Of a DNA stretch of 52,574 bases, positions 1 to 52,574 are shown in pieces; the first letter of the stretch is position 1; every line of letters begins with the position of its first letter. The translations under genes were made by a program, and so were the position numbers. The notes beneath the pieces were generated by a model that worked only from the letters and a program-made list of their open reading frames with translations, searched no databases and had not been told where the DNA came from. Source of the stretch: Burkholderiales bacterium (lineage in GTDB: Bacteria; Pseudomonadota; Gammaproteobacteria; Burkholderiales; UBA11063); the NCBI GenBank assembly GCA_019748155.1, contig JAIEPY010000046.1, positions 1 to 52,574 of the forward strand, written 5' to 3'.

Positions 1-66
1 TTACAGGCTGGTGAAGTTACAGACAGTACTTGGTCGGTATTAAATATTCCGTTAGCAGATGAATAA
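1..66 (+). CDS. C-terminal end of an unidentified protein (partial)
   Basis: An open frame runs from the window edge to a TAA at 64-66 and gives 21 residues ending in NIPLADE. Only the tail is present, so no family can be assigned. It is taken as coding because it is open to the edge, reads in the same direction as the next genes, and is followed by a 284-bp non-coding gap. That gap (67-350) shows AT-rich sequence and no convincing terminator. It could be a chance open frame. Confidence 0.4.
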   Translation, partial: LQAGEVTDSTWSVLNIPLADE

Positions 67-350
67 TCTGATTGAAAAAACAATAGTAAGTACTCTAATT
101 CTGCGAATGGTTTCCATTTGTGCTAACTTTCCAAGCCAGTGATGCAATTCAGAATTTTAGCATATTGGGGATTATTTAGTAGTTGCGGCTTTGTCGCCTA
201 ATTTAAATGTGCAAAAAATATTTGATTATTGTGTTTAATTATTTGATGTGATTTGTATATTCCAAGAAATAATCTTTATACGAATAAACCCAGTTGCCAA
301 AAACTAGCTTAATTATAATAGTGACTGTAAATAATCTTTTGAGGAAAAAT

Positions 351-1139
351 ATGAAGAAAGTTTTAGTAACGCTATTGGCGCTTAATTCGGTAATGGTTTA
401 TGCGGCAAGTGAAGCAGCGGCAATTTGTTCGCCAGAAGCGAAACAGATTGAAATTACCCAAGCGGTTAAATGGTATCGCGATTCGGCCGAAAAAAAAGCA
501 CTCTATAATCAAACTTATGGGATTGCAACTATTTATGTAACTAATCTGGTTAAAAAAGATAAATTGAAGCCGCAAACTTGGGGTGTTGTTTTAGACATTG
601 ATGAAACCACCTTGGATAATTCATGGTATTTTAGAGAGTGTGGTGAGTTGGCGAGTAATGAATCAGATTTTAGTCACTACGTGGCTAATCCACAGAAATC
701 TGTTGCGCTACCCGGTGTAGTTGCGTTTACCCATTTGGTGCATAAACTTGGTGGTTATGTCAGCATGGTATCTAATCGCGACGGTTCATTTAGCGATGAT
801 AGCGGCAATGTTGTGACTACGAGCGTGGCTAATTTGAAGCAACAAGGGGTTTATTTTGATCAGGTGCTTTTGGCAAATCGGCGTGATTCAAAAACGCCTA
901 GCGATAAAAATCCGCGCTTTAATGCGGTAAATACCGCTAACTACGATGCAAGTCAAATGGTTTGGTCAAATAAATTACCCGCGCACAAAGTGATTGCGTA
1001 TTTTGGGGATAATATTCAGGATTTCCCAAAATTCAAGCAGCCTAAAATGAATGCATTAAATGAAAATGATACAGCGTTTAATGTGTTTGGCAATGGTTAC
1101 TTTATTTTACCCAATCCAATGTATGGTAGCTGGGAATAA
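351..1139 (+). CDS. Secreted class C acid phosphatase (HAD superfamily, e(P4)/5'-nucleotidase-like)
   Basis: Predicted periplasmic phosphomonoesterase that would dephosphorylate nucleotides or other small phosphates before uptake. The 262-residue product starts with a signal peptide (MKKVLVTLLALNSVMVYAAS). HAD motif I is DIDETTLDNSWY, with nucleophile D82 and acid/base D84. A VSNRDGSF segment fits motif II, and FGDNIQDF near the C terminus supplies the acidic metal-binding motif. The spacing DxDET..DNS is the class C signature. There is no lipobox cysteine, unlike Haemophilus e(P4), so the enzyme is probably soluble. An upstream TTG at 294 is in frame, but ATG 351 is preferred because GAGG lies 7 bases upstream and it begins the signal peptide. 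A terminator follows, so it is probably monocistronic. The substrate is unknown. Confidence 0.88.
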   Translation: MKKVLVTLLALNSVMVYAASEAAAICSPEAKQIEITQAVKWYRDSAEKKALYNQTYGIATIYVTNLVKKDKLKPQTWGVVLDIDETTLDNSWYFRECGELASNESDFSHYVANPQKSVALPGVVAFTHLVHKLGGYVSMVSNRDGSFSDDSGNVVTTSVANLKQQGVYFDQVLLANRRDSKTPSDKNPRFNAVNTANYDASQMVWSNKLPAHKVIAYFGDNIQDFPKFKQPKMNALNENDTAFNVFGNGYFILPNPMYGSWE

Positions 1140-1183
1140 AATCAGCACAACTAAATTACCGTGGTCACACGTTTTAACGTTTG

Positions 1184-1214
1184 AAAGCCTTGGACTCATT
1201 GCCAAGGTTTTTTT
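1184..1214 (+). terminator. Rho-independent terminator after the acid phosphatase gene
   Basis: The stem AAAGCCTTGG / CCAAGGTTTT (one G-U pair) has an 8-base loop and runs straight into seven T residues. It lies 45 bp after the phosphatase stop and before the phnA ribosome-binding site. Confidence 0.85.
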
Positions 1215-1280
1215 ACTATCCATTGCAAAATCAAAGTTAATAGCATACAATAGTGGCTAGTTAAACTTGAAAGGAATGTT

Positions 1281-1625
1281 ATGTCTCAGATACCAAATTG
1301 CCCAGAGTGTGCTTCAGCGTTCAGTTATGCCGATGGTGAACTGTATATTTGTCCAGAATGTGGGCATGAATGGAGTGCTTCTTCTACCACTGAAACAAGT
1401 ACTGATGAGGTATTGACCATTAAAGATGCCAGTGGTAATCTTCTAAATGATGGTGATAGTATTACTGTAATTAAAGATCTCAAAGTAAAAGGTAGCTCTT
1501 TAGTGGTTAAAGTTGGAACTAAAGTCAAAAATATTCGCTTGATCGAAGGTGATCATAATATTGATTGTAAGATTGACGGGATCGGCCCGATGAAGCTTAA
1601 ATCCGAATTTGTCAGAAAAGCATAG
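1281..1625 (+). CDS. yjdM: PhnA/YjdM family zinc-ribbon protein
   Basis: Small cytosolic protein of 114 residues. The N-terminal zinc ribbon is made of CPEC (residues 8-11) and CPECG (25-29). It is followed by the conserved PhnA domain, with [20 protein letters not shown] and a C-terminal small barrel. The length matches the E. coli protein (111 residues). The family was once named for phosphonate use, but that role is not supported in E. coli and the true function is unknown. AAAGGA lies just upstream of the ATG. The lysE-type gene starts 26 bp downstream in the same direction, so the two may be co-transcribed. Family assignment is secure, function is not. Confidence 0.92.
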
Positions 1626-1651
1626 TAACTTATTCAATAAAGATATTTTAG

Positions 1652-2242
1652 ATGAGTCATTATTTTCCATTAATTTTGTTCTGTATTTCGAGTAGTATTA
1701 CCCCTGGTCCGAATAATCTGATGATTATGATGTCGGGGTTAAACTATGGTATTCGCCGTTCATTGGCGCATTTTTGCGGTATCACTGCTGGGTTTGCGCT
1801 GATGTTATTGGTGATGGGGCTTGGGTTAGATTCGATATTCACCGCATTCCCGGTTTTGCATAAGCTTATCAAAGTTGCAGGATCAGCCTATATTCTCTAT
1901 CTAGCGATTAAAACCATTTTTTCCTCAACTAAAATCCATGCCGAAGCAGGCAAACGTCCGGTAAGGTTTTTTCAGGCGGTGCTTTTTCAATGGGCAAATC
2001 CTAAAGCATGGGTAATGTCGATAGGTGTGTTTGCTGCGTTTAGCTTGCCAATTAGTAACTCAGTTTTAGAGGTCACTACAATAACTGTGCTCTTTAGCAC
2101 TATTTTGATACCTTGTTTGTCAGTTTGGCTATTTGGCGGTGTTATCATGCGTGCGATGCTAAGTAATGAACGCAGTGTTCGTATCTTTAATCTGATTATG
2201 GGCTTATTGTTAATTGCATCAATCGGTCTGATGCTTGTGTAG
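1652..2242 (+). CDS. LysE/RhtB family amino-acid exporter
   Basis: Inner-membrane protein of 196 residues predicted to export amino acids or related metabolites. The N-terminal signature ITPGPNNLMIMMSGLNYG is diagnostic of the LysE/RhtB superfamily. About six hydrophobic segments follow, including VLHKLIKVAGSAYILYLAIK and the conserved FFQAVLFQWANPKAWVM loop. Length is typical (about 200-210). The substrate cannot be read from sequence. The ATG has only a weak purine stretch (AAAGATATTTTAG) upstream, consistent with translational coupling to the preceding PhnA-type gene. Confidence 0.9.
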   Translation: MSHYFPLILFCISSSITPGPNNLMIMMSGLNYGIRRSLAHFCGITAGFALMLLVMGLGLDSIFTAFPVLHKLIKVAGSAYILYLAIKTIFSSTKIHAEAGKRPVRFFQAVLFQWANPKAWVMSIGVFAAFSLPISNSVLEVTTITVLFSTILIPCLSVWLFGGVIMRAMLSNERSVRIFNLIMGLLLIASIGLMLV

Positions 2243-2263
2243 CGCTCTTATAATCTTTATATT

Positions 2264-2283
2264 GTTTCATTCCTGAAACTTTT
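2264..2283 (+). terminator. Possible weak terminator after the LysE-type gene
   Basis: The short perfect stem GTTTCA/TGAAAC has a 4-base loop and four T residues, 22 bp after the stop codon. The stem is only 6 bp, so this is tentative. The rest of the 370-bp gap up to about 2520 is AT-rich and shows no gene. Confidence 0.45.
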
Positions 2284-2522
2284 GTACTAGCATGGTAGCC
2301 TTTATTTTTCCTGTATTTGTGCGTATCAAGTCAATCAATTTTTTTAAAACTACTCTCAATATTCTGTTCCTATTAGATTCTGGCTTCTATTTCCATATTT
2401 TAAAATAAAGATATGCGGATTTACATTTTCTGTCTATTAATTCCAAACAAAATCTTAGATATTATTGAATAATTAAATCAATAATTCTTTCTGGTAAAAC
2501 TTTCAGGGGTAATTATTTCTGG

Positions 2523-2551
2523 TTGTTAGATTGTGATTTATGTGTTATATT
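2523..2551 (+). promoter_or_regulatory. Predicted sigma-70 promoter of the TonB receptor gene
   Basis: A -35 like TTGTTA (2523-2528), a 17-bp spacer and a -10 TATATT (2546-2551) stand 12 bp upstream of a 19-bp palindrome. The predicted start of transcription is near 2558. Inferred from consensus only. Confidence 0.5.
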
Positions 2552-2562
2552 AACGACCTTTA

Positions 2563-2581
2563 AATGTTACACTGTAACATT
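2563..2581 (+). promoter_or_regulatory. Zur-type operator (zinc uptake regulator box)
   Basis: AATGTTACACTGTAACATT is a perfect 19-bp palindrome around one central base. It closely matches the proteobacterial Zur consensus, in which ATGTTATA and TATAACAT arms surround one base. It sits immediately downstream of the predicted -10, where a bound repressor would block initiation, and 32 bp before the receptor ATG. The match and symmetry are seen directly; zinc/Zur control is inferred. A related Fur-family protein such as Nur or Mur is the main alternative. Confidence 0.7.
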
Positions 2582-2613
2582 AATTTTATAATAATAAGAA
2601 TTTGGAAGTTTAT

Positions 2614-4701
2614 ATGCATAGATCTAGTACCATACGCAGCGTTGCCATGTTAATAATTTTTCATAATGCTTTTGCAATTACTACAAGCTCAGAAACTGAG
2701 CTTGAATCAGTATCTGTAGTAGCTAACAAACAAAAGAACCAGAGCTTAGGTGGAAGTAGTGCTAGAACTCAAACAATTGAAACCTCAGAAGAATATGTTA
2801 AGCGTGGAAATATAATTACCAACCTCACAGAATTTCAACCGACAGATAACATTCATCCAACTGCAGAACAGTTAAATAACGCAGCGGGGGTATCAATACT
2901 AGGTAGCTCTCAAAGCATTAGTCAAAATATAAGTATTGGTGGTTTGAGCGATAATAATATTTATGTTGGAATCGATGGTGTAAATAATTACTTTTCTTCA
3001 TTTGGTCACGGTCATGGTGATAATCAGACTAGGTTATTGCCAGATACCTTTTTGTTCAAGCGTGCCGATGTATCTGAAACTGGTTCCGATATAACTCTGG
3101 GCTCTGGTAACCTTGGTGGCGCAATAAACTTTGTTACTATTGATCCAGAAGATTTATTACTCGGCGATCAATTTAGTACTAAAGTTGGCACAGGATATAA
3201 TAGTGTATCTAGTGGTCAAAATACTAATTTAGGGCTTGCTGCCAAGACTGGCTCTGTAGGATACTTACTTGCCGGTGTATTTACCAATAACAATGATACG
3301 CAATTAAGTAATGGCACTACACTTGATTATTCAGCAAACACTAACTTCCAGGCAATGGCGAAAGTAAATATTGATATTAGTAAATCACAACAATTAAAAC
3401 TTACGCTACTACAAATGCAGAATCAGGGTCTCTATCCTGCAATAATAAATGATCAAGTGAGTGAAGATAACCCAACTGCAGATTTCATTTTGCGCCAGTC
3501 ACAATTTTCTGTTGATTATAATTATAAGCCAGGAAGCCCATATTTTGATATTCAAGCAAAATTCTATTATCTCAATAATTATTATCAATCATCTCCAACT
3601 GCAACTAGTCTTGAAGCGATTCCTCAACAAATAAATATAAATACGAGTGGGCTTAAATTACAAAACCAAATGCTTTTGGCTGAACAAAAGATATTATATG
3701 GACTCGACTATACTGACATAAATGGTTCTGACAGTAATAGTTCAAATACGATGTTAAGTTTTCCAAGCGCTACCCAGAATCTCTATGGCTTATTTCTTCA
3801 AGATAGCTGGGATATTATCAATAATCTTAATTTATCTGCTGGAACACGATATAATGCTTATACCAGCAGTAGCGGTAATCTAAATAGCTTTGGAGATTTT
3901 TTTACCAGCCAGTTGGCACTTAACTATAACTTTATGAAGGATTGGGCTGGCTATATTGCCTATACCGAAGGGTTCTCTGTGCCAACAATTCAGGATTTAT
4001 ATCTCGGTGGAGTACATCCTTATGAGGCTGGTGGGGAACCATTCATGACAATGTTACCAAATCCTAATCTAAAACCACAAATAGGCAAGAACAAAACGAT
4101 TGGTATTAAATATGAACATAAATTCTATCCTGATCATACTATTAATGCGGGCATGAGTGTCTATTTGAATGATGTTGACAATTATATTCTTAATAGTTAC
4201 CAAGGTAGTTTTGATAATGTGACTACCATTCAAAACATAAACATAGATAAAGCTCAGCTATATGGCTACATTTTAACACTCAATTATCACATGCCGCTCT
4301 TTAGTCTGGATAGTAATTTTACTCAGGGATATGGTAAAAGTATGAGTAGTTATCTAAATGATCATGGTGATTATGTACCTGCGGGGACACCATTACCTAT
4401 ACCGCAAGCAAAGGGGAATTTCGTACTTGGATTTCCAATAAAGCCTATTGACAGCAAGATTAAAGTGAACTTTAATTATGCACTTAGTCAAGAACAGACA
4501 TTACCTGAAACGCCAACAGTAGGTGGCTATTTTTTAACCGGTCTTGGATATAATTGGAATCCACAAGGGCAAATGAGAGGTGTCAGCATTAATGCTGGGG
4601 TGGATAATATTTTTAATCAAAACTATCAGCAGTATGATGGTATCAATACATACCCAGGGCTTGCGCGTAATGTATATCTACAGGCAAGTTATCGCTATTA
4701 G
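2614..4701 (+). CDS. TonB-dependent outer-membrane receptor, probably for zinc (ZnuD-like)
   Basis: A 695-residue outer-membrane receptor. A signal peptide is followed by a TonB-box-like stretch (ETELESVSVVAN), a plug domain (about residues 70-190, ending SGNLGGAINFVTIDPED) and a 22-strand-type beta barrel. The barrel closes with ARNVYLQASYRY and a terminal aromatic residue. A histidine-bearing plug segment, FGHGHGDN (residues 130-137), could bind a metal. Start ATG 2614 is preferred over the in-frame TTG 2602 because GGAAG lies 5 bases before it. The Zur-type operator in its promoter makes zinc the most likely ligand, as for Neisseria ZnuD. A siderophore or heme receptor cannot be excluded. 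No periplasmic zinc ABC genes are in the window. Confidence 0.88.
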   Translation: MHRSSTIRSVAMLIIFHNAFAITTSSETELESVSVVANKQKNQSLGGSSARTQTIETSEEYVKRGNIITNLTEFQPTDNIHPTAEQLNNAAGVSILGSSQSISQNISIGGLSDNNIYVGIDGVNNYFSSFGHGHGDNQTRLLPDTFLFKRADVSETGSDITLGSGNLGGAINFVTIDPEDLLLGDQFSTKVGTGYNSVSSGQNTNLGLAAKTGSVGYLLAGVFTNNNDTQLSNGTTLDYSANTNFQAMAKVNIDISKSQQLKLTLLQMQNQGLYPAIINDQVSEDNPTADFILRQSQFSVDYNYKPGSPYFDIQAKFYYLNNYYQSSPTATSLEAIPQQININTSGLKLQNQMLLAEQKILYGLDYTDINGSDSNSSNTMLSFPSATQNLYGLFLQDSWDIINNLNLSAGTRYNAYTSSSGNLNSFGDFFTSQLALNYNFMKDWAGYIAYTEGFSVPTIQDLYLGGVHPYEAGGEPFMTMLPNPNLKPQIGKNKTIGIKYEHKFYPDHTINAGMSVYLNDVDNYILNSYQGSFDNVTTIQNINIDKAQLYGYILTLNYHMPLFSLDSNFTQGYGKSMSSYLNDHGDYVPAGTPLPIPQAKGNFVLGFPIKPIDSKIKVNFNYALSQEQTLPETPTVGGYFLTGLGYNWNPQGQMRGVSINAGVDNIFNQNYQQYDGINTYPGLARNVYLQASYRY

Positions 4702-4706
4702 TATAG

Positions 4707-5198
4707 TTAAAAAAATCCTTCGAGTTCTGGAAGAATAATTTCGATTAGGTTTAGCAGCTGGTTTTGGTAGTGGAAAATTGATTTCCGCTGCCAGAATAAT
4801 TGTTCGGGTTGATATTTGTGCTGCTGAAAATAATCCTGCAGACGTGAATCATTAATGATGGTGCTGTGGATAAGATCTAGCTCCATTCTACTATCGCGAG
4901 TCACCGCTGAGCCATTGGCGAATAAAAATTTTCCAATCGGAGTAGTGTTGGCATTTTGTAATAATTTTGCAAAAAACTCATGCTCAAGCAAGGCATTGCT
5001 GCAAGCCAGTACTACTGGTATTTGGTTAAGATTGAGCGTAATATAGCGATAGAATTGATTACCAACTACGCCTTCATCGAGCAGTGTAACCGATAAATGG
5101 CGTCCAAGCGCTTCAAGTTGTTTAGTCATCGAACCACAAGAATTAAGTAACTCTTCAAATTCAGGGTGATTAGGGTAATCTAGCAGCGGCTTAGTCAT
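4707..5198 (-). CDS. ubiC: Chorismate--pyruvate lyase
   Basis: Makes 4-hydroxybenzoate and pyruvate from chorismate, the first committed step of ubiquinone synthesis; cytosolic. The 163-residue product matches the length of E. coli UbiC (165). It keeps GSMTKQLEALGRHLSVTLLDEG near the N terminus, TPIGKFLFANGSAVTRD in the middle, FWQRKSIF, and a late Glu (LIEIILPE) corresponding to the catalytic glutamate. The start at 5198 is chosen over 5225 because it gives an 8-bp ATGACTAA overlap with the apaH stop, typical of translational coupling. No ubiA lies beside it. Overall conservation is modest, but the motif order is convincing. Confidence 0.83.
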   Translation of the reverse strand: MTKPLLDYPNHPEFEELLNSCGSMTKQLEALGRHLSVTLLDEGVVGNQFYRYITLNLNQIPVVLACSNALLEHEFFAKLLQNANTTPIGKFLFANGSAVTRDSRMELDLIHSTIINDSRLQDYFQQHKYQPEQLFWQRKSIFHYQNQLLNLIEIILPELEGFF

Positions 5199-6000
5199 GG
5201 CTGTAGGCGATTTGAGCCAGTTCATAATTTTCCAGATTGATTGCGGTTAGTTTACGTCCCCAGACACAGCCCGTATCGAGTGAAATATAGCGTTCTTCAT
5301 GAAAAAACCCGAGAGCTGCCCAGTGCCCAAAGATAATTTTTTTGTTAATACTTGGGTTAAATGGGGTCTGAAACCACGGAGTTAAGTGTTCCGGCATATT
5401 TGCCAAATCGCCTTTATAGCGATAATCCAGCGCAAAACCGTCTCGTTCCAAAAAACGCATCCGGGTGCAGGAGTTAATCGCAAACTTCATTTTTTTAAGG
5501 CTGCTGAGATCGCTTGACCAATAATTAGGTTTGTTGCCAAAGATACTTTCAACGAATTGAACATAATCAGCTGATTGTAAATGATTAGAGACTGAGTGAT
5601 TAATATGAAGTAGTTCGTTGAAATCCATTTGCGGATATATTCCCGCGTGAGCCATAATATATTGATTATCATGGTATACTAATGGGCAAGATCTAAGCCA
5701 ATCAATATATTTATTGATGTTTTTATCGCGAATAACATCGCCTAAGGTATCATCACTGTCAAGTTTTACCAGATGATTAAAGCGTGCGAGTAAGTAAATA
5801 TCATGATTGCCAAGTACGGTAATCACGCTATCCTGATTTTTATAGACCCATTTAAGTACTTCCAGTGATTGTGGTCCGCGATTAACCAGATCGCCAACTA
5901 GGTATAAAATATCTTTACTTGGATTAAAATAAATCAGTTGGAGCAGCTCCATAAATTGTCGGTAACAACCTTGAATATCACCTATTGCGTAGCGTGCCAT
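5191..6000 (-). CDS. apaH: Symmetrical bis(5'-nucleosyl)-tetraphosphatase
   Basis: Hydrolyses Ap4A to two ADP and also removes Np4 caps from RNA in enterobacteria. The 269-residue protein (E. coli 280) has the metallophosphatase motifs in order: GDIQGC at residues 7-12, GDLVNRGP at about 36-43, GNHD at about 65-68, and late histidines in IIFGHWAALGF. The C-terminal SLDTGCVWGRKLTAINLE block is characteristic of ApaH. It starts divergently from rep across a 115-bp gap and overlaps ubiC at its 3' end, so apaH-ubiC is probably one transcript. Confidence 0.95.
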   Translation of the reverse strand: MARYAIGDIQGCYRQFMELLQLIYFNPSKDILYLVGDLVNRGPQSLEVLKWVYKNQDSVITVLGNHDIYLLARFNHLVKLDSDDTLGDVIRDKNINKYIDWLRSCPLVYHDNQYIMAHAGIYPQMDFNELLHINHSVSNHLQSADYVQFVESIFGNKPNYWSSDLSSLKKMKFAINSCTRMRFLERDGFALDYRYKGDLANMPEHLTPWFQTPFNPSINKKIIFGHWAALGFFHEERYISLDTGCVWGRKLTAINLENYELAQIAYSHD

Positions 6001-6052
6001 CTAAACCCCTTAAATCAGTTACAATACCGTACTTTCATATTCATAGTAAATA

Positions 6053-6091
6053 TATACTCCAAAGTCCAAGATTCAAAGATGATGAGTATTT
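6053..6091. repeat. Partial copy of the palindromic intergenic repeat (copy A)
   Basis: The apaH-rep gap carries AAAGTCCAAGATTCAAAGAT followed by GATGAGTAT, preceded by TATACTC. The same arm occurs at 48890-48918 with two or three changes. The left arm and central hairpin of the long copies are missing, so this looks like a deletion remnant. Confidence 0.6.
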
Positions 6092-6115
6092 TAGTAGAGC
6101 AAAATTTTATCACAT

Positions 6116-8116
6116 ATGCAAGAACTTCTTAATAAATTAAACACACCCCAGCGTGAAGCCGTGCAATACTACTCAGGACCGCTTTTGGTTTTAGCTGGAG
6201 CAGGGAGTGGTAAGACGCGGGTAATTACCCATAAGATCGCCTACCTGATTCGTGAGCGTGGCATGCAGGCTAAGCATATCACGGCGATTACTTTTACTAA
6301 TAAAGCCGCTAAAGAGATGCAGGAACGCGCAACTAAACTGATGAACGGTTTGGCAACGCGTGGACTTACCATTTGTACTTTTCATGCTTTGGGGTTGAAA
6401 ATACTTCGCGAAGAAGCGGCAACTTTAGGTTATAAAGCTAATTTCTCGGTGTTGGATAGTTATGATAGTGGCAAAATTATCAGCGATTTGGCGCAAACTA
6501 CCGATAAATCTTTGGTGCGTAGTATTCAAGGGCAAATTTCACTGTGGAAAAATAGTTTCATTAATCCCGATGCTGCAGTCGCTGTGGCTAAAGAAGAATT
6601 TGATCGGGTAGTTGCCAGTATTTATCAGCAATACCAAGATACGCTTAAGACTTATCAGGCAATTGATTTTGATGATTTAATTAAGTTGCCGGTAGAACTA
6701 TTTAAAGATAATCTGGCAGCACTGCATAAATGGCAGCTCAAAATTCGCTATTTATTGGTTGATGAGTATCAGGATACCAATGTTTGCCAATATCAGCTAA
6801 TCAAGATGCTGGCTGGTATGCAAGGGCAATTTACCGCGGTGGGTGATGATGATCAATCAATCTATGCCTGGCGTGGTGCAGATAGTGAAAATCTCCGTCT
6901 ACTTAATCAGGATTATCCAAACCTCAATATTATTAAACTTGAGCAGAACTATCGTTCAACCATCACGATTTTAAATGCCGCCAATCAGGTAATCCAGAAT
7001 AATCCCAAACTCTTTGAGAAAAAACTGTGGAGTGAATTTGGTACTGGTGAAGCCATCCGAATTATTGCCTGTCCCAATGAAGAAGCGGAAGCAGATATGG
7101 TGGTGCGTAAAATTATGCTCCATCAGCTTAATGCGCAACATAAATTCTCTGACTATGCGATTTTATATCGTGGCAATTATCAGTCACGGATTTTGGAGCA
7201 GGCGCTACGTAACTATAAAATTCCCTATACCATTTCGGGTGGGCAATCCTTCTTTGATAAAGCTGAAATCAAAGACATTATGGCATATCTCAAGCTAATT
7301 CTCAATGACGATGATGATACTGCATTTATTCGTGCGATAACTATACCTAAACGGGGAATTGGACAAACTACCATTGATAAATTATCAACCTATGCTACCC
7401 GGCGGGGAATTTCGCTCTTTGCCGCTTTATTTGAGGAAGGTTTTGCTGCGGAATGTAATCCGGCGCAATTAGGCAATGTTTTGGATTTTGGTAATTTTAT
7501 CAATGATATCCAATTTCGTCAAACTAAAGAACCTGCTGGGGATTTACTCAATGCGATTTTAAAAGCGATTGAGTATGAAGCCTATCTCTATGACTGTGAA
7601 GAAGTTAAGGCGGCCGAGAAGCGTTATGCCAATGTAGTTAGCTTTGTGGAGTGGCTAGCAAAAAAAGGTGAGAATGATAATAAAACCTTGCCGGAATTAA
7701 TCCAAACTGTTTCGCTGATTAGTTTACTCGAAGGGCAAAACGAAGAAGAACCTGATGCGGTGAAATTAACTACCTTACATGCATCTAAGGGACTGGAATA
7801 CCCGTATGTTTTTTTAATTAGCTGTGAAGAAGGAATTTTACCGCATCAGGAATCAATCGCTCAGGGTACAATTGAGGAAGAGCGCCGTTTGATGTATGTG
7901 GGGATTACCCGGGCACAATATGAGCTGACCATTAGTTATTGTGAGCAACGCCGTAAGGCTGGAGCGCTAGAAACCCGTGAGCGTTCGCGCTTTTTAGCTG
8001 AGCTGGGTGGGCACAATATTGTCGATGAGGCCAAGCGTAGATTTGAGAAAATTGATGATAAGGCCGAGCTGGCGAATAAGTTTAATTTGCTAAAAGCCTT
8101 GCTAAATAAGGCTTGA
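6116..8116 (+). CDS. rep: ATP-dependent 3'-5' DNA helicase Rep (UvrD/Rep family)
   Basis: Superfamily 1A helicase that helps replication forks move past protein blocks. The 666-residue length matches E. coli Rep (673). Motifs in order: LNTPQREAV Q-motif region (residues 8-16), Walker A AGAGSGKT (28-35), AITFTNKAAKEM (Ia), DEYQDTN (II), GDDDQSIYAWRGAD (III), EQNYRST (IV), LTTLHASKGLEYPYVFL (V) and EEERRLMYVGITRAQ (VI). The VGDDDQSIYAWRGA form favours Rep over UvrD. The ATG has no clear Shine-Dalgarno sequence; the start is chosen by homology, since MQELLNKLNTPQ fits the family N terminus. Probably monocistronic. Confidence 0.95.
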   Translation: MQELLNKLNTPQREAVQYYSGPLLVLAGAGSGKTRVITHKIAYLIRERGMQAKHITAITFTNKAAKEMQERATKLMNGLATRGLTICTFHALGLKILREEAATLGYKANFSVLDSYDSGKIISDLAQTTDKSLVRSIQGQISLWKNSFINPDAAVAVAKEEFDRVVASIYQQYQDTLKTYQAIDFDDLIKLPVELFKDNLAALHKWQLKIRYLLVDEYQDTNVCQYQLIKMLAGMQGQFTAVGDDDQSIYAWRGADSENLRLLNQDYPNLNIIKLEQNYRSTITILNAANQVIQNNPKLFEKKLWSEFGTGEAIRIIACPNEEAEADMVVRKIMLHQLNAQHKFSDYAILYRGNYQSRILEQALRNYKIPYTISGGQSFFDKAEIKDIMAYLKLILNDDDDTAFIRAITIPKRGIGQTTIDKLSTYATRRGISLFAALFEEGFAAECNPAQLGNVLDFGNFINDIQFRQTKEPAGDLLNAILKAIEYEAYLYDCEEVKAAEKRYANVVSFVEWLAKKGENDNKTLPELIQTVSLISLLEGQNEEEPDAVKLTTLHASKGLEYPYVFLISCEEGILPHQESIAQGTIEEERRLMYVGITRAQYELTISYCEQRRKAGALETRERSRFLAELGGHNIVDEAKRRFEKIDDKAELANKFNLLKALLNKA

Positions 8117-8164
8117 TTATCTGATGGATTTAGTATACTATAATGCCTATTCTTGGAGAGAAAG

Positions 8165-8851
8165 ATGAACGATCAACCAATTTTATTTATTATTCCCGGA
8201 GCTTGTTCTTTGGGCTCGCAAATCACTTTGGAGTGGCTAAAAATTCCGTATCAGGTTGGAATTACCAGCCCAGAAATCAGACAAAGTGAGCAATTTCGTA
8301 AAGTTAACCCCGCGGGTAAAGTTGGGGCGCTAAAAGATGGCAAGGTAGTTGTAGCTGAAAATCTGGCGATTTTGCTCTATTTGGCAGATAATTATGCGTC
8401 TCATGCTGTTTGTCCACCTTATGGTAGCAATGATCGAGTGCTAATTTACCAATGGCTATCTTATTTATCTTCTACATTACATCCTGCGTTTCAGCATTTT
8501 AATTATCCAAACCGTTTTGTCGAAGATGATTATGTCGATAAATTTCGTGAACTAGCAGAAGCGAGATTATTAGTTATATTACAATATATTGAGAGTAATC
8601 TATCGAGTAATGGATTCTTTTTGCCGACTGGACCAACGCTTGTTGATGCACAGGCATATGGTTTATTGCGCTGGTGTAAGAAACATAATCGTGGCGAAAA
8701 TTTGGTAGATTTAACTGCATATCCTAAGATTCGTAATTTTTTTGCGATAATGGAACAAAATCCGGCAGTGCAAAATGCATTATTGATTGAGCAGCAACAG
8801 GCACAAGCGCTTAAAGGTAGTTTATTTGCGGGTTATTTTGAATTTAAGTAG
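8165..8851 (+). CDS. Glutathione S-transferase family protein
   Basis: A 228-residue cytosolic protein. The N-terminal thioredoxin-like domain (about 1-80) contains PGACSLGSQITLEWLKIPYQ and VAENLAILLYLADNY, the latter holding the glutathione-contacting position usually occupied by E/D-S/N. The helical C-terminal domain has the PTLVDAQAYGLLRW capping motif. It resembles beta-class bacterial GSTs; the substrate is unknown. ATG 8165 is preferred over TTG 8153 because GGAGAG lies 5-10 bases upstream. The SulP-carbonic anhydrase gene starts 9 bp after the stop, so the two are probably co-transcribed. Confidence 0.87.
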   Translation: MNDQPILFIIPGACSLGSQITLEWLKIPYQVGITSPEIRQSEQFRKVNPAGKVGALKDGKVVVAENLAILLYLADNYASHAVCPPYGSNDRVLIYQWLSYLSSTLHPAFQHFNYPNRFVEDDYVDKFRELAEARLLVILQYIESNLSSNGFFLPTGPTLVDAQAYGLLRWCKKHNRGENLVDLTAYPKIRNFFAIMEQNPAVQNALLIEQQQAQALKGSLFAGYFEFK

Positions 8852-8860
8852 AGGTTGAAT

Positions 8861-11068
8861 ATGGGATACAGATCATCATTATCATGTTATATTCGTGACG
8901 AATTAAAACCAATCTTTAAAAAGCAATACCTGCGTGAAGATATTGGTGCATCAATTGCGGTGGCTTTTGTCGCAATTCCCTTGTCGTTGGCAATTTCATT
9001 TGCAACAGGTGTTGGTGCCGAAGTTGGCTTAATTTCAGCAGTTGTTGGCGGTATTTTGGGTGCGTTGTTTGGTGGGTGCCGCTTAAGTGTTACTGGGCCA
9101 GCAGTTGCAATGTCGGTGCTACTGGCTGATACCTTGGCAGATTTTGGTTTCGCCGGCTTATTAGTCACCGGACTAGTCTGTGGTGTTTTACAAATTATTT
9201 GCGGCGCTTTGAAATTTGGGCGAGTTGCCAAATACATTCCGTTATCTCTGGTCTTGGCTTTTACTGCCGGTATTGGATTCTTACTGTTTTTTGAACAATT
9301 ACCGCATGTTTTTCAGATTAAAGAAGCCAGTACTAATACGCTTGAAACGACGATTCGTCATGCACATCTTTATTTAAATCATATTAGCTCGGCTGGTGTT
9401 TTTTTGGTTATCTTGACGATTGCGGTGCTGAGTATAGTACCGCGTTATTTGCCACGAGCATATGCATTTGTTTTTGCAGTACTTATTCCAATGGCGCTAG
9501 TGCACTTTACCGGGCTAAATGTTGCCGTAATAGGTGCGATTCCCCATAGTCTGATTCACCCTGAAATTATTGATTTTAGCTTGATTAGTGATTGGCATAA
9601 ATTATTATTGACGGCTCTGGAAGTATTTATTTTAGCTTCGTTAGAAACGATTCTTTCTAGCAATGCGGTTGATTTAATGGGTAAAGGTGATTTACATAAT
9701 CCCAGCCAAGAGCTAATTGGGCAGGGGATTGCCAATATCGGAACCTCGATTTTTGGTGGAATCCCGGTAACAGGTGTGATTGCTCGCTCGTCAGTAAATG
9801 TTTTGGCTGGTGCTAAAACCAGACGCGCTGCAATTTTTCATGCTTTGATTATTCTTGCTGTAGTTTATTTTGTGCAAAGCTTTATTGAAAAGATGCCTCT
9901 AGCCGTGTTATCAGGGATTTTGCTTGCTGCTGCATTTAAAATGATGAATGTGCGCCAAGTAATTGATTTATGGAAAAGCGATCGTTTAGATGTTCTAATT
10001 TATTTGATTACTTTCTTTACAATTATTGGCACGGACTTGATAATTGGTATCCAAACAGGCCTTTTAGCGGCATTCATAATTGTTGGATTTAGAATGTTAC
10101 GTACTCGTGCAGAGATTAAACTCTGGACCAATAATAATGTTCTTCGCGTAGGTCTAAATGGCAATATTTCATTTTTATCTTATGAAAAGTTAGCTACAAT
10201 TCAAGAGTTTGCACAAAAGCAAACAGGTCTGCAATTTGTAGTTTTTGAGTTTGCTGATTTGCACAATATTGATAGTGGAGGAGCTAAACATTTAATTAAT
10301 ATTGCTGATGAATTGACTGAAGCTGGTCTTAAAGTGGTGTTTCATTCGATGAAGGATTACCAGCAGAATATCATCATTGCTAATACTTTTGGTGAAAAGA
10401 GCTATCATATTACTATTGCGGAACACCAGATTAAGGATTTATTAGAAAAATCTGGAGTAACTCATTCTGCAAATGATGTACTTCGTCATGGGATTACTAA
10501 ATATGTTAGCCATTATGCGAGTGATAATCAGCAGCTTCTGACAACATTAGCACAAGGACAGAAACCGCATACTTTATTGATTACCTGTTCGGATAGCCGA
10601 CTAAACCCCAATGCTTTTTTCTCAGCTAATATTGGGGAAATATTTATTGTGCGCAATGTTGGGAATGTTGTTCCGCCTTATATGCCAGAGAATATTTACA
10701 GTGAGATTGCGGCAATTGAATATGCGATTGCCGAACTTGGTGTTCGTAATGTGGTGATTTGTGGACATACTGAGTGTGGCGCAGTTAAAGCTTCGGTTGC
10801 AACTGGTGATGATAAGCTGGGATATATTGGCTTAGATAACTGGTTGGGATTAATTAAAGCTGGGTTTAAAATTAATAAGCCTAAAGATGCAGCTGAAGGT
10901 GTGCGGTTCAATCTGTTACATCAGGTGCAAAATCTTAAAACCTATCCAGGAATTAGTGAAATGCTTGCTAGTAAAGAATTGACGTTAAACGCTTGGATTT
11001 ATGATGTTCACTCTGGGCATATGCTGGAATGGAGCAATGAGAAGCATGATTTTGTGCAGATAGTGTAA
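8861..11068 (+). CDS. SulP-family anion transporter fused to beta-class carbonic anhydrase
   Basis: A 735-residue fusion in the inner membrane. Residues 1-415 form the multi-helix SulP core with FVAIPLSLAISFATGVG and TGPAVAMSVLLA. Residues about 430-520 are a STAS domain (FEFADLHNIDSGGAKHLI). From about 530 a complete beta carbonic anhydrase follows: C576 and the D578/R580 dyad in CSDSR, then H636 and C639 in GHTECGAVKA, so the zinc ligands and catalytic dyad are intact. SulP proteins with this fusion are thought to carry bicarbonate or another anion coupled to CO2/HCO3- conversion. Bicarbonate supply is inferred, and sulfate remains possible. ATG 8861 is preceded by GAGG; an in-frame TTG at 8855 is less likely. 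Confidence 0.93.
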   Translation: MGYRSSLSCYIRDELKPIFKKQYLREDIGASIAVAFVAIPLSLAISFATGVGAEVGLISAVVGGILGALFGGCRLSVTGPAVAMSVLLADTLADFGFAGLLVTGLVCGVLQIICGALKFGRVAKYIPLSLVLAFTAGIGFLLFFEQLPHVFQIKEASTNTLETTIRHAHLYLNHISSAGVFLVILTIAVLSIVPRYLPRAYAFVFAVLIPMALVHFTGLNVAVIGAIPHSLIHPEIIDFSLISDWHKLLLTALEVFILASLETILSSNAVDLMGKGDLHNPSQELIGQGIANIGTSIFGGIPVTGVIARSSVNVLAGAKTRRAAIFHALIILAVVYFVQSFIEKMPLAVLSGILLAAAFKMMNVRQVIDLWKSDRLDVLIYLITFFTIIGTDLIIGIQTGLLAAFIIVGFRMLRTRAEIKLWTNNNVLRVGLNGNISFLSYEKLATIQEFAQKQTGLQFVVFEFADLHNIDSGGAKHLINIADELTEAGLKVVFHSMKDYQQNIIIANTFGEKSYHITIAEHQIKDLLEKSGVTHSANDVLRHGITKYVSHYASDNQQLLTTLAQGQKPHTLLITCSDSRLNPNAFFSANIGEIFIVRNVGNVVPPYMPENIYSEIAAIEYAIAELGVRNVVICGHTECGAVKASVATGDDKLGYIGLDNWLGLIKAGFKINKPKDAAEGVRFNLLHQVQNLKTYPGISEMLASKELTLNAWIYDVHSGHMLEWSNEKHDFVQIV

Positions 11069-11385
11069 TTTAATCTCTTCGGATAAATTCCCCGCAGCTC
11101 CGCTGCGTTCTGCTCTAAAATGATGGTGTGAGTGAAAAAAGTATATATTGGTATAAGAGTCATAACGTTACGGTATTGATATATCATTTGGTATTTTCGG
11201 CAAAATATCGAAAAGTTGTAATTTCAGATAAGGTTGATGCAGCCATAAAAGTGCACTATACCACTAAAACTAGACAAATTGAAATAAGAATGTGCTGCTG
11301 TTAGTTTAAACCTAAACTAATACAGTTAATCCAACTTCGTACAATACTCATAATTTCATCAAATGCAGTTTTAGCAACAGTGGGC
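11069..11385. other. Intergenic stretch between the SulP fusion gene and the DUF4116 gene
   Basis: No gene is supported here. A GCAGCTCCGCTGC inverted repeat occurs near 11095-11107 without a T tract. A perfect hairpin, TTAGTTTA/TAAACTAA with a 4-base loop, lies at 11301-11320. Neither is a canonical terminator, although the two neighbouring genes converge here. Confidence 0.5.
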
Positions 11386-12231
11386 TTATAATATAAATCT
11401 AAAAGGGCTATTATACCCACACCCACAAGCGCCGCAATCAGGGCATGATATCCACCCACAAGTTCCACAAATATTATGAATTTGTGTAGATAAACTAGTA
11501 TTGCAGCTCCAACAATGTGTGGTTCGTGGCGTGATGGTCTCTGTGCTACAAACATCTGGTAATATTATATTATTATTTTTACGATAAATTACTCGACTAA
11601 CTTTTATTCTTAGATTTTCGCTAGCATATCTTAATGAATAATGATTTTGATTATATGCTGCAACCACAATATCTCTGTCATCTTTGAGTTCGTCGTTGGC
11701 ATACTCTAACATAAACCCATCTTGTTTGACAACAAACAATACAAATTCTTTATCCCCCCATAATTGTCCATTAGTAGGAGTAAATTGCAATGCACCCAAA
11801 TCTTGCTGAACTGCTGCTAAGACAAATTCTTTATCCCTCCATAATTGTCCATTAGTAAGAGTAAATTGCAATGCTCCCAAATCTTGCTGAATTGCTGTTA
11901 AGACAACTTCTTTGTTATACCATCTAGCGTGCTTCAAAGCCTTCCAATCTTGTTGAACAGCCGCTAAGACAATTTCTCTGTTATGCTTTAGAACTTCGCT
12001 AGCAAACTGCAATGCCCAACCAGTTTTCTGAACAGCGGCTAAGACAATATCTTTGTCGTTCTTTAACTGTTTACTTGCGAAGTGCAAGACTGCACCTTTT
12101 TGCTGAACCGCAGCTAAGACAACTTCTTTGTCATTCTTTAACTCTTTGCTAACAAAGCGTAGCTCTCCACCGTCTTCTTGAACCGCAGCTAACACATCTT
12201 TTTTATTACTATTTTCGTTAATAATAGCCAT
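11386..12231 (-). CDS. DUF4116-repeat protein with C-terminal zinc ribbon
   Basis: About 281 residues with no signal peptide. The first 210 residues are eight copies of a 24-28 residue helical repeat with consensus DKE-V-VLAAVQQDG-ALQFAS, as in DUF4116. The last 70 carry a cysteine cluster (CWSC, CGTCGW, CPDCGACGCGY) that looks like one or two zinc ribbons. Repeats five and six are nearly identical at DNA level, a recent duplication. The function of DUF4116 is unknown; repeat and zinc-ribbon parts suggest binding to a protein or nucleic acid. The start is ATG 12231 or GTG 12240; neither has a strong Shine-Dalgarno sequence. It is a single gene in an otherwise poorly coding patch, so it may be acquired DNA. 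Confidence 0.72.
   Translation of the reverse strand: MAIINENSNKKDVLAAVQEDGGELRFVSKELKNDKEVVLAAVQQKGAVLHFASKQLKNDKDIVLAAVQKTGWALQFASEVLKHNREIVLAAVQQDWKALKHARWYNKEVVLTAIQQDLGALQFTLTNGQLWRDKEFVLAAVQQDLGALQFTPTNGQLWGDKEFVLFVVKQDGFMLEYANDELKDDRDIVVAAYNQNHYSLRYASENLRIKVSRVIYRKNNNIILPDVCSTETITPRTTHCWSCNTSLSTQIHNICGTCGWISCPDCGACGCGYNSPFRFIL
11741..11902. repeat. Two tandem 81-bp units inside the DUF4116 gene
   Basis: Units 11741-11821 and 11822-11902 differ at only a handful of positions and encode two 27-residue repeats of the form DKEFVLAAVQQDLGALQFT. Neighbouring repeats are far more diverged, so this pair arose recently. An 81-bp in-frame unit allows the repeat number to change without breaking the gene. 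Confidence 0.8.
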
Positions 12232-12296
12232 AATTGACACCCAAAATTAAATAAGTACACCTTCTAGGATAGCTATTTTAACTCACTATTACATGG

Positions 12297-12536
12297 CTAA
12301 TAGCGAATTAGGTTTGCTGTTTCATATTTTCTTATGTATACAATAGCGTTTTCGTAATTATCAAAATTTATATTTTTATCTGTATTTTTATGCCTAATAA
12401 TAACACATCCAGTTTCTCTATTTGAAATGGATATTGACATCCATAAAACCATGTTCATAAATAGGTTATCATCAAATTTAAGAAATGAGCTTTCCTTTAC
12501 AATAGAAAAAACAAAATTTTCATGTAACCACTCAGC
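12297..12536 (-). pseudogene. Short open frame, probably a gene remnant
   Basis: An uninterrupted 79-codon frame ends at a TAG (12297-12299) and opens right at the inverted-repeat element. It contains FVFSIVKESSFLKF, VLWMSISISNRETGCVIIRH and ENAIVYIRKYE, which read like real protein. The first ATG is at 12461, leaving only 54 residues, and no ribosome-binding site is evident. The frame does not resume beyond the element. It may be the 3' part of a gene truncated by insertion, or chance. No family recognised. Confidence 0.33.
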
Positions 12537-12651
12537 TCATAGGTTAACTAATTGAATTTATTCAATATATTTTAACCAAAAAATCAAACGCCTAGTGTAA
12601 ATAATTAAATCACAACAAGGTGTTAACCATAAAAATGGGCTGAGTGGTTAC
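12524..12651. mobile_element. 128-bp inverted-repeat element (MITE-like)
   Basis: The 17-bp ends GTAACCACTCAGCTCAT (12524-12540) and the near-perfect complement at 12635-12651 (one mismatch) face each other. GGTTAAC follows just inside both ends. The 94-bp interior encodes nothing. The structure resembles a small non-autonomous transposable element, but I see no clear target-site duplication. A long-range hairpin with another role is possible. The rest of 12241-12793 holds only the short remnant described separately. Confidence 0.5.
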
Positions 12652-12793
12652 CAAATATTTTTACTGAAATCCTTTTGCATCAGTCAATTTAGATGCGTTT
12701 ACCCTGAGATAACTGCCTAATTTGCAGTTTCAAATTTGAAAATTACTATATTAGTTTTTGTTTAACTTAACCAACAAAAAATCCCCCACAAAT

Positions 12794-13744
12794 TTAATAG
12801 CTTTCGTTGATTACTTCATTGCAGATTATTAAGCTAACATAACCGTTAAAATTAAGTTTACGCATTTGATTGGGAACAATTAAATGATCCCCTTTTTTGA
12901 TCGTTTGACCATTAAGTACCGCTTCACCACTTACTACACTAATTAGCAGATACGGAACGCTTAAAGTTAACTCTAATTTACCATTGATTTCTAGTTTACC
13001 AACCTGAAAATGTTGATTCATGGTTAAATTGGTAAACGTAGCCTCTAGTCCGATATTCCGCTCTTCTGGCTTGGCTACTGCGCTAGTGTGTGGAGACTTA
13101 ATCACCGCAAAAGCTTTATCTAGGTGCAATTCACGTAAATTACCTGCAGCATCACGGCGATCATAGTCATATAGGCGATATGTTGTATCTGAGGATTGTT
13201 GTACTTCTAAAATTAGCGTACCTTTACCCAATGCGTGCACAGTACCTGTGGGTACATCAAAAAAATCTCCAGCTTTAACTGGTACATAATTAAGTAATTT
13301 ATTCCATTCACCAGATGTGGCAAGCTGCTTAAACTCATCTGAGGATTGTGCATTATGTCCATAGATTATTTTGGCATCTGTGGCTGCATCAAGCACATAC
13401 CAACACTCTGCTTTACCTAAGTCATTTTCAATCAGTTGGGCGAATTTATCATCCGGATGCACTTGGACGCTGAGATCATCATTCGCATCCAGAATTTTTA
13501 CCATGAGTGGAAATTCACGACTTTCACTATTGGCAAATAATTCTGGGTGTTCGTTCCATAATTGAGAAAGCGGTGTTCCTGCATATACTCCATTACGAAT
13601 GCAGGTTTCGCCATTTTTGTGAGCACTGATTGCCCAGCATTCACCAGTTTGATTGCTACTTAAGCTATAACCAAAGTCAGTTTTTAATTTATGCCCGCCC
13701 CAAATGCGTTCTTTAAAAATTGGTTGTAAAAATAATAGTTCCAT
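12794..13744 (-). CDS. manA: Mannose-6-phosphate isomerase, class I (small type)
   Basis: Interconverts fructose 6-phosphate and mannose 6-phosphate, feeding GDP-mannose synthesis. The 316-residue protein has the length of the Bacillus-type enzyme (about 315). It opens with FLQPIFKERIWGGHKL and carries the zinc-binding QVHPDD motif, ECWYVLDA, DVPTGTVHALGKGTLILEVQQSSDTTYRLYD (zinc and active-site residues) and a C-terminal cupin. The start at 13744 is chosen over 13777 because the family begins at this point and AAGAAG lies upstream. manC, which uses mannose 1-phosphate, lies 0.7 kb away on the other strand beyond rpmBG. Confidence 0.93.
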   Translation of the reverse strand: MELLFLQPIFKERIWGGHKLKTDFGYSLSSNQTGECWAISAHKNGETCIRNGVYAGTPLSQLWNEHPELFANSESREFPLMVKILDANDDLSVQVHPDDKFAQLIENDLGKAECWYVLDAATDAKIIYGHNAQSSDEFKQLATSGEWNKLLNYVPVKAGDFFDVPTGTVHALGKGTLILEVQQSSDTTYRLYDYDRRDAAGNLRELHLDKAFAVIKSPHTSAVAKPEERNIGLEATFTNLTMNQHFQVGKLEINGKLELTLSVPYLLISVVSGEAVLNGQTIKKGDHLIVPNQMRKLNFNGYVSLIICNEVINESY

Positions 13745-13821
13745 TATCTGAGCTTCTTTTATATTTGCAGTGCCCAATTATAGCAAACTAGGTCCTGTGT
13801 ATTACAAACTTAATTTAAAAT

Positions 13822-13856
13822 AAAAAACCCGAAGTTATTATAGCTTCGGGTTTTTT
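13822..13856 (-). terminator. Strong terminator of the rpmB-rpmG operon
   Basis: The stem AAAAAACCCGAAG / CTTCGGGTTTTTT has a 9-base loop, with a T run on both strands, 13 bp beyond the rpmG stop. It insulates the ribosomal genes from manA. Confidence 0.92.
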
Positions 13857-13868
13857 ATAATTGAGTGC

Positions 13869-14024
13869 TTATTTAAGCTTAACTTCCTTGTAAGTCACGT
13901 GTTTGCGTGCTTTAGGATCAAACTTGGTAAGTTCTAATTTTTCAGTAGTAGTACGTTTATTTTTAGTTGTGGTATAAAAATGTCCGGTACCTGCTGTAGA
14001 TTCTAATTTAATTTTCTCACGCAT
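13869..14024 (-). CDS. rpmG: Large-subunit ribosomal protein bL33
   Basis: A 51-residue basic protein: [22 protein letters not shown] and [20 protein letters not shown] are the bL33 pattern. It lacks the CxxC pairs, so it is the zinc-independent form. It lies 19 bp downstream of rpmB, the usual bacterial gene pair, and ends at a strong terminator. Confidence 0.97.
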
Positions 14025-14043
14025 GATAATTACTTTCTAATTA

Positions 14044-14280
14044 TTAGATAACAAGGCCATCGGCACGTAATTCAGCGATAACTACATCAATACCTTTTTT
14101 GTCAATGGTACGTAATGCTGCGTTTGATACACGTAAGCGCACCCAACGGTTTTCGCTTTCAACCCAGAATTTACGTGATTGTAAATTTGGAAGGAAACGG
14201 CGTTTAGTCTTATTGTTTGCGTGAGATACGTTGTTACCAACCATAGGCTTTTTGCCTGTCACTTGACATACTCGTGCCAT
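14044..14280 (-). CDS. rpmB: Large-subunit ribosomal protein bL28
   Basis: A 78-residue protein, the same length as in E. coli. It has [29 protein letters not shown] and [20 protein letters not shown], typical of the proteobacterial form. The single N-terminal cysteine shows the zinc-free version. It is the first gene of rpmB-rpmG and is transcribed divergently from manC across about 175 bp, which must hold both promoters; AAAGGTGA precedes the ATG. Confidence 0.98.
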
Positions 14281-14456
14281 AATCTCATCACCTTTTAAAA
14301 TTAATACAAGCCCGTTATTTAAGCATATTTAAGTCAGAAATGCAAGTCTAATTTGATTTAATTGCAAATTGTGACTCATTGACAGGCAATAATTTAGCAG
14401 CCAATTTAGGCTTAGAATAACGTATAATAACCACTTAAACTTTCATGGAGTATTCG

Positions 14457-15890
14457 ATGATTCCTGTGATTATTTCCGGAGGCGCTGGTTCTAGACTGTG
14501 GCCTGTGTCACGTCAATCTGATCCCAAGCCATTTTTGAAACTTTCAGATGGTAAAAGTCTATTACAAAGTACCTTTATTCGTTCGCTTAATCTTGGGCAA
14601 GCAGTTAGTAGCATAATTACAGTTACTAATGAGAAGTTGCACTTCAGGATGCAAGATGAATATCAACAAGTTAATCCAACACAAGTAAATTGTGATTTTA
14701 TTTTAGAGCCCTTTGGACGTAATACCGCACCAGCCGTTTTGGCAGCAGCATTATTTGCTGAGCAAAATTATGCCGAAGATGAGATATTATTAGTATTACC
14801 CGCGGATCATCTAATTAGTGATATGGCTGCATTTAGTGCTGCGGTTACTGATGCGGTGGCGATGGCGAAACTTGGCTATCTGGTAACCTTTGGGATAAAC
14901 CCAGAGTACCCAGAAACTGGCTACGGCTATATTGAGGCAGCTAAAGAGCAGCCGATTGCCAATGGTTATGCAGTTAAACGTTTTGTCGAAAAACCGAATC
15001 TGGAGCTAGCTACCGAATATGTTAAGTCTGGTGATTACCAGTGGAATTCTGGCATGTTTTGTGGGCAAGTTAAGACTTTCCTGAGTGAATTTAATCTTCA
15101 TTCACCAAGTGTAGTGAAACAAGTTACCCGCTGCCTGAGTAATTCTAATCTCGCGCAGTTAAACACTGGTAAAGTAGTTCATCTTAATCCTAAATCATTT
15201 ATTCAAGCCGAAAATATCTCAGTTGATTATGCACTATTTGAAAAAACCACTAAAGCGGCGGTAATACCATGTTCAATTGGTTGGTCAGATATTGGTTCAT
15301 GGTTGTCGATTGCACAGAGTTTGCCACAGGATGCTGAGGGGAATGCGATTATTGGTGAAAATATCTTGCATAATACCAGTGATTGTCTGATTTATTCAAC
15401 TAACCGGATGGTGGCAACTGTAGATGTGCATAATCTGGTGATTGTTGATACTCCAGATGCATTATTGGTGGCAAACAAAGACCAAACGCAGGATGTTAAG
15501 CATATCTTTGAACGTCTCAAAAAAACGCAACATCCGCTATCCGACTTACATCAAACCGTGCATCGTCCATGGGGCACTTATACCATCCTTGAAGAAGGAC
15601 CTTTTTATCGGATTAAACGGATCGAAGTTAAGGTTGGGCATGCGCTATCCAATCAATCACATGAGAAGCGTAGTGAGCATTGGGTAGTGGTTGATGGCGA
15701 AGCAACGGTTGTGCATAGTGATCAAGTTATCAAGCTAACTGCCAATCAGTCAACTTACATTCCGGCAGGGGATAAGCACCGTTTGATGAATGCGGGTGAG
15801 CAAAATTTAGTTATCATTGAAGTGCAGTGCGGTAATTATTTAGGTGAAGATGATATAGTGCGTTATGACGATCTTTACGGTCGCAATTAG
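14457..15890 (+). CDS. manC: Mannose-1-phosphate guanylyltransferase / mannose-6-phosphate isomerase
   Basis: Bifunctional cytosolic enzyme: its nucleotidyltransferase makes GDP-mannose, and the type II isomerase domain makes mannose 6-phosphate. The 477 residues match E. coli CpsB (478). Residues 1-285 have GGAGSRLWPVSR..PKPFL, LEPFGRNTAPAVLAAAL, LVLPADHLI and FVEKPN. Residues about 365-475 form the cupin isomerase, with RPWGTYTILEEG and HEKRSEHWVVVDGEATV. ATG 14457 is preceded by GGAG 6 bases upstream, making the ATG at 14445 unlikely. A TATAAT at 14423-14428 is a candidate -10. With manA nearby there are two isomerase activities. The product would feed capsule, LPS or exopolysaccharide. 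Confidence 0.94.
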   Translation: MIPVIISGGAGSRLWPVSRQSDPKPFLKLSDGKSLLQSTFIRSLNLGQAVSSIITVTNEKLHFRMQDEYQQVNPTQVNCDFILEPFGRNTAPAVLAAALFAEQNYAEDEILLVLPADHLISDMAAFSAAVTDAVAMAKLGYLVTFGINPEYPETGYGYIEAAKEQPIANGYAVKRFVEKPNLELATEYVKSGDYQWNSGMFCGQVKTFLSEFNLHSPSVVKQVTRCLSNSNLAQLNTGKVVHLNPKSFIQAENISVDYALFEKTTKAAVIPCSIGWSDIGSWLSIAQSLPQDAEGNAIIGENILHNTSDCLIYSTNRMVATVDVHNLVIVDTPDALLVANKDQTQDVKHIFERLKKTQHPLSDLHQTVHRPWGTYTILEEGPFYRIKRIEVKVGHALSNQSHEKRSEHWVVVDGEATVVHSDQVIKLTANQSTYIPAGDKHRLMNAGEQNLVIIEVQCGNYLGEDDIVRYDDLYGRN

Positions 15891-15920
15891 AAAGATTCAT
15901 CATCCTAAATCTTTCTAATT
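15885..15920 (+). terminator. Hairpin at the manC stop codon, terminator-like
   Basis: A perfect 13-bp stem, AATTAGAAAGATT / AATCTTTCTAATT, has a 10-base loop and includes the manC stop codon. No T run follows, so it may act as an RNA-stability or Rho-dependent end instead of an intrinsic terminator. Confidence 0.5.
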
Positions 15921-15996
15921 GGTCAGATGCTTATGGTTTTTTAAAGACTTTAAGTAGATTAAAAATAATTAACATTAACAAAATAAGGAACAGTTT

Positions 15997-17241
15997 ATGA
16001 ATAAATTAAATAATCTTTTGGCAACTAGCGATAAGGCAATTTTTGATTTGATTAATCAGGAAGCTGTTCGTCAGGAAGAGCATATTGAATTAATCGCCTC
16101 AGAAAACTATGTGTCTAAAGCGGTTTTAGAAGCGCAAGGTTCCGTTTTAACTAATAAATATGCCGAAGGCTATCCACAAAAACGTTATTACGGTGGATGC
16201 TATTATGTGGATCAGGTTGAGCAAATTGCGATTGATCGCTTAAAACAAATTTTTGGTGCCGAGTATGCCAATGTCCAGCCCCATAGTGGTTCACAAGCTA
16301 ACCAGGCAGTTTATTTTGCGGTATTAAAACCGGGTGATACCGTTTTAGGAATGTCATTAGCACATGGTGGGCATTTAACCCATGGTTCACCTGTTAATCT
16401 ATCCGGTAAATTGTTTAATTTCATCAGCTATGGTTTGACTGAAGAAGAAGCGATTGATTATGCCGAAGTAGAGCGTTTGGCAATTGAGCATAAACCTAAA
16501 TTAATCGTAGCTGGTGCATCGGCATATTCATTGGCAATTGACTTCAAGCGTTTCCGTGAGATCGCGGATAAATGCGGTGCTTTGTTGATGGTTGATATGG
16601 CTCACTATGCCGGTCTAATCGCTGCTGGGGTTTATCCAAATCCAGTTCCTTATGCTGATTTTGTAACTTCTACTACTCACAAAACTTTGCGTGGTCCACG
16701 TGGTGGGATCATCTTGGCTAAAGAAGAACACGGCAAAATGCTTAATTCCTCAATCTTCCCGGGCTTACAAGGTGGACCGTTGGAGCACGTGATTGCAGCC
16801 AAAGCCGTAGCTTTTGGTGAAGCATTACAACCTGAATTTAAAACTTACCAAGAACAGGTTAAGAAAAATGCAGTGGCATTAGCTGAAACTCTAATTAAAC
16901 GTGGCTTACGAATTGTATCTGGACGGACTGAGTCGCATGTGATGCTGGTTGATTTACGCGCTAAAGGAATCACGGGTAAAGTAGCTGAAGAAGCTCTGGG
17001 TAATGCTAATATTACGATCAATAAAAATGCGATTCCGAATGATCCGGAAAAGCCATTTGTAACTAGTGGTATTCGTCTGGGTACACCAGCAGTTACTAGC
17101 CGGGGCTTTGGTGTGGCTGAATGTGAGCAATTAGCCAATATGATTGCGGATGTTTTGGAAAATCCCGCGGATGAAGCCATGATTGCTAAAGTTAAACAAC
17201 AGGCATTGGATTTATGTGCTAGATTTCCGGTGTACAAGTAA
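15997..17241 (+). CDS. glyA: Serine hydroxymethyltransferase
   Basis: PLP enzyme converting serine and tetrahydrofolate to glycine and methylene-tetrahydrofolate, the main one-carbon source. The 414 residues are close to E. coli GlyA (417). Key parts: [28 protein letters not shown], the PLP lysine K229 in [12 protein letters not shown], and [15 protein letters not shown] near the C terminus. AAGGAACAG lies before the ATG. A terminator follows directly, so it is probably a single-gene unit. It feeds the same methyl cycle as the ahcY gene 2 kb downstream. Confidence 0.98.
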
Positions 17242-17262
17242 TTAGGATTGACTTAAATAAAG

Positions 17263-17292
17263 AGCTACCTCATTAAGATGGTAGCTTTTTTG
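17263..17292 (+). terminator. Terminator after glyA
   Basis: The stem AGCTACC/GGTAGCT has a 10-base loop and is followed by six T residues, 21 bp after the glyA stop. It lies between converging genes and may serve both. Confidence 0.88.
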
Positions 17293-17310
17293 TTTTAATT
17301 TGATGTATAG

Positions 17311-18939
17311 CTAAAAATACATCCATTTAGTCATAACGTCATCACCATGATTGTTACTTGGATTGTAACCTTTGATATATGGTTTTATCAAGCGAGAATA
17401 GGTGTATTGATATAATGGGATAATCGGATAATCATTCATTGACAGCATAACCGCCTGTGTATATAAAGCTTGTTTCTGGCTGGGATCAAGAGCATAATTA
17501 GCACCATGAATTAATTCATCATAAGCTGGGTTACAATAATGCGAATTATTCTGCGGTGCATTACATAAAAACATAAAATCAGTATAATCAGTAATATTTT
17601 TACCAGCTACCCAACCATCGCGGGCAACTTGATAATTACCTTTTTGCCGCGCAAGGATAAAGGTTTTCCATTCCATATTAGTCGCAACCACATTTACGCC
17701 CAGGGTTTCTTTCCACATTGAGGCAATTGCTACTGCAATTTTTTTATGACTATCCAAGGTATTATATGAAATCTCGAGTGTTAGCGGATGGTTTGCTCCA
17801 TAGCCCGCCTCAGCATACAATTTTTTAGCTTCAGCAATTTGCTTTTCCCTAGTCCAATTCGCCCATTCATATTTTAGATTAGCATATTTACCGTTTGATA
17901 CTGTTGGTGCTACATAAGAATAAAGCTCAGTTTGCCCCTGTCCAAGTATATCCTGAGTTAGGATTTTACGATCTACTGCCATTACCAGTGCTTGGCGGAG
18001 TTTTTGATTGTCTTTTAGCTCAGGACGCATCATATTGAAGTCATAAAAATAAATTGCATCCTGTTGAACGGTATATAATTCTTTTGGATATGCTGTCTTG
18101 ATTTCTTTATAACGGTCAGTTGGTATTGAGTTAGTTATATCTATGTTATTGGCTTGATATTGATTAAATTCTGCATTAGGATCTGCAATTGCCAGATATT
18201 TCACCTGTGGAATTTTTACCGTTGATTCGGCATAGTAGAATGGATTTTTCTCGGCTGTAATATAGCCGTTTACGACATGTTCGGTCATTTTGTATGCGCC
18301 AGAAGTAACCATGTTTTGCGGCTCAGTCCAAGCGGCACCCTTGACAGCAATGAGCTTAGTTGGTACAACTTTAAAGCCTTGGTTATTACTCAGTAAATAG
18401 ATAAAGGCTTCAGATGGATGTATGAGTTTCACTATCACGGTGTTTTGGTCTGGTGCGCTGATAGCGAGTGAGCTAGGTGGTAATTTACCTTTAACAATTT
18501 GTACACCATTTTCAACTATTTCCAGCATATTATTTTGTGGTGAGCCTGTTTTGGGGTCAGCAAATCGTTGCCATGATTTGACAAAGTCTGTTGCAGTAAT
18601 CGGAGTGCCATCAGAAAATTTTATTCCCTTACGCAAATGGAAGGTATAGGTTTTTTGATCTGAGTTAATCTCCCAGCTCTCGGCTAATCCCGGGATTGGT
18701 TCTCCTTTTTGATTAAAAGATACCAGGCCTTCAAAGAAGTCATGTGCAACTCGTGCGGAAATACTATCACCGGATAAATCAGGGTCTAAAGTTGGTGGTT
18801 CACCGCCGATTGAAATATTTATCGTATTGCGTATTGGTGTGTCTGGAGCGCTATCTGTGTTAGCTAAATTTGATTTTTCTTTAGAACATGCAGAGAGGAG
18901 TAATCCGCAAATGATTAAATGCAGTAACTGTTTATTCAT
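17311..18939 (-). CDS. Peptide ABC transporter substrate-binding lipoprotein (OppA/MppA family)
   Basis: A 542-residue periplasmic lipoprotein that should bind oligopeptides or murein peptides. A signal peptide ends in the lipobox LLLSAC. Family features include GGEPPTLDPDLSGDSISARV, FFEGLVSFNQKGEPIPGLAESW, YTFHLRKGIKFSDGTPITATDFVKSWQR and the late VARDGWVAGKNITDYTDFMFL. This is the solute-binding family 5 layout. The start at 18939 is used because the lipoprotein signal begins there and GAGG precedes it; the upstream in-frame extension lies in an intergenic repeat. No permease or ATPase genes are adjacent, so it is an orphan receptor. Confidence 0.92.
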   Translation of the reverse strand: MNKQLLHLIICGLLLSACSKEKSNLANTDSAPDTPIRNTINISIGGEPPTLDPDLSGDSISARVAHDFFEGLVSFNQKGEPIPGLAESWEINSDQKTYTFHLRKGIKFSDGTPITATDFVKSWQRFADPKTGSPQNNMLEIVENGVQIVKGKLPPSSLAISAPDQNTVIVKLIHPSEAFIYLLSNNQGFKVVPTKLIAVKGAAWTEPQNMVTSGAYKMTEHVVNGYITAEKNPFYYAESTVKIPQVKYLAIADPNAEFNQYQANNIDITNSIPTDRYKEIKTAYPKELYTVQQDAIYFYDFNMMRPELKDNQKLRQALVMAVDRKILTQDILGQGQTELYSYVAPTVSNGKYANLKYEWANWTREKQIAEAKKLYAEAGYGANHPLTLEISYNTLDSHKKIAVAIASMWKETLGVNVVATNMEWKTFILARQKGNYQVARDGWVAGKNITDYTDFMFLCNAPQNNSHYCNPAYDELIHGANYALDPSQKQALYTQAVMLSMNDYPIIPLYQYTYSRLIKPYIKGYNPSNNHGDDVMTKWMYF

Positions 18940-18958
18940 TTTCAATACCTCATAAATA

Positions 18959-19040
18959 TACTCATCATTTTTGAATCTTGTACTTTCTCGCCTCTCAAGA
19001 AAGATTCCGCGTCCAAGAATCAAATGCTGCGAGCATATGA
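18959..19040. repeat. Short copy of the palindromic intergenic repeat (copy B)
   Basis: Upstream of the oppA-like gene, one arm (ATACTCATCATTTTTGAATC) and the facing arm (CGCGTCCAAGAATCAAATGC) match the two ends of the long copy at 48796-48926. The central region is replaced by a short CTCAAGAAAG stretch. It is thus an internally shortened form. The rest of 18940-19290 is AT-rich and shows no gene or riboswitch I can recognise. Confidence 0.6.
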
Positions 19041-19290
19041 TACAACACTGTTGGTAAAACTTTATTTAAAGATGAATTATACAACATTATCGACGGTTTT
19101 TTTAGTTGCGCTGCAGCATTTTTAACTATATGATTTGCAGAGTTTTATTTAGCTAAAATCGTAGAAAGCAGGGGTTTTTGAATCAAGAAAAAGATTGTTA
19201 ATTTTCAGACTCTTGCCGCATAATTATATGATAAAATCCGCTCAGTTAAATTTTTCTTTACAATCAAGATAATCATATAAAAGGTTCGTG

Positions 19291-20538
19291 ATGAAGCATC
19301 AAATTAGAGATATCGCACTGAGTGCCAGTGGTATAATGAAAATCGAGTGGGTTAAAAAGAATATGCCCTTATTGCAACGTTTAGAAGACGAATTTGTCAA
19401 AACTAAGCCCTTTGCAGGTAAAAAAATTACCGTATCAGTGCATCTGGAAGCTAAAACTGCCCGCCTAGCTTTGCTCCTAGCGGCTGGTGGTGCTGAAGTT
19501 TGTGTAACTGGTAGTAACTCACTTTCCACGCAAGATGATGTGGCTGCTGGTTTAGTTGCCTCTGGAATAAGTGTATTCGCTTGGTACGATGCAACTCCAG
19601 AAGAATATAATCGCCATATTGAAATGTCCTTAGAATTTGCGCCGGATTTGATTATTGATGATGGTGGTGATTTAATTAATCTGCTGCATACCAAGCGCCA
19701 GGATTTAATGGTAAATGTAATTGGTGGTTGTGAAGAAACCACTACTGGAATAATTCGTCTTAAAGCGATGGAAGCCGAAGGGTTATTGAAATTCCCGATG
19801 ATGGCAGTGAATAATGCGTATTGTAAATATTTGTTTGACAACCGTTATGGTACTGGTCAATCAGTATGGGATGGAATTAATCGCACGACCAATCTAATTG
19901 TAGCGGGTAAAGATGTGGTGGTAGTGGGCTATGGTTGGTGTGGTAAAGGTATCGCAATGCGTGCCAAAGGTTTGGGTGCGAGTGTCATAGTCTGTGAAAT
20001 TGATCCAGTTAAAGCGGCTGAGGCAGTAATGGATGGCTATAAAGTTATGCCGATGAGCGAAGCCGCCAAACGTGGTGATATTTTTGTAACCGTAACTGGT
20101 TGTAGCGATGTAATTACTAAGGAACATTTTGCGGTGATGAAAGATGGGGTGCTATTATCCAATGCCGGACATTTTAATTGTGAAGTGTCAGTGACAGATT
20201 TGGTAGCAGTTGCGACAGAAATTAAAGACTTTAGACAAAATATTAAAGGCTATAAAATGCCACAAGGGCATTGGGTATTCTTGCTAGCTGAGGGTAAATT
20301 AGTTAATCTGGCTTCAGGTGATGGACACCCGGCAGAAATCATGGATATGAGCTTCGCAATTCAGGCATTAAGTGCAGAATATGTAGCTAAACATGGTAAA
20401 GACTTAAAAAATCAAGTAATAGATATTCCAGCAGATATTGATAAACGTGTAGCGATGATGAAATTAGATGCTTGGGGTATTGCGATTGATAAATTAACTC
20501 CGGCTCAGGAAAAATATTTATCAAGTTGGAATGAATGA
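19291..20538 (+). CDS. ahcY: Adenosylhomocysteinase-family hydrolase (short type; possibly S-inosylhomocysteine hydrolase)
   Basis: NAD-dependent hydrolase that releases homocysteine from S-adenosyl- or S-inosylhomocysteine. It has 415 residues, the short archaeal/Thermotoga type without the roughly 40-residue insert of most bacterial enzymes. The NAD motif is GYGWCGKG (213-220). Catalytic positions are kept in DDGGDL, EETTTG, CKYLFDN and GDGHPAEIMDMSFA. Beside the base-binding site it has HLEAKTA (51-57), where the classical enzyme has HMTVETA, so a Thr and a Glu that contact adenine become Glu and Lys. It overlaps mtaD by 4 bp (ATGA). Classical hydrolase activity is the default; hydrolysis after deamination is inferred. 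ATG 19291 with AAAGG upstream is preferred over GTG 19288. Confidence 0.9.
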   Translation: MKHQIRDIALSASGIMKIEWVKKNMPLLQRLEDEFVKTKPFAGKKITVSVHLEAKTARLALLLAAGGAEVCVTGSNSLSTQDDVAAGLVASGISVFAWYDATPEEYNRHIEMSLEFAPDLIIDDGGDLINLLHTKRQDLMVNVIGGCEETTTGIIRLKAMEAEGLLKFPMMAVNNAYCKYLFDNRYGTGQSVWDGINRTTNLIVAGKDVVVVGYGWCGKGIAMRAKGLGASVIVCEIDPVKAAEAVMDGYKVMPMSEAAKRGDIFVTVTGCSDVITKEHFAVMKDGVLLSNAGHFNCEVSVTDLVAVATEIKDFRQNIKGYKMPQGHWVFLLAEGKLVNLASGDGHPAEIMDMSFAIQALSAEYVAKHGKDLKNQVIDIPADIDKRVAMMKLDAWGIAIDKLTPAQEKYLSSWNE

Positions 20539-21824
20539 GTATTTTAATTAAAAATGCTACGATTATCACGGGTGCGACTGATGCTATGGTTTTAACTGAC
20601 CATTGTATCGGTATCAAAGATGATCTGATTGAGTTTGTTTGCCCAAGTTCGGAGCTTTCTTCAGAGTTTCAGGCGGATACGGCTATTGATGCGCGAGATA
20701 TGTTAGTAATGCCAGGTTTGGTAAATGCACATACCCATAGCGGAACTACAATATTGCGTAATTATGCTGGTGATAAAAAGCTCGAAGACTGGCTTTTTAA
20801 TCATATTATTCCAGCGGAGATGAAATTAACTCCGGAAGATGTTTATTGGGGAGCTAAGCTCGCGATTATTGAAATGCTCAAATCAGGTACTACTAGCATC
20901 GCGGATATGTATTGGCATATGGATTATGCGGCACAAGCCTTTCAGGAAAGCGGAATGCGTGCGGTATTATCCAAAAGCCCGCTGATGTTTAAAGATATGT
21001 CAGTTGATCTGGCTGGTTGTGTTGAATATTATAATAAATGGCATAATACTGCGGATGAACGTTTGAAAGTATATTTGGAGGTTCATTCAACTTACCTTTA
21101 TAATCCAGATTTGCTAGAGGAAGCGGCGAAAGTTGCCAAGCAACTAAATACCGGGATTCATATTCATTTGCTGGAAACCAAGCATGAGCAACGCGAAACT
21201 TATCAGAAATATAAAATGAGCGGTGCTGAATTATGCGAGAAATGCGGAATTTTTGATGTGCCAGTAATTGCCGCGCATTGCGTGCATTTGGATGAGCAGG
21301 ATTATGAAATTTTAGCTCGTCATAAGGTAAATGTAGTACATAATCCAAGCAGTAATCTCAAATTGGGTAGCGGTATTGCTAATGTTCCTAAAATGTTACA
21401 ACGCGGGATTAATGTTGCGCTGGGTACTGATGGGGCAGCCAGCAATAATAACCTAAGTCTGTTTAAAGAAATGAACCTAGCGGCTCTATTGCATAATGGT
21501 GTTGCAGAGGATCCACTAGCAATCACATCCTCTCAAGCGATTGCGATGGCAACTAGCAACGGAGCTCAGGCTTTAGGGTTAAATACAACTGGAGTTCTTC
21601 AAGCTGGCAAAAAAGCGGATTTGATACTACTCAGTACTAAAGGTGCACATATTAATCCGATTACTGAGCCATTATCGGCAGCTGTTTATTCGGCACAAGC
21701 TTCTGATGTTGATACGGTGATTGTTGATGGCAAAATTTTGCTTGCCAACAAAGAGTTAGTATCAATTGATGAAGAGTTGGTGATAGCTAAAGTGAAAGAA
21801 ATCGCGCGGCGGATAATAGAGTAA
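20535..21824 (+). CDS. mtaD: 5'-methylthioadenosine / S-adenosylhomocysteine deaminase
   Basis: Zinc amidohydrolase of the TRZ/ATZ family (429 residues). It is expected to convert S-adenosylhomocysteine, methylthioadenosine or 5'-deoxyadenosine to the inosine form. Metal and active-site parts: PGLVNAHTHSG (H66, H68), HIHLLETKHEQ, VIAAHCVHLDEQD and ALGTDGAASNNNLSLF. The sequence TTILRNYAGDKKLEDWLFNHIIPAE is the MtaD-type substrate loop. It starts inside the ahcY stop (ATGA), which ensures coupled translation and argues for consecutive reactions. A terminator follows. Which nucleoside it prefers cannot be told from sequence. Confidence 0.9.
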   Translation: MSILIKNATIITGATDAMVLTDHCIGIKDDLIEFVCPSSELSSEFQADTAIDARDMLVMPGLVNAHTHSGTTILRNYAGDKKLEDWLFNHIIPAEMKLTPEDVYWGAKLAIIEMLKSGTTSIADMYWHMDYAAQAFQESGMRAVLSKSPLMFKDMSVDLAGCVEYYNKWHNTADERLKVYLEVHSTYLYNPDLLEEAAKVAKQLNTGIHIHLLETKHEQRETYQKYKMSGAELCEKCGIFDVPVIAAHCVHLDEQDYEILARHKVNVVHNPSSNLKLGSGIANVPKMLQRGINVALGTDGAASNNNLSLFKEMNLAALLHNGVAEDPLAITSSQAIAMATSNGAQALGLNTTGVLQAGKKADLILLSTKGAHINPITEPLSAAVYSAQASDVDTVIVDGKILLANKELVSIDEELVIAKVKEIARRIIE

Positions 21825-21938
21825 TAGAAACTGTTTAGATTCAATTTTTGAGACGATAAAGCAAATTGTTCAAGTAATGCTGGGTATACTACCATCTTGG
21901 CAATCGCCGGATTGCTCAAATTTATGCTTCATTAAAAT

Positions 21939-21969
21939 AAGCCACCAGAAATAGATCTGGTGGTTTTTT
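21939..21969 (+). terminator. Terminator of the ahcY-mtaD operon
   Basis: The stem CCACCAG/CTGGTGG, extended by A-T pairs, is followed by six T residues. The remainder of the 373-bp gap (21825-22197) is very AT-rich, with no gene seen, and probably holds the promoter of the next operon. Confidence 0.88.
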
Positions 21970-22197
21970 AAAGCCCGCCTAATAAATTATCTTAATACTT
22001 CGAGATTATAGCTCAAGAGGATATGTTAAAATTACATAACATTAATCATTGTCGTGTAGCATGTTGTAGTAACAGCTTGTTATGGTTACTGCTCGGAATA
22101 TTTCACGATAAACAAAGTAATATAAAATATAAAATATAATAAAAATAAAGTAAGCATAGTTGTTGTTTTACAACATAAGTTATGAAGAGGGTTAGTT

Positions 22198-22512
22198 ATG
22201 TTAAAAAGGGTTTTAATAAGTATGTTGCTGTTTAGCTGCATAAGTTTTAAGATCAGCGCGGCAGAGAATGCGTTATCTCAACCAATTATGTTCAGTTCTG
22301 ATATGGAACAACATGGTTCATTTACGGCGGAAGATTTGCGAACATCTCCATTGCTTAGAAGTATGTTTAATCTAAGTGTTAACGACGTAAATCAGGAATT
22401 TGTTAGAATTTGTATAAATCCAAAGAACCAATGCCGGGTTATTCGCCGGGAAACTAAAGTCGGCTTGGTAGCAAGTAATGGACAAGTAAAATTTGATGAT
22501 AAGATGAATTAA
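22198..22512 (+). CDS. Small exported protein of unknown function
   Basis: A 104-residue protein with a clear signal peptide (MLKRVLISMLLFSCISFKISA, then AENAL). The mature part of about 83 residues has one cysteine pair in ICINPKNQCRVIRRE that could form a disulfide, and a basic stretch after it. No family recognised. AGAGGG lies 8 bases before the ATG. A lipoprotein gene follows 38 bp later on the same strand, so the two probably form an operon and act together in the periplasm. Confidence 0.68.
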   Translation: MLKRVLISMLLFSCISFKISAAENALSQPIMFSSDMEQHGSFTAEDLRTSPLLRSMFNLSVNDVNQEFVRICINPKNQCRVIRRETKVGLVASNGQVKFDDKMN

Positions 22513-22550
22513 TTAATCTGCTTAAGTATAGTTTTGATTGGGTGTCAACG

Positions 22551-22949
22551 ATGGTTAAAAAAATCACTTTATTAATTACAGTTGCTGGCTTGTGTGCCTG
22601 TAGCAGTAATGGCGGTAGCTTAGATGTCAAAAATAGTACTCAAGAAGTATCTTCTGCACCTACAAAGCAAAATGCAAGCGAAGCTATTCTTGGTGGCTGG
22701 GCACCAGTGTTTTTTAGCGGATTTGACAAAAAAGAGTTAGACCAGATTATTGATGGAATTAACACTGGACGAATTAAGCGTGCGGTAGTGAGTTACCCAA
22801 CTAGGATGCAAACTCTGGCAAATAATATCCGTGATTATTTACAAACTAATACTGGACAAAAAATTTCTATGAAATCAGTTGAGCTTAAAGATACGGAGCA
22901 GGTAAAGTATAATTTGAAGCAAGTAATAGTAACGCTCTATTTTAATTAG
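22551..22949 (+). CDS. Small lipoprotein of unknown function
   Basis: A 132-residue product with a lipoprotein signal (MVKKITLLITVAGLCACSSN; lipobox GLCAC). A short Ser/Asn/Thr-rich linker follows, then a compact domain of about 90 residues ending in a beta strand (KQVIVTLYFN). The middle part, TGRIKRAVVSYPTRMQTLAN, recalls envelope secretion or pilus lipoproteins, but I cannot assign a family. An in-frame GTG at 22542 is possible; ATG 22551 is chosen because it begins the signal peptide. It is the second gene of a likely two-gene operon. Confidence 0.68.
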   Translation: MVKKITLLITVAGLCACSSNGGSLDVKNSTQEVSSAPTKQNASEAILGGWAPVFFSGFDKKELDQIIDGINTGRIKRAVVSYPTRMQTLANNIRDYLQTNTGQKISMKSVELKDTEQVKYNLKQVIVTLYFN

Positions 22950-23119
22950 AATTAGAGCATAGCAAATTTATTTTAATTTAAATCAGTAGAAAACATTGCT
23001 TTGAATTTGGATTATGTCTTTATAAAAACGTCTAATATGTGTCTAACTTACGCAAGTGCCTTAGTAATATGATAAAATATGGGCGCTTTATTTTTATAAA
23101 TTATCTATAAGGATATCAA

Positions 23120-24283
23120 ATGAATTTACATGAATATCAAGCTAAGGAATTGTTGGCACGTTATGGTTTGCGAGTTCAAACCGGAGTTCTGGCAACCAGT
23201 GGACATGAAGCGGCTGACGCTTATGATAAACTTGGTGGCAAATTTGCAGTAGTAAAAGCACAGGTGCATGCTGGTGGACGCGGTAAAGCTGGTGGTGTAA
23301 AAGTAGTTAAATCTCGTGATGAAGCACGCGAAGTAGCAGAGAGCCTGATCGGTAAAAATTTGGTAACCTATCAAACAGATGCTAATGGTCAACCAGTTAA
23401 TTCAGTATATGTTTCTGAGGATCTATACCCAGTTTCACGTGAATTGTACTTAGGTGCAGTGGTGGATCGTTCAAGCCGTAGAGTAACCTTTATGGCATCA
23501 ACTGAAGGTGGTGTGGAGATTGAGAAAGTTGCTCATGATACCCCTGAGAAAATTCTTAAAGTAGTAGTAGATCCGCTAGTAGGATTACAACCATGTCACG
23601 CACGTGAAGTTGCATTTCAACTTGGTTTGAGCGGTGATCAGGTTGCTAATTTTGTCAAAATGATGCTTGGTGCATATCAGGCTTTCGTGGAAAATGATTT
23701 TGCTTTATTTGAAATCAATCCATTGGCAGTTCGTGAAAATGGTGAATTGGTATGTGTTGATGCTAAGATTAACTTAGATTCAAATGCCTTATTCCGTCAT
23801 GCTGATCTATTGGCATTACGTGATAAATCACAAGAAAATGAGCGCGAGTTAAAAGCTTCTGAACATGATCTTAACTATGTTGCTCTTGAAGGTAATATTG
23901 GCTGTATGGTAAATGGTGCTGGTCTTGCAATGGCAACGATGGACATCATTAAATTATACGGCGGTCAACCTGCAAATTTCCTTGATGTTGGTGGTGGTGC
24001 TACTAAAGCGCGCGTTATCGAAGCCTTTAAGTTAATCTTAGCTGATAGCAATGTAAAAGCCGTATTGATTAATATTTTTGGTGGAATCGTGCGTTGCGAT
24101 ATGATTGCTGAAGCAATTATTGATGCAGTAAAAGAAGTTAATGTAACTGTGCCAGTAGTTGTGCGCCTAGAAGGTAATAATGCAGAATTAGGTTCTAAAT
24201 TATTGAAAGAATCTGGCTTAGCATTGATTCCTGCTGAAGGTTTAGCTGATGCAGCACAAAAAGTTGTCGCAACTTTAAAATAA
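23120..24283 (+). CDS. sucC: Succinyl-CoA synthetase, beta subunit (ADP-forming)
   Basis: TCA-cycle subunit that binds nucleotide and makes succinate plus ATP from succinyl-CoA with SucD. The 387 residues match E. coli (388). An ATP-grasp domain opens with [16 protein letters not shown] and [17 protein letters not shown]. The C-terminal CoA-ligase domain has [21 protein letters not shown] and [25 protein letters not shown] precedes the ATG, and sucD follows after 50 bp. A TAAAAT-like -10 lies near 23070. sucCD stands apart from sucAB and lpd. Confidence 0.98.
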
Positions 24284-24333
24284 CTGCTCTTATGTAGTTA
24301 GTTAAATGCCAAATAAATTAATAAGGATTTAAA

Positions 24334-25218
24334 ATGAGTGTTTTAGTTAATAAAAATACCAAAGTTTTAGTACAAGGTTTTACTGGTAAAAACGGTACTT
24401 TCCATTCTGAGCAAGCGATTGCTTACGGCACTAAAGTAGTTGGTGGTGTGACTCCTGGTAAAGGTGGCAGCCAGCATTTAGGTTTACCTGTTTTTAATAC
24501 GATGAACGAAGCTGTGCGTGAGACTCAAGCTGATGCTTCAGTTATCTATGTGCCAGCTCCATTTGTGTTGGATTCAGCAGTTGAAGCGATTGATGCTGGT
24601 GTAGCCTTGATTGTGATTATTACTGAGGGCGTGCCAACTTTAGATATGTTAAAAGTTAAGCGTTATGCTGAATCAAGCGGTTCACGGATTATCGGACCAA
24701 ATTGCCCGGGAATTATTACTTCGGGTGAATGTAAAATTGGGATTATGCCGGGTCATATTCATTTGCCGGGTAAAATCGGGATTGTTTCACGTTCTGGTAC
24801 TTTGACTTATGAAGCAGTAGCGCAAACTACTAAATTAGGCCTTGGTCAGTCAACTTGTATCGGTATCGGTGGTGATCCTATCCCTGGTACTTCACATATT
24901 GATTCATTAAAATTATTCCAAGAAGATCCACAAACTGAAGCGATTATTATGATCGGTGAAATTGGTGGAACTGCCGAAGAAGAAGCTGCTGAATACGTAA
25001 AATCTCATGTAACTAAACCTGTGGTTGGTTATATTGCTGGGGTTACTGCTCCTGCTGGTAAACGTATGGGACATGCGGGTGCAATTATTTCTGGTGGTAA
25101 AGGTACTGCGGAAGAAAAATTTGCGGCTTTTGAAAAAGCCGGGATCGCGTATACTCGTTCGCCTGCCGAACTTGGTACAACAATGTTGGAATTATTAAAA
25201 TCTAAAGGCATGATCTAA
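24334..25218 (+). CDS. sucD: Succinyl-CoA synthetase, alpha subunit
   Basis: Partner of SucC, 294 residues (E. coli 289). It has the CoA-binding Rossmann domain [20 protein letters not shown], the loop [20 protein letters not shown] and the phosphohistidine H247 in [27 protein letters not shown] before the ATG gives it its own ribosome-binding site. A small GATCTAA/TTAGATC hairpin at the stop codon (25212-25230) precedes the main terminator. Confidence 0.98.
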
Positions 25219-25252
25219 TTTTTTTAGATCCAATGCTGGTTAATTAGCCTCT

Positions 25253-25281
25253 AAAAACCCACCGATTATGGTGGGTTTTTT
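25253..25281 (+). terminator. Terminator of the sucCD operon
   Basis: The 11-bp stem AAAAACCCACC/GGTGGGTTTTT has a 6-base loop and ends in a T run, 35 bp after the sucD stop. Confidence 0.92.
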
Positions 25282-25418
25282 GTTGTGTCTGAATTTAAAG
25301 GTTCTACAGCTATTTGTGGGGTAAGTATTTGGGTGGTAATGTTTGCCGTTGTAACGATTGAGTTAATTAAGTTATAATTAGACTTTTCTCGAAATAACTA
25401 TGCTTGAAAGGGTGTCCC

Positions 25419-26885
25419 GTGTTTAATATTGTTTCTCGTAAGCTTGTGTTAGCGTTAACTTTGTCAACGGCACCATTTGTATATGCTAGTGAAATCTCAT
25501 ATGAAGATAATGAGAGTGAAGTAAGAACAAGTGACGATGCAGATAAGACTCGTGATGATTATTTTGACAATGATGTTGGCGTTTTAATCGAAGAAGAAGA
25601 GATTAAGCAGCTTAAACAATCATATATTTCACCATATAATTATTTGCAGGATCCAATTGCTTTAAATATGGGCTCAAGTGCCAAAGCTGAATCCACGGGA
25701 ACGTTTCATCTGGGTACCAGTTTTATCGCCGGGATGAATAGCCCAATGAATGGACAAAATACTGCGATTAATACCAATGTTGTGCAGGTTTGGGGGCAAA
25801 CTGAACGCTTCGGTGGTTTTGCTTTAGGTGGTGCCGGAACTGCAGTTGTTAATTTTCGCCAAATCGGGCAACCAAATACTTTTAGTACAACTTCGGTTTT
25901 TTCACCGAGTCAGGCATATGTTGATTATCAGTATAGTAATAAGCTGGACGTTGTTGCAGGTAATATTCTTATTTCTACACCGTGGGTTACCAGCTTTGGC
26001 TCAAATCCGGGTGGTACTTATGCAATGGGAAATAACTCCTATCAGGCAGCACTAGTTAATATTCAGGCATTGCCAAGCTTATTAATAACCGGCTTTAGTG
26101 CGTGGAATTATACCCAATACCCAAATAACTGGGGTAATCAGCAAACGTATTACAATAATGGTGGCGTATTAGCAAGCATTGGAAGCACGCCAACTAATGG
26201 ACCAAGTGGACTTGGTTTAACCTGGAATCCTGTGGATAGCTACTCAGGGCAATTATGGTTATATAATTTTGCTGACTATGCCAAAATGATTTATGCTGAT
26301 AATAGCTACCATGTTGATGTGGCAAGTAAAGTTAGCTTTGATTTTGGTTTGCAAGGTTTTATGCAATCATCATCTGGTTCTGAAATTACTAACCAATTTC
26401 CCTTGCCGGGGCAAACTACGCCAGCAGGAGTAATTGCGAGTAATGGTGTTGGGGGGAGAATTGCTCTAAATGTAGCAAATAACACCACCAGTATTTCCTA
26501 TAATAATATTTTTGGTTCCAGTGGTTCATTTTTGAATGGTGGAATGGTAACGCCTTATACTTATGGTATGGAAGTTGATCCGCTCTATACAACACCTGCG
26601 TTGACATCCTTGGCTGAGCTTGGCTCTGGCTATGCCTATACTTTACGCAATAGTACTTCATTTATGGATAATTCACTAAAGTTTAATCTATCAATGTCAC
26701 AGTTTTTTGTCAATCAGGTTTATGTTGGACAAGCAACTGCTGTTACTGAATATGATGCATCGTTGTTGTACCGGATTCCTCATACCAATATGAATGTCTG
26801 GACGCGTTTGGTTTATCTCGAGCAAGCTGAAGATGTGGGTGGCAATATGCTGCAACCACGGATTATTTTTAACTGGACATACTAA
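25419..26885 (+). CDS. Outer-membrane porin, OprD-like
   Basis: A 488-residue protein with a signal peptide (MFNIVSRKLVLALTLSTAPFVYA) and then a long stretch of alternating, Tyr/Asn/Gly-rich segments typical of an 18-strand porin. It ends in NWTY with a terminal aromatic residue. Segments such as DVVAGNILISTPWVTSFGSNPGGTYAMGNNSYQAALV and GLGLTWNP resemble the OprD substrate-specific porin pattern. The mature N terminus is unusually acidic (SYEDNESEV..DDADKTRDDYFDND). The start is GTG 25419 because GAAAGGG lies 6 bases upstream and the signal peptide begins there. guaD lies about 100 bp downstream, so purine uptake is one possible role. Confidence 0.7.
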   Translation: MFNIVSRKLVLALTLSTAPFVYASEISYEDNESEVRTSDDADKTRDDYFDNDVGVLIEEEEIKQLKQSYISPYNYLQDPIALNMGSSAKAESTGTFHLGTSFIAGMNSPMNGQNTAINTNVVQVWGQTERFGGFALGGAGTAVVNFRQIGQPNTFSTTSVFSPSQAYVDYQYSNKLDVVAGNILISTPWVTSFGSNPGGTYAMGNNSYQAALVNIQALPSLLITGFSAWNYTQYPNNWGNQQTYYNNGGVLASIGSTPTNGPSGLGLTWNPVDSYSGQLWLYNFADYAKMIYADNSYHVDVASKVSFDFGLQGFMQSSSGSEITNQFPLPGQTTPAGVIASNGVGGRIALNVANNTTSISYNNIFGSSGSFLNGGMVTPYTYGMEVDPLYTTPALTSLAELGSGYAYTLRNSTSFMDNSLKFNLSMSQFFVNQVYVGQATAVTEYDASLLYRIPHTNMNVWTRLVYLEQAEDVGGNMLQPRIIFNWTY

Positions 26886-26988
26886 GATTAGCTTACCCAT
26901 GTTTTTATATGGTTGTGCAATTAATGGTTTTAGCTTAAAATCTCGTTTATCAAGTTTAACTTCTTAACTTTTTAGAGGGTCCAAGCAG

Positions 26989-28314
26989 ATGAAAACATTA
27001 TATCGCGGTAAAATTTTTACATTTAATCAACAAGCTAGTTTACAAAATTTACAGGGAGTGATCCCGGATGCCTTATTCGTAAATGATGAGCGCTTCACTT
27101 TTCTACGTGACGGAGCAATTATTGTTGAGAATGGTAAAATTAGTGCGGTTGGCGATTATAGTGAGATTAGCTCACTACTGCGCGCGGAAGATAAAACTGT
27201 TGATTACCGCGGTAAACTAATTGCACCGGGATTTATTGATACCCATATTCATGCGACTCAGACTTCAAGTGTAAGTGCTTATGGAGAAAAATTATTAACT
27301 TGGTTAGATAATTACGTTTTTCCCAGCGAAGTTGCGTTTAATAGCGAACAATCAGGTCGTCGTGAATATGATATTTTATTAAAACAATTATTTAAAAATG
27401 GCACGACTTCAATCTGTGCTTATTTACCAACCTCATATGATGGTGCTGATTTGGTTTTTGAAATGACCGACCAATATAATATGCGGGTAATCATGGGCAA
27501 TACTATTATGACCGATGGTAATGCTAAGTTAATTACTGACCCGCAAACTAGCATGAAAATCAGTGAAAAGCTCTATAATAAATGGCACGGAGTTAACCGC
27601 TCATCATATGCTTTAACTCCGCGTTTTGCATTGAGTTGTACCGATGAAACATTAGGCTTATGCCGTGAGTTTATGGAATCACATCCTGATGCGTACGTAC
27701 AAAGTCATTTATGTGAAAATATCAATGAAATCGCCGATACGGTAGCTAAATTCTCATGGGCAAAAGATTATCTCGAAGTATATGAGAAATCTGGTTTAGT
27801 TAATGCACGCTCAATTTATGGGCATTGTATTCATTTATCAGAGAGTGAATGGAGTCGGATGGTCGAAAAACAAGCAATTTTTGCTAATTGTCCAGTAAGT
27901 AACAATTATCTGGGAAGTGGCCTGTTTAATTATCAAAAAGCAGTACAGCTAGATGCTAAGCTTACTCTAGCAACTGACTGGGGTGCTGGTAATACTTTGT
28001 CTATGTTACGGGTTATGGATGATGCGTATAAAGTTGCAATGCTTAATTCTTTCAAACTAGAAACATTAACTCGCTGGTATTCTTGCACTTTAGGTGCTGC
28101 GAAAGCTTTAGGTGTTGGACAGCATATTGGTAGTCTTGAAGTTGGTAAAGAAGCGGATTTTATTGTGTTTGATCCAGCACAAAATGAGTTGTTAAATTAT
28201 CGTTTGGAAAGTAGTTTTGATTTATTGGATTATTTATTTTCACTAAGTTCATTGGGTGATGACCGGATTGTTGCCGCAACTTATGTTTATGGTAATAAAG
28301 TTCATGGTGAATAA
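26989..28314 (+). CDS. guaD: Guanine deaminase
   Basis: Zinc amidohydrolase converting guanine to xanthine and ammonia. It has 441 residues, typical for the family. The signature PGFIDTHIHATQTSSVSAYG carries zinc ligands H86 and H88, followed by LLTWLDNYVFPSE. Further sites are VQSHLCENINEI, YGHCIHLSE and LATDWGAGNTLSMLRVM. The LTPRFALSCTDETL segment, with its arginine, marks guanine-specific members. GAGGGTCC precedes the ATG. It is a second amidohydrolase in this stretch besides mtaD, so deamination of purines is a local theme. Confidence 0.93.
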   Translation: MKTLYRGKIFTFNQQASLQNLQGVIPDALFVNDERFTFLRDGAIIVENGKISAVGDYSEISSLLRAEDKTVDYRGKLIAPGFIDTHIHATQTSSVSAYGEKLLTWLDNYVFPSEVAFNSEQSGRREYDILLKQLFKNGTTSICAYLPTSYDGADLVFEMTDQYNMRVIMGNTIMTDGNAKLITDPQTSMKISEKLYNKWHGVNRSSYALTPRFALSCTDETLGLCREFMESHPDAYVQSHLCENINEIADTVAKFSWAKDYLEVYEKSGLVNARSIYGHCIHLSESEWSRMVEKQAIFANCPVSNNYLGSGLFNYQKAVQLDAKLTLATDWGAGNTLSMLRVMDDAYKVAMLNSFKLETLTRWYSCTLGAAKALGVGQHIGSLEVGKEADFIVFDPAQNELLNYRLESSFDLLDYLFSLSSLGDDRIVAATYVYGNKVHGE

Positions 28315-28362
28315 TTCCATGCAACTCAGGTGAAGATTAATTAGCCTTTGAGTTATAAATAA

Positions 28363-28391
28363 AAAGGGCACTATGGAAAATAGTGCTCTTT
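28363..28391. terminator. Bidirectional terminator between guaD and the small secreted protein gene
   Basis: An 11-bp stem, AAAGGGCACTA/TAGTGCTCTTT with one G-T pair, has a 7-base loop. T residues follow on both strands (five on the minus strand). It lies between converging genes. Confidence 0.82.
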
Positions 28392-28415
28392 GGCGTTTAA
28401 ATAACTGGATAGAAA

Positions 28416-28703
28416 TTAATCATCAATTTTGCAGTAATCTAATTTACTTTCAATAAAGTTACATTTCATATCATAGTTATGTGGTGCTGACGCATAAAAT
28501 TCAAGCTCAGTTTCTACTTTACCATTGTGGTGATCGTGATCCACATCATATGGTTTGCAATATTTAGTCATATCTCCAATGGTAGAACTTGTTTTTACTT
28601 GATAAGTATTACACATGATTTTTTCTTGTTGTAAGTTAGCTAGTCGATCGGCAAAAACAATACTAGCGTTGATAGATAAAAGTGTGAAGATGATTTTTTT
28701 CAT
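28416..28703 (-). CDS. Small exported four-cysteine protein of unknown function
   Basis: A 95-residue protein with a signal peptide (MKKIIFTLLSINASIVFA). The mature part of about 77 residues has four cysteines (IMCNTY, KYCKPY, MKCNF, DYCKID), enough for two disulfides, and a DHDHHNGK patch that could bind a metal. No family recognised. AAGGAATT lies upstream of the ATG. Alone on its strand, it is bounded by a terminator. Confidence 0.66.
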   Translation of the reverse strand: MKKIIFTLLSINASIVFADRLANLQQEKIMCNTYQVKTSSTIGDMTKYCKPYDVDHDHHNGKVETELEFYASAPHNYDMKCNFIESKLDYCKIDD

Positions 28704-29047
28704 TGTACAATTCCTTCTAAATATAAAGTTATGTAAACCTGTTGCGTTATACAGTTACTACAAAAATATCACTTATTATAAGCTGATATTTTTGCGTGTA
28801 ATAATCTGCAAACTGCATGTTCTATAATTGAGATTGTAGCATTCATGCCTGACTATTAGCAAGAGACATTTTTGTTTATTGCACATTTTGGCTGTTTAAG
28901 TGTATCAATTATGACTTAATGCCTTACCAAAGACCATGTTCACTAAAGGTAATGGTTATTTAGTATTTAAAATAAACATAAACATACATTTATATGAGAA
29001 AATCAGAGTAATTACAGAGTTTAAAAATATAAACATGGAATTACGAT

Positions 29048-30319
29048 ATGCTATCACGAGGCTTGACTCCCAATATACCAGTTGGTAAAGCACCGCGCTT
29101 ATATGTTTTAGCGCTGGGGTTAGTCATGGAATATACCTGTTTATTGTTAATTTTATTTGATCAACGCAGATTGGCATTAACCATTTTTTGTACTGATGAA
29201 AAATATCCTGCCATCGTTTACTTTGAGCTTATTTTTGGCAGTGTTTATCTGTTGAGTAATCTAATCGTTCTCTTCGCTGTGAAATCCAAATTAATTAGTA
29301 AATTAGTACATAAGCCACAACATATAATTTATTCGGCTACTACGCTGTGTGCGTTCTTTTTTATGCTGCTTTTACTAACCCCACAAATCTTTATTCTTCG
29401 GTTTAGTTTATTTATTTTATTTATGCTGCTATTTCTCTTTCTTCATGTCTATGAACAATTATTAGCGATATTTTGTTTGCTAAATGTTATTCGTACTAAG
29501 GAACAATATCGTGATTTTGCCAATATCTTTTTTATGATTATTGGAATTAGTATTATTTTTGCCAAATCAATTCATGATGTGACCAATTATTTTGTAGATT
29601 TAGACTTACGAGTATTTTTTTCCTTTTTACCATTAGCGATTTTGGGCATAATTTCGATTTTATTCAGCCGACAATTTAGCTTTAAAATTAATTCTTATGA
29701 TATTAAACGTCTAAGTCATGTGATGCGCTTGCTTAAAGATTCATGGAAAGAGCAAATTACGCGATTAGTCGCCAATTTGGCTATTGGTGCTTTTATGGTT
29801 GAATGGTATACAAATACTCCCAATCAAGCTTATATCTATTTGGGCTGGAATAGCCACGTGAGTAATTTGTTAAGCCTGACCAATAATATTGTGGCATTAT
29901 TAATGGTTTATTTTTATAATCTCTTGATTAATCGGGTTAATAAACAGATTTGGCTGGCAATTATTTTGCTTGCATTTATTTTATGTGATTTTGTTACTGA
30001 CTTAATGCCAGGCGGAAGTTATTTTGTGATTGGTGCATTTTTCTTTATGTCGATATTATTTAATTTGATTATTAAAACTATCAATCAATTAATTCATTAT
30101 CGTATTCATGATTTGAAATTAAATATATTTTCTTTAATCTGGGCAAGCGGTATTGGAACTGTTTTCTTTTGTTTCTTATTTGATACTCTAAATTTGGTAA
30201 TAATGCATAATACCTTGGATATTTCGGATGGTGTTATGTCCAATATCACAATTGGCGTGGTTATACTTCTCTGTTTATTTGCAATGAGCAGAGTTACTAA
30301 GATAAGTAAACAATTATAG
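29048..30319 (+). CDS. Polytopic inner-membrane protein, possible MFS-type transporter
   Basis: A 423-residue protein with about 12 hydrophobic segments, for example LYVLALGLVMEYTCLLLILF, FSLFILFMLLFLFLHVYE and LAIILLAFILCDFVTDLMPG. A basic cytoplasmic loop (KINSYDIKRLSHVMRLLKDSWKEQ) lies halfway. Twelve segments with a central loop recall the major facilitator layout, and MLSRGLTPNIPVGKAPRLYV leads into the first helix, but I find no family signature. TGGAATTA precedes the ATG. It lies alone between the small secreted protein and the chitinase. Confidence 0.6.
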   Translation: MLSRGLTPNIPVGKAPRLYVLALGLVMEYTCLLLILFDQRRLALTIFCTDEKYPAIVYFELIFGSVYLLSNLIVLFAVKSKLISKLVHKPQHIIYSATTLCAFFFMLLLLTPQIFILRFSLFILFMLLFLFLHVYEQLLAIFCLLNVIRTKEQYRDFANIFFMIIGISIIFAKSIHDVTNYFVDLDLRVFFSFLPLAILGIISILFSRQFSFKINSYDIKRLSHVMRLLKDSWKEQITRLVANLAIGAFMVEWYTNTPNQAYIYLGWNSHVSNLLSLTNNIVALLMVYFYNLLINRVNKQIWLAIILLAFILCDFVTDLMPGGSYFVIGAFFFMSILFNLIIKTINQLIHYRIHDLKLNIFSLIWASGIGTVFFCFLFDTLNLVIMHNTLDISDGVMSNITIGVVILLCLFAMSRVTKISKQL

Positions 30320-30432
30320 AAGTGGAATTATTTTATAGGGTTATGTTGTAGCAGTCATTTAGTATTTTATCCATAATATTTCGATTTGTGCTTGTCCCGC
30401 GTAAAAACGCAGTTATAATTTTTTAGGTTCAC

Positions 30433-30470
30433 AGCTATAATCTGCCTTGCAAATGAGACAGATTATAGCT
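30433..30470. other. Perfect hairpin upstream of the chitinase gene
   Basis: The 12-bp arms AGCTATAATCTG and CAGATTATAGCT surround a 14-base loop and end 43 bp before the chitinase ATG. A TTGTTT stretch follows. It may end the upstream transporter transcript, form a 5' leader structure, or act as an operator. It is too symmetric to be chance. Confidence 0.6.
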
Positions 30471-30513
30471 TTGTTTCACCTTGTTAATTTTACACCTTTA
30501 AAGGGAAAAAGAA

Positions 30514-33500
30514 ATGAAACACAAACCTAAACAACTGTGGCTGGTTCTCGGTGCTGCTTCGTTAGCACTCGGAGCATGTAACGGCGGCAGCAGTACCAAT
30601 GGAGCCACTAATTCTGGCAGCCCACAATCTACCAGCTATGCAAGCATAGCGCAAAATGCAATCCCGCAAGCATCAAACTGTATTGGAGTCAGCGCGCAAT
30701 CAATTACCGCATCGCAGTGGAATGTCGGTGGCAAAGTTACGATTAAAAATAACTGTAGCAGCAATCAAACTCTGGATGGGATTAATCTAATCATGAGTAG
30801 TGATAGCGCTAATTTAACTAGCACATTTTCACTCTATAATCTGGCGCAAAGCAACGATTTGATTGTACCCAAGTCCGGTTGGGTTGAACATTGGGTAGCG
30901 AGTAGTGCTACTACAAGTATAGTTAAAAATTCAGTTAGTGGTCGTAATGACTTATCAATTACGCTCAATACCGCTGATAAATCCGCGTATTTAATTCCCA
31001 GTGGAAGTACCGATCTAGAGTTTGGCTACAATCCGGCAGGGGTTAATCCGGGTACAATTATGTTTAAAAGTGGCGGAGGTGTTCCAGATATTCCCGGCAC
31101 GATACAGTTAACGTTAGATACTAAACAACTTAGCAGTGTGTGTACGAGTACAACGACGTGTAATATCCCAGTGCACCTAACTGGGCAAAATGGCATTTTT
31201 GATCAAGTGATTGATACGATTACTAATGCTAAAAGTGGCAAGCTGTTGAGTTATACTTTTAAGGACCTCAAATCGGGAACTTATGGATTTAGTGTAAATA
31301 GCAATGACTTACCCGCTAAAGTTCAGTTTGTTGCTCCAGCTTCATTTGCCTTAGCGTCTGGTGCAACTGTCAGTGAAAGTGCTGTGTTTAAAACAGTAAC
31401 GCTCACTACGGGTAACGTTAAATATAGCCTAGTTAAACCAAGTACCTTTTCCACCGAACAAAGCTCAGTTGCGGTACAACTAGCAGCAACTACCGGTAGT
31501 ATAGTTTATAATGGAACTAATTCATTTACTGGCGCTAATTTCAATAATGTCGAGAAAGGGAGCTATATACTAACTACTGCGTATGGTTTAGCTGATGCGC
31601 TTAACGGTAAGTATGCAAGCCCGCTTAAAAAAACTGGCATTAAGGTAACTGCGGAGAGTACCATTGATCTTGGTGCACTCAGTTATCCGACGCTTAATTC
31701 TAATGCAACCGTTACCGTAAAAGTAACTGGGCTTGCTTCTACTGACAGTGCCGCGGTTAAACTTACTGATAACTTAAATGGTGTAAGCTACCTGTATAAT
31801 CAAATTAACCTTAAAACTGGTTCTACTGCCTTGAAGCTTCTTGAGAGTGACAATCTAGTATTAAATATTATTACTTCTGCTAAGTACAAACCAATTGCAG
31901 CACTTAATTATAGCGTAGTAAAAAATGGTGTGATTACATTAAACTTTGAATCTGCTAATCAGCCACTACCTCCAGAGAGTGGTGCTTACTATAACTACGC
32001 GATTACCAAAGATCAGTATGGAAATCCAGTTTTAGGCTTTAATATTTATGGTATCAGTTCTGCGATTAAGAAAGTAACGCTGAACTCAAGTGTTGCGCCA
32101 AAACCTGGCGGCTTCCCAAGCTGCTTTGGCGTTGCCGCAGGGCAATATACGATTGCTAGTAGTGATGATAGTGCAAAACAACAGTATCAAACTGAATTTT
32201 CTCCCGCCGGAGGAACAACATTTAGTCTGACAAATCATAGCTGTGGTAATTTCCTCTATCAGGATAGTAAAAACTATGCTTTTGTGATGCGCTCGCAATT
32301 GGAAACTTCTGGAACAACTCTGCCAGATATCTTATTCCCATCCGTTTCTGGGGTTACGGTGGAATTAGCCAATGGTCAGAAAGTAAGTTTACCTGAAAAA
32401 CGTGAAATCATTTCTAATGTTGACCCTGGTCATGGCAAAGTACTACAAGGCTACTATGCTAGCTGGGGAATTTACAATGGCATGAACTTCGGGCCGGATA
32501 AGATACCATATACTCGGTTTAATACGCTTAATTATGCTTTTACTTACTTTAAACCAGATACTGGTGAAATTTATGCTGGTGATTATAATGCCGATGGTAC
32601 AGCATTAGCAATGATAGCGCAGGAGATTCGTAAATATCCTTATCTGAAAGTGTATTTATCAACTGGTGGCTGGACTAATTTCAAAAATGGAGCGCCAGTT
32701 AATGCAGATACGATGTTTGATACACTTACTTCTTCTGATGTCCGAATTACTAAATTTGCAACGACGTTAGTTGCGGCAATGACGAAGCTCGGTTTTCAGG
32801 GTGTGAATGTGGACTGGGAATGGTGGGCTAGTACTTCACCAGACCGATTTAGTGCTGGTCAAGCTCAGCGGATGTTAAAACTTTATACGGCAGTGCGCCA
32901 AGCTTTAGATGCTCAGGGTGCTAAAGATGGTAAACACTATGACTTTGATATTGCCGTTGGTGCGGGTAAAGACAAAATTATTGCTCCAGAACGTGTTTAT
33001 CCCGGTTATTGGAATCAAGTCTATGCCTTGGTTGATCATATTGGGCTAATGTCTTATGATATGCATGGTGGTTGGGATGTTAATCAACCAGCATATTTCC
33101 AAGCGCCATGGAAAATGGAAGCGGGTAATCCGTATACCGCGACTGGTTATGACGTAAGCAGTGCCTTGGCGGGCTATCAATCTTATATCAGCGCCAAGCC
33201 GTTGAGTAAATTCCAGATTGGAGTTCCAGCTTATGGTCGTGCTTTGCAAGTTGCTAACCTTAGTAATGGTGGATTATTGCAAACTGGTGTTGCGGATGGA
33301 GTTGGACAGCGAACAGCAGAACCCAGCCTCTGGGATTACAAATGTATTATAAATGCTGCGGTATGTCCCCAATCCGGTCAACGCACGCATTCTTTAACTT
33401 TGGTTGATCAAAACTCTACTGGTGTCAATAAAACCCTATGGGGTAAATACTCCAAAGATAATTCTTATGAGCCGTGGGGTTATGGTGTTGCAGGTGGTCA

Positions 33501-33666
33501 GAGTAATGTATTTATGACTTACGATGATACTTATTCAGTTAGCAGAAAGACTCAGGAGGCGAAAGCCCTTGGCTTAGGTGGAATGATGCTGTGGGAGATT
33601 GATGGTGATGCGAGTGATGATGCTCATTCATTAGCAAAGGCTATGTCGAATGAATTAGCCAGATAG
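30514..33666 (+). CDS. Large GH18 chitinase lipoprotein
   Basis: A 1050-residue surface or periplasmic lipoprotein (lipobox LGAC, then GGSS linker). The catalytic GH18 barrel begins at about residue 640 (GKVLQGYYASWG). Substrate-site motifs: YLSTGGW (714-720), the catalytic strand GFQGVNVDWE (760-769) with acid E769 and D767, MSYD (846-849) and a late MMLWEIDGD. The usual DxxDxDxE reads QGVNVDWE, so the first two Asp are Gln and Asn. Residues about 45-185 look like a cellulose/chitin-binding-like beta domain, and 190-480 hold Ig-like beta repeats. ATG follows AAAGGGAAAAAG. Chitin binding by the N-terminal part is inferred. Confidence 0.9.
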   Translation: MKHKPKQLWLVLGAASLALGACNGGSSTNGATNSGSPQSTSYASIAQNAIPQASNCIGVSAQSITASQWNVGGKVTIKNNCSSNQTLDGINLIMSSDSANLTSTFSLYNLAQSNDLIVPKSGWVEHWVASSATTSIVKNSVSGRNDLSITLNTADKSAYLIPSGSTDLEFGYNPAGVNPGTIMFKSGGGVPDIPGTIQLTLDTKQLSSVCTSTTTCNIPVHLTGQNGIFDQVIDTITNAKSGKLLSYTFKDLKSGTYGFSVNSNDLPAKVQFVAPASFALASGATVSESAVFKTVTLTTGNVKYSLVKPSTFSTEQSSVAVQLAATTGSIVYNGTNSFTGANFNNVEKGSYILTTAYGLADALNGKYASPLKKTGIKVTAESTIDLGALSYPTLNSNATVTVKVTGLASTDSAAVKLTDNLNGVSYLYNQINLKTGSTALKLLESDNLVLNIITSAKYKPIAALNYSVVKNGVITLNFESANQPLPPESGAYYNYAITKDQYGNPVLGFNIYGISSAIKKVTLNSSVAPKPGGFPSCFGVAAGQYTIASSDDSAKQQYQTEFSPAGGTTFSLTNHSCGNFLYQDSKNYAFVMRSQLETSGTTLPDILFPSVSGVTVELANGQKVSLPEKREIISNVDPGHGKVLQGYYASWGIYNGMNFGPDKIPYTRFNTLNYAFTYFKPDTGEIYAGDYNADGTALAMIAQEIRKYPYLKVYLSTGGWTNFKNGAPVNADTMFDTLTSSDVRITKFATTLVAAMTKLGFQGVNVDWEWWASTSPDRFSAGQAQRMLKLYTAVRQALDAQGAKDGKHYDFDIAVGAGKDKIIAPERVYPGYWNQVYALVDHIGLMSYDMHGGWDVNQPAYFQAPWKMEAGNPYTATGYDVSSALAGYQSYISAKPLSKFQIGVPAYGRALQVANLSNGGLLQTGVADGVGQRTAEPSLWDYKCIINAAVCPQSGQRTHSLTLVDQNSTGVNKTLWGKYSKDNSYEPWGYGVAGGQSNVFMTYDDTYSVSRKTQEAKALGLGGMMLWEIDGDASDDAHSLAKAMSNELAR

Positions 33667-33692
33667 TTAAGGCTGCTTAGGAAAAAACTATC

Positions 33693-33727
33693 GCAGAGTA
33701 ATGCTTAAATTTTAAACATTACTCTGC
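33693..33727 (+). terminator. Hairpin after the chitinase gene, probable transcript end
   Basis: A perfect 11-bp stem, GCAGAGTAATG/CATTACTCTGC, has a 13-base loop 26 bp after the stop. There is no T tract, so termination by this hairpin alone is uncertain. Confidence 0.5.
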
Positions 33728-33892
33728 TAATTCGTGAAATAATAATCTAAGCAAATAGCTTGCTAGTATTGACTCATGTGCTATAATTCTAAAAGCTTAG
33801 TTGAATTAGGTGTAGCAGATTAATTATATATCCAGTCAGATTATTCTACACCCCCAATTTAATTAATTGTGATAAGCGATCCGGAGGATAAA

Positions 33893-34819
33893 ATGCTCGA
33901 CTTCATATATGATGATCTAGACTTGTTTGTAAAATTAGTTGAAATCGGAAATATTACGCTTGCGGCACAAAAGTTGAATTTAACTAGAGCTACTTTAAAA
34001 CAAAGAGTTAAACAACTAGAAAAATGCCTTGGATATGAATTAATTTATCATGGTAATCGTAAGTTTGAGCTAACAAAAAATGGCAGTATGATTTATGCTA
34101 AATTTGCTAGTAGTATGCACCAGCTCCAAGAGTCCATCCAAAGTATCCATTCTCTTGATAAAGGTCAGAAATCATTTGGGATTATAAGGTTAGCATTGCC
34201 CGGTGCTTTTATGCACTCCATCTTGTCCTTACACTTAAACTCTTTTCTGGATAAACACCCCAACGTTTCTTTAAGTATCAGTTACCGTACATTAGGTCGT
34301 TCTGATCTAATTAATAATCAATTTGATTTAGCAATCTGTAATAGTCTGCCCGAATTACAAAGTGTAAAAGTAAGAAAATTAGGCGATGAGTACCTAAAGT
34401 TTTATGCCCACCCTCGCTATATAGAATTGTATGGGGCACCCAAATCTATAGCCGATCTGAATAAACACAAATGTATTGGTTACTTGTATAATAAGAAGCC
34501 CCTCAATAAACTGCTGGCAACCAATTTACAAACTGCTAAAGAAACGTCTTTCATTTTAAATGCCCAGCTTTATTTTGATTCTACTCAATCCATGCTTCAG
34601 ATTGCGAGCAAGGGTGAGTTTATAGTTTATTTGCCACGAAGCCTAGCGCACAATTTAATTAAAAAGGGGGAGCTAGTTGAGATTTTACCCCAGTATTCAG
34701 TTTTTTCTTATTCGCGCTATCTAATAAGCCATTCTGGTGTACGCAGCAAAATCGAGCATGAACTCATTGATTTTATTGATGAAGTATATAAAAATTATGA
34801 AAATGATAAATATAGGTAA
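33893..34819 (+). CDS. LysR-family transcriptional regulator (first of a tandem pair)
   Basis: A 308-residue DNA-binding regulator. The winged helix-turn-helix at residues 8-70 reads DLDLFVKLVEIGNITLAAQKLNLTRATLKQRVKQLE. A periplasmic-binding-like effector domain follows from about 95 (GIIRLALPGAF). It starts at ATG 33893 behind GGAGG; the in-frame GTG 33869 is rejected. The second LysR gene begins 8 bp after its stop, so the two are translated from one message. The targets are unknown; the chitinase and the neighbouring lipoprotein genes are candidates by position. Confidence 0.88.
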   Translation: MLDFIYDDLDLFVKLVEIGNITLAAQKLNLTRATLKQRVKQLEKCLGYELIYHGNRKFELTKNGSMIYAKFASSMHQLQESIQSIHSLDKGQKSFGIIRLALPGAFMHSILSLHLNSFLDKHPNVSLSISYRTLGRSDLINNQFDLAICNSLPELQSVKVRKLGDEYLKFYAHPRYIELYGAPKSIADLNKHKCIGYLYNKKPLNKLLATNLQTAKETSFILNAQLYFDSTQSMLQIASKGEFIVYLPRSLAHNLIKKGELVEILPQYSVFSYSRYLISHSGVRSKIEHELIDFIDEVYKNYENDKYR

Positions 34820-34826
34820 GTTTAAT

Positions 34827-35714
34827 ATGTACAACGACATTTTCTTATTCATTAAATTAGTTGATTTAGAGAGCTATAGTACAACTGCTAAAATCTTACA
34901 TTTACAACAATCAACTATAACTCGTAAGATACAAACTCTGGAAGAAAAGTTAAACGTAAGGCTATTTCATAGAAATACCCATAGCTTAACTCTGACTGAA
35001 GCTGGTCATAATTTATATAATAAATTCAAATATTATGAGCAATTTCTAAGTAATAATTTACAAGCTATGCGCACTTTGACAGATAATGATTTCTCTGGAA
35101 TTATTCGAGTGGCCTTAGCCCCCATCGTAGCTGAACAGTTAGTTATTCCCCAATTAGCTGACTTTAATGCTCAGTTTCCAAAAATTTCATTACATATTAC
35201 TATGCGTGCCACAAGTTTTGACCTGATAAAAGAAGGTTTTGATATCGCGCTTGGCGTTAGAAAATTAGCTAATTCTGATATCATTGATGAAAAGATATTA
35301 AAAAAATTTCAGATAAAATTATTTACCACCAGCGAGTATGGGGCCAAGCACAAACTACCTCAGTTTCCAGAGGATTTACATCAGCATAAGCTAATTAATG
35401 GTGCAATTGATCGGCAAAACAAAAAATTCATTATAAAAAATTTAGTCACTCAAAAAGAAGAAACAATATATCTTAACTCACGCATAAACCATGATGACGT
35501 TTATTTATCAATTAGGCTCGCAGAAAATGGTGACTTTATTTTTGGTGCACCCGATTGTATAATGCAAGAAAGAGTAAAATCGGGTAAATTTATAGAAGTT
35601 TTACCCGATTATGTGCTTAAAGAAATTCCATGCTACCTCACTCAAAACATAATAACACAAAATTCTTTAACCCGTAAATTTGCTCAGTTTCTTAGCCAAT
35701 GCATTTTGGAATAA
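34827..35714 (+). CDS. LysR-family transcriptional regulator (second of a tandem pair)
   Basis: A 295-residue regulator of the same family: HTH region at residues 5-60 (FLFIKLVDLESYSTTAKILHLQQSTITRKIQTLEEKLNVRLFHR) and effector domain from about 90 (GIIRVALAPIVAEQLVIP). It is only distantly similar to its neighbour, so the pair is not a recent duplication, although both follow the same plan. The start at 34827 lies 8 bp after the previous stop, with AGGTAAG upstream. Tandem LysR genes are unusual and may form heteromers or control divergent targets; that is inference. Confidence 0.88.
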   Translation: MYNDIFLFIKLVDLESYSTTAKILHLQQSTITRKIQTLEEKLNVRLFHRNTHSLTLTEAGHNLYNKFKYYEQFLSNNLQAMRTLTDNDFSGIIRVALAPIVAEQLVIPQLADFNAQFPKISLHITMRATSFDLIKEGFDIALGVRKLANSDIIDEKILKKFQIKLFTTSEYGAKHKLPQFPEDLHQHKLINGAIDRQNKKFIIKNLVTQKEETIYLNSRINHDDVYLSIRLAENGDFIFGAPDCIMQERVKSGKFIEVLPDYVLKEIPCYLTQNIITQNSLTRKFAQFLSQCILE

Positions 35715-35752
35715 ACTGTTTATTTGATTGAATTAATCATCTTTAGTCATAT

Positions 35753-38506
35753 TTAATTTATTACAATATTCCAGTCTGCTACTTGTACACCATTATTACT
35801 AGTGCCTTTGATGGTGTAAATTCCTGATGTAACTGTACTTCCTATAGACAAGGTAATTGGGGTTGTTGGCGTGCTCCGTGTAAGATTCACTGAAGCTGGT
35901 GAAAGCGTTATACCAGCTGGAGCAGTAAAGGTTACACTGCTACTATTAATCGCAGAACTTGCTGTAAATGCAATACTTTCAGTATAATTTGTATTTTTAT
36001 TATAAGTCTGTTGGCTTTGCCAGAATGCAACCTTAGCACTTGGATAACTAATAAATGGCATCATACCCGCAACGTTTGAAAACAAGGTTGCGCCTGTGCT
36101 GGTCGAATATGGCACCGACTCAGGAATATCAAGAGTGCCATTATTATCAAGGATCTTGGTTCTCCAAATACGGTTAACTCCTTCTTGAGCGCCATAATAT
36201 AGGTAGTTATTACCATTAATTTTCATATAGGTGAGGGTTCTCGGTGATCCTGCTATTGTGGTATACTTTTCAGTAGTGCCAGGATAGGCGCCGGCTTGAT
36301 TATTCAACGCCATTTTGCAATCACTAGAATTAAAATTACCATCAGATTCCTGTAGCTTACAGCGCACTATCATGCGCCGAGCTGAAAGGTTAGTTGCCAT
36401 ATAAAGGTATGCTTGTTTATTTAAAGTAACTACTTCCGAACTATATACATCGTCTTGTGTACCAGAATCTGAGCGAGTACAAGCAGAATATCCTGATTTC
36501 CAACTACCATTTGGCATGACGGTACATTTTAAAACATTGGTTACTACATTATTAATATAAAATTGTGAAATATAAACATATTGCTTATAAACCGCAACGC
36601 CTTGATTATTAGTTGCTTGATTGGGAGTAGCATCAACATTTTCCCAAGTACCACCACTGGAAGCTACGGTAATACTGCCATCGCTTTCTCTGAGCTTTGC
36701 TTTAGTTGAAATCGAATCGGTATAATTTGCATTCGTAGTAAATAGATAATTGCTACCAAATATATTCGCCACCCGGTTTTGCACCATGATTGCACCAGTA
36801 TCTGGAACAGTGCAACCATTAAAGTCGCCAGCATTTGTCATATTACAAATAGCTAGCCCATCTCGTGCAGCAGAGTCGTCGCCACGCGAAACATAAGCGG
36901 TTATGCTTTCGTTGGCTGAACGAAAAAATGAGATCCCAAATTTATAAAGTAATCCACCTAATTTATTACTACTTGATGCGCCAGCCCCAGCTACGACACA
37001 ATTTATAAGGCTTTTACCATCCGCGGCTAAATCACAGCGATTAAACCCATCCTGACTACCATTGGCGGTTAAAAAAACCTGACGGGAATTAGCATTATAG
37101 TTAAAATAAAGTACATTGCTAATTAAACTAAGCTGTCCTGCACGAGATTGATCGGCATATTCAGCGCTGACTTGGAGAATCATATTGCCCGCCTCGGCTT
37201 TTTGCGGAGTATAGCTAACCGTAAAATTGCAAGTATTACCCGCTATTATTGTGCCAGCACAAGTACCTTTTGAAGTTATAACAGCGCTATTTTGCTTTTC
37301 AGTGCTGCCTATTTGTATATTGCTTAAATCGGCAGTGCCGCTATTAGTGAAGGTTATAGTTGCGGTTCTGCTCTCGCCCACTAGATTATCTGTTATCATT
37401 CCGATATCGCTAGACGATAAGTAAAATCCCGCAGTTCGATTTGCAGTTACAAATGCCAAGTTAAGATTAGCACTTTGAGAAGTTATGCCATCATTATAGT
37501 TAACCAATAATTTGCCATTTCCAGATGTATTACTTTTTATTTTAATGGTAAAAGTACAACTAGTATTAGGTAGCAAAGGAGCGCTGCAACTTAATGGGTT
37601 TATTACTACTGAATCACCTTTGTCATAAGTAAAGTTGATATTGCTGACATTAGCTACCCCATTATTTATTAATGTAACCGTAGTAGATGTGTTCCCATCA
37701 GCCGGGTTTTGTATTTGAGTAGAAGCTGCCATGATTAAGTGCCCAGATTTAGCATAACTGGTTTTGGCTGGCACATTTAGTAACGGCGTTCCAGCTGTAT
37801 TCATTAGGCTAATATCAAGCCCTCGATTAGCAATAAGAGTACCCTCTACCAGTAAAGTGCAATCTGTTTCAGAACTACATTCTAGTTCTGAGCTAAAGTT
37901 ATTGCTATCTTGGTCTAAATCACTTAAATTTAGCTTAGTTGAAATTAGGTTAGTATTCTCAGAATGAACTGGAATCGCTACACTAAATTTTTGTCCACTA
38001 GTCGTCATAATTTCTGAGCTAAGTTGCCCAACATGAATATTGTGGATATTTTTATTTAATTTAGCGTAGCTAATTAATTGCTCGGTAGATAGAAGTTTGT
38101 CATTTACATCTGCTGAGGCTTTTAAGAGAAAGAAGCCTTCCTGATAATCTTTAGGCAAGTGTATATGTAGTTTACAACTTTCCTGTGGTTTAACACTGTG
38201 GCAATTGCTACCATCAATTATGATTCCTGAATCCTCCTGGCTGCTATTACTTACCGTGAATTGAGAGTTTGATAGCTGATGATTTGAATTATTAATTAAT
38301 AGAACACTAAAGTTTGTAGCCTGATTCGCTAAGGTTGGTATAGTAGTTACATTACTCAAATTAATTGCTGCTGAATCTGCAGTTTGATGATTGTTATTAC
38401 TTTGTGCAACGACATGGTTATTAACGTTAGCTGGGCTACCATTGCTACAGCTAACACTAAGGATCGTGCTAATAGCTAGATAGAATATAGTTGTTAGTTT
38501 CTTCAT
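35753..38506 (-). CDS. Large surface lipoprotein with HYDIN-like Ig repeats and a cysteine-pair propeller
   Basis: A 917-residue lipoprotein (lipobox LSVSC, then SNGSPANVNN). Residues about 40-200 resemble the N-terminal part of the divergently encoded 851-residue lipoprotein. Residues about 255-450 carry Ig-like repeats of the ASH/HYDIN style with C-x-L-PNTSCTFTIKI motifs. Residues 470-830 repeat a pattern of two cysteines 8-13 apart (NRCDLAADGKSLINC, ICNMTNAGDFNGC), consistent with beta-propeller blades. A final Ig-like domain ends the protein. No enzyme motif is seen; adhesion or polymer binding is the likely role. It converges with the second LysR gene. Confidence 0.7.
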   Translation of the reverse strand: MKKLTTIFYLAISTILSVSCSNGSPANVNNHVVAQSNNNHQTADSAAINLSNVTTIPTLANQATNFSVLLINNSNHQLSNSQFTVSNSSQEDSGIIIDGSNCHSVKPQESCKLHIHLPKDYQEGFFLLKASADVNDKLLSTEQLISYAKLNKNIHNIHVGQLSSEIMTTSGQKFSVAIPVHSENTNLISTKLNLSDLDQDSNNFSSELECSSETDCTLLVEGTLIANRGLDISLMNTAGTPLLNVPAKTSYAKSGHLIMAASTQIQNPADGNTSTTVTLINNGVANVSNINFTYDKGDSVVINPLSCSAPLLPNTSCTFTIKIKSNTSGNGKLLVNYNDGITSQSANLNLAFVTANRTAGFYLSSSDIGMITDNLVGESRTATITFTNSGTADLSNIQIGSTEKQNSAVITSKGTCAGTIIAGNTCNFTVSYTPQKAEAGNMILQVSAEYADQSRAGQLSLISNVLYFNYNANSRQVFLTANGSQDGFNRCDLAADGKSLINCVVAGAGASSSNKLGGLLYKFGISFFRSANESITAYVSRGDDSAARDGLAICNMTNAGDFNGCTVPDTGAIMVQNRVANIFGSNYLFTTNANYTDSISTKAKLRESDGSITVASSGGTWENVDATPNQATNNQGVAVYKQYVYISQFYINNVVTNVLKCTVMPNGSWKSGYSACTRSDSGTQDDVYSSEVVTLNKQAYLYMATNLSARRMIVRCKLQESDGNFNSSDCKMALNNQAGAYPGTTEKYTTIAGSPRTLTYMKINGNNYLYYGAQEGVNRIWRTKILDNNGTLDIPESVPYSTSTGATLFSNVAGMMPFISYPSAKVAFWQSQQTYNKNTNYTESIAFTASSAINSSSVTFTAPAGITLSPASVNLTRSTPTTPITLSIGSTVTSGIYTIKGTSNNGVQVADWNIVIN

Positions 38507-38673
38507 GGCTTGTCTTTCTATAAAAACCTCAGTAGATTGAAGTGACTTAATTATGATTTTGCAGGATTATAACCTTTATAATCAGTAACATGAAAGAGCA
38601 AAAAATGCATAAACGTTATGCAAAAGCTTGGCTATCAAAATAACTAGCTTATCCCTTAAAATCTCGTCAAAGT

Positions 38674-38702
38674 TGTTAGGAAATGTGTGTTAAATCCTAA
38701 CA
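38674..38702. other. Hairpin in the shared promoter region of two divergent lipoprotein genes
   Basis: TGTTAGGA/TCCTAACA arms with a 13-base loop lie in the 253-bp divergent gap, 57 bp before the start of the rightward gene. A second small palindrome, ATTATAACCTTTATAAT, lies at about 38566-38582. Either could be a leader structure or a regulator site for the pair. Confidence 0.4.
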
Positions 38703-38759
38703 GCTTGCTTCCAAAGCTAAACTTAAATTAGCTAAACGTAATTTTTAAGGGAATTTATT

Positions 38760-41315
38760 ATGCGAATCTTAAATATAAATAAATACAAGCTGTTATCTAT
38801 TTTAATAATAGCTTGTGGAATTAACGCATGTAGCAGCAGTAATGGAGGTGGTGGGTCGAATACTGCCCCTGTACCGGCACCTGCTCCTGCAAGTCCTACT
38901 AAAGTAGAAGGCGTATTTATTAGCCAATCCTCAATCATGCCGCGAACTAGTGGAAGTAATCAACAATTTTATGTTGTAGCTTATAATGATACTAACGAAA
39001 CCGTCAAGCTTACTAATATTAGTGCCACCGAACACACAGATAACCCTACCGCTGCAGTAAGAGGGCTAAAATCTGACTTGTATAATGCTGCTGCATGTAG
39101 TGGGTCTTTAGCCCCACAGCAAACATGCTTGATAGGGATTACTCCGCAAGGTAAGGAAGGTGGATTTGTGCTTGGTTCAGACTTTAAAGCGCTGAGTGGC
39201 AAGACATATACCGCAAGGCAAATTATTCAATATGGAGAAGTGCCTGCCGCTAATGGTTTTATTGTAAACAATAATAATTTACGTGTTGCTAAAGCATCTA
39301 GTCAAAACTATTATATTACGATACCATTTGTGCTGGATCAAGACTATGAAAAGGTTGAAATAAGCAGTCAAAAACATCCTGTTTCAGAAAAAATCCTCTG
39401 TGCAAGCGAAGGCTATAACAAAGGTAATAGTTGTACCGCAATAATGGAATTTGCTGGTGGTGAGTACTCTAGTAAGATTAACTTTAAAGGTACCAGCCGA
39501 AAAGTTCAAGCTAAGCATGCTTTAACCTCTGCTACTTCAACTGAAACCAGCGTTAATTTTTCCTCTACTTCTGCTGCAGTAGCTAACCTCATTCATGATG
39601 GGTTTAATGCTCTGGTAAAAAGTGCCGATATAGGTCCACGGATAATTAGTATCTTAAACACTGGATTAGCTGCCGCTAACTTTAGTAGCATAGTTCCTGA
39701 TAGCGCTAACACAGTTACAGTTAGTAACAATAGTTGTAATGGCGAGTTAGCTGTTGGTTCAAGCTGTAGCTTTAGCTTGTCAACCACCACCACAACACAT
39801 AAGAACAGTAATGTTACTATTAACTATGATGGTAAAGCTAATAATTTTAATATTGCTGAAATAGCTAAAGCTGCGGCTCCTGGTCTCATCTTAACTACTA
39901 ATGGTTCATTAGAATATACGGTTATAAATAGCACTAACCAAATAGTAGTTAATGTTAGTAACGCTAGCACCACTAAGACCCAGTTAAACGATCTGGCTTT
40001 TACTTCTTTAAGTAGTGATTTTAATATAACTAACAATAGTTGTGGAATCGCTTTACAGCAAGGCGAGTCGTGTAATCTTACCATTAACTATACTCCAACA
40101 GTGGCATCAAACAGTGGTAATTTAGATTTTACTTCATCTGCACACTATACTGAATCAGGGAGTAAAGTAGGTACAATTACCGCTACTAAAATTGCTATAC
40201 CATATTCATCGGTAGCGCAATTAGCTGGGTTAACCATTACACCATCCAATCCTACTGCCATGAAAATCAGAGCGGATAATGTAGAGTCTGTGAGCCAAGA
40301 TTTTACTGTAAGTAATAATGGTGATGCTACAGCAAGCTCGCTTCAGCTTAGCAATGGAACTTTACCAAGTGCTGCAACCGTTTCAGCTAACACCTGCACT
40401 GCTAACTTAGCCGCAGGTAGTACGTGTGTGGTAACGATTAAATATGGTCCGACTTCTAATGAGCAATTATCTATGACAGGTAAGTTTAACTTTACCTATA
40501 AAAATAGCTTGCGTAGTGATGCCGCTCAGCAAACAGCGTATAGTCAGGATATTACTTTCCAGGCAAGTCTGGCAGCACTAATTTATACAAATGAATCTCC
40601 AACCGTAACCGCTACTGACCCATCTGCAGGGCTTACTATTTTAGGACAAAACTCGTATGCTTTTTATCCAACTTCTGGAAAATATATTGAGTTAAATTAT
40701 TCTTACACCAATAATGGAACTGCGGCTGCTGACAATTTTAATGTAGCAGTAAATTTCCCAGGCGCTAAAGTTTCTGGTAGTTGCCCAACCGGAATTGCAA
40801 CGACGACACTTGCGGTGGGTGCTACTTGTAGTTTAATTATTCAATACGTTGACGATGCTTATTTCCAAGCTTTTGCTTACACAGCGCCAGCAACCTTCTA
40901 CCGTCCAGAATTTACATATACAGATAATTCTACGGGAAGTGCAACTTTAATTACGGGCGCTGCAGGAACAGTACCGGTAATGGCAAGTCTATTGAAGTGG
41001 GCAGATATCGCAGCCGTAATTCAGACAAGCGATACTAATACTAGGACTATTGTATTGAGATATACATTAAATTCAATAAGTGGGGCTGCTGCGAGTCTAC
41101 CAGTAAGTATAACGTTACCAAAACTAACGCAAGAAGGTTTTAGTGCGACAAGTAATACCTGTTCGTTAACTAGCACTTCGTCATACTGCGATATCACAAT
41201 CAGTTATCCAGCTTATATGCCAGCAGGAACACAGTATGTAGAGTGGGTGGCAAGTACCGGTGGCGCTGCGGCTACAGTTCCGTTATCCGATAAAGTAACC
41301 GTATCAATACCCTAA
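38760..41315 (+). CDS. Large surface lipoprotein with repeated Ig-like (HYDIN/ASH-type) domains
   Basis: An 851-residue lipoprotein (signal then lipobox INAC; Gly- and Pro/Ala-rich linker APVPAPAPASP). About seven beta domains follow, each ending in a C-x-L-x-x-G-x-x-C-x-I-x-I-x-Y motif such as NSCGIALQQGESCNLTINYTP and NTCTANLAAGSTCVVTIKYGP. These resemble bacterial choice-of-anchor/HYDIN repeats. The N-terminal 200 residues match the plan of the divergent 917-residue protein, so the two are paralogues. No catalytic motif is visible; an adhesive or structural surface role is inferred. AAGGGAA precedes the ATG. Confidence 0.7.
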   Translation: MRILNINKYKLLSILIIACGINACSSSNGGGGSNTAPVPAPAPASPTKVEGVFISQSSIMPRTSGSNQQFYVVAYNDTNETVKLTNISATEHTDNPTAAVRGLKSDLYNAAACSGSLAPQQTCLIGITPQGKEGGFVLGSDFKALSGKTYTARQIIQYGEVPAANGFIVNNNNLRVAKASSQNYYITIPFVLDQDYEKVEISSQKHPVSEKILCASEGYNKGNSCTAIMEFAGGEYSSKINFKGTSRKVQAKHALTSATSTETSVNFSSTSAAVANLIHDGFNALVKSADIGPRIISILNTGLAAANFSSIVPDSANTVTVSNNSCNGELAVGSSCSFSLSTTTTTHKNSNVTINYDGKANNFNIAEIAKAAAPGLILTTNGSLEYTVINSTNQIVVNVSNASTTKTQLNDLAFTSLSSDFNITNNSCGIALQQGESCNLTINYTPTVASNSGNLDFTSSAHYTESGSKVGTITATKIAIPYSSVAQLAGLTITPSNPTAMKIRADNVESVSQDFTVSNNGDATASSLQLSNGTLPSAATVSANTCTANLAAGSTCVVTIKYGPTSNEQLSMTGKFNFTYKNSLRSDAAQQTAYSQDITFQASLAALIYTNESPTVTATDPSAGLTILGQNSYAFYPTSGKYIELNYSYTNNGTAAADNFNVAVNFPGAKVSGSCPTGIATTTLAVGATCSLIIQYVDDAYFQAFAYTAPATFYRPEFTYTDNSTGSATLITGAAGTVPVMASLLKWADIAAVIQTSDTNTRTIVLRYTLNSISGAAASLPVSITLPKLTQEGFSATSNTCSLTSTSSYCDITISYPAYMPAGTQYVEWVASTGGAAATVPLSDKVTVSIP

Positions 41316-41343
41316 TTGAAGGTATTAGGTTTTTAATTAGTGT

Positions 41344-41394
41344 TTTCTTTCAAGGACTTATTCTACTAGTTTAGTTTAAGTTCCTTGAGAGAAA
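41344..41394 (+). terminator. Long imperfect hairpin after the lipoprotein gene
   Basis: TTTCTTTCAAGGACTT pairs with AAGTTCCTTGAGAGAAA (one mismatch, one bulge) around a 19-base loop, 29 bp after the stop. There is no T tract, so it is only a probable transcript end. The rest of the roughly 300-bp gap to 41614 shows no gene. Confidence 0.45.
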
Positions 41395-41614
41395 TGGGGG
41401 GCATGTCCCAAGGAAAATGCAGTTTGATCTTTAATCTAGCAGACACCCATCTTTCATTTGGTTAATGCTACATTTACCCTTACACTTTCCAGCCGATTAT
41501 TGGGCTTCCTTATCTATAGCTAAGTTACCCAGCATAGTAGCCTTTTAGGTCAACTTGTTAATTAATCATACTAAAGTATAATGTGAATTATTCGTAATCT
41601 TTAAGGATTCAACA

Positions 41615-43882
41615 ATGAAAAAATATTTACTCAAATTTATGCTGTTTACTTTTATAGTTATATTAGGTGCTTGTGGTGGTGGGGCTGGCAGCCCATCGGA
41701 TTTAAATAATTCTAATAGCAATATTACGTTAACTGCTAGTTTACTTGACCCAGTACATGAAGCACAAGATACTTCAACTCTTCCGATTATACAAATTAAA
41801 TTTAGTGCACCAGCAGCGAGCGTTAACCATCAGAGTGTTACATTACATAAAAATAACGTCAATGGAGCCATAGTCGAGATAGATAGCATTACTCAAAGTG
41901 ATAACAATATTTATACTTTTGCACCTAAATCCTTACTCGATGCAAACACGGCTTATTATATTGTACTAAGTAATGCAATTGCAGGTGTTGATGGCAATGT
42001 GTTCGGGGGTTCTGTTTTTAAATTTACAACTGGCAAACTCAGTACACCAGAGGTAAATTTACTCTCCCCGGCAAATGGTGCAACTAAGGTAACAACATCA
42101 CCTAGTATTCAAGTAAAATTTAGCACATCGGTAAATAATGTGAACAATACGACTATTACTTTACACCAAGGTAGCCCTGATGGAAATTTAGTTGCAATTA
42201 GTAGTATTATCCAGGGAGATAATAATATTTATACGTTCAGTGCTGTTGCTAATTTAAGAGAAGCTACAAAATATTATGTCGTTATTAGTCATGATGTAGT
42301 TGATAATAATGGCAATCACTTAACTCCTGAAAGTTTTAGCTTCACAACCGATAGCAATAATGTTGAGCCCGTAAATCCAGTCAACCCAGTAAATCCAATA
42401 TCAGGACCAACGGTACTGATGATTTCACCAAGTGATAACAATGATAACGTTTCATTAAACCCTAATATTGAATTAAAATTTAGTAAAGCAGTAAAAAATG
42501 TAAATACAGAAAACATTATATTGCAAAAATGTATAGATACAATCTGTAACAATGTAAGCGATAAAATTGAAATTGGTACGATTACTGCTGGTGATGGCAA
42601 TAGCTATACTTTCAGCCCAGTTACAGAATTAAAAGAAGCAACAAACTATAATGTAACCGTTAGTAATGGCGTTATGGATGATAGTGAGAATGCATTAACT
42701 ACAACTAAATTTCATTTTACAACTGGTAAATATAGCGCGCCAACAGTAACAATGATAAACCCAGGCAATAATGCAGATCGGATATCATTAAAGTCATCGA
42801 TTGAGATTAAATTTAGTGAAGCGGTAAATAATGTTGATAGTAGCACGATTAAGTTAAGTCGGCTTAACAAATCAGGTCAAGAATCAGATGTAGTAATTAA
42901 GAATATTTCTCTAAATACAGATAATACATATTTAATCAAACCAGAGAGTGATTTTATTAACCAAGCAACTTACAAATTAACCTTAAGCAACAAAATTACT
43001 GATAAATCAGGCAATGCATTAGATGTTAGAGAGCAACCTTTTACATTTACCACCGCTAGCATTGTGTATGTTATTGGTGAAAATTCAAATACGGCAATAG
43101 TTTCAAGTTGTGTTGTAAGTGCTGATAATGAGTTAATTAATTGCACCTCCAGAAACTTGGGTAAAACTCCTTATCAAAATGGTAGCATTGTGATAAATAA
43201 TAGTCAAACAGCAGCATATATAACATTACATCTAACACTACGTCAAAAGACAGCTAAAATAGTTTCCGTTTGTCAGGTAAATTCAGATGGCTCATTGTCA
43301 TCTAGCTGTATAGATCAATCGTTACCAGATACATTTCAGTTACCAGGCAATAGCACAATAAGTCCTAGTGATTCATTTTTATACATACTTGGTGATTCAG
43401 AAATCTTAAAGTGTTCCATAAATCAAAGCAATTACACCATTAATACATGTACTACAGCATTAAATAGCGGTGGAATTGCAATAGCTTTTAATAAAGATGG
43501 CAAATCAGCATACATAAGTACTAATAGCAATATTAATCAATGTGCGGTTGATACATCAGGTGATTTAATAAATTGTGTAAATAAACTTATTGTGGATAAA
43601 GTTCGCGCCATTAATTATACTAAGGATCAATCAAAGGTCTATTTAACAAAAGAAAATGGGCAAATTTTGCTAGCTGAAGTTAATAATTACATACTCCCTG
43701 CTGACCTTAGTGCATCGCTTTCAGGAATGGCTATCAACAATGGTTATAGCATCGCCTACATCACTAACACTCAGGCAAACAATGTTCAAAAGTGTGCCAT
43801 AGACCCAGAAACTGAGTTGTTTAGCTGTAAACCATCTGGAGGTACGTTTAATTTACCGACAAGTATTGCAATGAGGATTTAG
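41615..43882 (+). CDS. Surface lipoprotein with four Big_5 Ig-like domains and a cysteine-pair repeat region
   Basis: A 755-residue lipoprotein (lipobox ILGAC). Four Big_5-like domains follow, each beginning like LLSPANGATKVTTSPSIQVKFS and ending like YYVVISHDVVDNNGNHLTPESFSFTT; they cover about residues 35-480. A short Pro-Val-Asn linker (VNPVNPVNPI) separates the second and third. The C-terminal 270 residues repeat a strand pattern with cysteine pairs (SSCVVSADNELINC, VCQVNSDGSLSSSC, KCSINQSNYTINTC, QCAVDTSGDLINC, KCAIDPETELFSC), probably propeller blades. The blade motif is shared with the 917-residue lipoprotein. Presumed surface binding protein; function unknown. Confidence 0.72.
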   Translation: MKKYLLKFMLFTFIVILGACGGGAGSPSDLNNSNSNITLTASLLDPVHEAQDTSTLPIIQIKFSAPAASVNHQSVTLHKNNVNGAIVEIDSITQSDNNIYTFAPKSLLDANTAYYIVLSNAIAGVDGNVFGGSVFKFTTGKLSTPEVNLLSPANGATKVTTSPSIQVKFSTSVNNVNNTTITLHQGSPDGNLVAISSIIQGDNNIYTFSAVANLREATKYYVVISHDVVDNNGNHLTPESFSFTTDSNNVEPVNPVNPVNPISGPTVLMISPSDNNDNVSLNPNIELKFSKAVKNVNTENIILQKCIDTICNNVSDKIEIGTITAGDGNSYTFSPVTELKEATNYNVTVSNGVMDDSENALTTTKFHFTTGKYSAPTVTMINPGNNADRISLKSSIEIKFSEAVNNVDSSTIKLSRLNKSGQESDVVIKNISLNTDNTYLIKPESDFINQATYKLTLSNKITDKSGNALDVREQPFTFTTASIVYVIGENSNTAIVSSCVVSADNELINCTSRNLGKTPYQNGSIVINNSQTAAYITLHLTLRQKTAKIVSVCQVNSDGSLSSSCIDQSLPDTFQLPGNSTISPSDSFLYILGDSEILKCSINQSNYTINTCTTALNSGGIAIAFNKDGKSAYISTNSNINQCAVDTSGDLINCVNKLIVDKVRAINYTKDQSKVYLTKENGQILLAEVNNYILPADLSASLSGMAINNGYSIAYITNTQANNVQKCAIDPETELFSCKPSGGTFNLPTSIAMRI

Positions 43883-43946
43883 CCATACGCATATATAACG
43901 TATTATAAATAAAACTTAAAAACACTCCGCTGCAAAGCAGGATAGC

Positions 43947-43974
43947 AATACCCACAATTTTCTCTGTGGGTATT
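43947..43974 (+). terminator. Hairpin downstream of the Big_5 lipoprotein gene
   Basis: A perfect 10-bp stem, AATACCCACA/TGTGGGTATT, has an 8-base loop and lies 65 bp after the stop; there is no clear T run. A second hairpin follows at 44030. Confidence 0.5.
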
Positions 43975-44029
43975 AAATACGCAAGTATTATAGTAATTTT
44001 AGCTAATTAAACCAAAAAATTATTAGAAG

Positions 44030-44064
44030 CTCCCAAACCATTAAATCTGTGTTTGGGAGTTTTT
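44030..44064. terminator. Terminator between the lipoprotein gene and kdpA
   Basis: The stem CTCCCAAAC/GTTTGGGAG has a 12-base loop, with five T residues on the plus strand and an AT-rich flank on the minus strand. It lies 8 bp beyond the kdpA stop, between converging genes, and probably serves both. Confidence 0.8.
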
Positions 44065-44071
44065 AGAGCAA

Positions 44072-45820
44072 TTAATGTGCTAATTGTAGTTGTTCAACAA
44101 TTGGACCAAGAGCCAGAGATGGTACATAAGTCAGTGCTCCGACAATAATAATCGTGCCAATTAAAATCGCAGTAAATAAAACTCCGCTAGTGGGCATCGT
44201 ACCAGCACTTACCGGGATTTTTTTCTTCTCTGCTAATGATCCGGCAATCGCCAATACTGGCAAAATTACCCCAAAGCGACCAAAGAAAATTGCGGTGCTA
44301 AGCATGAGATTATAATAATGAGTATTGGCGTTTAGTCCGGCAAAGGCGCTTCCATTATTATTTGCGGCGGAAGTAAAGGCATAAAGTACTTCAGATAAAC
44401 CATGAGCGGATGGATTGCTGATTCCGGCAAGCCCGGGAGCGATTATCAACGATAAAGCTGTTCCTAATAATACTAGCATCGGAACAATCAGAATCACCAG
44501 CGCCGTCATTTTCATTTCAAAGCTTTCGATTTTCTTACCGAGATATTCGGGGGTGCGTCCAATCATTAGACCACAAATAAACACCGCGAGGATAGCGAAA
44601 ACTAACATGCCGTATAAACCACTGCCGACACCGCCATAGATTACTTCAGAGAGCTGCATTAAAAATAGTGGGACTAAGCCACCCAATGGCATTAAAGAAT
44701 CATGTGCCGCATTGACTGCACCACATGAGGCTGCAGTAGTGATTGCCGCAAATAGTCCTGAACCCATCACTCCAAAACGAGTTTCCTTGCCTTCCATATT
44801 ACCGCCACTTTGGAGCGCGCTATGCAGTTGATCAACCCGCAAATGACTAAAGAGTGGATTTCCCTGACTCTCAGCCCACATTACTGTCAGTGCCAGTGCA
44901 ATAAAGACAATACTCATCGTGATATAGAGGGTGTAGCCTTGTTTTTTATCTGATACCAAATTACCAAAAGCGAAACATAATGCGGCGGGAACTAATAAAA
45001 TCGCGAGCATTTCCAGCCAGTTAGAAATAGCAGTAGGGTTTTCGTAAGGATGTGCAGAATTAGCATTGAAAAAACCACCACCATTGGTACCGATCATTTT
45101 GATTGCTTCTTGTGAAGCAACTGGTCCCATTGGGATGGTCTGTGTAGTGATTACTTGGGTGGTTGTTTTACCATCAACAGTTTGACTAATAGTTTGCGGA
45201 TCAAGTACCTGTACTGTGGCATAGTTGGTAAAATTTTGTGGAACACCCTGACTCATTAATCCGACCGCAAAAACTATTGCTAACGGTAATAAAACATACA
45301 GGGTTGACTTAGTCAAATCACTCCAGAAATTACCGATTAAACTGCTACTGGCACGGCTAAAACTCCGGATCAAGGCAATAACTACCGCGAGACCCGTTGC
45401 GGCTGATACGAAATTTTGCACTGCCAAGCCTACCATTTGCGTGAAGTAACTCATGGTTGTTTCACCGGCATAAGCTTGCCAGTTGGTATTGCCGACAAAG
45501 CTAATTGCGGTATTTAACGCCAAATCCCAGCTTAGGTTATCCAGATGCTGTGGATTTAACGGTAAACCTTTTTGCACTAATTGCAGCACAAATAATACTA
45601 CAATCCCGACTAGATTAAACATCATTAGCGAAATGGCATATTGTTTCCAGTTTTGTTCTTCGCTTTCACTGGTGCCGAGTAGTTTATAAATCGGACGTTC
45701 AATTACTGCCAGATAGCGAATTTTATTTTGAAAAACTGCAGCGATATATTTCCCCAAGGGAATTGCCAATGCAGTCAAAATGACCAAATAGATTGCTAAA
45801 TTCAAATAAGCTAAGTTCAT
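44072..45820 (-). CDS. kdpA: Potassium-transporting ATPase, channel subunit KdpA
   Basis: The K+-selective membrane subunit of the high-affinity Kdp pump. The 582 residues are slightly longer than E. coli KdpA (557). Ten-plus hydrophobic segments and selectivity-filter-type loops are present, including GNTNWQAYAGETTMSYFTQM, GTNGGGFFNANSAHP, GSGLFAAITTAASCGAVNAAHDS and AFTSAANNNGSAFAGLN. GAGAAG precedes the ATG. In the usual kdpFABC order this gene comes second; here it is last, 181 bp downstream of kdpF, with a palindromic repeat in the gap. It may therefore need its own promoter or read-through. Confidence 0.97.
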   Translation of the reverse strand: MNLAYLNLAIYLVILTALAIPLGKYIAAVFQNKIRYLAVIERPIYKLLGTSESEEQNWKQYAISLMMFNLVGIVVLFVLQLVQKGLPLNPQHLDNLSWDLALNTAISFVGNTNWQAYAGETTMSYFTQMVGLAVQNFVSAATGLAVVIALIRSFSRASSSLIGNFWSDLTKSTLYVLLPLAIVFAVGLMSQGVPQNFTNYATVQVLDPQTISQTVDGKTTTQVITTQTIPMGPVASQEAIKMIGTNGGGFFNANSAHPYENPTAISNWLEMLAILLVPAALCFAFGNLVSDKKQGYTLYITMSIVFIALALTVMWAESQGNPLFSHLRVDQLHSALQSGGNMEGKETRFGVMGSGLFAAITTAASCGAVNAAHDSLMPLGGLVPLFLMQLSEVIYGGVGSGLYGMLVFAILAVFICGLMIGRTPEYLGKKIESFEMKMTALVILIVPMLVLLGTALSLIIAPGLAGISNPSAHGLSEVLYAFTSAANNNGSAFAGLNANTHYYNLMLSTAIFFGRFGVILPVLAIAGSLAEKKKIPVSAGTMPTSGVLFTAILIGTIIIVGALTYVPSLALGPIVEQLQLAH

Positions 45821-45847
45821 ATTCTTCTCAATTAAAATTTTTCAGAG

Positions 45848-45977
45848 TATACTCGTCGTGCTCACAATTCTAGCGTTGTCGTATTGCTAAAAAAGATTCG
45901 TTATGTACTTATCTGTACACCGCCTCACCTTTTTTATCAATACTCCTAGCCATAATCGCGATCACTTAGAGTCTATA
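45848..45977. repeat. Palindromic intergenic repeat, long copy (copy C)
   Basis: About 130 bp between kdpF and kdpA. The reverse complement aligns with copy D: shared blocks are AGTATTGATAAAAAAG, GTGTAC..A.AAGTACAT.ACGA and TCTTTTTT, then AATACGACAA. The whole unit is an imperfect palindrome centred on a GTAC hairpin. It differs from D in many arm positions yet keeps pairing, suggesting selection on RNA or DNA structure. Confidence 0.72.
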
Positions 45978-46001
45978 CATAAAAACCCAACTTGTGAGCG
46001 T

Positions 46002-46082
46002 TCAAAGTATAAACAATGCCACAAACAGGTAAACAAATACCAAGAGGGCAATAATTCCACATGTTATATATAACCATTCCAT
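46002..46082 (-). CDS. kdpF: Potassium-transporting ATPase small subunit KdpF
   Basis: A 26-residue single-helix membrane peptide, MEWLYITCGIIALLVFVYLF then VALFIL, which matches the KdpF form (short N terminus with Trp-Leu, one hydrophobic helix). KdpF stabilises the KdpABC complex in lipid. The ATG lies 2 bp after the kdpC stop, and AAAGGAAG inside the kdpC end serves as its ribosome-binding site, so it is translated with kdpC. It is easily missed because of its size. Normally it precedes kdpA directly at the start of the operon. Confidence 0.88.
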   Translation of the reverse strand: MEWLYITCGIIALLVFVYLFVALFIL

Positions 46083-46084
46083 GA

Positions 46085-46657
46085 TTAACTTCCTTTAATT
46101 TTATCTAATGCTAAATTTAAATTCAATACATTTACCCGTGCTTCACCTAAAAATCCAAACAGTGGATACTTGGCATTTTTATCAATAATTTCCTGTACTT
46201 GACTCACGCTAAGGTGGCGAGCTTGTGCGATTCTTTGCATTTGAAAATATGCTCCAGACAGACTAATTTCGGGATCTAAGCCACTACCGGATGCGGTTAC
46301 TAAATCTACTGGAATTGGTGCATTGCTTGGGTTGCCAGCTTGTAATAACGCCACACGATCTTTCACATTGCTAACTAATTGCGGATTTAACGGCCCTAAA
46401 TTAGAGCCTCCGGAAGCCAGAGCATTGTACGGATTATTTGAGCTAGCCGATGGACGTGACCAAAAATATTTATCTTGGCTAAATTGTTGCCCAATCAGGC
46501 TTGAACCAATTAGTTTCCCATTTTGCTCAATCAAACTACCATTAGCCTGAACCGGAAACACAGTTTTACCGATAGCATAAATAAATAGCGGGTAAATCAC
46601 CCCAGTAATTAAAGTAAGTATCGCGAGCAATATCAGCGATTGACGAATATATTTCAT
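46085..46657 (-). CDS. kdpC: Potassium-transporting ATPase subunit KdpC
   Basis: A 190-residue subunit (E. coli 190) with one N-terminal membrane helix (LILLAILTLITGVIYPLFIYAIG). A periplasmic domain follows with GSSLIGQQFSQDKYFWSRPSA, YNALASGGSNLGPLNPQL, PVDLVTASGSGLDPEIS and AYFQMQRIAQAR. It tunes nucleotide affinity of KdpB. It starts 12 bp after kdpB and is followed 2 bp later by kdpF, one tightly coupled unit. Confidence 0.97.
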   Translation of the reverse strand: MKYIRQSLILLAILTLITGVIYPLFIYAIGKTVFPVQANGSLIEQNGKLIGSSLIGQQFSQDKYFWSRPSASSNNPYNALASGGSNLGPLNPQLVSNVKDRVALLQAGNPSNAPIPVDLVTASGSGLDPEISLSGAYFQMQRIAQARHLSVSQVQEIIDKNAKYPLFGFLGEARVNVLNLNLALDKIKGS

Positions 46658-46669
46658 GATTTTTAAATC

Positions 46670-48742
46670 CTAAACTAAGTGCACTAATTGCAAAATAACA
46701 TCAATTAATTTGATTCCAATAAACGGGACAATAACTCCGCCGACTCCATAGATCAGGAAATTACGGCGTAAGAGTTTACTTGCTGACATTGGTGCGAATT
46801 TAACTCCCTTAAGAGCCAGAGGAATCAAAAAAACAATAATTAAGGCATTAAAAATAACCGCCGACATAATTGCCGAGGTTGGAGTTGCCAGATGCATAAC
46901 ATTTAAACGGTTGAGTACCGGATAAGTACCAGCAAAAGTAGCCGGAATAATTGCAAAATATTTGGCAATATCATTGGCAATACTAAAGGTAGTGAGTGAC
47001 CCGCGAGTCATCAGCATCTGCTTACCGATTTCGACAATTTGAATTAATTTAGTTGGTGATGAATCAAGATCAACCATATTCGCCGCTTCTTTTGCCGCTT
47101 GCGTTCCGCTATTCATTGCTACAGCCACATCAGCCTGAGCTAGTGCTGGGGCATCATTGGTGCCATCACCCGTCATTGCTACCAGATATCCTTGTTGCTG
47201 ATATTCACGAATCATCGCTAATTTATTTTCCGGGGTTGCTTCGGCTAGGAAATCATCGACACCAGCTTCAGCAGAAATTGCGGCAGCCGTCAGACGGTTA
47301 TCTCCGGTTATCATTACGGTTTTGATTCCCATTGCGCGAAGTTCATTAAATTTTTCTTTGATACCTTCTTTGACAATATCTTTGAGCTCAATCACACCCA
47401 GTACGCGATTATTATTTGCTACTACCAAAGGCGTCGAACCACGTGATGCGACCATATCAACGATTTTTTGCGTATCTGCCGGATAACTCCCTCCCTCCAG
47501 AGTACCCATCAGCTTCTTAATCGCGTCAGCTGCACCTTTGCGGATTTGTTGACTCTGATAATTAATCCCCGACATCCGTGTTTGTGCGCTAAAAGGAATA
47601 AATTCCAGATGGCTGTGATCAATTTGTTGTTCGTTTAAAGCATGCTTTTGTCGGGCTAAAACTACGATACTTTTACCTTCCGGTGTTTCATCCGCTAGCG
47701 ATGATAAAAATGCAGCTTCTGCCAGCTCAAATTCAGTAACCCCATCTACCGGGTAGAAATGATTGGCTTGGCGATTACCATAGGTGATAGTTCCGGTTTT
47801 ATCGAGTAAAAGAACATCGACATCGCCAGATGCTTCAATCGCCCGTCCGGAAGTGGCAATAACATTTGCACCCATCATCCGTCCCATGCCTGCCACGCCA
47901 ATCGCGGATAACAAACCACCAATAGTAGTTGGAATCAAACAGACCAATAACGCAACTAATACCGTGATACTGATCGGGCTACCTGAGTGATTGGCATTAA
48001 CACTATAGATTGACATTGGTAATAGGGTTACTACCACCAGTAAGAAAATAATCGTTAATGCAGTGAGTAAAATTGATAACGCAATTTCATTGGGGGTTTT
48101 TTGCCGTTTAGCACCCTCAACCATGCCGATCATGCGGTCTAAGAATGATTCACCGGGATTGACACTAATTTGTACTACAATCCAGTCCGATAGAACTTTA
48201 GTTCCACCAGTTACTGAGCAAAAATCGCCACCTGATTCACGGATTACGGGTGCTGATTCACCGGTAATTGCGCTTTCATCAACTGATGCACAGCCTTCGA
48301 TAACTTCGCCATCGCAGGGGATATTATCACCAGCTTCGACCAAGACAATATCGCCTTTGCGTAAGGTACTGCTGGAGACCATGGTTAGGCTATCTTTGCT
48401 GCGCGCATTACTGAGTTTTTTTGCCTGAACGTCTTTTTTAGCATTTTTCAGGCTATCAGCCTGAGCTTTAGAACGTCCCTCTGCCAAGCCTTCGGCAAAA
48501 TTAGCAAACAGCAAAGTTATCCAGAGCCAGATGGTGACATTGAGAATAAAACTGGTTGAACCACCCGCATCATGTCCGCTTGCAGAATATAGCGCGAGCA
48601 GGGTAGTCATGATGCTGCCAATATAAACCACGAACATTACTGGATTTTTGGCTTGATTTAACGGATTAAGTTTTTTGACGCTTTCAATTAGTGCCGGGAA
48701 GAGTAATTGCTTATCAAGTAAGCTTAGATTGTTCTTTTGCAT
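46670..48742 (-). CDS. kdpB: Potassium-transporting ATPase, catalytic subunit KdpB
   Basis: P-type ATPase subunit powering Kdp, 690 residues (E. coli 682). It has the phosphorylation motif DKTGTIT (near residue 310), the actuator motif TGESAPV (TGES), the nucleotide-binding KGAAD and a hinge [17 protein letters not shown], all intact. About seven membrane helices are expected. It is the first gene of the local operon, so expression of the pump starts from its promoter, which must lie in or near the repeat at 48796-48926. No kdpD or kdpE sensor genes are in the window. Confidence 0.98.
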
Positions 48743-48795
48743 AATAAATATATTTCAATTTAAAGTTATTAATTAAATATTTGAAGAGCATGTAT

Positions 48796-48926
48796 ATACT
48801 CGCAGTATTTGATTCTTGGACGCGAAGTATTGATAAAAAAGACAAGGATGTGTACTCAGAAGTACATGACGAGTCTTTTTTGAAATACGACAAAGTCCAA
48901 AATTCAAAGACGATGAGTTATAGTAT
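48796..48926. repeat. Palindromic intergenic repeat, long copy (copy D)
   Basis: A 131-bp imperfect palindrome upstream of kdpB. The left arm reads ATACTCGCAGTATTTGATTC..TTGGAC..GAAGTATTGATAAAAAAGAC; the right arm is its approximate complement. The centre is GTACT-CAGA-AGTAC. It encodes no protein and is the best-preserved of the four copies. It could fold into a long hairpin in the kdpB leader region. Confidence 0.75.
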
Positions 48927-49194
48927 GATTACCTAAGTACGTGACTTGTAGGTATTGTATAACTATTCGTAGCTAAGTAGTAATTTATTTGCGGCGAATT
49001 TATCGGCTAGGTGCTTGAGGTGCTTGGAAATAAAAGATATGTGATATTGGTGTATGTAAGCCACAAATATTTGTTATTGCTATTTGCATCTGTTTTTTAT
49101 TAATTGAATTCATTATAAGACTAGATACGGTTTTGCCGTAGATTCCAAAATAAAAGGAATAGAATTCTAACACCGTTAATTTGGCTTGTCAATA
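48927..49194. other. Non-coding remainder of the kdpB-pxpC gap
   Basis: Together with the repeat beside it, this completes a 452-bp gap. It holds a small hairpin TACGG/CCGTA near 49128-49142 and an ATTCC/GGAAT pair near 49142-49160, either of which could help end the pxp transcript on the minus strand. No gene is seen. Confidence 0.45.
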
Positions 49195-50043
49195 TTATTC
49201 TGATTTTACCTTCAAAATTATTTGCCGGAAGTTTTGCAGTTGTTCTGAATACTCTTGTAAATTTTGTTGTGCTTGCTCATTTGTAATTAATCTAAACCTA
49301 ACTGCTTGCCTAAATTGAATTTGTGCCAGCTGATTTAAACTTGGCTGAGTCACTACCAAACAACGCGGATAGCCACCAATCGTTTGCCGTTGACGCATTA
49401 ATACAATCGGTCCGCCGGAAGTAAACTGGATTACACCATCTGTAACTGGTGCCGAAATAATGTCATAGCTCCGTAGCTCACACGGGTTGCCAATTAGCCG
49501 TGTACCCATGGCATTGGATTTACTGTCAATTTCCCATTCTGTAGCAAAAAATCCTTCCACTTGGCACAAATAGTCAAATTCTGGTCCTTGGGTAACGTAG
49601 AGCGTGTTGCTGTAAGGGGTGAAATAGCGTTGAAAGCTACCGCGTGCCAGATTTAAGTATTGCAAGCTTTGGCTATTCCAACAGCTCGTCATTAAATAAG
49701 TGCGTAAACCTTGTCGTGCACCATTTAGAGTCAGAATGTCGCCAGCTTGTGCGCGATAGTTTTGTGCATGGTGAATTTGTTGCTGCTGGTTTGAACTGTT
49801 TAGCAGACAATTAGGAAACCCACTACCCGTCAGGCAAAAAATCACCTCTTCAGTAAAAACTATCTGCTTAGGCGGATAAATAATTTCCAGACAACGATAA
49901 TTCTCCGGTTCACCAAGTAGAATCTGTGCAATTGCAAATGCTAATTGATCAGCCGCGCCTGCAGGGCTGATTCCCAGTGCTTGCTGTCCGTAATTACTGG
50001 CACTAACTTCCAGATAAATTCCACCGCCGTTGACTACAAACAT
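49195..50043 (-). CDS. pxpC: 5-oxoprolinase subunit PxpC (biotin-dependent carboxyltransferase-like)
   Basis: Large component of the ATP-dependent 5-oxoprolinase PxpABC, which opens pyroglutamate to glutamate. It has 282 residues (E. coli PxpC, about 310). Family signs are YGQQALGISPAGAADQLAFAIAQILLG near the start, LTGSGFP, RTYLMTSCWNSQSLQYLN, DSKSNAMGTRLIG and the KipA-type stretch VTDGVIQFTSGGPIVLMRQRQTIGGYPR. It starts 1 bp after pxpA. The slightly short C terminus may reflect family variation. Confidence 0.9.
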   Translation of the reverse strand: MFVVNGGGIYLEVSASNYGQQALGISPAGAADQLAFAIAQILLGEPENYRCLEIIYPPKQIVFTEEVIFCLTGSGFPNCLLNSSNQQQQIHHAQNYRAQAGDILTLNGARQGLRTYLMTSCWNSQSLQYLNLARGSFQRYFTPYSNTLYVTQGPEFDYLCQVEGFFATEWEIDSKSNAMGTRLIGNPCELRSYDIISAPVTDGVIQFTSGGPIVLMRQRQTIGGYPRCLVVTQPSLNQLAQIQFRQAVRFRLITNEQAQQNLQEYSEQLQNFRQIILKVKSE

Positions 50044-50044
50044 C

Positions 50045-50737
50045 TTAGTACCTTAATTTGTGGATTGCTCGGGCTAATTCTAGTGCAATCGCCGAATCAG
50101 AATGAATACACGCACTTTGAGCAATAATTGGATAGTGTTGTGAGTTGATAATCATCGCGCCATTTTGGATTTGCTGGTATTGTGCCAAAGCTTGAGTTAC
50201 GGTATCCAATTCTGCGCCAGCTTGTCCACGGGGAATTAAGCTTAATTTACCATCGCTTAGCTGTTGGTAGCCACGTTCAATGAAAGCTTCTGCCATTACC
50301 GTAATCTTGTGTTGTCTGGCATGGTTTGCTAATAGGCTATCGGCAGGTGTTAAGACTAAGTTTATGTGTTGTTGCTGCATCCAGTTTGCCAGTGCTTTAG
50401 CTAGCTCATTATTGGTATTTGCTTCGTGATAGAGTGCTCCGTGAAATTTAATTTTTCCAACTGGGAGGCGCTGATATTGTTCAGTTAATGAATTAATGAG
50501 GTTTGTTATCGAGATATTCATTTTTATTCTACCGAAGTTAGCCGCATCAGGATAGCTCAAATGTGCGCTTACCATAATATCATTATCGATTGCTAGATTT
50601 TGATAATAGGCGATACTCTTGTCATCTCCGGCGTGTCCGCCACAAGCAATATTAGCTATATCAATATACTGCATTAATTGATCGTCAATAGGATGAGCAA
50701 CTCCACGCTCACCGATATCACAGTTTGTTTTTAGCAT
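50045..50737 (-). CDS. pxpA: 5-oxoprolinase subunit PxpA (LamB/YcsF family)
   Basis: A 230-residue TIM-barrel subunit (E. coli 244) needed with PxpB and PxpC to cleave 5-oxoproline. The N-terminal motif reads NCDIGERG, then IANIACGGHAGDD, VSAHLSYPDAANFGR, KFHGALYHEAN and AEAFIERGYQ. Mid-domain histidines and aspartates are kept. The start overlaps the pxpB stop by 7 bp (ATGCTAA), so translation is coupled. Confidence 0.94.
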   Translation of the reverse strand: MLKTNCDIGERGVAHPIDDQLMQYIDIANIACGGHAGDDKSIAYYQNLAIDNDIMVSAHLSYPDAANFGRIKMNISITNLINSLTEQYQRLPVGKIKFHGALYHEANTNNELAKALANWMQQQHINLVLTPADSLLANHARQHKITVMAEAFIERGYQQLSDGKLSLIPRGQAGAELDTVTQALAQYQQIQNGAMIINSQHYPIIAQSACIHSDSAIALELARAIHKLRY

Positions 50738-51375
50738 GAATTAATATCCTTAAAAAGCAAATAATCACCAGGTTTAAATTTTTGATGATCTTCAAATTCA
50801 GTATGACCAATGATGTGCCAACCACCGGGAGAGTTCTCAGTATAGATACCAGTTTGCGTAGCGCCGATAGCAACTGAGCCTTTGGGCGTGTTAATCCGTG
50901 GTACGTTTCGGCGTGGCGTGATTAGCCGTGAATCAAGCCCAATCAGGTAGGGGAAATATGGCTTGAATCCGAGCATTGCAATTAAATAGCGTGGCGCGGT
51001 ATGTAGAGTAATTATTTGTTTGATGTTTAACTGATGCTGTGTTGCCAAAAATTCCAAATTTTCACCGTTATAGTTAGTGGGGATAATATGCGTTTCACGT
51101 TGAAAATCATTGGTTAGTGGTGAATTCCATAATCGCTCAATTAATTTATCGAGTTCCAGACGCTTAACATGGTTCCTAGCATCGGGCTTAAAATAAATTG
51201 CTAATGCGGTATAACTTGGTACAATATCAATTATCTGCCATTGAGCATAATCCAGCTCCTGCAGTAGTTGATAATATAAGCAGATAATCTTTTCGGATAA
51301 CTGGGTACTAATTTGTTGTCCAAAAGTATATTGGATGCAACTTTCACCCAAGCTATGTTTGCTAATCATATTCAT
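50731..51375 (-). CDS. pxpB: 5-oxoprolinase subunit PxpB (KipI family)
   Basis: A 214-residue subunit (E. coli 218). Features are IVPSYTALAIYFKP near residues 45-60, HTAPRYLIAMLGFKPYFPYLIGLDSRLITPRRNVPRINTPKGSVAIGATQTGIYTENSPGGWHIIGHTE in the C-terminal half (read in parts), which is the classic KipI signature. The ATG follows pcp after 6 bp; a second ATG lies two codons in. KipI of Bacillus is a kinase inhibitor, but here the pxpA/pxpC context makes 5-oxoprolinase the role. Confidence 0.93.
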   Translation of the reverse strand: MNMISKHSLGESCIQYTFGQQISTQLSEKIICLYYQLLQELDYAQWQIIDIVPSYTALAIYFKPDARNHVKRLELDKLIERLWNSPLTNDFQRETHIIPTNYNGENLEFLATQHQLNIKQIITLHTAPRYLIAMLGFKPYFPYLIGLDSRLITPRRNVPRINTPKGSVAIGATQTGIYTENSPGGWHIIGHTEFEDHQKFKPGDYLLFKDINSC

Positions 51376-51381
51376 AGTTAC

Positions 51382-52029
51382 TCAACAAATAGTGCCACCA
51401 ACTGCGGTTATGTCTTGCGGTGTAGCGATAATGGTCTTGAGAATAACTTTTAACCCGCTAATCACCGTTTCCTGTGTCATGCTTGGTTGTGCTCCCAACG
51501 CTGCAGCCTGCTCCGGTAAATATGGGATATGAATAAATCCTCCTTTGATAGCCGGATTAAGCATATTAATCCAATGCATCAGAGTATAAAAAACATGATT
51601 ACAGACAAATGTTCCGGCGCTATAGGAAATACTGGCTGGTATTCCATTATTTCGAGCGGCCTGAAGAAGCGCTTTAAGTGGTAGATTAGTGAAGTAGGCG
51701 CTGGGCGCATTTTTGATAATAGTTTGATCGATTGGTTGCGCACCTAAATTATCCGCGATCCGTGCATCATCAAGATTAATCGCCACCCGTTCCAGTGAGA
51801 TATCTAAGCGTCCGCCAGCTTGACCGATATTTAGCACAATCTGTGGTTGTAGCTCTTCAAGGAGCTTGATTAAATGCTCGGATGATTCCGTAAAAGAGCA
51901 GGGTAATTGGCGGGCAATTAGCTGATACTCGTCAATTATAAGCTGATCGAGTTGTTTTACCGCTTCCCATGATGGGTTGATTTTTTCACCGCCAAAAGCT
52001 GCAAATCCAGTAATAAGAATTGTATTCAT
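51382..52029 (-). CDS. pcp: Pyroglutamyl-peptidase I
   Basis: Cytosolic cysteine peptidase that removes N-terminal pyroglutamate from peptides. The 215 residues are the usual length. It has ITGFAAFGGEKINPSWEAV at the N terminus, NIGQAGGRLDISLERVAINLDDARIADN (oxyanion and Glu region), the catalytic Cys in YSAGTFVCNHVFYTLMH and the His in GGFIHIPYLPEQ. It lies in one operon ahead of pxpBAC, so pyroglutamate released here is converted on to glutamate. Confidence 0.96.
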   Translation of the reverse strand: MNTILITGFAAFGGEKINPSWEAVKQLDQLIIDEYQLIARQLPCSFTESSEHLIKLLEELQPQIVLNIGQAGGRLDISLERVAINLDDARIADNLGAQPIDQTIIKNAPSAYFTNLPLKALLQAARNNGIPASISYSAGTFVCNHVFYTLMHWINMLNPAIKGGFIHIPYLPEQAAALGAQPSMTQETVISGLKVILKTIIATPQDITAVGGTIC

Positions 52030-52041
52030 GGTTTTAAGTAC

Positions 52042-52467
52042 CTAGATCAAAATATATAGTAAGATCAGATTAGCTAATAAAATTCCAAGACCACTAGGAA
52101 GCTGGCTTTTAATTACCAGATTACGATCTTGTAGCTCAAGTAAGGCTGCCGAGTTGGCCGCCATTGGTGTCATCAAGGTTCCACAGTAACCAGATAACAT
52201 TCCAATTGCTGCTACCATTGCCGGATTTGCACCAAAATGCCCGATTAAAATTGGAATTCCCACGCCACCCATAATGATCGGAAAAGCAACGAAAGCATTA
52301 CCCATAATTATAGTAAATAGCGCCATGCCAAGTACGTAAATTAATGCTGCAATTAGCTTGTAATCAAGATTAATATAATTAGTAAGTGCCGCACCAACTG
52401 CAGTATCAACGCCACTGGCAGAAAATACCAATCCCAACATCGCTAGCATTTGTGGTAAAACTAACGT
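52042..52467 (-). pseudogene. DUF979 family membrane protein, 5' end cut off
   Basis: The C-terminal 140 or so residues of a DUF979 protein: LPQMLAMLGLVFSASGVD, MALFTIIMGNAFVAFPIIMG, GMLSGYCGTLMTPMAANSAALLEL and a final hydrophobic segment. Family members are about 300 residues with several helices, so over half is missing. Upstream of the native TLVLPQ stretch the frame meets a stop 2 codons further on, exactly where a palindromic mobile-element-like end begins. DUF979, with DUF969, often neighbours pcp and is a candidate pyroglutamate transporter; that function is inference. An internal ATG (52449) may still allow a truncated product. Confidence 0.78.
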
Positions 52468-52574
52468 TACTACTCAGCCCCCTAATAAACCCCAGCATTT
52501 AGGTTGAGTAGTATGCTAAAATTCCCACAGAGTAAATAATTTTTTTTAGGCTTATGATTACAACAGATTTCCAA
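52468..52574 (+). mobile_element. Left end of a probable insertion sequence, with start of a coding frame
   Basis: TACTACTCAGCC (52468-52479) pairs with GGTTGAGTAGTA (52502-52513), a 12-bp terminal hairpin with one G-T pair, at the point where the DUF979 gene breaks off. Downstream, a TTAGG stretch and an ATG at 52554 open a frame beginning MITTDFQ, still open at the window edge. A transposase gene is likely but not recognised; the IS family is unknown. Confidence 0.55.

Follow-up and report, generated by a model that had tools for sequence, protein, structure and literature searches.

A putative 5-oxoproline utilisation operon whose DUF979 gene appears to be interrupted by an IS66-family element

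Gene organization at the right end of the window

The window, i.e. the whole stretch of 52,574 nucleotides that was analysed (contig JAIEPY010000046.1 of a Burkholderiales bacterium), carries a minus-strand gene set next to its right end. Open reading frames and Pfam profiles place the C-terminal half of DUF979, pcp, pxpB, pxpA and pxpC in this order between positions 52465 and 49195, which agrees with the gene order given in an earlier note on this DNA. The features are:

49195 to 50043, minus strand: pxpC, 5-oxoprolinase subunit (CT_A_B), 282 amino acids; Pfam match, NCBIfam PxpC model 124.8 bits (cut-off 500)
50045 to 50737, minus strand: pxpA (LamB_YcsF), 230 amino acids; Pfam match, NCBIfam 185.2 bits (cut-off 213)
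50731 to 51375, minus strand: pxpB (CT_C_D), 214 amino acids; Pfam match, NCBIfam 130.1 bits (cut-off 145.55)
51382 to 52029, minus strand: pcp, pyroglutamyl-peptidase I (C15), 215 amino acids; Peptidase_C15 match
52042 to 52465, minus strand: C-terminal remnant of DUF979; Pfam DUF979 profile match
52150 to 52155, minus strand: deletion junction, 12 bp lost in frame from the DUF979 C-half, FNIIP to S, in a motif kept by relatives
52458 to 52465, no strand: 8-bp target duplication; other copy on contig C97 (L002 1998-2005)
52466 to 52574, plus strand: IS66-family element, one end; its terminal repeat spans 52466-52479, and its transposase frame opens at 52554 and continues past the contig end

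CT_A_B, LamB_YcsF, CT_C_D, Peptidase_C15 and the C-terminal part of DUF979 are all matched above the Pfam cut-offs, and the three PxpABC families (PF03746, PF02682 and PF02626) lie side by side as adjacent frames. The Pxp proteins stay below the NCBIfam curated cut-offs, which are naming thresholds and not a biochemical definition, and they form a divergent branch with 30-32% identity to the copies in another genome (G029). Their activity is thus assigned from Pfam family and neighbourhood. Pcp contains Glu80, Cys143 and His167, which we take to be the catalytic triad of C15. Judged from its sequence, the locus is an operon for the utilisation of 5-oxoproline (pyroglutamate) with the ancestral order DUF969-DUF979-pcp-pxpB-pxpA-pxpC.

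The two halves of DUF979

The remnant in the window covers approximately positions 161-305 of the 307-position DUF979 profile (PF06166). As the earlier note had pointed out, the window lacks the N-terminal half. The note advised looking for it and for DUF969 beyond the window, and both turned up on another contig of this genome (G000), C97. The N-half (L002 1483-2005, profile positions 2-164) lies at the end of this contig, directly preceded by a full-length DUF969 (L002 776-1483). Instead of one uninterrupted frame over the profile, two separate halves are present, with a net loss of four residues and an interruption at codon 174/175, where 8 bp are duplicated. The end of the remnant had been set at 52467; the remnant is confirmed, but it stops at 52465, directly before the IS66-type end. 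An intact DUF979 elsewhere, which the note had named as evidence against its view, was not found by profile search of this genome, rated 99.99% complete; only the two complementary halves were detected, and an intact copy was rejected as a candidate.

The inserted element

At their ends, the window and C97 run into the two opposite termini of a single IS66-family element. These terminal repeats agree in 13 of 14 positions, and an identical 8-bp sequence flanks the element on both contigs (52458-52465 and L002 1998-2005). The element is multicopy and, as both contigs end inside one copy, is incompletely assembled at the DUF979 site. Similar 8-bp pairs occur at five further insertions in the genome. 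Flanks were read in the loci fetched from among 17 and 20 matches to the element ends; of these, 6 of 13 distinct right-end flanks find an 8-bp partner among 15 left-end flanks, compared with a mean of 0.04 for letter-shuffled flanks and 0 in a same-strand control; these counts include a right-end site (L004) and a left-end site (L017 position 1185) with poor ungapped matches to the reference ends.

Only seven transposase codons are visible at the DUF979 site, and the family match comes from other copies. The end of contig C15 is 99% identical to the window's element end and encodes a 198-residue N-terminal transposase fragment that matches NF033517 (25.6 bits against a whole-protein cut-off of 180, E 6e-06) and, above its cut-off, PF20042. 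Another copy supplies a C-terminal fragment with a PF03050 match above cut-off. An 8-bp target duplication is usual for IS66, and both this duplication and matching inverted ends are present here; the literature passages found do not state the 8-bp rule. In a genome of the same genus (G022), the DUF969-DUF979-pcp-pxpB-pxpA-pxpC locus is unbroken and collinear with the window contig and C97. Both contig ends in one element, the 8-bp duplication and this unbroken locus argue that the break is an IS66-family insertion and that the window ends inside a repeat, to go by the sequence.

A second lesion in the same gene

The C-half of DUF979 has additionally lost 12 bp in frame, which escaped the earlier note. 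All 81 DUF979 frames within the best 80 loci of at least 571 relatives have this motif intact. The underlying search used two peptide patterns (GY[CA]GTLMT sits just before the deleted motif) and returned at least 598 stretches, of which the best 80 loci were kept, so that the 81 frames stand for those loci and not for the whole family. A structure model of the Cupriavidus DUF979 homologue (mean pLDDT 74.3) is weakest at residues 275-285, the place of the deletion.

Insertion and deletion together imply that no full DUF979 can be made, while DUF969, pcp and pxpBAC remain open frames. Compared with G022, dN and dS are 0.07 and 1.06 for the N-half and 0.05 and 1.01 for the C-half, within the range of five neighbouring genes (dN 0.04-0.12, dS 0.43-1.51). 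Since both halves are otherwise undamaged, the losses look recent, which is a rough estimate because a dS near 1 is close to saturation.

The operon in relatives

When the 80 best DUF979 loci from named genomes are inspected within their fetched flanks, DUF969 occurs in 80, pxpA in at least 56 and pcp in at least 38; these are lower bounds because pxpB and pxpC may share one frame, for which the better-scoring family is credited, and because some loci end at contig ends. Within the genus, the operon is intact in G022, G002 and G007. The one-contig genome G016, apparently Aquella oligotrophica (P08T), belongs to the same genus and keeps DUF969-DUF979-pcp, but profile searches found no PxpA, PxpB-family or Hydantoinase_B match in it. 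Completeness among the 22 genomes of the genus goes down to 52%, and for the several incomplete ones an absence is weak evidence. A Hydantoinase_B-type oxoprolinase was rejected as an alternative enzyme, as 0 of 5 genus genomes (G000, G016, G022, G002 and G007) match. The description of A. oligotrophica P08T does not include L-pyroglutamic acid among the listed carbon sources used.

Consequences for 5-oxoproline metabolism

The observations are very probably explained as follows. On the sequence evidence, a multicopy IS66-family element has entered DUF979, duplicating 8 bp, and a conserved motif of the gene has additionally been shortened by 12 bp. Import of free 5-oxoproline through DUF969/DUF979 would then be dead. 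Provided that transcription still continues past the insertion, Pcp and PxpABC would turn 5-oxoproline made in the cell into glutamate, with imported pyroglutamyl peptides and the spontaneous cyclisation of glutamine and glutamate as likely sources. The earlier view of pyroglutamate-salvage genes with a broken candidate importer is supported.

The likeliest of the alternatives, though less probable than not, is that the insertion cuts pcp-pxpBAC off from an operon promoter located before DUF969, which would switch off the whole pathway and not import alone. The element lies between DUF969 and pcp, and its transposase frame points away from pcp. The element end in the window has no minus-strand promoter-like site, and the DUF979 remnant has a weak one (9/12, 52331-52304); the whole promoter scan yields fewer sites than shuffles (5 versus a mean of 11.3). 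On the other hand, pcp and pxpBAC are open and conserved, and consensus scans are weak evidence, the scanned portion of the element at this site being its end. Such a polar effect had not been raised before. Both the promoter and the terminator scans gave results close to or under those of shuffles and are not decisive.

According to the earlier note, the pathway may have come to rely on peptide uptake, with a lipoprotein at 17.3-18.9 kb as one example of a route. Peptides are a possible source, in line with the intact Pcp, an oppAABCDF-type operon with two OppA proteins on contig C134 and two POT-family permeases. The Opp proteins score below NCBIfam cut-offs, and OppC passes the Pfam OppC_N cut-off. 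Dependence on peptides, however, appears unlikely. Glutamate and glutamine are expected to yield 5-oxoproline spontaneously inside cells (PMC13274462, available text), which would give PxpABC a substrate without any import, and no sign of changed peptide uptake was seen. Nor need uptake proceed via the named lipoprotein: with 49% identity to both OppA proteins on C134, it is the third such paralogue seen, and given the Opp-type operon and the POT permeases it was rejected as sole peptide route. A substitute importer of the Nramp/PxpT type was also rejected, since this genome has no Nramp-family match compared with 7 of 14 control genomes.

The presence of DUF969-DUF979-pcp without PxpA or PxpB in G016 suggests that the pair may not be a dedicated PxpABC feeder in the genus. 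The window genome conversely retains the enzymes but has lost the transporter. The pair might export Pcp-released pyroglutamate or carry pyroglutamyl peptides, which we regard as improbable. Still less credit is due to an assembly or population artefact at 52.47 kb, with DUF979 intact in some or all cells. Both contigs do end inside a multicopy element, but the 8-bp duplication falls exactly at the DUF979 site and has five counterparts in the genome, a search of this genome for the empty-site sequence, with up to two mismatches allowed, gave nothing, the 12-bp deletion in the same gene is independent, and G022 is collinear. That the C-half still works, restarting at ATG 52449 as a functional 135-residue DUF969 partner, is hardly credible despite its open frame and low substitution rate relative to G022, because the first ~180 residues and the conserved motif are missing and no clear ribosome-binding site precedes this ATG when read by eye.

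Insertion and deletion in DUF979 amount to ordinary insertion-sequence pseudogenization and ordinary gene loss, and the window genome is useful mainly as a natural knock-out of the presumed importer. The genus offers natural separations of function: an intact operon (G022, G002 and G007), a broken transporter with open enzymes (the window genome), and transporter plus Pcp without enzymes (G016).

Comparison with known systems

The element resembles IS66-family insertion sequences in its transposase fragments matching IS66 models, its inverted ends and its 8-bp target duplications. At the DUF979 site it is assembled in part, and the family assignment was made via profile models.

For DUF979, the homologue model was compared with DASS and TRAP structures of the ion transporter superfamily. 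The best row was VcINDY (4f35_D; Z 9.3, rmsd 3.1, 118 aligned), followed by TRAP (8.7) and by NaS1 and Pho90 (7.8), with unrelated helical proteins from ~5.6; such Z values may be background for helical models. Foldseek against the PDB gave no match at E <= 0.001 (best rows YdaH and MtrF), and a sequence search for a solved structure of a DUF979 relative returned only other proteins (best E 1.2).

In Corynebacterium glutamicum (pxpTABC; PMC13274462, available text), PxpABC and a transporter share one operon, as here, but this transporter is PxpT of the Nramp/APC type, for which the window genome has no family match. The PxpABC clusters with DUF969-DUF979 in Cupriavidus and other genomes (Niehaus et al. 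2017, as described in citing papers) contain the same families, with DUF969 beside DUF979 and often pcp and pxpABC near. Compared with these clusters, DUF979 is interrupted here, the order is pcp-pxpB-pxpA-pxpC and PxpABC are divergent.

That DUF969/DUF979 may act as a 5-oxoproline transporter is already published, with preliminary support from other organisms, and is applied here by analogy. In Campylobacter jejuni, a mutant of cj0552-4 (DUF969, DUF979 and DUF2891) lost growth on 5-oxoproline, a result its authors call preliminary (PMC12795558, available text). The DUF969/DUF979 pair is common to both systems, but the cj0552-cj0554 genes proposed as transporter are intact, whereas DUF979 of the window genome is a natural pseudogene.

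Structure of the broken locus

The minus strand at the right end of the window carries the C-terminal part of DUF979, followed by pcp (pyroglutamyl-peptidase I) and the 5-oxoprolinase subunit genes pxpB, pxpA and pxpC. All five products exceeded their Pfam cut-offs; Pcp was also above its NCBIfam cut-off, and PxpA, PxpB and PxpC were below theirs. Among solved structures, E. coli YbgL matched PxpA (E 1.7e-27). With these families confirmed and the N-terminal half absent from the window, the earlier note had rightly described a salvage operon with a halved DUF979. A kdpB-like P-type ATPase gene (46670-48742, minus strand; named by eye) adjoins pxpC.

The missing half and DUF969, which the note had suggested seeking beyond the window, were both found on contig C97 of the same genome (2,665,226 bases, 136 contigs), in which the window is contig C128. 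A profile search of the whole genome gave exactly two DUF979 matches: one in the window, covering profile positions 161-305, and one on C97 at 24208-24711, covering positions 2-164. C97 encodes full-length DUF969 and then the DUF979 N-terminal frame, which stops 77 bases short of the contig end. On this side, the coding sequence runs up to GTTAGTTT and then into GTTACTGCTCAGCC; on the minus strand of the window, GGCTGAGTAGTAAC precedes the DUF979 remnant, whose start repeats GTTAGTTT. GTTACTGCTCAGCC and GGCTGAGTAGTAAC are inverted ends with 13 of 14 bases alike, and GTTAGTTT on both sides of the element is an 8-bp target duplication. A genome search tolerating up to two mismatches did not find the 22-base empty-site sequence.

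Intact relatives were also to be looked at, and genome G022 has the whole operon, DUF969-DUF979-pcp-pxpB-pxpA-pxpC, unbroken and with 83-91% amino-acid identity to the separated parts. Because its DNA runs collinear first with C97 and then with the window, the two contigs were likely adjacent before the insertion.

The inserted element

We call the element IS66 family from transposase fragments, the full element not being assembled at the DUF979 site. The transposase frame starts at 52554 in the window; on contig C15, whose end is 99% identical to the window end, the N-terminus of the frame matches the IS66 transposase model (E 6e-06; the frame is incomplete there, which leaves it far under the cut-off set for whole proteins). 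In another copy, a fragment from the C-terminal end exceeds the PF03050 cut-off.

The window-side end (52466-52574) has 17 matches in the genome and the C97-side end 20, these two contigs included, and many lie at contig ends. Thus, some of the breaks between the 136 contigs are probably due to this many-copy element. When 15 left-end flanks were compared with 13 distinct right-end flanks from the loci read, six of the 13 had an 8-bp partner (mean 0.04 for letter-shuffled flanks, 0 for the same-strand control). One is the DUF979 pair; the other five join contig-end stretches L019/L008, L020/L014, L022/L009, L024/L013 and L035/L005. On contig C126, stretch L036 387-1864 has two related IS66-type ends (387-462 and 1787-1864) enclosing an ORF that by eye looks like a phosphatase gene (527-1579) and what is left of a transposase (1585-1827); this may be a decayed copy with a passenger gene.

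A second lesion and the age of the decay

The C-terminal half also lacks 12 bases present in five intact relatives, so that their AANFNIIPAALLEL becomes AANSAALLEL. The corresponding six residues read [FY]N[IML][VI]P[AVS] in all 81 DUF979 frames from the best 80 loci of named genomes, and N278 and P281 are invariant in a 42-row alignment. Compared with G022 and with the lesions excluded, dN is 0.07 for the N-terminal and 0.05 for the C-terminal half, dS is about 1, and these dN and dS values fall inside the range of neighbouring genes. The decay therefore looks recent.

DUF969/DUF979 as a proposed transporter

Niehaus et al. (2017), as cited in PMC11467057 (section 3.2.3) and PMC12795558, proposed DUF969/DUF979 as a 5-oxoproline transporter from gene neighbourhood, and PMC6904757 used this transport in a metabolic model. 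A Campylobacter jejuni DUF969-DUF979-DUF2891 mutant lost growth on 5-oxoproline in an experiment that its authors call preliminary (PMC12795558). Our locus survey agrees with the neighbourhood argument: within the fetched flanks of the best 80 DUF979 loci, DUF969 occurred in all 80, pxpA in at least 56 and pcp in at least 38. When an intact homologue from Cupriavidus was modelled (mean pLDDT 74.3), the best VIA row was VcINDY (Z 9.3, rmsd 3.1, 118 residues, model 190-316), values that helical proteins can give as background, followed by TRAP, NaS1 and Pho90. Since Foldseek returned no match at E <= 0.001 with this model, the transporter-fold claim leans mainly on PMC11467057.

The genus is represented by 22 further genomes, several of them incomplete. 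DUF979 is found in five (G002, G007, G016, G022 and, partially and near a contig end, G013), Pcp in four, PxpA in three and PxpB-family proteins in three. G016, a single contig of 2,820,660 bases and apparently Aquella oligotrophica P08T, carries DUF969-DUF979-pcp (L042 5713-7973), and profile searches of it gave no PxpA, PxpB-family or Hydantoinase_B match. By these profiles, the putative transporter pair and the oxoprolinase each occur without the other in this genus. The carbon-source statement in the P08T description lists the GEN III sources used, with all others not used; L-pyroglutamic acid, well E8 of the plate (PMC9781131, appendix), is not listed.

Consequences for uptake and salvage

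Uptake of free 5-oxoproline has probably been lost, because the replacement carrier family sought, Nramp, was not found in the genome search. Pyroglutamyl peptides may still enter by general routes, since the genome encodes an oppAABCDF-type operon (contig C134, L128 2650-9844), two POT permeases and a third OppA. The latter is the window lipoprotein (17311-18939, minus strand), which lies away from the C134 operon and is 49% identical to each of its two OppA proteins. As 5-oxoproline is also formed inside cells (PMC13274462), Pcp and PxpABC would retain substrate in any case. Polar loss of the pcp-pxpBAC enzymes is possible, because the element sits between DUF969 and pcp with its transposase directed away from pcp, and a promoter scan gave no strong promoter-like site between the insertion and pcp.

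The earlier observation of a broken candidate importer holds; its interpretation has to be amended to a deletion together with the insertion of an IS66-family element. The case is one of ordinary gene loss in a known type of operon, and the broken locus could serve to some extent as a natural experiment on DUF969/DUF979.
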